From: Chthoniobacteraceae bacterium
GTDB lineage: Bacteria; Verrucomicrobiota; Verrucomicrobiia; Chthoniobacterales; Chthoniobacteraceae
DNA length: 32,002 bases
Assembly: GCA_947471505.1 (NCBI GenBank)
Contig: CANIWM010000070.1
Location: 1-32,002, forward strand
Reading direction: 5' to 3'
Part shown: piece by piece, positions 1-32,002 of the stretch
Layout of the letters: each line of letters opens with the position of its first letter
How positions within the stretch are numbered: the stretch's first letter is position 1
Translations under genes and position numbers: made by a program
Notes under the pieces: generated by a model
What the model saw: only the letters and a program-made list of their open reading frames with translations
Told to the model about the DNA's origin: nothing
Database searches by the model: none

Positions 1-137
1 AAACGGCAGTTGACCCCGTTTTTGAGGCCGAAAAATAGGGTATTTTACTCTGGAAATTGCCAACTGCGGAGCAGTTGAAAATCACTCACCCGTCCAAGGC
101 TCATTTTTCTCTGAAAATCCGTTCAACTGCCGTTTTT
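1..137. repeat. Imperfect palindromic element, MITE/REP-like
   Basis: A perfect 13-base inverted repeat lies at 1-13 (AAACGGCAGTTGA) and 123-135 (its reverse complement). Similarity continues inward imperfectly for roughly 20 more bases on each side. Exactly at the centre is a perfect hairpin: CAACTGC at 61-67, loop GGA, GCAGTTG at 71-77. The heptamer CAACTGC therefore occurs four times in alternating orientation. This architecture resembles a small non-autonomous transposable or REP-type element. The left edge may lie outside the window, since the right arm ends in a T run that would need extra A bases on the left. It contributes the first codons of the following open frame. No transposase is visible, so the mobile nature is inferred. 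Confidence 0.45.
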
Positions 138-452
138 AGGTTTAATGATCATGTGCCGGATTTGCTGGATGCGTTTGAGCGCAAACTGCGCGCCCGGCCC
201 GGTGGCGTTGCGGCAGCTATCGCGGACGAAAAAAAGAAGGCCGAGGGGGTCAAGCACGGGCTGCATCGCTGGCAGCAGGGCTACCGGTTGCAGGAGTACA
301 CGCAGGAGTTGGCGCATCTTCAGCTTTGCCTTTTCGATGAGTTGCAGTTGTTCACGGCGGAGCATTCCGAGTGCGGTTGTGAGATGATCCTTGAGGTGAG
401 TCGGGAGATGATTTTGCTGGTGAGCGATGCGACCGCCGAGAGCACGGCGTAG
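57..452 (+). CDS. Sensor histidine kinase, N-terminal part of an interrupted gene
   Basis: The frame opens with TTG at 57 and stops at TAG 450-452. From about residue 29 on (FNDHVPDLLDAFERKLRA, then HRWQQGYRLQEYTQEL) it resembles the RsbRD-like helical input domain found at the N-terminus of some bacterial sensor kinases. The first ~27 codons come from the palindromic element and do not look like this family, so the true N-terminus seems to be missing or replaced. After the TAG the same frame continues directly into the linker and kinase core (462-1298). The natural reading is one kinase gene broken by a nonsense codon. The TTG is only the most upstream start; GTG at 153 is possible. Whether any product is made is unclear. 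Confidence 0.6.
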   Translation: MPTAEQLKITHPSKAHFSLKIRSTAVFRFNDHVPDLLDAFERKLRARPGGVAAAIADEKKKAEGVKHGLHRWQQGYRLQEYTQELAHLQLCLFDELQLFTAEHSECGCEMILEVSREMILLVSDATAESTA

Positions 453-461
453 TATGAGCGG

Positions 462-1298
462 ATGCAGCAGGCGGAGGCAGCGGGCCGCATCGGCGACCTC
501 AAAAACGCGCTGGCCAGCATCAACGAAATCGAGCATCGCCGGGCCGCGCTCATTCATCAGGCCGTCCACGATTTGAGCAATGATGCGATGGGGGTGAGTC
601 TCACGGCCAATGTGTTGAGCCGCGAGGGGATCACGGAGTCGGATCGCGTGGGATTCACTGCCATCCTTGGTCGGGGAGTGGAAGCGATCACGGTGATGCT
701 GGGGGAGCTGATGGAGCTGGCGAGGCTCGAAGCGGGGCATGAGGAGCGGGAGCTTTCGCAGTTCGACGCGAGCACGCTCGTCCACGAACTTGCCGAGATT
801 AACCTCGCCGAAGCCGGGGAACGCGGCCTCTTTCTCAAGACGAACGGGCCTTCCGAATTCCCGGTGGAGGGCGACTGTCTGAGGGTGCGTCGGCTTTTGC
901 AAAATCTGCTGAAAAATGCGCTGAAATATACGGAGCGCGGCGGAGTGACGCTGAGCTGGGGCGAGGAGAAGGAGAATTGGTGGCTCATGGTGGAAGACAC
1001 GGGCAGCGGGATGTCGTCCGCGCCCGTCGCGGCCATGGTGGAAGGGCTCAAGGAGGCGACCGCCAGCGCGAGGGAATCGGACGAGAAGGCTGCGGAGGCT
1101 TCCGGTGAGTTCGCCCATGTGCTCGAGTCCGCAGAGACTGCGCCGGGGACCGGCATCACGGCCCTCCAAAAGCCCGGCGAAGGGGTGGGGCTTTCTATCG
1201 TGAAGCGGCTTTGCGAATTGCTCGACGCGAGTTTGGAAATGAGCAGCTCTGCGCAGACCGGCACGACATTTCGTGTCGTGCTGCCGCGCCGATATTGA
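462..1298 (+). CDS. Sensor histidine kinase, catalytic part (HisKA plus HATPase)
   Basis: This is the C-terminal 278 residues of a two-component sensor kinase. Seen in the sequence: a coiled linker (1-30), an H-box with the likely phospho-acceptor H36 in AVHDLSND, an N-box with N148 and N152, a G1 box DTGSG starting at D179, and a G2 box GVGL at 241-244. Between G1 and G2 is an unusually long Ala/Glu-rich segment (about 187-238). The frame is the same as 57-452, separated only by TAG and two further codons before the ATG at 462. That ATG has no convincing ribosome binding site, so independent expression is doubtful. No response regulator is adjacent. Family assignment is sure; functionality is not. 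Confidence 0.75.
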   Translation: MQQAEAAGRIGDLKNALASINEIEHRRAALIHQAVHDLSNDAMGVSLTANVLSREGITESDRVGFTAILGRGVEAITVMLGELMELARLEAGHEERELSQFDASTLVHELAEINLAEAGERGLFLKTNGPSEFPVEGDCLRVRRLLQNLLKNALKYTERGGVTLSWGEEKENWWLMVEDTGSGMSSAPVAAMVEGLKEATASARESDEKAAEASGEFAHVLESAETAPGTGITALQKPGEGVGLSIVKRLCELLDASLEMSSSAQTGTTFRVVLPRRY

Positions 1299-1367
1299 GG
1301 GGCGATGTGAATTGAGTTTCGGAAGGCGATTTACTTCCCCATTTCATCCGTACATCGTCCGCGCTCC

Positions 1368-2819
1368 ATGAAGTTTTCTTGGCTCCTTATCTCCGCTCTC
1401 GCCGTCTCTAGCGCCTTTGCGCAGCAGGCGGAAATCCGCAAGTCTCTCGCCCGTATCAATAATACGGCGCAGGAGTTTAACTACCGAGTGCCGTGGCTGC
1501 CGGGGGCGATCGGCGGGGGCTCGGGCACGGGCTGGGCGGTGGCGAAGGACCGGCTGATGACGAATGCGCACGTCGTGTCGAATGCGCGGCTGCTCACGGT
1601 GGAAAAAGAGGGCGACCCGAAGAAGTATGTGGCCACGGTGGAGTTCATCGCGCACGACTGCGACTTAGCGATGCTGAAGGTGGAGGACAAGGATTTTTGG
1701 AAAGAGGTGAAGCCGTTCCCTATCGGCGGGGTGCCGGAGATTGAGACGACGGTTTCGGTGTATGGATACCCGATTGGCGGCGACCGGCTGAGCGTGACGC
1801 GCGGGGTGGTTTCGCGGATTGATTTTCGCACGTATTCGCACTCGGTGATGGACTCGCATTTGTGCATCCAGATCGATGCGGCGATTAACCCCGGCAACTC
1901 GGGAGGCCCGGTTTTGCAGGACGGGAAGGTGGTGGGCGTGGCGTTCCAGGGCTTCACGGGGGATGTGGCGCAGAATGTCGGCTATATGATCCCGACGCCG
2001 GTGGTGCGCCACTTTTTGAAGGATGTTTCGGACGGAAAGTATGACCGGTATGTGGACCTCAGCCTGACGACTTTCCCGCTGCAAAATCCGGCGCACCGCA
2101 AGGCGCTGGGCCTGCCCGATGATGATCGCGGCGTGGTGGTGACGGAGGTGGGCAGCGCGAGCGTGTGCTATGAGCATCTCATGGCGGGCGACGTTCTTTT
2201 GAAAATCGATAACGTGGACATCGCCAGCGACGGGCTCGTGCAGCTTGAGGGCGAGCGCGTCATCCTCGCGGAGGTCGCGGAGCGGAAGTATAAAGGCGAC
2301 GTGGTGAAGTTCGACATCCTGCGGGGCGGGAAGCCGATGAAGCAGGAGGTGACGTTCAAAGTGCCTTTCCCTTACACGCATCAGGCGAACAGCTATGTGC
2401 CGCCGCGCTACGTGATGAATGCGGGGCTGCTCTTCCAGCCGCTGAACCGGAATTTGATGGCGGCGTATCAGTTCCAAAATCCGCGCGTGATGTATTTCTT
2501 CACGCACTTTGTGGACGATGAGCTTTATAAGGACCGCGACGAGGCCATCGTGCTCACGGCGCTGCTGCCGGACCCGATCAATACTTACCTCGATGAGTTT
2601 CGCGAGGGCATCGTGGAGTCGGTGAATGGGAAGGCGATTCGCAATATGAAGGAGCTGGCGGATGCGTTTGAGCAAAAGACGGAGCAGCTCGTCATTGAGT
2701 TTGAGGGGCTGGGTCGCCCGCTGGTGCTGAATGCCGCCGATGTGGAGGCCGCGAAGGAGCGCATCCGCAAACGCTACAACGTCCAGCGCGAGGCGAATAT
2801 CGCGGAGGGAATCGAGTAA
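1368..2819 (+). CDS. Secreted HtrA/Deg-type serine protease with PDZ domains
   Basis: A 483-residue exported trypsin-like protease. A signal peptide ends near residue 18 (SSAFA-QQ). The catalytic triad is intact: H68 in TNAHVV, D99 in CDLAMLKV, and S178 in NPGNSGGPV. A first PDZ domain spans roughly 240-330 (GVVVTEVGSAS, AGDVLLKIDNV). A second, weaker PDZ-like segment lies near 410-465 (VESVNGKAIRNMKEL). The long C-terminal part between and around the PDZ domains resembles the plant Deg/bacterial Deg-like proteases more than short DegP. It probably acts in periplasmic protein quality control or regulated proteolysis; the substrate is unknown. The next gene starts 6 bases downstream and is its inactive paralogue, so the two are very likely co-transcribed. 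Confidence 0.9.
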   Translation: MKFSWLLISALAVSSAFAQQAEIRKSLARINNTAQEFNYRVPWLPGAIGGGSGTGWAVAKDRLMTNAHVVSNARLLTVEKEGDPKKYVATVEFIAHDCDLAMLKVEDKDFWKEVKPFPIGGVPEIETTVSVYGYPIGGDRLSVTRGVVSRIDFRTYSHSVMDSHLCIQIDAAINPGNSGGPVLQDGKVVGVAFQGFTGDVAQNVGYMIPTPVVRHFLKDVSDGKYDRYVDLSLTTFPLQNPAHRKALGLPDDDRGVVVTEVGSASVCYEHLMAGDVLLKIDNVDIASDGLVQLEGERVILAEVAERKYKGDVVKFDILRGGKPMKQEVTFKVPFPYTHQANSYVPPRYVMNAGLLFQPLNRNLMAAYQFQNPRVMYFFTHFVDDELYKDRDEAIVLTALLPDPINTYLDEFREGIVESVNGKAIRNMKELADAFEQKTEQLVIEFEGLGRPLVLNAADVEAAKERIRKRYNVQREANIAEGIE

Positions 2820-2825
2820 CTTTTT

Positions 2826-4280
2826 ATGAAACGGAATATCTTTTTTGCCATCGCCGCCCTCGCCACGCTGTCACTCCACGCGGAGGAAAAACTCAGCGTC
2901 GTGCGCGTGAATATCACCAGCCAGCCGTGGGACTTCCTGCGCCCGTGGGGGAAGAAACAGCCGACGACAAAGCGCGCCATCGGGGCGGTGCTGGAGGGCG
3001 GGAAAGTGCTCGTCACCGGCGACCTCGCAGGGAACGCCGCGTTTGTGGAGTTTGAGGCCGCAGAGGGCGGACGCAAGGTGCCCGCGACGGTCGAGTTTGT
3101 GGACTACGAGGCGAACCTCGCGCTGCTCAAGACGGACGACGCGGAGTTCATGAAAGGCATCCCGCAGCTCGCGGTCGCAGAGAGCAGTCTCGGCGACGTG
3201 CTGACCGTGTGGCAGCTCGAAAGCAACGGCCGCCTGCTGAAGACGGACGGCCCGCTCACCACGGCGGAGAACTTCGCGTATCCCGTGGACGGCGCATTTT
3301 TGATCTACCGCATGACGGTGCAGCTCCAGGGCCGCGACAGCAGCTTCACGCTCCCCGTCGTCCACGATGGCAAGCTCACCGGCGTCCTCATGGCCTACGA
3401 CAACGCCTCGAACAACGCGAACCTCGTCCCCGCGCCGCTGATCCAGCATTTTCTCAAGGATGCTGCGGATGGGAAATACGACGGCTTCCCGCGCGCAGGC
3501 TACGGCATGAGCGCCATGCGCGACCCCGCCCTCCGGCGCTACGCGAAAGTGCCCGCCGAGGTGACAGGCGGCGTCTTTATCAACAACATCGCAAAGGACG
3601 GCCCCGCTGCAAAAGCGGGCATGAAAAAGGGCGACGTCCTCGTCGGGATAGACGACCTCGCCGTGGACCAAGACGGCAATTTCCCCCACCCGAAATACGG
3701 CAAGATTCCCGCAGGCCACATTTTCAGCACCATGCACTTCGTGGGCGACACCGTGAAGCTGCACATCCTCCGCGAAGGCGTCGCGCAGACGCTCGATGCC
3801 ACGCTCGCCCGCCGCGCACCGTCGGACTACGTGATTGATCCTTACATCATGGACAAAGCGCCGCGCTTCTACGTGCTGGGCGGGCTCGTGTTGCAAGAAG
3901 TCTCGCGGCAGATGCTCCGGGAATTTGGCGCAGACTGGCTCCGCCGCGCCCCCGAGCGCGCCGTGTATATGGACCGCTACCAGAACGAGCTTTTCGAGGA
4001 CGGGCCGAAGAAGATTGTCTTCCTCACGCGCGTCCTGCCGACCCCGGCGACCGTGGGCTATGAAGAAGTGACCAGCATCCGAGTCACGAAGATCAACGGT
4101 GTAGAACTGCAAAGCCTCACCGACGTGCCCGCCGCGCTGGAGAAACCGATGAACGGCTTCCACAAAGTCGAGTTCGACGAAGACCCAAAAACCATCTACC
4201 TCGACGCCGCGCAAGTCACCGCCGTAGAGCAGCAAGTGCAGCAGCAATACCGGCTCCCGACGCTCAAGCGGCTGGAGTAG
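2826..4280 (+). CDS. HtrA-like pseudoprotease with PDZ domains
   Basis: 484 residues with the same layout as the preceding protease, including a signal peptide ending near residue 19 (LSLHA-EE). Aligning the two by eye, all three catalytic positions are changed: His becomes L67 (VLVTGDLAG replaces LMTNAHVV), Asp becomes N97 (ANLALLKT), and Ser becomes F174 (RDSSFTLPVV replaces NPGNSGGPV). The PDZ domain is well kept (GGVFINNIAKDGPAAKAG, then KKGDVLVGIDDL, about 245-330), and a second PDZ-like segment is near 415-465. The frame is intact with normal base use, so this looks like a maintained pseudoenzyme, not a decaying copy. It could modulate, scaffold or present substrates to the active partner; that role is inference. 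Confidence 0.85.
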   Translation: MKRNIFFAIAALATLSLHAEEKLSVVRVNITSQPWDFLRPWGKKQPTTKRAIGAVLEGGKVLVTGDLAGNAAFVEFEAAEGGRKVPATVEFVDYEANLALLKTDDAEFMKGIPQLAVAESSLGDVLTVWQLESNGRLLKTDGPLTTAENFAYPVDGAFLIYRMTVQLQGRDSSFTLPVVHDGKLTGVLMAYDNASNNANLVPAPLIQHFLKDAADGKYDGFPRAGYGMSAMRDPALRRYAKVPAEVTGGVFINNIAKDGPAAKAGMKKGDVLVGIDDLAVDQDGNFPHPKYGKIPAGHIFSTMHFVGDTVKLHILREGVAQTLDATLARRAPSDYVIDPYIMDKAPRFYVLGGLVLQEVSRQMLREFGADWLRRAPERAVYMDRYQNELFEDGPKKIVFLTRVLPTPATVGYEEVTSIRVTKINGVELQSLTDVPAALEKPMNGFHKVEFDEDPKTIYLDAAQVTAVEQQVQQQYRLPTLKRLE

Positions 4281-4380
4281 CGCCCATCGCATCATGTGGA
4301 CGCCGGAAAGTTCAACCTTCGCGCAGAGGCCCGCGGCTGGCGAGGCGTGTAGTGGGACGGTAGGCGTTGCTGTGCGGCTC

Positions 4381-4902
4381 GTGAAACGGACACTCACCAG
4401 CTTTTTTCTCATTGCGACGGCCAGCACGCTATTCGCTGGTGAGTCGGCACTCACGCAGACATTCCAGCCGCTCGATGGCTTAGGTGCGGGCAGGGTCATC
4501 ATCGCGCCTGTCATGTGCTACGATTGGTATGCTCACTCAGGTTGGCACGCTGCGATTGGACTGATTACCGCTAAGAACATCCCGCCGACGAACGCGCCCA
4601 AACCAATCGAAGACACTAACGCCGCTTCGGCGTGCGGCCTCTCACTAGATGCTGGCGAGGATGCCGCAGGGCACATCACCGTTACCCTCGATTGCCGTGC
4701 ATTACAGGTCCCACAGCGGCTCGGTTGCACTGAGTTGCAGATAGTCGGAGCAACGCTTGAGTGTTTGCGACAGGTTGCTGGTCCCAAGCTCAACAGCATC
4801 ACAATCCAAGCCACGCTCAAACCCAACGGACAAGAGGCGATCCAGAAGCTCATCGCGGCGTTTATCAAGCATCCCAAAGACAAGGAGTTCCAATGGAAAT
4901 AG
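4381..4902 (+). CDS. Exported protein of unknown function
   Basis: I do not recognise this family. With the GTG start at 4381 the 173-residue product begins VKRTLTSFFLIATAST and has a clean signal peptide with a likely cleavage after LFA near residue 19. An ATG at 4294 is in frame, but it would put 29 polar residues before the signal, so I reject it. The mature part has four cysteines and no obvious catalytic motif, and ends in a lysine-rich stretch (HPKDKEFQWK). It lies 100 bases after the HtrA pair and 7 bases before another small membrane-anchored protein, with which it may form an operon. Confidence 0.6.
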   Translation: MKRTLTSFFLIATASTLFAGESALTQTFQPLDGLGAGRVIIAPVMCYDWYAHSGWHAAIGLITAKNIPPTNAPKPIEDTNAASACGLSLDAGEDAAGHITVTLDCRALQVPQRLGCTELQIVGATLECLRQVAGPKLNSITIQATLKPNGQEAIQKLIAAFIKHPKDKEFQWK

Positions 4903-4909
4903 CCGCCAC

Positions 4910-5257
4910 GTGAAACGAAAGCTCGTCATCGCCGCTCTCGTCTTGCTCGCCCTTTTCGCGTGTGGCGCGGTCTATGTCCTCTGGCCTCTTCGCACAGTTC
5001 GTCAGCTTCGAGCGCGTTATCAGCAGGTTCAGCCTGACATGACTGCCGAGCAGGTTACGGCACTCATGGCGTATCGCAGCGACAACGTAAGCGCAGGTTG
5101 GTTCCCCGCGTGGGACGACACTTCGCTCCCGCCAGCAGAGGCATCACGCATCACGTCTGCCATTCGCTATTCCGTCCGCACCCGTTTTCTACCAGTGTCC
5201 TACGAGTTCACCTTCGACGCACAGCATCGGGTTGTCGGCAGACACATTTACGACTAA
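4910..5257 (+). CDS. Small membrane-anchored or lipoprotein-like protein
   Basis: 115 residues from a GTG start at 4910, which follows the previous stop by 7 bases and has the same opening (VKR) as its neighbour. One hydrophobic N-terminal segment (about 5-25) contains LFAC, a weak lipobox-like site, so it is either a lipoprotein or an inner-membrane anchored protein. The motif PDMTAEQVTALM resembles the short helix seen in SmpA/OmlA-type outer-membrane assembly lipoproteins, where a similar phrase precedes a small beta sheet. That similarity is too short for a firm call. A longer frame extends upstream to 4757, but it overlaps the previous gene and lacks the signal-like N-terminus. Confidence 0.55.
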   Translation: MKRKLVIAALVLLALFACGAVYVLWPLRTVRQLRARYQQVQPDMTAEQVTALMAYRSDNVSAGWFPAWDDTSLPPAEASRITSAIRYSVRTRFLPVSYEFTFDAQHRVVGRHIYD

Positions 5258-5288
5258 CTCCAATAACCGCCTCCTGAAAACGGGCGGA

Positions 5289-5315
5289 TTGACCCGCCGC
5301 CTCTTGAGCGATACT
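5289..5315 (+). promoter_or_regulatory. Candidate promoter and operator of the toxin-antitoxin pair
   Basis: TTGACC at 5289-5294 matches five of six bases of a sigma-70 -35 box. GATACT at 5310-5315 (15-base spacer) or TACTCT at 5312-5317 (17-base spacer) could be the -10 box. The inverted repeat GGCGG-N6-CCGCC at 5283-5298 covers the -35 region, which would suit autorepression by the antitoxin. The antitoxin ATG follows at 5324, so the leader would be very short. This is a pattern match only. Confidence 0.3.
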
Positions 5316-5323
5316 CTCTGACC

Positions 5324-5536
5324 ATGCACGCCATCGAATTTACCGCCGAATTAAGCGACTCACGGACGCTGCTTGTCCCCCAAGAGGTCGCCGACCAACT
5401 TCCGAAGACAGGCAGAGCACGTATTATCGTTCTGACCGAGGAACTGAACGGGGATACCGATTGGCGCATGGGGGCATACCAGCAGTTCCTCCGCGATGAC
5501 TCGCCGGAGGACGCCATCTACGACTCCTGCCAGTAA
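5324..5536 (+). CDS. Antitoxin of a MazF/PemK-type pair
   Basis: 70 residues, located immediately before a MazF/PemK-like toxin and overlapping it by one base (TAATG at 5534-5538), the classic arrangement of type II toxin-antitoxin operons. The N-terminal half (EFTAELSDSRTLLVPQEVA) looks like a small beta-strand DNA-binding or AbrB-like piece. The C-terminal half is acidic (DDSPEDAIYDS), as expected for a toxin-binding tail. Its identity rests mostly on context; the sequence alone does not identify a named antitoxin family. Confidence 0.65.
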   Translation: MHAIEFTAELSDSRTLLVPQEVADQLPKTGRARIIVLTEELNGDTDWRMGAYQQFLRDDSPEDAIYDSCQ

Positions 5537-5847
5537 TGTTTGGGGAGGTTTTCATTTGTCAGTTTCCGTTCACATCGGGAACCGGGAGCAAGATTCGTCC
5601 GGCGCTTGTGCTTTTCGACCTTGAGGAGGATGCCGTCATCTGTCGCGTTACCTCAGTGAATCGCACCGGGGCTCTCGATGTCACACTTAACGACTGGAAG
5701 GTAGCTGGACTGCTCAAGCCCTCGGTCGCGCGTCTCGACCGACTTGTGACCGCAGAGAAGACTATTTTTCTTCGGCGTCTTGGTGTGTTGAGCGCGGCAG
5801 ATTTGGCAGCCGTCCGCGATACGTGGAACGCGCACATGACACTATGA
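5536..5847 (+). CDS. MazF/PemK-family toxin (predicted endoribonuclease)
   Basis: 103 residues with family hallmarks: an N-terminal strand GEVFICQFPFT, the KIRPALVL motif that carries the conserved Arg-Pro, and a C-terminal segment RLDRLVTAEKTIFLRRLGVLS typical of PemK-like proteins. Members usually cleave mRNA and are neutralised by the upstream antitoxin. Translation is probably coupled to the antitoxin through the one-base overlap. Cleavage specificity cannot be read from the sequence. Confidence 0.8.
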   Translation: MFGEVFICQFPFTSGTGSKIRPALVLFDLEEDAVICRVTSVNRTGALDVTLNDWKVAGLLKPSVARLDRLVTAEKTIFLRRLGVLSAADLAAVRDTWNAHMTL

Positions 5848-5908
5848 GCGCAACGCCTCCTGCGGTGAGGTTGTTGCTCTAAAATCCCAACTCTAGCTCT
5901 TTGTAACG

Positions 5909-7540
5909 ATGCCTTGGTCCCAGAACTACGATCCGCTCCACTCGCTCGCGGCCTCTACGCTGGTCGCGGCTATCCCCGTTGTCTTGCTGCTGGCGCTGCT
6001 GGCGTTCTGGCATGTCCGCGCACACTACGCGGCGCTTTGCGGGCTGGCGTCGGCGCTGGCTGTGGCGGTGTTTATTTTCAAAATGCCCGTGCAACTTGGA
6101 TTGGCAGCGGCGGGGTATGGGGCGGCGTTTGGGTTGTTCCCGATTGGGTGGATTGTGCTGAATGCGGTGTTCATTTATCAGCTCTCGGTGGCGTCGGGGA
6201 CGTTTGATCAGCTCAAGGATCAAATCGCGGCGTTGGCGGGCGACCGGCGGATTCAGGCGTTGCTCATCGCGTTTTGTTTTGGGGCGTTCATCGAGGGTTG
6301 CGCGGGGTTTGGTGCGCCGGTGGCGATCAGCGGGGCGATGCTCATCGGGCTCGGGTTTAAGCCGCTGGAGGCGGCGAAGCTGGCGCTTATTGGCAACACT
6401 GCGCCGGTGGCGTTTGGGAGTGTAGGCATCCCTCTCATCACGCTCGCAAACGTGACGGGGCTGGACGTGATGCAGCTCAGCGCGATGTGCGGGCGGCAGC
6501 TCCCGTTCTTCTCGCTCATCGTCCCGTTTTGGCTCGTCGCCGCACAAGTCGGCTGGCGCGGGATGGTGGAAGTCTGGCCCGCCTGCCTCGTCTGCGGCGC
6601 ATCGTTCGCCGCCACGCAGTTCGCTGTGAGTAATTACCACGGCCCGTGGCTGGTGGACATCGTCGCCGGGATTGTCGCGATGCTGTCGCTCGTGCTGCTG
6701 TTGCGCTTTTGGGGCCACAAATCACAACCCACCAATCACCAGTCACATTCTGCGCGCCCGTGGCTCCCGTGGCTCGTGCTCTCGCTCGTCGTCGGGCTAT
6801 GGACGACACCTTTCGCCAAGACGCTGCTGAACGGCTACGCGCCCTCCGTGAAGGCCGTGAGCACATGGCAAGCGCCCATTTTCCCCGTGCCCGCGCTCGC
6901 GGGAAATGTGCTGAAAGTCCCGCCCGTCGCGCCGAAGCCAGAGCTGGAAAAAGCGGCGTTCACTTTCAACTACCTCTCCGCCACCGGCACCGCGCTGCTC
7001 CTCGCGGGATTCCTCTCCGCCGCGATGCTCGGCATGAGGCTGCGCGACACGCTGCGCATCTACGGGCAGACGCTCCTACGCGTGCGTCTCTCGCTGCTCA
7101 CTATCGCGCTGATGATGGCGCTCGGCTTCACCACGCGCTACTCCGGCACGGATACGACGATGGGCCTCGCCTTCGCCGCGACGGGCTCGTGGTTCCCGTT
7201 CTTCTCCCCACTCCTCGGCTGGCTCGGCGTCGCGCTGACCGGCAGCGATACGTCGTCGAATGTGCTCTTCGGCAACCTCCAAAAAATTACCGCCGAGCAG
7301 ACAGGCATCTCGCCCATTTTGACCTGCGCGGCGAACAGCTCCGGCGGCGTCATGGGGAAAATGATTGATGCCCAAAGCATCGTCGTCGCACAGACCGCTA
7401 TCGGCAGCGCGCCCGATGCGCCGGACGCTGGGACCATCCTGCGAGCGGTCTTTTGGCACAGTATCGCGTTGGCGTCGCTCGTAGGAGTGCTCGTGTGGCT
7501 GCAAGCCCGGGTGTGGCCGTGGATGATTCCCGGCGGTTGA
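5909..7540 (+). CDS. lldP: L-lactate permease (LctP family)
   Basis: A 543-residue polytopic membrane protein, close to the usual 530-560 of the family. Hallmarks visible are the opening [10 protein letters not shown], the loop [16 protein letters not shown], the segment [14 protein letters not shown], and the C-terminal stretch containing [19 protein letters not shown] and [11 protein letters not shown]. The family imports lactate and sometimes glycolate with protons. No lactate dehydrogenase gene is nearby. A short G-poor tract at 6716-6750 inserts a polar phrase ([12 protein letters not shown]) between membrane helices. The reading frame is intact across it. Confidence 0.92.
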
Positions 7541-7662
7541 AAGAAAAACGCAGAATACTTGTTGCCAGATTTTCGATGGCGGCTAAAACGGTCTCAGAGT
7601 TCGTTGCAAAACGAACACAACACGTTCTGGGGGGAACAGCGGCTCTCTGTTGACTTTCGTCA

Positions 7663-7683
7663 GCGGGGGGCCGCAATTTTTTT
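7663..7683 (+). terminator. Weak terminator-like hairpin after the lactate permease
   Basis: A 4-base-pair stem GCGG/CCGC with a GGGG loop is followed by AATTTTTTT. It lies between the convergent ends of the permease (stop at 7540) and the glycosyltransferase (stop at 7696). The T run is good but the stem is short. The rest of 7541-7695 shows no gene. Confidence 0.35.
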
Positions 7684-7695
7684 GTCCTGATTGGT

Positions 7696-9546
7696 TCAGG
7701 CTTTCGGCTTCAGAGCCCACCGATGCAGCATATCCATCCACTCCGGCTCGAAATTTCGCCCCGACTTCTGCGCGACGGTGTAGGGACGCGCTGGGCCTGC
7801 TTCCGCAAAAGGATCATCGCTGCGCTTGCCTGCAATTCGGAAGCCGGTGAAATCGGGAGCCATCTCGCAGAGGACGGCTGCCGGGATAGCGCTCTTTTCC
7901 TCAATGGTCGCGCTCACTGTCACTCCCGTCAGTCGCCGGAGAATCCATGCCGTCAGCGCCTCGCGGGAACTTGCTGCGTGGATGTGATTTACCCCGTCGC
8001 GCATTACCCACGTCCGAAGCGAAAGCGCGTAGCGGGCGTGGCGTAGATAGTCCTCCGTGGAAAGCCTTCCACCGAGATCGCCGCGCCACGTATCGATGCG
8101 GTGGCGGAGTTCTTTTTGCATCTGCCATTCGCCTTCCACGACCATCGAGTCTGGCAAAAAGTCGCAGTGTGGCAGCGTCGTCCGCCAATCGCTCGGCGGA
8201 GTCCCGCCCGTATGCACGACATACGCCCGGAACGCAGGAAATGCCTCCGAGAGCTGGTTCAACTCCGCCTCGTGACGCTCGGTAGTCGGCCATTCTTGGA
8301 GCAGCACCGCGAGGTCCGCGAGGCGACGGGCGGGTTTGGTGTCCGGCTTCACGGCTTCCTCAAAGCGCGACGATAGTTCCTTCACCGTGAGGTCCACATT
8401 AAACTCCGCCTGCAAGCGCCGCTGCCCTGCTGCACCGAACTGCTCGCGCAGCTCCCGCGACTTCAGCAGCGCCTCCAGCGAGCCAGCAAGCTCCTCCGTG
8501 TCGCCGGGGCCGCAGATGTAGCCCGTCTCGCCGTGCACGATCTGCTCGGGGACGCCCGCGATTTCGGTGGAGACGACGGGCCGCGCGCTGGCCATCGCTT
8601 CCAAGATTACCGTGGGGAAAACGTCGCTCGCGCCCACTTCATCCACGATGCACGGCAGGGTGAAAATGTCGCATCCTCGCAGTGCGGCGAAGACCTCTTC
8701 TTGGGGCAGGGCGCCAGTGAGCCGCACGCAATCGCCGAGTTTTGCGTCGGAGATTGCGCGCTCAAGCTGTGAGCGCCACGGCCCTTCGCCGATGATGTCG
8801 CATTGAAACTCCAGCCCGCGCTCCCGCAGCAGCCCGGCAGCCGTGATGAGGTGATGGAACCCCTTAAACTCGATGAGCCGCCCGATGCTCACGATGCGCG
8901 GCACCGCGTTCGTCGCGCCGGGGCTCACCTTGGAGAAATTCGCCAAATCCATTCCATTAAAGACGCGGAACATCTTATCCTCCGCGGATGGGCACAGCCG
9001 CCCCAGCTCCGCCGTGCTCCACGCCGTCTCGTTCGCCACAAACTCCGCTTCTCGGCAAATCTCCGCCAGCAATTCATTGTTCCCCAAATCCACCATGTAG
9101 TCCTGCCCATGTGTGGACATGCTAAACGGCAGCCCGCTGATCGCCTTCAGAAACACCGCCGTGTGCGCCGCGCGATTTGCAAAGTGGACGTGGAAATGTG
9201 TGAAGCCGCGCGCTTTGAACAGGTCGGCAAAATACAGCGCATTCCTCGCACGCACGTTCGCCTTGTAGTCCGGCCCATACTTGCGCTCGTGGCTGGCCAC
9301 GAGGTCCGCCGGCCAGCGGCCTGTGCGCTTGGCCTCTTGCTCGCCGAGCTTCAGGATACTCTGCGGCGGCGCGTAGTGCACGGGTGCCTTCAGGCGGCTA
9401 TAGTGTCCGTGCCGGAACGAAGTATGCGGCGGGTAAATGCTGAATATCTCGATCTCCACACCCGCGCGTTCCAGCGCGAGCATCTCCGTATCAACGAACG
9501 TCTGCGAAACAACCGGGTATCGGCTAAAAAGGTAAGCAATGCGCAC
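7696..9546 (-). CDS. Family 4 glycosyltransferase with a degenerate C-terminal repeat domain
   Basis: 616 residues from GTG at 9546; this start gives the family-typical opening VRIAYLFSRYPVVSQTFV and avoids overlap with xseA. Residues 1-400 are a GT-B fold glycosyltransferase: an N-terminal domain with FHVHFANRAAH near 118, and a C-terminal domain with SIGRLIEFKGF, DIIGEGPWR and the acidic donor-site motif DVFPTVILEAM near 308-318. It is closest in feel to WcaL-like exopolysaccharide or colanic-acid-type transferases that use nucleotide sugars at the cytoplasmic face. Residues ~410-616 are extra. Part of this segment (VNHIHAASSREALTAW near 519) aligns with the first N-terminal domain and looks like a decayed duplicate. 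No other polysaccharide genes are adjacent. Confidence 0.85.
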   Translation of the reverse strand: MRIAYLFSRYPVVSQTFVDTEMLALERAGVEIEIFSIYPPHTSFRHGHYSRLKAPVHYAPPQSILKLGEQEAKRTGRWPADLVASHERKYGPDYKANVRARNALYFADLFKARGFTHFHVHFANRAAHTAVFLKAISGLPFSMSTHGQDYMVDLGNNELLAEICREAEFVANETAWSTAELGRLCPSAEDKMFRVFNGMDLANFSKVSPGATNAVPRIVSIGRLIEFKGFHHLITAAGLLRERGLEFQCDIIGEGPWRSQLERAISDAKLGDCVRLTGALPQEEVFAALRGCDIFTLPCIVDEVGASDVFPTVILEAMASARPVVSTEIAGVPEQIVHGETGYICGPGDTEELAGSLEALLKSRELREQFGAAGQRRLQAEFNVDLTVKELSSRFEEAVKPDTKPARRLADLAVLLQEWPTTERHEAELNQLSEAFPAFRAYVVHTGGTPPSDWRTTLPHCDFLPDSMVVEGEWQMQKELRHRIDTWRGDLGGRLSTEDYLRHARYALSLRTWVMRDGVNHIHAASSREALTAWILRRLTGVTVSATIEEKSAIPAAVLCEMAPDFTGFRIAGKRSDDPFAEAGPARPYTVAQKSGRNFEPEWMDMLHRWALKPKA

Positions 9547-9595
9547 AGCGCGTTTTTGAAGCGAATCCCACGCCCACGGCGAGAGGAAAATGCGG

Positions 9596-11014
9596 CTACT
9601 TCTTGCGAGGCGCGCGCGGCTTTGGCGGCGCGGACTCCACGTTGCCATCGGCAAATCGCGTGATCATTTTGCCCGCAGCCCTCGCCGCCTCAGCGCTGCG
9701 AAGGACGCCGCCGTCGCTATCCGTCGTGATCGTGTAGCCGCGCTTCAACGTCGCTTCTGGCGAGAGCAATCGCAGCATCGCACCCGCTCGCTCCATATCT
9801 GCCGCTCGCAGCGCAATCGCCGCATTCGTCTTCTCGCGCAGTTGCACATTCATCATGGCCAGCTCTTGCCCGTGCAGCGCCAGCACTTGGTCCGGGCGAT
9901 GGCGCAAGAGCTGGGACTCCATCGCCGCGAGGTCGCTCAGGTGGATGGTGAGAGTGTCGCCGACAGCCCGCGCGAGTGTCTGCTCTGCGAGGTCCAGACT
10001 CTGCGCGAGTTGCTCAATGCGTGTAGCGGGCTCGCTGAAAAGTGAGTGTCCGGCAAGCAGCGCCAGCGCAGCGTGGCCGCGGTCTAGTTCTCCAGAAACC
10101 GCGCGCTGCATCCGGTGGCCCGTCTCCGCGAGTTGCCGAAGCAGCTCCGTCGTATCGGGAGTCACGATCTCCGCCGCAGCACTGGGCGTGGGCGCGCGTA
10201 AATCGGCGACAAAATCCGCGATGGTAAAATCAATCTCGTGTCCGACCGCAGATACCACGGGAATCTCGCACGCAGCGATGGCGCGGGCGAGCGACTCATC
10301 GTTAAACTCCCACAAATCCTCCATGCTCCCGCCGCCGCGCGCCAAGACGATCACGTCCACTGGCTCGCCGAGATTCTGCAAATCTTCCAGCGCAGCGATG
10401 ATCTCCTTTGCCGCGCCGTCGCCCTGAACGCGGCATGGGCTCACGATGATGCGCAGCCACGGTGCGCGCCGTTCGAGGATTTGCAGCATGTCGCGCAGTG
10501 CAGCGCCCGTCGGCGAAGTGACGATGCCGAGCGTGCGCGGGAAAGTGGGCAGCGCACGCTTCTGCTCGGAGTCGAAAAGCCCCTCCGCCGCGAGCTTGCG
10601 CTTGAGTGCCTCGAATCGCGCCTGCAACTGCCCGGCCCCCGCCTGCTGAATCGCGCTCACGTTGAGCTGATACTGCCCGCGCGCCTCATACACGGTGATG
10701 CGCCCGCGCGCCTGCACGAGCATCCCGTCGCGAATCTGCACCGCGCTCTTTTTCCACAAGCCCGGACGCGCAAACATCACACACGCGAGCTGCGAGTCGG
10801 CATCCTTGAGCGTGAAATACTGATGCCCGCTGGCCTGCTGCCGGTAGTTGGAAACTTCGCCCTCGACCCACACTTCCACGAACGCGCCCTCGACGACGGA
10901 GCGAATCGCCCGCGTCACATCCCCTACGGAAAAAATGCGCGGCTTCACCTCCGGCGTGGAGCCAGTGGACATGGAAAAAAGATCGGCAGACGGATCGGGC
11001 ATCGCGGCAATCAT
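9596..11014 (-). CDS. xseA: Exodeoxyribonuclease VII large subunit
   Basis: About 472 residues, comparable to the roughly 450 of E. coli XseA. It begins with an OB-fold (FVEVWVEGEVSNYR, then GHQYFTLKDADSQLACVMF) and continues into the catalytic domain with LGIVTSPTGAALRDML, ARGGGSMEDLWEFNDE, VSAVGHEIDFTIADFVADLRAPTPSAAAE, and the late conserved LSPEATLKRGYTI. With the small subunit XseB it degrades single-stranded DNA; xseB is not in the window. The frame is open further upstream to 11254. I chose ATG 11014, but ATG 11002 or 10972 are equally possible since none has a clear ribosome binding site. The C-terminus is basic and proline-rich. Confidence 0.93.
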   Translation of the reverse strand: MIAAMPDPSADLFSMSTGSTPEVKPRIFSVGDVTRAIRSVVEGAFVEVWVEGEVSNYRQQASGHQYFTLKDADSQLACVMFARPGLWKKSAVQIRDGMLVQARGRITVYEARGQYQLNVSAIQQAGAGQLQARFEALKRKLAAEGLFDSEQKRALPTFPRTLGIVTSPTGAALRDMLQILERRAPWLRIIVSPCRVQGDGAAKEIIAALEDLQNLGEPVDVIVLARGGGSMEDLWEFNDESLARAIAACEIPVVSAVGHEIDFTIADFVADLRAPTPSAAAEIVTPDTTELLRQLAETGHRMQRAVSGELDRGHAALALLAGHSLFSEPATRIEQLAQSLDLAEQTLARAVGDTLTIHLSDLAAMESQLLRHRPDQVLALHGQELAMMNVQLREKTNAAIALRAADMERAGAMLRLLSPEATLKRGYTITTDSDGGVLRSAEAARAAGKMITRFADGNVESAPPKPRAPRKK

Positions 11015-11156
11015 CGGCGCCGGCGGGAAGATTGGCGAGAAAGGAGAAAGATGGATGTTATCCCCAGCGTTGCATCCACGCGGCAAAGCTGGCACCTCCG
11101 CGCTGATGCTTTTCACTATCTCTACACCGCTTGCCAGTGCTCGTTGCCGCTGACCG

Positions 11157-12173
11157 ATGCACGATCTCCGGCAGACTAAATCGTTCCTCTTTCTCATCCT
11201 TGGAGCGGCGTTGCTGGTGCTCTTTTGGCAGACGCAGGGGAACTCGAAGCTCACGATCTACTGCGCGCACGACTCCGTGTTTGCGGAGGAGATACTGCGC
11301 GAATTTGAAAGGCGCGAAGGCGTGCCCATCGAGATCAAGTATGACACGGAGGCAACGAAATCCCTCGGCCTCGTCGAGCGCATCATCCGCGAAAAAGACC
11401 ACCCGCAGTGCGACGTATTTTGGAACAACGAACTACTCGGCACGCTCGACCTCGCCCAGCGCGGCCTGCTGAAAGAGCACAAGGGCAAGGGCTGGGAGCG
11501 CACCCCCGCGCAGTGGCGCGATGAGGAGGGGATGTGGGCTGGCTTCGGCGGTCGGATGCGGATGAAAATCGTGAACACCTCGCGCACCGACCACGCCGAG
11601 CCGACTGCGGAACGCGCCGCGCATTTCGCCATCGCCAAGCCCCTCTACGGGACCACGCTCTCGCAGTTCACCGCGCTGTGGACGATGTGGGGGCCGGAGA
11701 AAACGAAGCGCTGGCACACCGATATCCGCGCCGCCGGAGTCCAAATCGCCAATGGCAACGCCGCCGTCCGCGCCCTCGTAGCCAACGGCGCAGCGGGCGC
11801 GGGCTGGACGGATACGGACGATTTTTTCGACGCGAAAGACGCGGGATTTCCCGTCGCAGCGACGCCCTTAGTGCTCGAAGGCGGCGCGACGATTTGCATC
11901 CCAAACACTGTCGCCATCATGAAAGACGCCAAGCGCGGCGACCTCGCCCGGATGCTCGCCGATTACCTCCTCTCCGCTCGCACCGAGCTGGCGCTTGCGA
12001 AGTCGAAGGCCCGCCAGATTCCCCTCGGCCCGCTGACTCCCCAGCAGACCGCCAGCTTACCGGAAGAAGTCCGCGACCTCATCCCCGCTGCGCACAAAGG
12101 CGTCGCGCAAAAAGGAATGCTCAGAGCGCGGAACGAGTGTCTGGAGTGGCTCAAGGTGGAGTACCTGAAATGA
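11157..12173 (+). CDS. Iron(III)-type ABC transporter substrate-binding protein
   Basis: 338 residues with an N-terminal membrane anchor or uncleaved signal (FLFLILGAALLVLFW). The mature part starts KLTIYCAHDS and contains QCDVFWNNELLGTLDLAQRGLL, the arrangement of FbpA/FutA-like periplasmic ferric-binding proteins in the type II binding-protein class. The C-terminal half has GWTDTDDFFDAK and IPNTVAIMKDAKRGD, also typical. It is the first gene of an operon: its stop overlaps the start of the permease (ATGA at 12170-12173). Iron is the best guess for the ligand. The tyrosine pair that usually binds iron is not obvious, so another metal or a phosphonate-like ligand remains possible. Confidence 0.82.
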   Translation: MHDLRQTKSFLFLILGAALLVLFWQTQGNSKLTIYCAHDSVFAEEILREFERREGVPIEIKYDTEATKSLGLVERIIREKDHPQCDVFWNNELLGTLDLAQRGLLKEHKGKGWERTPAQWRDEEGMWAGFGGRMRMKIVNTSRTDHAEPTAERAAHFAIAKPLYGTTLSQFTALWTMWGPEKTKRWHTDIRAAGVQIANGNAAVRALVANGAAGAGWTDTDDFFDAKDAGFPVAATPLVLEGGATICIPNTVAIMKDAKRGDLARMLADYLLSARTELALAKSKARQIPLGPLTPQQTASLPEEVRDLIPAAHKGVAQKGMLRARNECLEWLKVEYLK

Positions 12174-13510
12174 GCATCGCCGCCGCCACGCTCATCACCG
12201 CGCTGCGAGCGGCATTCATCGCGTGGCTCGCAGTCTATGCCGCCGTGCGGGGCGTGCGCGCTTTTCGCGGTTTGCGCTCGTCGGTTTCTGGGGCGGGCCT
12301 TTGGCTGATGCTCTCGACGCTTCTAGCCCCATCCATGGTGCTCGGCTATCGCTTCGCCACCTCGCGCGCACTTGCGGGGGGCTGGACGGCGGAGCTGCTA
12401 TACAGCGCCCTCGTGCTCATGCGTATCGTCCCGCTGGCGTTTGTCTTGGTGTGGTTTTCTCCCCCGACTGCCACGGCGCAAAGTCGCCACAGCTTTGCCC
12501 TCATGGGCCGCACGAAGACGCACCGGCGTTGGCTCTGGCAGTTGCGCGGATGGTGGGGAGAAATGGCGACGGTTTTCTGCGTCGTGTTCCTCTTCGCATT
12601 CCAAGAGTTCGACCTCGCCGCTTGCATGAATGCTCGCTCCTGGACGGTCGCGCTCTTCGACGCGCAAGCCGGTGGCCTCGCCCTCGGCGAATCGCTGCGC
12701 CTCATGCTCTGGCCCCTTGCTGTTGAGTGCGCCGTGCTCGGCACGCTCGTTTTTCGCGCAAGCAAACGAGGACAAAGAATTGGCCGCGAGCTGCCATCCG
12801 ACGTGCGTGGAGTTGCGCCGTTTGTCCTGCTCTTGGTCATCGCCGAACTGTTCTTTTTGTTTGCCGGCCCGGTCGTCGTATTCGGCAAAGGCTTGGCGGG
12901 GCTCCCCGCGTTGCTGGGGAATTTTGCGCTCACTCGCGAGGTACAAAACTCCTTCGTGCTCGCCCTCGTCGCCTCCATCGCCGCGTGGCTCTTGGCAGGC
13001 TGGGCTTTGGAAAAGCGGGTGCGGATTGCAGCTCTCGCGCTGCCCGGCTTGCTCGGCGGCTTGCTCGTCTCGCTCGTCCTGCTCGCGCTTTTCCAAGTCC
13101 CGCCGCTGCACCTGCTCCGCTCGTCGCCGCTTCCATTGCTCGTCGCATTGGTGCTCATGCTCATGCCCGCCGCGCTCTTCGTCCGCCATCTCCTCGCGTG
13201 CGGGCAGCGCAGCGAATCCGCCCACGCCGCCACGCTCAACGGAGGGGCACAAGCGCGCTGGCTCGTGCTGAAACGCCCGGCGCTCTGGGGCGGCGCACTG
13301 CTCTTCCTCCAAGCCTACGGCGACTTCACCGCCAACTCCCTTCTCGCCCCGCCCGCGCTCACCTCCGCATTCTCCCGCATCTTCAATCTCATGCACTACG
13401 GCCAGACATCAGTCCTCTCCTCCATGCTTTTAGTCACCCTCGCCGCCCCGCTGCTCGCCCTTGTCGCTGCCACATGCATCGCCCGCAATTTTACTCGCCG
13501 TGAACGCTGA
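12170..13510 (+). CDS. Iron(III)-type ABC transporter permease, two fused halves
   Basis: 446 residues, very hydrophobic, with around twelve membrane segments in two halves, as in FbpB-type permeases. The cytoplasmic coupling loops that usually carry the EAA motif are diverged: SFALMGRTKTHRRWLWQLRG in the first half and HAATLNGGAQARWLVLKRPA in the second. The latter is followed by FLQAYGDFTANSLL and FSRIFNLMHYGQ, as in the family. The start overlaps the stop of the binding protein (ATGA). A Shine-Dalgarno-like AAGGTGGA lies about 10 bases upstream at 12153-12160. The 3' end overlaps the ATPase start by 11 bases, so all three genes appear translationally coupled. Confidence 0.85.
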   Translation: MSIAAATLITALRAAFIAWLAVYAAVRGVRAFRGLRSSVSGAGLWLMLSTLLAPSMVLGYRFATSRALAGGWTAELLYSALVLMRIVPLAFVLVWFSPPTATAQSRHSFALMGRTKTHRRWLWQLRGWWGEMATVFCVVFLFAFQEFDLAACMNARSWTVALFDAQAGGLALGESLRLMLWPLAVECAVLGTLVFRASKRGQRIGRELPSDVRGVAPFVLLLVIAELFFLFAGPVVVFGKGLAGLPALLGNFALTREVQNSFVLALVASIAAWLLAGWALEKRVRIAALALPGLLGGLLVSLVLLALFQVPPLHLLRSSPLPLLVALVLMLMPAALFVRHLLACGQRSESAHAATLNGGAQARWLVLKRPALWGGALLFLQAYGDFTANSLLAPPALTSAFSRIFNLMHYGQTSVLSSMLLVTLAAPLLALVAATCIARNFTRRER

Positions 13511-15230
13511 TTCGATTTGGAAACTCACTGACGTTTCGCTCGGCGTGCGGTTGCGGGTTGCGGGGCTGGAGCTTGGTCCGGGCGTGACTGCCGTCATCGG
13601 TTGGTCGGGGGCGGGGAAGACTTCGCTGCTGAACGTGCTGGCGGGTTATGAGAAGCCGACGGCGGGAAAAGCGACGCTGCCGCCGCGTATGGCGTGGGTG
13701 CCGCAGTCGCATGGGCTTTGGCCGCAGTCCACGGTGCGCGAGCATCTCACGCTGGTCGGGGCGACGGCGGGGCGGGCGGAGGAATTGCTCGCGGCTTTTG
13801 ACCTCGCGCCGCTTGCCGATCAGCGGACTGGCGGGCTGAGCGAGGGCGAGGCGGCGCGGCTTTCAGTGGCTCGGGCGATTGCGGCGGATGCTCCTGCGCT
13901 AATGCTGGATGAGCCGCTCACGCACGTCGATCCGGCGCGGGTGGGGAAATACTGGCGCTTGCTCCGAGAGCACGCGGAGGGGCGGGCGATGGTCTTTTCC
14001 ACGCATCAGCCGGAGCAAGTGCTGGTAGAGGCTTCGCGTGTGATCTGTCTCGCCGCCGGGGAAGTCGTGTGGCATGGCGCGGTGATGGAACTTTACGAAC
14101 GCCCGCCGACGCCGGAGCTGATGGCTTTTCTCGGGCCGGGGAATTGGATGGATGGCCGCGCCGTGCGGCCAGAGCGTCTGAGCATCGAGCCCGCGGATGA
14201 TGGCGCAGTCGTGCTCGCTTCACGCTTTGCCGGAGCGATCGCGGAGACGGAACTCTCGCTCGCCGGAAAGCCGCGCACTTTCTACCATCGGCCCGCTCGC
14301 CCTCTGGCAGTGGGGATGCGCGTCGCCGTGCGCGTGCTGAGCGTGCTCATCGCAGTGCTCATCGCGGCGTGTGGAAAACCGAGCGAAGCGCCGACGCTGG
14401 CGGTGAAGCAATGGACAACCTTCATGCTCCCGCCGCTCGGCTCCGTGCAGCCCACGCCGCGCTCGATGACGACCGGCCCGCACGACGAACTCGCCGTCCT
14501 CGACACCAGCGGGCGCGTGCTTATCTACGACGCGGCGGGCGCGCTGCTCCGGCAGTGGAAGATGCTCGACGTGCAGTTTGGTAAACCCGAGGGCATCGTG
14601 TGGCTGAAGGACGACAGCCTCGTCGTTTGCGACACGCATTATCACCGGCTCGTGTGGTTCGATCAAAAGGGCGCGCTCATCCGCACCGTGGGCAAGCGTG
14701 GCGAGGGCAATGGCGAGTTCATTTTCCCCGTCGGCATCGCGAAAGACGCCGCCGAGAATCTCTACGTCTGCGAATACGGCGGGCACGACCGCATCCAGGT
14801 CTTCTCAAAGGATGGCGCGTGGCTGCGGGAGTTTGGCAGCGTGGGCACGGGGCCGGGGCAGTTCCAGCGCCCGAGCGGGCTCGCGTGGCGCGAGGGCCGC
14901 GTGTTCATCGCCGATTCGCAGAACAACTGCATCCATATCTACAAGGACGACGGCAAGTATGTGGGCGTCCTCGGCGACGCGAAAAGCCCGCTCGATTTCA
15001 ACCTCCCCTACGACATCACGCTCGCTCCCGACGGTGCATTTTACGTCATCGAATACGGCGCAGGACGCCTCTCGAAGATCTCCCCGAGTGGCACCATGCA
15101 AGCCCGTTACGGCACCACCGGCACCGGCGAGGGCAACTTCGCGACTCCGTGGGGCCTCTGCGTGGATTCGCGGATGCGCGTGTATGTCGCCGATACGAAG
15201 AACCGGCGTATCGTGGCGCTCCAGCTTTGA
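13500..15230 (+). CDS. ABC transporter ATPase fused in frame to an NHL-repeat lipoprotein
   Basis: One uninterrupted frame of 576 residues from GTG 13500. Residues 1-275 are an ABC ATPase: Walker A GWSGAGKTS (34-42), Q-loop Q69, signature LSEGE (113-117, a variant of LSGGQ), Walker B ALMLDEP (133-139), switch H169, and a TOBE-like tail to about 277. At M273 (ATG 14316) the same frame becomes a textbook lipoprotein signal, MRVAVRVLSVLIAVLIAAC, with lipobox cysteine C291. This is followed by about five NHL repeats (FGKPEGIVW, FIFPVGIAKD, FQRPSGLAW, FNLPYDITLAPDG, FATPWGLCVD) that should form a beta-propeller. Either it is a real membrane-spanning fusion, or translation also starts inside at 14316 to give a separate 304-residue lipoprotein. 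A TTG at 13461 is also in frame upstream but less likely. Confidence 0.82.
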   Translation: MNADSIWKLTDVSLGVRLRVAGLELGPGVTAVIGWSGAGKTSLLNVLAGYEKPTAGKATLPPRMAWVPQSHGLWPQSTVREHLTLVGATAGRAEELLAAFDLAPLADQRTGGLSEGEAARLSVARAIAADAPALMLDEPLTHVDPARVGKYWRLLREHAEGRAMVFSTHQPEQVLVEASRVICLAAGEVVWHGAVMELYERPPTPELMAFLGPGNWMDGRAVRPERLSIEPADDGAVVLASRFAGAIAETELSLAGKPRTFYHRPARPLAVGMRVAVRVLSVLIAVLIAACGKPSEAPTLAVKQWTTFMLPPLGSVQPTPRSMTTGPHDELAVLDTSGRVLIYDAAGALLRQWKMLDVQFGKPEGIVWLKDDSLVVCDTHYHRLVWFDQKGALIRTVGKRGEGNGEFIFPVGIAKDAAENLYVCEYGGHDRIQVFSKDGAWLREFGSVGTGPGQFQRPSGLAWREGRVFIADSQNNCIHIYKDDGKYVGVLGDAKSPLDFNLPYDITLAPDGAFYVIEYGAGRLSKISPSGTMQARYGTTGTGEGNFATPWGLCVDSRMRVYVADTKNRRIVALQL

Positions 15231-15282
15231 TCGCCAGTTCGAGTGCTTGCAACGCGCTGTGGGTGGCAGTATTTTCGTCAGC

Positions 15283-15531
15283 ATGAGTGCAATCTCTGCC
15301 ACACTTCAAATCGAGGACGACGCTTCTAAAATCGTGGCGGAAATGCTGCGTCAATTTCCCAAAGGTGCGCGGGTGAAATTAGACATTTGCGAAGTCCCTA
15401 TGCCCGACCCGGTACCCGGCTTGGAAGAATATCGACGCATAATCGCGCAGGCTCGTGAGAATTCTCCGCGCGGCCCGTGGAGGGCGACGGAGGAGGCGAT
15501 GCGAGCTTTGCGAGAGGGCGAGGAGGGTTGA
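15283..15531 (+). CDS. Antitoxin of a VapBC-like pair
   Basis: 82 residues directly before a PIN-domain gene, with a single base between its stop and the toxin start. It begins with short beta strands (ATLQIEDDASKIVAEML, GARVKLDICEV) and ends in a charged helix (EEAMRALREGEEG), a layout usual for small antitoxins that bind DNA with one end and toxin with the other. No named family is recognised; the call rests on size, position and spacing. Confidence 0.6.
   Translation: MSAISATLQIEDDASKIVAEMLRQFPKGARVKLDICEVPMPDPVPGLEEYRRIIAQARENSPRGPWRATEEAMRALREGEEG
15521..15527 (+). promoter_or_regulatory. Strong ribosome binding site of the PIN toxin
   Basis: AGGAGGG lies inside the last codons of the antitoxin, five bases before the toxin ATG at 15533. 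Most genes in this window lack such a site, so this one fixes the toxin start. Confidence 0.75.
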
Positions 15532-15532
15532 G

Positions 15533-15976
15533 ATGGCTTGGGTTGTGGATACTTCGGTGGTGTTGGACTTGGTGATTGGCGATCCGGTGTTTGAAGCTGC
15601 CTCCACAGCGTGTCTCCAAGCGCATCTCGCCGATGGATTGGTCATTAGCCCGGTGACATTTGTGGAGCTTGGGCCTTCCTTTGCGGGGGATGATTTGGCT
15701 GCGGAGGATTTCCTCAAAGCGGCCAACATCGGCACCACTGAGTTCTGGAGTCATTTGGATACAAGGTTCGCTCATCGGCTGTGGCATCAGTTTCAAAAGC
15801 GGAGGCGGGCAATTCAGATCGTGAAACGTCCGGTCGCAGATGTCTTGATCGCTGCATTCGCGGAACGATTTCAGGGAATTATCACGCGTAACGCCGCCGA
15901 TTTCCGCAGCATCCTACCGTCGCTTATTGTGGTTGAGCCTTCTACTGGGAGTCCTGTTCCGCCCACTATTCAGTAG
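15533..15976 (+). CDS. VapC-type PIN-domain toxin (predicted ribonuclease)
   Basis: 147 residues with the PIN-domain acidic residues in place: D6 in WVVDTSVVLDL, E45 in VTFVELG, D103 in RPVADVLIAAFA, and D123 in ITRNAADFRSI. These coordinate magnesium or manganese in VapC ribonucleases. The length is slightly above the usual ~130 because of a Pro/Thr-rich tail. Paired with the upstream small gene and probably translated from the strong Shine-Dalgarno at 15521-15527. The RNA target cannot be predicted. Confidence 0.82.
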   Translation: MAWVVDTSVVLDLVIGDPVFEAASTACLQAHLADGLVISPVTFVELGPSFAGDDLAAEDFLKAANIGTTEFWSHLDTRFAHRLWHQFQKRRRAIQIVKRPVADVLIAAFAERFQGIITRNAADFRSILPSLIVVEPSTGSPVPPTIQ

Positions 15977-16154
15977 CGACGCGGCGCGTTCCGTGTCTTG
16001 AATGCGCCTGTCCAACGTGCCGACGCTACCGAATCTATTCACCAGCCTTTTCCCGCCTGCCCGGCGGCGTGTGACGTTTCTCGCGTTGCTGCCGCTGCTG
16101 CTGTTTTTGCTGCTGGTCGCGGCGACGGTGATTGGCTGCGAACTGCGGGGGGTG

Positions 16155-19010
16155 ATGCGCTTTACTTGGAAGCCTGCGTTTTGGCTGCTGTTGGCGGCTC
16201 CTTGGGTTTGGTGGCTGCATTTTGCGGGCTGGAGCGGGCTTTCTGGCGGGCGGGCGCTGGTGGCGCTGGTGGTGCGGTTGATCGTGCTGGCGCTGTTCGC
16301 GGGCGTTTTGGCGGAGCCTCGTGCGGTGCGGAAGTCGGACCATCTTTCGCTCGTGTATGTGGTGGATGTGTCGGACTCGATGGGGGAAAAAGTGTCGGAT
16401 AAATCGCTGGGTTGGATTCTGGAGTCAGTGGGGAAGAAGCCGCAGAAGGATGAGGCGGGGCTGGTGGTCTTCGGGCGCGAGGCGGCAGTGGAGCTGCCGC
16501 CGAGAGTGTCGTTTCCTTTTGAGACGATCAACTCGCGCGTGGCTCGGGATGGCTCGGATTTGGCAAAGGGTCTGAGCCTCGGTGCGGCGATGCTGCCGGA
16601 GGGGAATGAGGGGCGCATGGTGCTCATCTCGGATGGGAATGAGACGGAGGGAAATGTGGCTCCGATGCTCGACGAGCTGAAGTCGAGGGGCATCGCGGTG
16701 GATGTGGTGCCGGTGGATTTTGAGTTCGCGAAGGAGGTGTGGCTGGAGCGGCTGGACTTGCCGCGCGCGGTGAAGCTCGGGGAGGCGTTCGATGCCACGG
16801 TGCTGCTGAATGCGCTGTCGCCGGGGAAGGGGACTCTGCGCGTGGCGGAGAATGGGCAGGCGGTTTTTGAAAAGGAGGTGGATTACACGGCGGGGAAGAA
16901 TCGCTTTACGCTCCCGCTGCCGCAGCGCGGGCCGGGCTATTACGAATACGCGGCGACTATCGAGGTGGCGAAGGGCGAGGACGGCTGGGCGGAGAATAAT
17001 CTGGCGATGGGCGACTTGTATTTGAAGGGCGAGGGGAAGGTGCTCGTCATCACGGATGCGCGCGGCGATGTGCGGGAGTGGGAGCCGCTCGTGGCTGCGC
17101 TGAAAAAGGCGGAGCGCGTCGTGCAGGTGCGGATGAGCTACGAGACTCCACGCGATCCGCTTTCGCTGCTGCCGTATGATTTGATCATCATCCCGAACGC
17201 CCCGGCGGATAGCTTCGACGCGCTGCAACTCAGCGCCATCCACGACGCGATTTATAACCAAGGAGCTGGATTCATCATGCTCGGCAGCCGCGAGACGTTC
17301 GGGCCGGGCGGCTACAACCGCAGCAAACTCGAGGACGCGCTGCCGGTGAGCATGGACGTGACGCAGAAGAAAGTGATGCCGAAGGGCGCGCTGGCGCTCA
17401 TCCTCCACACTTGCGAAATCCCGGAGGGCAACAAGTGGGCAAAGGACATCGCGAAGGCTGCGGTGAAAGTTCTCGGCGGTGAGGACGAGGTGGGGATGCT
17501 CCACTTCAAATACCAAAAGGGCGACGAGTGGATTTTCCCCATGACGCCCGCGAAGGAATACGACACGAAGCTCGTCCAGCTCATCAACGCCGCGACGCCG
17601 GAGGACATGCCCGCTTTCGACAACATCCTCGCGATGGCGCACAAGGGCATCATGGAAGTGGATGCCGCCACGCGGCACATCGTCCTCATCAGCGATGGCG
17701 ATCCGCAGCCGCCGACGCCTGCACTTTTGAATAAGATCGTCGCCGACAAAGTCACTGTCTCCACCGTGGCTATCAACCCCCACGGCGGGCAGACGGTGGC
17801 GACCATGGAAGGCATCGCCAGCGCGACCGGCGGGCGATTTTACTACCCGCAAGACCCGAACGAACTGCCCGCCATTTTCATCAAGGAAGCCAAGACGCTG
17901 AAGCGCTCGATGCTGCAAAACAAAACGTTCGTCCCCACGATGGAGTTCCCGTCGCCCGTGCTCAAAGGCATAGACGCCCTGCCGCCGCTGTACGGCTACG
18001 TCCTCACCACGCCGAAACCGCGCGCCAGCATGATCCTCAACGCCCCGCCGATGGCCGAAGAAGTGGCGAAAGGCGACGCGCCCGACCCCGTCCTCGCGAT
18101 TTGGCGCTACGGCCTCGGCACCACCGCCGCGTGGACGAGCGACCTCGCCGCAAACTGGGGCCGCGAGTGGGTGGGCTGGGACAAATACAACGCATTCGTG
18201 AAGCAGCTCGTGAAAGAAACCTCCCGCGTGGAGACACGCAGCGACCTCACGCTTTCCGCCTTCGCAGCGGGCTCGCGCGGCGTGGTGACGGTGGAGGATT
18301 TTGCGAAGGCTGACAGCTTTTTGGAAATGATCGCGCGCGTCGCCGGGCCGGATGGCAAGACGCTCGATCTCCCGCTCAAGCAAGTCGCCCCGCGCCGGTA
18401 CCAGGCCGAGTATCCGATCTGGGGCAAAGGCCGCTACCAAGTCGCAGCCTCCGGCGTGAGCCTCGCTGCTGCTGGCGGCGCGGCGCGCAACGAGCAAGCC
18501 GTGAGCGGCTTCTCCGTGCCCTACGGCGCGGAGTATCTTCGCTTCAAAAGCAACCCACTCCTCCTCACACAAATCGCCGAGCGTACCGGCGGGCGCGTCC
18601 TTTCGCGCAGCGATGTGGACGTTTTCCAGCGCGCTCGCACCATGCGCGAGAGCAGCAAGCCGGTCTTCGATTGGTTCCTGATCGCGCTGGCCTGCCTCAT
18701 CCCGATTGATGTCGCCGTGCGCCGCGTGCAGCTCGATTTGGGCGTGGTGAAAAGTTGGTTTGGCATTGGCAGAAAGCGCGAATCTACCGCGACGATGGGC
18801 GCACTCCTAGAGCGGAAGAAGCAGACGCAAACCGCCGTGGTTCCGCAAGAGCGCCCCAAGCCCATCCACCTCCCCACCGCGCCTGCGCCGAAACCCATCG
18901 CACCGCCCCCAACGCCGCAGCCGCCCGCTCCCGAATCTCCCGACGCGCAGCAAAGCACCACAGGCCGCCTGCTCGCTCGCAAACGGAAGCGAGAAGAGGG
19001 CGAGGAATGA
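16155..19010 (+). CDS. Membrane protein with VWA and glutamine-amidotransferase-like domains
   Basis: 951 residues from ATG 16155, chosen because homologues of this planctomycete/verrucomicrobial type open with MRF and two membrane helices (about 5-26 and 34-55). The first VWA domain has an intact MIDAS DVSDS (D71, S73, S75) and LISDGNETEG. An amidotransferase-like fold follows (about 295-400: KVLVITDARGD, YDLIIIPNAPAD, GAGFIMLGSRETFGPGGY). A second VWA-like domain (about 415-590) has lost the DxSxS motif (HTCEI instead) but keeps LISDGDP. A last helix near 836-858 precedes a proline-rich, then basic tail. The frame is open back to ATG 16002, which would add one more membrane helix. Role unknown, probably envelope-associated. 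Confidence 0.82.
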   Translation: MRFTWKPAFWLLLAAPWVWWLHFAGWSGLSGGRALVALVVRLIVLALFAGVLAEPRAVRKSDHLSLVYVVDVSDSMGEKVSDKSLGWILESVGKKPQKDEAGLVVFGREAAVELPPRVSFPFETINSRVARDGSDLAKGLSLGAAMLPEGNEGRMVLISDGNETEGNVAPMLDELKSRGIAVDVVPVDFEFAKEVWLERLDLPRAVKLGEAFDATVLLNALSPGKGTLRVAENGQAVFEKEVDYTAGKNRFTLPLPQRGPGYYEYAATIEVAKGEDGWAENNLAMGDLYLKGEGKVLVITDARGDVREWEPLVAALKKAERVVQVRMSYETPRDPLSLLPYDLIIIPNAPADSFDALQLSAIHDAIYNQGAGFIMLGSRETFGPGGYNRSKLEDALPVSMDVTQKKVMPKGALALILHTCEIPEGNKWAKDIAKAAVKVLGGEDEVGMLHFKYQKGDEWIFPMTPAKEYDTKLVQLINAATPEDMPAFDNILAMAHKGIMEVDAATRHIVLISDGDPQPPTPALLNKIVADKVTVSTVAINPHGGQTVATMEGIASATGGRFYYPQDPNELPAIFIKEAKTLKRSMLQNKTFVPTMEFPSPVLKGIDALPPLYGYVLTTPKPRASMILNAPPMAEEVAKGDAPDPVLAIWRYGLGTTAAWTSDLAANWGREWVGWDKYNAFVKQLVKETSRVETRSDLTLSAFAAGSRGVVTVEDFAKADSFLEMIARVAGPDGKTLDLPLKQVAPRRYQAEYPIWGKGRYQVAASGVSLAAAGGAARNEQAVSGFSVPYGAEYLRFKSNPLLLTQIAERTGGRVLSRSDVDVFQRARTMRESSKPVFDWFLIALACLIPIDVAVRRVQLDLGVVKSWFGIGRKRESTATMGALLERKKQTQTAVVPQERPKPIHLPTAPAPKPIAPPPTPQPPAPESPDAQQSTTGRLLARKRKREEGEE

Positions 19011-19149
19011 CTTTTGATGACGTCTGAGCGCAGTCGGACGTGAAGGGAACCGTCCACCTTCGCTCTCTCACGCTCGACACCGCACGCGCTGCCGGTGTAA
19101 CTGCGAGCATGAGCAGGCAATGGAACATTTTGGAAAAAGCGACCGTATC

Positions 19150-19154
19150 GGAGG
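19150..19154 (+). promoter_or_regulatory. Ribosome binding site deciding the purK start
   Basis: GGAGG ends ten bases before ATG 19165. The upstream in-frame ATG at 19120 has no such site and would add 15 residues not expected for PurK. Confidence 0.5.
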
Positions 19155-19164
19155 TCGCGCACTG

Positions 19165-20316
19165 ATGAGGGAAACGGATGCGATTTTACCAGGCGCTGTG
19201 CTCGGCGTGATGGGGAGCGGGCAACTCGGGCGGATGTTCGCTATCGAGGCGCGCAAGCTGGGCTATCGGGTCCATACGTTGTCGCCGGACAAGGATTCGC
19301 CGACAGGCCAAATCGCGGATCGGGAAGTGGTGGCGAGCTACGACGATGAGGCGGCGGTGCGCGACTTTGCGAAGGGGATTGCGGTGCTGACTTTCGAGTT
19401 TGAAAACGTGCCTTCGCGGACGATCGAGTGGGCGGCAGAGCATTGCATCGTGCGGCCTGCGGGGCGTGTGCTGCACGTCTGCCAGCATCGGCTGCGGGAA
19501 AAGGAATTCCTCGCGGGGGCGGGGTTGCCGGTTGCACCGTTTCGCAAGGTGAATACGGCTGCGGAGCTGGTCGCTGAGGCGTCGGAAATCGGGCTGCCGG
19601 GAGTGCTGAAGACGGCGGCTTTTGGCTACGATGGGAAAGGGCAGCGCAAGCTATCGCCGGGCGATGACCTCGCGGTGGCTTGGGTGCCGTTCGAAGGTGC
19701 GCCCGCCGTGCTGGAAGGGTTCGTGCATTTTGAGCGAGAGATTTCTGTGCTGGTCTGCCGTGGGGTGGATGGGGCTATGGCGACTTGGCCTGTGTGCGAA
19801 AATGAGCACGCGAATCACATTCTCGACATTACGTATTGCCCGGCGCGCATCCCGGAATCTGTGGCGGCAAATGCGCGTGTGCTGGCGGAGCGAGTGGCTC
19901 TGGCGCTCGATCTGGTGGGCGTGCTGGCTGTGGAGATGTTCCTTTTAGCCGACGGCGCGCTCGTCATCAACGAACTCGCGCCGCGCCCGCACAACAGCGG
20001 GCATTTTAGCTTCGATGCGAGCGTGACGTCTCAGTTTGCGCAGCAAGTGCGGACGATCTGCGGGCTGCCGCTCGGGAGCACGGAGTCGATGCGTCCGGCA
20101 GCGATGTCGAACTTGCTCGGGGATGTTTGGCTCGATAGTCGCACGGGCACGCCAAACTGGGCCGCCGCGCTGGCGATTCCAGGCGTCCACCTTCATCTCT
20201 ACGGCAAGGCGGAGCCGAAGCGCGGGCGAAAAATGGGGCACATCACCGCGACGGGTGACGATGTGGAGAGTGCCGCCCGAAAAGCCAAGGAGGCGCGCGC
20301 TGGGCTGGTTACATAG
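19165..20316 (+). CDS. purK: N5-carboxyaminoimidazole ribonucleotide synthase
   Basis: 383 residues of the ATP-grasp family, near the usual 350-380. Hallmarks: GVMGSGQLGRMFAIEARKLGY at the N-terminus, DKDSPTGQIAD, FEFENVPSRTIE, LKTAAFGYDGKGQ in the nucleotide-binding region, VENEHANHILDITY-like CENEHANHILDITY, EMFLLADGALVINELAPRPHNSGH with the metal-binding Glu and Asn, and the late HLYGKAEPKRGRKMGHI. It converts AIR, bicarbonate and ATP to N5-CAIR in de novo purine synthesis. Its usual partner purE is not in the window. The next gene begins 12 bases downstream, suggesting one transcript with the Sua5-like gene and murJ. Confidence 0.95.
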   Translation: MRETDAILPGAVLGVMGSGQLGRMFAIEARKLGYRVHTLSPDKDSPTGQIADREVVASYDDEAAVRDFAKGIAVLTFEFENVPSRTIEWAAEHCIVRPAGRVLHVCQHRLREKEFLAGAGLPVAPFRKVNTAAELVAEASEIGLPGVLKTAAFGYDGKGQRKLSPGDDLAVAWVPFEGAPAVLEGFVHFEREISVLVCRGVDGAMATWPVCENEHANHILDITYCPARIPESVAANARVLAERVALALDLVGVLAVEMFLLADGALVINELAPRPHNSGHFSFDASVTSQFAQQVRTICGLPLGSTESMRPAAMSNLLGDVWLDSRTGTPNWAAALAIPGVHLHLYGKAEPKRGRKMGHITATGDDVESAARKAKEARAGLVT

Positions 20317-20328
20317 CCGTCGATAAAC

Positions 20329-21321
20329 ATGGAAACCGCCATCGCACCTGCAAACACGCCCGCCGCTCTCACGCTGGCCACCGCTCCTGCGCTGGAGTTG
20401 TTGGGGGCCGGATACCCGATCGCATTGCCCACCGAAACCGTGTATGGGCTCGCCGCAGATGCGCTGAACGTGAACGCAGTCCTGCGCGTTTTTCAGTGCA
20501 AAGAGCGCCCGCTTTTCGACCCGCTCATCGTCCACATCCCAAGCATCGACTGGCTGGGAAGGATGACGATTATCCCGGATGAAGATTGGCCGTTGGTAGA
20601 AAAATTGATCGGCAAGTTTTGGCCCGGTCCTTTGACGATGGTGCTGCCGCGCCACTCCGATGTGCCGGATGTGGTGACTTCGGGGATGGAGACCGTCGCT
20701 GTGCGGATGAGCGCGCATCCGGTGTTCTCACATATCGTGAAGGCGTTTGGCAGACCGCTCGCAGCGCCGAGCGCCAATCGCTTTGGGCGTATCAGCCCGA
20801 CGTGTGCGGCGGATGTGAAAGAGGAACTCGGCGGGCGTATCCACCTCATCGTGGATGGCGGGCGGACCGATCTCGGAATCGAGAGCACCATCGTGCTCAT
20901 CAAGAAGGGGAAAATGTTTATTCTGCGTAGTGGGCCCGTCACTGCGGAGGCGCTCGGAAAAATCGGCGAGGTTGGGCGGGTGAACGCCGAGATTAAGTCG
21001 ATGGCCCCCGGCCAGATGAAGAGCCATTACGCGCCGAGGACACCTTTGCAACTTCTGCCGCCGGACGCGCAGCCGTTTTGGGATGGCGAGGCGAAGGCTG
21101 GCTTGCTCGCATGGTGCGGAGCGGATGATATCGGCGCTTTCCGAAACGTGGAAGTCCTCAGTCCTGCGGGCAGCTTGCAAGAAGCAGCCGCGACTTTGTT
21201 TCAAAAGCTGCGTCGGCTCGATAGCTACGGCCTCGACAGAATCGTAGCGGAATCTGTCCCGGAAATCGGCATCGGCATCGCCATCATGGATCGGCTCAGG
21301 AAGGCATCGGCGAATGGCTGA
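20329..21321 (+). CDS. L-threonylcarbamoyladenylate synthase (Sua5/TsaC type)
   Basis: 330 residues, the long Sua5 form with a C-terminal domain. The N-terminal YrdC fold shows PTETVYGL (34-41), KERPLFDPL with K58 and R60, WPGPLTMVL, and APSANRFGRISPT with S148 and N150. The linker APGQMKSHYAPRTPL is typical of Sua5 and precedes the smaller C-terminal domain. It makes threonylcarbamoyl-AMP from threonine, bicarbonate and ATP for the t6A modification at position 37 of ANN-decoding tRNAs. It overlaps murJ by 8 bases. Confidence 0.92.
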   Translation: METAIAPANTPAALTLATAPALELLGAGYPIALPTETVYGLAADALNVNAVLRVFQCKERPLFDPLIVHIPSIDWLGRMTIIPDEDWPLVEKLIGKFWPGPLTMVLPRHSDVPDVVTSGMETVAVRMSAHPVFSHIVKAFGRPLAAPSANRFGRISPTCAADVKEELGGRIHLIVDGGRTDLGIESTIVLIKKGKMFILRSGPVTAEALGKIGEVGRVNAEIKSMAPGQMKSHYAPRTPLQLLPPDAQPFWDGEAKAGLLAWCGADDIGAFRNVEVLSPAGSLQEAAATLFQKLRRLDSYGLDRIVAESVPEIGIGIAIMDRLRKASANG

Positions 21322-22924
21322 GGCGCAGCAGACGGGGAAAGCGACCGCGATAGTCGGCATCGCCGTGATGTGCTCCAGGTTGCTCGGCTTGGTGCGGGAG
21401 GTGGCGTTTACGACGTTGTTTGGGACGGCGACGTTGAGCTATTTCATCACCGCATTTCGCATCCCAAATTTGCTCCGCGATTTGTTCGCAGAGGGTGCTC
21501 TTTCGACGGCGTTCATCACTGTCTTCTCCCGCAAGATTGCCTCGGAGGGAGATGAGTCTGCGTGGAAGCTGGCGCATCGGGTGGGGACGCTCACGCTTGT
21601 GACGATGAGCGCCATCACGTTGCTTGGGATGTATTTTTCCCCGAACATCGTGGGGGTAATTGCGGGTGGCTTTAAAGGTGAGGACGCGGTGCTCACAGCG
21701 CAGCTCACGATGACGATGTTCCCGTTTATCCTCATGGTGTCGCTCGCCGCGCAAGTGATGGGGATGCTCAACGCGAAGCACATCTTCGGATGGCCGGCGA
21801 TGGCGTCGTCGTTTTTTAATATCGGGAGCATCGCGGGCGGGCTGACGATTGCGTGGTGCCTCGATGGCGGGTTCGGGCGGCGTGCGCTGTTCGGCCTTGC
21901 GTATGGCACTCTCATCGGTGGGTTCTTGCAGCTCGCCGTGCAGTTTCCCTCGCTACGGCGGGCGGGCTATCGGCCACGGTTGGATTTCAATTTTAACGAC
22001 CCCGGCGTCATCGAAGTGCTGCGAATCATGGCCCCTGCCGTGATCGCTGCCAGCGCCGTACAGGTGAACGTGATGGTGAATACGAGCTTCGCCACGGAAC
22101 TCACCCATCTCACCGGGCACGGCGGCGCAGTCACTTGGCTGAACAACGCCTTCCGCCTCATGCAGCTCCCGCTTGGCATGTTTGGCGTGGCGATTGCGAC
22201 GGTGACGCTCCCGCTGCTCAGCAAGAACGTCGCACTCGGGAATCGCGGAGAGTTTCGCGACAATCTTGCTCGCGGAATCCGGCTCGTTTTTTTCCTCACC
22301 ATCCCCGCGAGTGTCGGGCTTTGGCTGCTGGGCGAGCCCATCATGAGCATCATCTACGAGCACGGTTCAAAGGTGACGCGGCTCGACATCGTCGAGAGCG
22401 CCCACGCGCTGCGCTGGTATGCGCTCGGACTCGCTGCTTACGCGGGGATGAAGGTGCTCGCGCCTGCTTTCTACGCGCTCGATCGGCGCAACATGCCGAT
22501 GTACGTCAGCTTCTTCTCCATCGCGCTGAACTACGGGCTGAACTCGCTCTTCGTCCGGCTCGGCTGGGGCCACGAGGGCCTAGCGATGAGCACGGGCGTC
22601 GTGGCGCTGACCAACTTCGCGCTGCTCTACTGGCTCATGCGGAAAGAAATCGACACGATGGGGACCAAGCGGTTGCTCGCCACTCTGGCGAAAATCTTCC
22701 TCGCTACCGACGCTCTCGCGCTCGTCTGCTTTGGGTGCGATTGGCTGTTCCTTTCGCAATGGCTGACGATGAGCTTTTTCCTCAAGGCTCTGAGCCTGGG
22801 CCTCACCATCGTCCTCGCGATGGCGGCATTCGTCGCCGTAGCAAATGCGCTCAAGCTTCGCGAAATGCGCGACGTTCTCGAAGCCGTGAACCGCAAGCTC
22901 TCGCGGAGAAAACGGAGCGTCTAG
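21314..22924 (+). CDS. murJ: Lipid II flippase MurJ
   Basis: 536 residues of the MviN/MurJ family in the MOP flippase superfamily, with about 14 membrane helices. Recognisable segments are SRLLGLVREVAFTTLFG, FRIPNLLRDLFAEGALSTAFI, the loop with LTHLTGHGGAVTWLNNAFRLMQLPLGMFGVAIATVTLPLLS, and LGLAAYAGMKVLAPAFYAL. It moves the peptidoglycan precursor lipid II across the inner membrane. The start overlaps the previous gene by 8 bases, indicating coupling. The TAG stop lies in CTAG at 22921-22924, which also carries the stop of the convergent permease. Confidence 0.95.
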   Translation: MAEAQQTGKATAIVGIAVMCSRLLGLVREVAFTTLFGTATLSYFITAFRIPNLLRDLFAEGALSTAFITVFSRKIASEGDESAWKLAHRVGTLTLVTMSAITLLGMYFSPNIVGVIAGGFKGEDAVLTAQLTMTMFPFILMVSLAAQVMGMLNAKHIFGWPAMASSFFNIGSIAGGLTIAWCLDGGFGRRALFGLAYGTLIGGFLQLAVQFPSLRRAGYRPRLDFNFNDPGVIEVLRIMAPAVIAASAVQVNVMVNTSFATELTHLTGHGGAVTWLNNAFRLMQLPLGMFGVAIATVTLPLLSKNVALGNRGEFRDNLARGIRLVFFLTIPASVGLWLLGEPIMSIIYEHGSKVTRLDIVESAHALRWYALGLAAYAGMKVLAPAFYALDRRNMPMYVSFFSIALNYGLNSLFVRLGWGHEGLAMSTGVVALTNFALLYWLMRKEIDTMGTKRLLATLAKIFLATDALALVCFGCDWLFLSQWLTMSFFLKALSLGLTIVLAMAAFVAVANALKLREMRDVLEAVNRKLSRRKRSV

Positions 22925-23766
22925 CGGTTCCAGCGCCGCAGCCGTTCGGCTACGACGACGACCACCGCCGTCACCACGATGAAGACCGTGGAGACGGCGT
23001 TGAGCATCGGGTTCACGCCCTTCTTCACATGGTCGTAGATTTCCAGCGGCAGCGTCTTGGACTCCGGGCCGTTCACAAAATACGTCACCAGCACTTCATC
23101 CATCGAGAGAGTGAACGACATCAGCGCGCCGGAGATGATCGCGGGCATCATGTAGGGCACCATCACTTTGAAAAACGCCTGCAACGGCGTCGCTCCGAGG
23201 TCCATCGCTGCCTCCTCCAGCGACGGGTCCACATCGGCCAGTCGCGCCTGCACAGCGACGAGCACGAAGGGGAAACAGAACGTGACGTGCGAGATGATGA
23301 CGGTGAGAAACCCGAGGCCAAAGCGCGGCGCATCCGGCACGCCGAGCATCGCGTCGAGCGCGGCGTTGAGCGACGGTCCGACGGCGCTGAACAAGATGAG
23401 CAGCGACACGCCCATGATGATCTCCGGGATCGCCATCGGGATGAAAAGCAGCGTCTCCCACAGCCGCTTAAAGCGATACTGGTAGCGGTAAAGCAGCCAC
23501 GCCCCCGTCGTGCCCAGCGCCACCGCGAAGACTGTCGTCCACGCCGCGACTTTCACGCTGTTGGCGAGTGCGCGGCGGATTTGGTCGTTGCCCCACATCT
23601 CGCGATACCAGTCGAGCGTGAAGCCCTCGAAGTTGATGTTCAGCTTCGACGTATTGAACGAATACACCACGAGCAGAACGATCGGGATGTAGAGGAACGC
23701 AAAGACCACGACGGTCCACCATCCGCAGAGCAGATTGATGAGACGCATTCCCGATGGCAGACGCAT
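22921..23766 (-). CDS. ABC transporter permease, PotC (spermidine/putrescine) type
   Basis: 281 residues with about six membrane helices and a clear EAA coupling motif, SLEEAAMDLGATPLQAFFKVMVP, followed by MMPAIISGALMSFTLSMDEVLVTYFVNG, typical of PotC/YdcV permeases for polyamines or similar small substrates. The partners (ATPase, PotB-like permease, binding protein) are not adjacent: downstream is convergent murJ and upstream is the divergent sigma factor. The start could be ATG 23766 or ATG 23748; the frame is open further upstream to 23919, but that part overlaps the divergent gene. The substrate is unproven. Confidence 0.88.
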   Translation of the reverse strand: MRLPSGMRLINLLCGWWTVVVFAFLYIPIVLLVVYSFNTSKLNINFEGFTLDWYREMWGNDQIRRALANSVKVAAWTTVFAVALGTTGAWLLYRYQYRFKRLWETLLFIPMAIPEIIMGVSLLILFSAVGPSLNAALDAMLGVPDAPRFGLGFLTVIISHVTFCFPFVLVAVQARLADVDPSLEEAAMDLGATPLQAFFKVMVPYMMPAIISGALMSFTLSMDEVLVTYFVNGPESKTLPLEIYDHVKKGVNPMLNAVSTVFIVVTAVVVVVAERLRRWNR

Positions 23767-23796
23767 GGGCGGCGTGATGCGGCATCGCGCGCCCCG

Positions 23797-23816
23797 ACGC
23801 AATCCTAACGTTGCGT
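23797..23816. promoter_or_regulatory. Inverted repeat between divergent genes
   Basis: ACGCAA-N8-TTGCGT lies in the 114-base divergent region between the permease and the sigma-factor gene, at a position suited to an operator. A GATAAT at 23855-23860 could be a -10 box for the sigma-factor gene, but no matching -35 was found. Confidence 0.25.
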
Positions 23817-23880
23817 AACCGCTTTCGGCAGAGAGAGTTTCCGGTGGCGCTTTCGATAATTTTGGCAACAATCGTCGCGA

Positions 23881-24612
23881 ATGTCCGATTTGCCGGAGAA
23901 ACCACACGCGGTTCCCCAATTCGAGCCAACACGCTGGAGCCTTGTGCTGCGGGCGCGCGGTGGAGATGAGGCGCAGCGACGTGTTGCCTTGGAGGCGCTG
24001 TGCTCGGCGTATTGGTATCCGCTTTACGCGTTTCTACGGAGGTCGGGGCGAGGTGTGGAGGATGCGGAGGATTTGGTGCAGGATTTCTTTGCGCGCCTTT
24101 TGGATGGGTCGTTGTTGGAGAGGGCAGACCAAGGGCGGGGGAAGTTCCGCACGCTGTTGCTGGCGGCGGTTAAGAATCTGGATTCGGATGCGCGGAAGGC
24201 CGAGCGGACGCAGAAGCGAGGCGGATTGGCGAAGGTGGTGGCGCTGGACTCCGTGTTGGCGGAAGAGCGTTGGCTGGTGGATTCTTCGCGGGAGAGTGCG
24301 CCGGAGGTGGCGTTTGACCGGGCGTGGGCAGCGGCGATTTTGGAGCGCGCCGGGCTGCGCTTGCGGGCGGAACATGCAGGGGAGAAGGCGGCGCTTTTCG
24401 CCGAGTTGGCACCTCGCTTGACGGGTAGCGGGGAGGACGGTCTGGCGGAAATCGGCGCACGGATGGGGATGACCGAGGGTGCGGTAAAGATGGCGCTGAT
24501 GCGGCTGCGGCGGAGCTACGCGGATGCGCTGAGGGCGGAGATTGCGGAGACGGTGGGTTCGCGGGGCGATATTCAGGATGAGTTACGTTACCTTCTTTCC
24601 ACATTCTCGTAG
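23881..24612 (+). CDS. ECF-type RNA polymerase sigma factor
   Basis: 243 residues. Region 2 (about 35-105) has YWYPLYAFLRRSGRGVEDAEDLVQDFF and FRTLLLAAVKNLDSDARK. Region 4 (about 185-220) has a helix-turn-helix LAEIGARMGMTEGAVKMALMRLRRSYADAL. This variety is common in Planctomycetes and Verrucomicrobia next to Ser/Thr kinases, and indeed a kinase gene starts 9 bases downstream. No anti-sigma factor of the usual zinc type is present, so the kinase may control its activity; that is inference from the family's known linkage. Confidence 0.88.
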   Translation: MSDLPEKPHAVPQFEPTRWSLVLRARGGDEAQRRVALEALCSAYWYPLYAFLRRSGRGVEDAEDLVQDFFARLLDGSLLERADQGRGKFRTLLLAAVKNLDSDARKAERTQKRGGLAKVVALDSVLAEERWLVDSSRESAPEVAFDRAWAAAILERAGLRLRAEHAGEKAALFAELAPRLTGSGEDGLAEIGARMGMTEGAVKMALMRLRRSYADALRAEIAETVGSRGDIQDELRYLLSTFS

Positions 24613-24621
24613 GAACTGGAG

Positions 24622-26886
24622 ATGTCACAAACATTGAACGAGTCTTCGCGTCTCTGCGCGACCTGCGGGGCGGCGCTGTTTAGCGGGCCGCTCGGCGAGC
24701 AGTGCCCGCGCTGTTCGTTTGCGCTCGCGGAATCGGAAGAAGACGATGCGCTTTGGGTGGCGGCCCTTTTTCCGGAGCTGATTATTGAGGAGCAAATCGC
24801 GCGGGGTGGGTTCGGGACGGTGTTTCGTGCGCAGCATCGGCGGATGAAGCGTCCGGTCGCACTGAAGTTTCTGGATACAGTGCTGGCGCATTCTGCGGAG
24901 GCGGTGGGGCTTTTTGAGAAAGAGATGATCACGGTCGGAGGTATGGATCATCCCGGGATTGTGAGGGCGCACGACGCGGGCGAGCGCGATGGGCATTGGT
25001 ATATCATCATGGAGTTTGTGGACGGCTCCGACTGCGGCGCGCTGGTGCGAAAGCACGGGACGCTGCCCATCGCGGAGAGCTGCGAGATCATCCGGCAGGC
25101 CGCGCTGGCGCTGCACCATGCGCATGGGAAAGGGCTCGTACACCGCGATGTGAAACCGGGCAACATCATGCTCGCGAGCGCTCTCTCTCAACCCTCCGCC
25201 ATCAACTCTCAACTAACGGTGAAGGTCCTCGACTTCGGTCTCGCCGGGATCGCCGTGGCACCGCTGCTCGACAACCCCTCAGCGGTGGAAGACGACTCCA
25301 CGGGCGACCGCTTCCTCGGCACGCTCGAGTACGTTGCGCCGGAGCAAATCGAGTCTCCGGGCAAAGTGGACGCCCGCGCCGACATCTACTCGCTCGGTGC
25401 CACGTTGCGGCGGTTCCTTACCGGCAAGCCCGCCCGCGAGGGCGCCAGCGAGCAGACGCTTTTGCTCCGGATGAAAGCCATCGTCTGCACGGCTGTTCCT
25501 CCTATCGCTGGGCTCCGGCCCGATTTGCCGCCTGCGCTTGCCGCGCTGTGCGACCAACTCGTTGCGCTCAACCGCCATCAGCGCCCGCCGTCCGCCGCCG
25601 AAGTCGCCGAACTGCTCGCCCCGTGGTGCGCCGGGGCCGAGCTCTCCCGCCTTTTCACGGACGGCCCGCTGCCGGAAAAGCCCTTCGTCTTTCCCAAAAA
25701 GAACCACCGCCCGCTCTGGGTCGCCGCCGCTGCCGTCGCCGTGGCGGCCACCGTCATATCCGCCTCTGGCAAAAAGCCCGCGCCCTCGCTCCCTCAGGAG
25801 CCCGCGGCAAGGCCCGTCTTCTCTCCGGACTACGCCATTAAACGCCACCTCCAGCCCGACGCGCTGCCCCGCCTCTTCTCCGACGCTTGGGAGTGGGATG
25901 CGGAAGCCATCGACTTCGCATTCAAAAAATGTGGCCGCCTCACCCCCGATGGCCGCATCGCCTACATCGACAACATCCGCAGCGACCTGAAACTCCCCGG
26001 CGTCATCCAAATCGCAACCTTCGGGACCGCCATCGACGCGGTGCCCGAAGCGAACAGCCGAAATGTCTGCCACCTCGGTATCGCGCCCAGTGGCCACTAC
26101 GTCTGGGCTATGCCGGAAGAAAACACGGGCCTCCACATTGGCCGCGCCCTGCCCGATGGCACGAACCTGCCCAAGTTGCGCTACGATTTTGGCGGCGAAA
26201 TTCCACGCCTCATCTACGAAACCGTGCGCAAGCGCATGGTCGAAAAAGGCGAGAAAGTGGCCGACGGCATCCCTTGGGGCTTCGCCTTTGCCACCACCGC
26301 CAATATCCCCGCCAACACCGGCCTCAAAGATGGCGACGTCCTCGTCGCCGACGAAGGCCACCGCACACTGGTCGCAGGCGTGCTGGAGAGCCGCCCCGGC
26401 ATCTGGCGCTTCCGGCTTGACGACGACGCCCCCGTGCGGCGCCTCGCCATTTTGGACCCCAAAGATGCCCGCCTCTACGATGTCACCATCTCCCGCCAAG
26501 GCGTCTTCGTGCTCAACGCCATCAACAACCACGAAATCGCCGCCGACGACCCACTCCAATTCCACCGCCGCATCCTGCGCTGGGATAAATCCGGCTGGCA
26601 CGACTGCATCCTCGATAAATCCATCCCCAACGCCGGAGGCCTCGCTGCCGACCCACTCAGCAGCGACCTCTACGTGGCCGAAGGTCCCGCTTCCAGCAGC
26701 TTGGAATCCAACCACCAGCGCATCGTCCGCCTCATCCCTACCGGCCCAGACCGCTACCGCGTCGAAGTCTTCGCCGACCGCTTCAACAAACTGAGCGATG
26801 CCGGCATCGCTTTCAGCACCGATGGAAAACGCATGATCATCACCGACAGCGGCAACCGCGCCATCGTCGTGCTGCGGAGAAAGTAG
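24622..26886 (+). CDS. Membrane-anchored Ser/Thr protein kinase with zinc ribbon and C-terminal propeller-like sensor
   Basis: 754 residues. A CxxC...CxxC zinc ribbon (C12, C15, C28, C31) comes first. The kinase domain (about 54-335) has glycine loop ARGGFGTVF, lysine K82 in ALKFLD, catalytic HRDVKPGN (H174-D176), DFGLAG at D204, and APEQ in the activation segment, so it should be active. A polar insert ALSQPSAINSQ sits between the catalytic loop and DFG. One membrane helix (about 364-382) leads to an extracytoplasmic part of ~370 residues with repeated strand motifs (DGDVLVADEGHRT, LYDVTISRQGVFVL, GGLAADPLSSDLYVAEG, AGIAFSTDGKRMIITDSGN), resembling an NHL/SMP30-like beta-propeller. Probably co-transcribed with the sigma factor. 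Confidence 0.9.
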   Translation: MSQTLNESSRLCATCGAALFSGPLGEQCPRCSFALAESEEDDALWVAALFPELIIEEQIARGGFGTVFRAQHRRMKRPVALKFLDTVLAHSAEAVGLFEKEMITVGGMDHPGIVRAHDAGERDGHWYIIMEFVDGSDCGALVRKHGTLPIAESCEIIRQAALALHHAHGKGLVHRDVKPGNIMLASALSQPSAINSQLTVKVLDFGLAGIAVAPLLDNPSAVEDDSTGDRFLGTLEYVAPEQIESPGKVDARADIYSLGATLRRFLTGKPAREGASEQTLLLRMKAIVCTAVPPIAGLRPDLPPALAALCDQLVALNRHQRPPSAAEVAELLAPWCAGAELSRLFTDGPLPEKPFVFPKKNHRPLWVAAAAVAVAATVISASGKKPAPSLPQEPAARPVFSPDYAIKRHLQPDALPRLFSDAWEWDAEAIDFAFKKCGRLTPDGRIAYIDNIRSDLKLPGVIQIATFGTAIDAVPEANSRNVCHLGIAPSGHYVWAMPEENTGLHIGRALPDGTNLPKLRYDFGGEIPRLIYETVRKRMVEKGEKVADGIPWGFAFATTANIPANTGLKDGDVLVADEGHRTLVAGVLESRPGIWRFRLDDDAPVRRLAILDPKDARLYDVTISRQGVFVLNAINNHEIAADDPLQFHRRILRWDKSGWHDCILDKSIPNAGGLAADPLSSDLYVAEGPASSSLESNHQRIVRLIPTGPDRYRVEVFADRFNKLSDAGIAFSTDGKRMIITDSGNRAIVVLRRK

Positions 26887-26918
26887 TCATCACGCGGAGT
26901 GATGCTGACTACTTTCCG
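26875..26918. terminator. Bidirectional hairpin spanning two convergent stop codons
   Basis: Left arm 26875-26893 and right arm 26899-26918 form 17 base pairs: 3 (CGG/CCG), a 2-base bulge, 9 (AAAGTAGTC/GACTACTTT), a 3-base bulge, and 5 (ATCAC/GTGAT), around the loop GCGGA. The kinase stop TAG (26884-26886) and the stop of the convergent nucleotidyltransferase (complement of 26890-26892) both lie in the left arm. There is no long T tract on either strand, so it may work as a transcript-end stabiliser or an imperfect terminator in both directions. Confidence 0.6.
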
Positions 26919-27654
26919 CCCTGCGAAACTCCTCCAGTTCCCGGCGCAGCGGCTCCCAATACGCACGGTCGAGCGCCTGCTCCGCTTGCCGCTCTGTGTC
27001 TAAAGCGAGGCGCAGCGCGTCTATGTCGCCACCGAGTGCCAGCGCGAGCAGCGGGCGCTTGTCGCGCAGGGTTTGGGCTTGCGCGGCGAAGGTGCGAGCG
27101 ATGTCGCTGAGGAGCTCCGGCGTCCGCACCTCGCGGAGCCAAAACTCAATCCACTCGGCGCTCGGATTGGCTGCGTTCTCGCGGTGATGGATCGTCGCGA
27201 GAAGCTCGATCACCGGCCAGTCTTTGCTGCGCTGTGTCTTTTTCGCCTGCACGAGATCGGGGATGCTCAGGAGATTATATTCCGCCCCCGCGTCATCGCC
27301 AAAAACCGTCCGCCGTTCCCACAAGATCGGGAACTCCGACACGCCTCGCATCTTTGCCATCACATCCACCCTCATCCCCTCCACGCCTGGCGCTTGGCAG
27401 CGAAAATGAACGGCGTGCCCGCGCTCCAGCACGGCAAGGGCAAATCGCGGGATGGCGATGCGCTCCGCCTGCAATTCCGCCAGCGCAGCGTGGAGCCGTG
27501 CGCTATTCGCGTCGTCGGCAAGCAGGATGAAATCGATGTCCTTACTAACTTGCGCCGCGCCGTAAAACACGGAGGCCTGCCCGCCCATGAGCAGTGCTTG
27601 GACTCCATGTTTCTGGAACGTCAAAAGGACTTGTCGGATCGGGGTCGGGATCAA
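26890..27654 (-). CDS. Predicted nucleotidyltransferase
   Basis: 254 residues. The N-terminal nucleotidyltransferase motif is present: MGGQASVFYGAAQVSKDIDFIL, with GGxxS-like start and the metal-binding D-x-D in DIDF. A third acidic position may be in MRVDVMAKM. The C-terminal half is helical and charged (RRELEEFRRAESS). Such proteins belong to the broad polymerase-beta-like group that includes AbiEii and MNT toxins; the specific role is unknown. The start is TTG 27654, inside the small companion gene and in another frame. The last codons form the right arm of the terminal hairpin shared with the kinase. Confidence 0.75.
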   Translation of the reverse strand: MIPTPIRQVLLTFQKHGVQALLMGGQASVFYGAAQVSKDIDFILLADDANSARLHAALAELQAERIAIPRFALAVLERGHAVHFRCQAPGVEGMRVDVMAKMRGVSEFPILWERRTVFGDDAGAEYNLLSIPDLVQAKKTQRSKDWPVIELLATIHHRENAANPSAEWIEFWLREVRTPELLSDIARTFAAQAQTLRDKRPLLALALGGDIDALRLALDTERQAEQALDRAYWEPLRRELEEFRRAESSQHHSA

Positions 27655-27769
27655 GGCTACCTCCTAAGGCTAAGTATTGTGCGAAAATTTCCTCACTGCG
27701 CCGAAAGCGCTCCATCGGAGTGAGGTCTATCCACTCCTGCCATTCTTCCGGCATCTGTTCGTAAGTCAT
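27545..27769 (-). CDS. Small companion protein upstream of the nucleotidyltransferase
   Basis: 74 residues from ATG 27769. The sequence EEWQEWIDLTPMERFRRSEEIFAQYLALGGSLDPDPDPTSPFD resembles a small conserved protein that I recall lying directly upstream of nucleotidyltransferase genes. The family-like pattern seems to continue to the end (HGRAGLRVLRRG). It overlaps the nucleotidyltransferase by 110 bases in a different frame. An in-frame ATG upstream at 27907 would add a poor-looking, proline-rich leader. It could be an antitoxin-like partner or a stabilising subunit; nothing in the sequence decides this. Confidence 0.6.
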   Translation of the reverse strand: MTYEQMPEEWQEWIDLTPMERFRRSEEIFAQYLALGGSLDPDPDPTSPFDVPETWSPSTAHGRAGLRVLRRGAS

Positions 27770-27963
27770 CGCGCCTTTCAAATACGGCTTCCGGGGCGCG
27801 GTGGCAAGGAGCCAAAAGGAAAAGGGAGGTAGGTTCATTCTCCGGCTCTCGGGCAAAGGCGTCCTGCGGGGCACCTCGGCGGGCGCGTCCGATCCTGTGA
27901 ATCGCAACTATTTTCCAAAAAGATTCATCCCCGGCGTTACCTTTCCAAAAAAAATTCGGATGG

Positions 27964-28845
27964 ATGGAAGTGAGCACTCATTTTTCCAACTTCCGAACGA
28001 CCAGAGCCGCCTTTTTGCGCAGCCTTGCCTTGCTTCTTTTACTCGGCGTCTCCGCGTATGCGTTTCCCCCGGCTCCTTACTACACGCTCTACGGGATGGT
28101 CCGCGATCAAGTCGGCCAGGTCGTCACGGCACAGGATGCTGTGATCATTTTGCTCAAGGGCGGAGAGGAAGTCGGGCGCACGCCGATCACTCACGGCGTC
28201 CAGCTCGACCAAAACTACGAACTCAACATCCGCCTCGACCAAAACCGCACAGGCACCACGCTCTACACGACCAAGGCGGTTTTGGCGCAGGGGGCGTTCA
28301 GTATCGTAGTGCAGATGGATGGCGCGCTTTTTTACCCCATCGAAGTGCAGGGCAATCTCACGGCGGGCAAGGGCGGCGAGCGCGTGAAGCTGGACTTGAA
28401 TCTCGGCGAAGACCTGGACCATGACGGGCTGCCGGACATTTGGGAGCAATGGCAGCTCTATCAGGCGGGCCGCTTTCCGGGCGATGACGGCAATTGGGAA
28501 ATCAACCTCATCGACAAAAACGGGGACTTCGACGGGGACGGGCAGAGCAACTGGGCCGAGTATCTTGCCGGGACATTTGCCGGTGACGCGACGGAGAAGT
28601 TCGACCTCAAAATCAAAGAGAAACTGGCGACCGACGTGCGCCTCGAGTTCTTCGGCATCACGGGGAAGACCTACACCATTGAACGCTCGACGGATTTTGT
28701 GACGTGGACGCGGGTTCCCTTTTCCGTCGGCGCGCCGGGGGCCGGATCGGAGACGCACACTGCGCCCGATGTCGGCATTCGCTCGGCCTACGCAAAGCCG
28801 GTCGCCGGCGCCGGGAAAGAATTCTACCGCCTGACCGTGCGATAG
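27964..28845 (+). CDS. Secreted protein with EF-hand-like calcium loops
   Basis: 293 residues with a signal peptide whose hydrophobic core is LALLLLLGVSAYA and which ends near residue 33. The first domain (about 38-146) looks like a beta-sandwich (YTLYGMVRDQVGQVV, DAVIILLKGGEEVGRTPI). Two calcium-binding loops of the D-x-D-x-D-G type follow: D150/D152/D154/D158/E161 in DLDHDGLPDIWE, and D188/D190/D192/N196/E199 in DFDGDGQSNWAE. These resemble thrombospondin type 3 or dockerin-like loops. The C-terminal part has GKTYTIERSTDFVTWTRV, a phrase I associate with secreted verrucomicrobial proteins. First of three secreted proteins in a row, 34 bases before the next. Confidence 0.7.
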   Translation: MEVSTHFSNFRTTRAAFLRSLALLLLLGVSAYAFPPAPYYTLYGMVRDQVGQVVTAQDAVIILLKGGEEVGRTPITHGVQLDQNYELNIRLDQNRTGTTLYTTKAVLAQGAFSIVVQMDGALFYPIEVQGNLTAGKGGERVKLDLNLGEDLDHDGLPDIWEQWQLYQAGRFPGDDGNWEINLIDKNGDFDGDGQSNWAEYLAGTFAGDATEKFDLKIKEKLATDVRLEFFGITGKTYTIERSTDFVTWTRVPFSVGAPGAGSETHTAPDVGIRSAYAKPVAGAGKEFYRLTVR

Positions 28846-28879
28846 GCCGGACCACCTCAACCTCGAACCTGCAACTTTC

Positions 28880-30556
28880 ATGATTCCAATCAAAAACCTT
28901 CTCGCAGCCGCCGCTCTGTTCCTCGCAGTCGGCACCACCGCACAAGCGCAGTGGCAGACGACGACTTACTCGCTCAAGGGCGGGTGGAACGCCATCAACC
29001 TCACGGGCGATGCGAGCTACGCTACCATCGACACGATCCTGCCGACTTCGGTGATCGAAGTGTGGCGCTGGAACCCGAATCCGAATCAGGTGCAGTTCAT
29101 GTCATCGCCGCTCATTCCCACGGAAGGCACGCCGGAGTGGAATGTGTGGAAGCGCACGGGCGGCGGGAGCACGCTGTCGCTGCTCACGGGCCCTGCGACT
29201 TATCTCGTCAAATGCTCGGGAACCACGACCAATACGTATTCCGTCGCCATCCAGCAATCGCCGAAGCCGCCGCGGACTTCATGGGTGAGAAACGGGGCAA
29301 ATTTAAACGGCTTTGCGACGTTCAAGAATGGTTCGAACTTCCCGACTTTTGCGAACTACTTCACCACCTTCCCGACGGCGGTCGCGGCGAGCACGAAGAT
29401 CTACAAATACGTCGGCGGCGACCTTGGGCCGAACAATCCGCTGCAAATCTTCTCCACGACGCTGGAGCGTGTGGACCGCAATCAGGCTTACTGGTTCTCG
29501 GCAGAAGTGGTGGGCGATTTCTCGGGGCCGGTGAAGATGAGTTTCTCCAGCAGCAACGCGCTGGATTTTGGACGCACGGGCACGACGGTTTCCGCGCAGT
29601 TTTACAATCGGAGCGATGCGCCAATCACGCTCACGTTCACCCCGGTGAACAGCGAACCCGCGCCAATCTCCCAGCCCGCGCTCAGCGGCCCGGCACCGAT
29701 CACGAGGAAGGTGTTTAATACCTCGACGCTCGTGTTCGACGATGTGCCGATCACCGGAGCCGTGACGGAGGTGCTCGCGCCAAAGACGAATACCACGGTG
29801 ACTTTCGGCATCAACCGGGCAGGGATGACCGGACCTTCAAACGCGCTCTACGCCTCGCTGCTCCGCGTTACGGACAGCGGTAATTTGATGGACGTGTATC
29901 TTCCCGTCTCCGCGCAGAAAGGCACGCTCGCCGGGCTGTGGATTGGCGACATCAGCCTCAAGGGAGTCGGCAGTCAGGTCGCCGGGGCCACGGGCACGAC
30001 TACCCCGCGCGAGTTCCCGCTTCGCACGCTGCTCCACGTCTCGGATACGGGCACGCCGCGCCTGCTCTCGCAGGTTTTCCTCGGGCAGCTCGCCGCTGCG
30101 GGAAATGACTCCGGGGTCTGCACCACGGAAGCACTGCTGAAGCAGGATGCAAAAGCCAGTGCCCAACGCCTCGTCGCGGCGCACATGCCGCTGAACCAAG
30201 TCATCACTGGCTCCGGCGCACTCGCCGCGCTACCGAGCACGGTGACTTGCACGATTTCGGTCCCGTATAACGATCCGACGAACCCATTCGTCCACCAGTA
30301 TCACCCGGATCACGACAACAAAAACGCCCGCTTCCAGCCTCTGGGCGCCGGAGTCGAGAGCTACAATATCACACGCACCTGCACGTTCACTTTCACTGCC
30401 ACGCCGCCCCCGGGCGGCACGACGAGTGGATGGGGCAGCAGCGTCATCGGCGGCACTTACGCCGAGACGATCACCGGCATCCACAAAAACCCCATCACCG
30501 TCTCCGGCACCTTCGAACTCCGACGCGCGTCGGAGATCGGGACGCTCAGCCAATAG
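28880..30556 (+). CDS. Large secreted beta-rich protein, unknown function
   Basis: 558 residues with a clear signal peptide (LLAAAALFLAVGTTAQA-QW). The mature chain is rich in Thr, Ser, Asn and Gly, has few charged residues in long stretches, and alternates strand-like segments, suggesting stacked beta domains of a surface or matrix protein. The opening YSLKGGWNAINLTGDASY and the later SLKGVGSQVAGATGTTTP show no catalytic motif that I recognise. Its position, 34 bases after the calcium-loop protein and 27 before the next secreted protein, indicates one operon. Confidence 0.65.
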   Translation: MIPIKNLLAAAALFLAVGTTAQAQWQTTTYSLKGGWNAINLTGDASYATIDTILPTSVIEVWRWNPNPNQVQFMSSPLIPTEGTPEWNVWKRTGGGSTLSLLTGPATYLVKCSGTTTNTYSVAIQQSPKPPRTSWVRNGANLNGFATFKNGSNFPTFANYFTTFPTAVAASTKIYKYVGGDLGPNNPLQIFSTTLERVDRNQAYWFSAEVVGDFSGPVKMSFSSSNALDFGRTGTTVSAQFYNRSDAPITLTFTPVNSEPAPISQPALSGPAPITRKVFNTSTLVFDDVPITGAVTEVLAPKTNTTVTFGINRAGMTGPSNALYASLLRVTDSGNLMDVYLPVSAQKGTLAGLWIGDISLKGVGSQVAGATGTTTPREFPLRTLLHVSDTGTPRLLSQVFLGQLAAAGNDSGVCTTEALLKQDAKASAQRLVAAHMPLNQVITGSGALAALPSTVTCTISVPYNDPTNPFVHQYHPDHDNKNARFQPLGAGVESYNITRTCTFTFTATPPPGGTTSGWGSSVIGGTYAETITGIHKNPITVSGTFELRRASEIGTLSQ

Positions 30557-30583
30557 CCTTTAACCAACCAAACTCTTCCAACC

Positions 30584-31879
30584 ATGAAATCCATTCTCAA
30601 ACCAACTCACACAGCCAAACGCATGAAAACCAAACTCATCCTCGCCACCGCAATCGGCCTCGCGCTGAACCATCTCAACGCGCAGGGCGTTCCGTCCCTC
30701 ATTAACTATCAGGGAAAAGTGACCGATAACGCCGGCGTCGGCATCGGCACGGGAACCGCAGTGAACCGGCAGATCATCTTCCGCATTTTCGACGCCCCCA
30801 CGGGCGGCAACCGGCTTTGGTCGGAGCAGCAGACGGTGACGCTGTCGGACGGCGAGTTCAGCGTGCTGCTCGGCCAGGGCATTGACGCGGTGTACAGCAC
30901 GCTCACAGAGTCGCCGCGGCCTGCGCTCGATACCGTCTTCGGAGGTTCCGGTGCACGCTACATCGAGATCGTCGTGGATGGCGGAGATAACAACCTCGAC
31001 GCGGGCGATACCGCCATCACTCCGCGCCAACGCTTCACCGCATCGGCCTATGCGTTCCGCGCAGCCTCCGTGGATGGCATCTCGAATGGCAGCGACCTTC
31101 AGTTCAACGGCAACTCCGACTACGGGCTCGGATTTTATGACTCATCGCGTTTGTTCAGCGGTGCCGGGGTGGATGGTCCGGTGCTCTACGGGCGCGGCGG
31201 CGGTGTGCTCGGCTCGGTGAATGGAGCCACGCAGGTCGCGGCGCTGCGCTGGAACGCGGCAGGCGCAGTCGGCGTCGGCACGCCATCGCTTGGCGTCCTC
31301 CCGGCCACTACGAAGTTGGTCGTCCAGGGCGACGATGCCACGACTTCGCCCCAGCAGATCGTCGTTCGCGGAAACACCGACCCGACTCGCACACTGCGTC
31401 TCGGCTATAACACGATGGGCAACTGGGGTTCCATCCAGGCATTCAACGCCACCGCGACACCGCTTTATTTGAACCCGCTCGGTGGCACCGTCAACACGGG
31501 CGGCGGCATCCTGACACGCGGTGGCGCACCCGGCGTCAATAACGTGAATAACACCGGCTACGCATTCACCGGCAACAGCGGGGACAATGACAGTGGTCTG
31601 TTCAGCACTGCGGACGGACGAGTCAGCATCTACACCAGCGGAATCGAGCGCATCTCCGTAACCGATGCGACGACTACCGTGAACAACAGCTTCAACCTTC
31701 CGGGCGGCGTCACTACATCCGGCGTTTTAGCGCGCGGAGGCCCGCCCGGAGCGCAGGGGGTGAATAACAACGGATACGCATTCAGCGGCAGCGGCGGTGA
31801 CAACGACAGCGGAATGTACAGTGATACGGATGGCATCGTGAAATTCTACTCCAAGGAATGCCTGAATAAAGCGGCGTGA
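30584..31879 (+). CDS. Secreted stalk- or tail-fibre-like repeat protein, apparently truncated
   Basis: 431 residues. A signal peptide is visible after the internal Met at 30623 (MKTKLILATAIGLALNHLNA); ATG 30584 is the longer choice, and neither has a ribosome binding site. The N-terminal domain starts QGVPSLINYQGKVTDNAG and ends at ITPRQRFTASAYAFRA, a pattern common at the start of bacterial surface proteins with phage-tail-fibre-like stalks. Towards the end are two related units: RGGAPGVNNVNNTGYAFTG...DNDSGLFS and RGGPPGAQGVNNNGYAFSG...DNDSGMYS. The first continues IYTSGIERISV; the second breaks after VKFYS into KECLNKAA and stops. The expected C-terminal trimerisation or chaperone domain is missing. 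Confidence 0.65.
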   Translation: MKSILKPTHTAKRMKTKLILATAIGLALNHLNAQGVPSLINYQGKVTDNAGVGIGTGTAVNRQIIFRIFDAPTGGNRLWSEQQTVTLSDGEFSVLLGQGIDAVYSTLTESPRPALDTVFGGSGARYIEIVVDGGDNNLDAGDTAITPRQRFTASAYAFRAASVDGISNGSDLQFNGNSDYGLGFYDSSRLFSGAGVDGPVLYGRGGGVLGSVNGATQVAALRWNAAGAVGVGTPSLGVLPATTKLVVQGDDATTSPQQIVVRGNTDPTRTLRLGYNTMGNWGSIQAFNATATPLYLNPLGGTVNTGGGILTRGGAPGVNNVNNTGYAFTGNSGDNDSGLFSTADGRVSIYTSGIERISVTDATTTVNNSFNLPGGVTTSGVLARGGPPGAQGVNNNGYAFSGSGGDNDSGMYSDTDGIVKFYSKECLNKAA

Positions 31880-32002
31880 TTCTGGCGCGATTGCGATGAG
31901 ACGCCTCGTTGAGCGTTCCGGGTGGTGTTTTTTGGGCGAAATCGGGTTAAAGCCGTCGTTTTTGGTGAGTTCCGTACAGGGTCAAGCCTTTGGCAGCAGA
32001 GG

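Follow-up and report, generated by a model that had tools for sequence, protein, structure and literature searches.

In the Chthoniobacteraceae genome studied here, an ABC transporter ATPase and an NHL propeller with a lipoprotein-type signal are encoded in one uninterrupted reading frame. The fused frame is more than a chance event, since 11 other genomes likewise have it in one piece. Comparison of the sequences makes it moderately likely that the frame is a natural polyprotein, from which the propeller would be exported and freed as a lipoprotein by Lgt and LspA. The joined protein is probably cut in two within the cell, and proteolytic processing is favoured over internal starts as the source of the two products.

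The Fused Reading Frame

The window (the whole stretch of DNA that was analysed, 32,002 nucleotides) contains the following features:

11157-12173, + strand: substrate-binding protein of the FbpA-like superfamily, the first gene of the operon (Pfam SBP_bac_8/11/1)
12170-13510, + strand: permease of 446 aa with many hydrophobic segments, its start overlapping the preceding stop (ATGA at 12170)
13500-14336, + strand: ABC ATPase (FbpC/CysA type) with a TOBE-like domain (Pfam ABC_tran; Foldseek FbpC 9j4r and CysA 1z47)
14160-14336, + strand: TOBE_2-like stretch, with the last predicted strand, RVAVRV, at 14319-14336
14316-14372, + strand: internal lipoprotein-type signal MRVAVRVLSVLIAVLIAAC, with lipobox IAAC and the Cys codon at 14370-14372
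14370-15230, + strand: lipoprotein domain, a six-bladed NHL propeller with its stop at 15228-15230 (Pfam NHL, DUF5128)
16002-19010, + strand: VWA and GATase1_like protein (Pfam)

The + strand frame is free of stops from 13461 to 15230, or 589 codons counted from TTG 13461. GTG 13500 is the likelier start of the ATPase, with which the gene overlaps the permease stop (13508-13510). This single frame begins with an FbpC-type ABC ATPase and its TOBE-like domain, continues through a lipoprotein-type signal, and closes with a six-bladed NHL propeller. Three Pfam families match the fused protein above cut-off: ABC_tran (74.2 bits against a cut-off of 25), NHL (76.2 bits against 20), and DUF5128. An earlier note, made from the sequence of the window, had described the frame as open through the end of the TOBE-like domain, ATG 14316, and the Cys codon at 14370, and this description is accurate. 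The note is also right that the two regions share residues, RVAVRV being at once the final strand predicted for TOBE and the signal's n-region. The signal has a positively charged n-region, a hydrophobic core, and a lipobox Cys (Cys291, numbering from GTG 13500), and it is situated about 270 residues downstream of the protein start, not at the N-terminus of the translated frame.

The catalytic residues of the ATPase are invariant in all 12 fusions: G34-S36-G37-G39-K40 (Walker A), S114-G116-E117 (SxGE), D137-E138-P139 (Walker B), and H169 (H-loop). The signature loop of the fusions reads [LM]SxGE, in contrast to LSGGQ, the canonical signature motif of ABC ATPases. The TOBE_2 family scores 19.7 bits in the window (cut-off 21) and 21.5 bits in G613, and is absent among the Pfam matches at E 0.05 for G442 and G017; at the TOBE position, strands are predicted where expected, and Foldseek matches to FbpC, MalK, and CysA extend across approximately 340 columns. 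In the predicted structure of the window protein, the strand RVAVRV (residues 274-279) is followed by a helix (282-290), with low confidence over residues 283-295 (pLDDT <50). The ABC fold, the TOBE-like domain, the catalytic motifs, and an operon with a binding protein and a permease are common to the FbpC/CysA-type ATPases of type I ABC importers (9j4r FbpBC, 1z47 CysA, 3fvq FbpC). Those proteins end at TOBE, whereas the window chain carries an export signal and a propeller beyond it. Other ATPase matches in the window's own genome reach at most 71 bits, at 31% identity, and none is above 38% identity, which makes the fused copy the probable motor of this importer.

Distribution of Fused and Separate Genes

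The fusion occurs in 12 genomes belonging to five genera and four families of the phylum (f1, with g1 and g4, f47, f91, and f92). The fused relatives are 38-95% identical to the window protein; the closest is G032, in which the same frame is found, with 94-95% identity at the protein level. That an assembly or sequencing error erased a stop codon is barely credible. The compared genomes are drafts of 30-790 contigs and orthologues with a stop exist, but the error is ruled out by the recurrence of the fusion in the 11 further genomes, some of them as frame-sharing pairs (G000/G032, G442/G589).

Orthologous loci were compared for a stop at the junction, a check that the earlier note had put forward. 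Among the 22 loci with an adjacent ATPase, separate ATPase and propeller genes with a stop are present in 10, and fused genes in 12; these counts are lower bounds from a sample of the phylum and one class, and copies will have been missed because few candidates were scored per genome (at most 11, 6, 6, 24, and 3, by search). Thus, of the two observations named beforehand as arguing against a genuine fusion, separate orthologues were found, while a base error is contradicted by the recurrence of the fused state. G031 is counted as separate: one search gave it a 718-aa open frame covering both pieces, but its sequence has stops between them. The 22 loci leave out G018 (contig edge, no ATPase visible), G592, G590, G404, and G396 (no upstream ATPase found in the stretches covered), and G425 and G591 (ATPase-like matches on other contigs). 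A weak ATPase-only match, G398, stands outside the comparisons.

The separate propeller lipoproteins of relatives are homologous to the fused propeller, have a lipobox, and occupy the identical place in the operon. They differ in having their own start codon and n-region. The start overlaps the ATPase stop in seven of the 10 loci with separate genes, and so fusion abolishes a stop/start coupling; the start codons are our own reading, and G423 has further in-frame starts upstream. In three of the 10, ATGA is followed by a palindromic insert. The clade of G029, G031, and G033 carries a dispersed palindromic repeat within the junction and could represent a secondary split.

The Signal Segment and a Candidate Processing Route

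The junction has diverged widely among the fusions. Only the lipobox Cys and V275 of the TOBE domain are invariant across all 12, and few of the 16 residues before the Cys agree between fused pairs: three in G442/G589, five in G613/G596, and six in G030/G027, with eight in G000/G025 and 12 in G000/G032. Despite this divergence, every fusion retains the Cys at the end of a hydrophobic stretch, with A, G, or S at position -1, and this supports a polyprotein. So does the match in length between the hydrophobic runs of fusions and of separate lipoproteins. The uncharged run up to and including the Cys is 13 residues in the window; it ranges over 13-18 across the 12 fusions and over 13-19 among the non-fused propeller genes, of which nine of 17 were compared (all but G029, G033, G691, G018, G592, G591, G590, and G396). 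Retention of the Cys could be partly due to recent fusion in some lineages. The -3/-2 positions of the lipobox are irregular in four of the 12 fusions (SAGC, GTAC, TCSC, and STSC), which counts against a polyprotein.

In the polyprotein route, the ABC ATPase and TOBE domain would come off the ribosome first. The hydrophobic stretch behind TOBE, working as an internal lipoprotein signal of N-in orientation, would direct the propeller to export. Lgt would then lipidate Cys291, and LspA, for which the window's genome has one gene, would cut just before it. The resulting mature lipoprotein would be the product that relatives make from a separate gene. The ATPase may keep a membrane tail at its C-terminus, formed by the signal, or be trimmed later.

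The earlier note left the choice between a bitopic protein and two products, which was well put; retention of the Cys in 12 of 12 fusions and the existence of separate orthologues favour two products. An uncut protein, in which a short helix ties the ATPase to a periplasmic propeller that senses substrate or touches the binding protein, is unlikely. In its favour, the order of cytoplasmic enzyme, hydrophobic segment, and NHL propeller is that of PknD, a cytoplasmic kinase joined through a helix to an NHL propeller, and the structural matches of the propeller include the PknD sensor (1rwi, Z 29.8) besides the Thin NHL domain (6xg7, Z 38.2 over 274 residues). Against it, all 12 fusions retain the lipobox Cys, the separate homologues have no tie, and an uncharged run of 13-18 residues would make a short span for a stable transmembrane helix. 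Moreover, there is no linker between TOBE and the helix, although the TOBE domains of such importers (e.g., MalK) are located away from the membrane.

In G442 and G589, only 13 and 12 residues, respectively, lie between the conserved TOBE valine and the lipobox Cys, and the last predicted TOBE strand doubles as the start of the signal. This overlap counts against a polyprotein, since the exported signal would take the last TOBE strand away from the ATPase. It also invites a more specific and tentative proposal, which we regard as possible but rather doubtful. The frame may be a recurrent LspA-matured polyprotein in which one segment serves as the last TOBE strand or as the export signal, never both; export would then reshape the ATPase or tether it, and so couple importer assembly 1:1 to delivery of the periplasmic partner.

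Possible Internal Starts

Two products could also arise if ribosomes started in frame at ATG 14316 as well, giving the lipoprotein alone while the long form serves as ATPase. A textbook signal begins at this codon, the corresponding codon is ATG or GTG in seven of the 12 fusions, and 11 of the 12 have an ATG, GTG, or TTG within 22 codons of the Cys. Such candidate starts in most fusions also count against a polyprotein. In the remaining five fusions, the codon matching ATG 14316 is unable to start (ACA, CTG, AAA, TCG, and CAC). G017 has no ATG, GTG, or TTG across the 39 codons upstream of the Cys, which puts its propeller beyond this explanation, and in G613 the sole candidate within 36 codons is a TTG that falls in the hydrophobic part, at -11. 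As a general answer, internal starts are thus ruled out by G017 and unlikely for G613; in the other fusions they are conceivable. In 11 of the 12 fusions, the candidate starts lack an upstream Shine-Dalgarno-like motif (AGGAG, GGAG, GAGG, or AGGA within 18 bases); G596 has one, but only ahead of a GTG at -30. These species may, however, not require such motifs. The long form would in any case still be produced. Internal initiation is a distinctly improbable account of the fusion.

Evolution of the Joined and Separate States

The tree mixes joined and separate forms, with at least six changes of state, four of which are forced by well-supported branches. The fused label is hardly clustered on it, since 84 of 500 label shuffles need as few changes. 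A single ancient fusion retained as one clade is ruled out by the tree under its model (AU test, p 5e-7); the changes may be fusions or fissions. On a 27-row propeller tree, with the dropped loci scored as separate, eight changes are needed. Under the polyprotein reading, the joined and separate states would be near-equivalent because both end as two proteins, and the interleaving fits this.

Purifying selection acts on both domains where it is measurable. Between G000 and G032, dN/dS is 0.04 for the propeller domain and 0.70 for the signal segment, the latter from 22 codons, too few for a firm estimate; a fast-evolving signal segment would suit an export signal and a plain linker alike. The junction dN/dS of 0.00 for G442/G589 is meaningless, as synonymous sites are saturated. 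Stops in the +1 frame within the junction are found in 10 of the 12 fusions against 5.6 expected, and in the -1 frame in two against 4.3 expected. The +1 stops may be a trace of the former ATPase stop, a weak hint given that the sequences are related and that ATG-A and GTG-A codon pairs in the TOBE motif inflate the count.

These patterns bear on a further alternative, that an indel merged the frames of a tightly overlapping gene pair and the neutral or slightly harmful result was tolerated with no notable processing. The interleaving, the label shuffles, and the +1 stops are all in keeping with such an accident. However, fusions have been kept over large divergence (G442/G589 at 66% identity, G000/G025 at 71%), with selection on both domains and catalytic motifs intact, and we give an accident only a small chance.

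Relation to Known Systems

To our knowledge, few bacterial polyproteins have an export signal in their interior that can be cleaved. One is the cytochrome b/c1 precursor of Bradyrhizobium (fbcH), a single polypeptide cleaved by signal peptidase. The window frame would resemble it in being one gene with an internal export signal and two expected mature proteins; fbcH involves signal peptidase I and cytochromes, while the lipoprotein signal peptidase and an ABC ATPase are proposed here. PknD-type receptor kinases, of which only the PknD propeller was compared, share the propeller fold and the order of cytoplasmic enzyme, one hydrophobic segment, and extracytoplasmic NHL propeller. They have a kinase in place of the ATPase, and the lipobox and short hydrophobic run are features of the fusion. 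In the importers GlnPQ and OpuA, binding domains are fused to the permease, so that an extracytoplasmic part is likewise joined to an importer subunit, but to the membrane domain and not to the ATPase. Among the matches listed in the open-access literature there was neither a paper on the ATPase-signal-NHL architecture nor an LspA-cut polyprotein, an absence that means little.

If the polyprotein reading is true, Lgt and LspA tolerate a signal preceded by about 270 residues of cytoplasmic enzyme. It would also explain how two overlapping genes can merge and come apart freely if the product of the second begins with a signal peptide, and would give annotation pipelines reason to leave such frames unsplit and untrimmed. 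The joined and separate orthologues form a natural set that makes the idea directly testable.

The Importer and Its Neighbourhood

Binding protein and permease genes adjoin the ATPase in 19 of the 22 loci. G019 and G021 have the permease only, at a contig end. Neither gene was found in the stretch covered for G596, which counts against a polyprotein. The permease has no Pfam match and no PDB sequence match, and so its label rests on hydrophobicity and operon place; a homologous permease occupies the same place in relatives.

The earlier note spoke of an iron-type importer. The binding protein, whose N-terminus is hydrophobic and without a lipobox, does resemble FbpA, and its sequence relatives in the PDB are mostly ferric-binding proteins. 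Iron as the substrate is nevertheless doubtful. In ferric-binding proteins, a tyrosine pair binds iron; in an alignment with the Thermus protein and across 17 orthologues, this pair, expected of a ferric-iron importer, is missing, and two Asp residues of the window protein align in its place. The motif at this site is TDTDD in 14 of the 17 orthologues and D(T/S)DD in all 17.

Among plasmid records, no match spans 80% of the fused protein; a single one, from Candidatus Chlorohelix, is to the propeller only, at 33% identity. In 15 of 29 loci, as far as the covered sequence extends, the propeller gene has a homologue of the VWA and GATase1_like protein downstream of it.

A single frame from ATPase to propeller

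An earlier note read one continuous frame from an ABC ATPase through a lipoprotein signal into an NHL propeller, and this is borne out. The locus has the following features:

12170, + strand, permease start codon ATG, overlapping the binding-protein stop
13461-15230, + strand, open frame
13508-13510, + strand, permease stop, overlapped by GTG 13500
14316-14372, + strand, codons of the lipoprotein-type signal MRVAVRVLSVLIAVLIAAC, between the Pfam-matched halves
15533-15976, gene matching Pfam PIN, between the propeller and VWA genes

GTG 13500 is the likely start of the ATPase. In this frame, ABC_tran, the NHL repeats and DUF5128 exceed the Pfam cut-offs, while TOBE_2 falls slightly under; structural matches are to FbpC, CysA and MalK for the ATPase half and to NHL propellers for the remainder. 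The AlphaFold model (mean pLDDT 86.5, pTM 0.53) has RVAVRV (residues 274-279) as the last TOBE strand and a helix at 282-290, followed by the propeller; pLDDT is below 50 at residues 283-295.

The ATPase has a dN/dS of 0.21 between this genome (G000) and the closest relative (G032), the propeller one of 0.04, and the 22 signal codons one of 0.70. Other ATPases in the genome match at no more than 71 bits, against 1346 for the fused copy itself, so this copy probably serves as the importer's working motor.

Recurrence of the fusion

At family level, 15 of 40 genomes (own included) matched at 1e-30, eight of them fused: G000, G032, G025, G030, and G027 in one genus, and G019, G020, and G017 in another. 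With the NHL part as query, matches were obtained in 16 of 213 genomes of the order and 6 of 387 of a phylum sample, the latter including the fused G442 (42% identity). The order of G442 (2 of 6 genomes matched) yielded G589, fused as well; another class (9/197) added fusions G596 and G613, and two more searches (4/47; 4/288) gave the separate pairs G681 and G691. The genome sets of these searches are partly shared.

Overall, the propeller is present in 29 genomes. The ATPase lies directly upstream in 22, fused in 12 and separate in 10; outside this count are a contig edge (G018), genomes where none was found upstream within the stretches examined (G592, G590, G404, G396), and two with ATPase-like matches on other contigs (G425, G591). 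The fusions span five genera in four families (f1, f47, f91, f92), and the ATPase motifs are unchanged across all 12. The fused protein of G613 (locus L081) has about 95 additional residues between the ATPase core and TOBE. As a refutation, the earlier note had named separate orthologues combined with a base error: the separate form exists (10 of 22), but an assembly or sequencing error is ruled out by the same fusion in 12 genomes, own included.

The joined and separate forms interleave on a tree built from the concatenated ATPase and propeller proteins of 22 loci, with changes counted without direction (gain or loss). The label requires at least six changes, four forced by well-supported branches, and is hardly clustered, since 84 of 500 shuffled labels need equally few. 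The ATPase-only tree (20 rows) gives six changes and the propeller-only tree (27 rows) eight; the exact number is uncertain, given several open branches and some long rows. The 12 fusions as a single clade are rejected (AU p 5e-7).

The separate form

ATGA is common to the ATPase stop and propeller start in G001, G039, G021, and G074; the overlap is ATGCTAG in G423 and 19 bases in G681. The separate genes depend on such overlaps, which invite termination-reinitiation, a coupling described for many ABC-transporter gene clusters in PMC3711429. Fusion takes away this route to the propeller. In G074 (L051/L063), and in no other separate propeller gene read, the lipoprotein signal is of the twin-arginine type (RRRFLETLG...LAGC).

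G691 also has ATGA; there (L103, 4000-4400) the propeller start leads into a long insert, in frame and containing short repeated motifs, ahead of the signal core. In G029, G031, and G033, the ATPase has ATGA at its end, after which come a palindromic repeat and a new propeller start, 275 bases beyond ATGA in G033. The repeat, GGGCTGAAAGCCC, lies in the junction insert of L064-L066 and is dispersed, with 2-13 copies per genome in all seven family genomes searched (0-1 matches for its reversed control in the same genomes), in several places as inverted pairs whose starts lie 37-49 bases from each other.

One product or two

Across the 12 aligned fusions, the junction has just two invariant residues, V275 (last TOBE strand) and C291 (lipobox). 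The lipobox reads IAAC, LAAC, LCAC, SAGC, LTGC, VTGC, GTAC, LTGC, LSSC, LVSC, TCSC, and STSC. Over the 16 residues before Cys, aligned gapless from Cys in both-fused pairs, identities number 12 (G000/G032), 8 (G000/G025), 6 (G030/G027), 5 (G613/G596), and 3 (G442/G589). With an uncharged run through Cys (included) of 13-18 residues in fusions, and of 13-19 in the nine separate genes measured, the segment is built as a lipoprotein signal. This evidence carries moderate weight, as the fusion may be recent in some lineages.

Two products could arise from an internal start. The codon matching ATG 14316 is ATG or GTG in seven of the 12 fusions and a non-start in five, and in 11 the candidate starts lack an upstream Shine-Dalgarno-like motif (G596 has one ahead of GTG at -30 relative to Cys). 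In G017, the 39 codons preceding Cys are free of ATG, GTG, and TTG, ruling out an internal start short of other start codons. G613 has TTG at -11 and GTGs at -37 and -39, and an internal start is unlikely there; it is possible in the ten other fusions.

We favour a polyprotein. An internal N-in signal would lead propeller export, the exported propeller would be lipidated at Cys291, and LspA (one gene in the genome) would cut there. The products would be a mature lipoprotein of the same kind as in two-gene relatives and an ATPase keeping the signal as a tail.

Alternatively, the protein could be bitopic, the ATPase staying attached to its propeller as in PknD, a kinase with an NHL sensor that is among the structural matches (1rwi, Z 29.8). 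TOBE domains of MalK-like ATPases sit away from the membrane, however, which makes a permanent linker-less tie awkward in all fusions. V275 is 16 residues from Cys in the window and just 13 in G442 and 12 in G589. In the G442 model (pLDDT below 50 at residues 303-314), KVSLLF (296-301) forms the last TOBE strand and eight residues, with no helix, remain before Cys, so that on this model a complete TOBE and a membrane span could hardly coexist. We take this geometry as an argument for propeller release.

Operon and substrate

The operon order is binding protein, permease, ATPase, and propeller lipoprotein. Of the 22 loci, 19 have both binding protein and permease next to the ATPase; the permease alone, at a contig end, is seen in G019 and G021, and G596 has neither within the stretch examined. 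The earlier assignment to an iron-type importer is doubtful as regards substrate: the binding protein (11157-12173), which has a hydrophobic N-terminus without a lipobox, is FbpA-like, but the tyrosine-pair site of ferric-binding proteins reads TDTDD in 14 of 17 orthologues and D(T/S)DD in all 17. Our guess is that the propeller docks from outside on the binding protein or permease.

A VWA/GATase1-like gene lies 3' of the propeller in 15 of 29 loci, as far as the examined stretches reach. In G032, a gap of about the size of the PIN gene separates propeller and VWA genes, and about 760 additional bases between permease and ATPase (L070) encode a nucleotidyltransferase/HEPN pair. The operon may collect toxin-antitoxin-like pairs.
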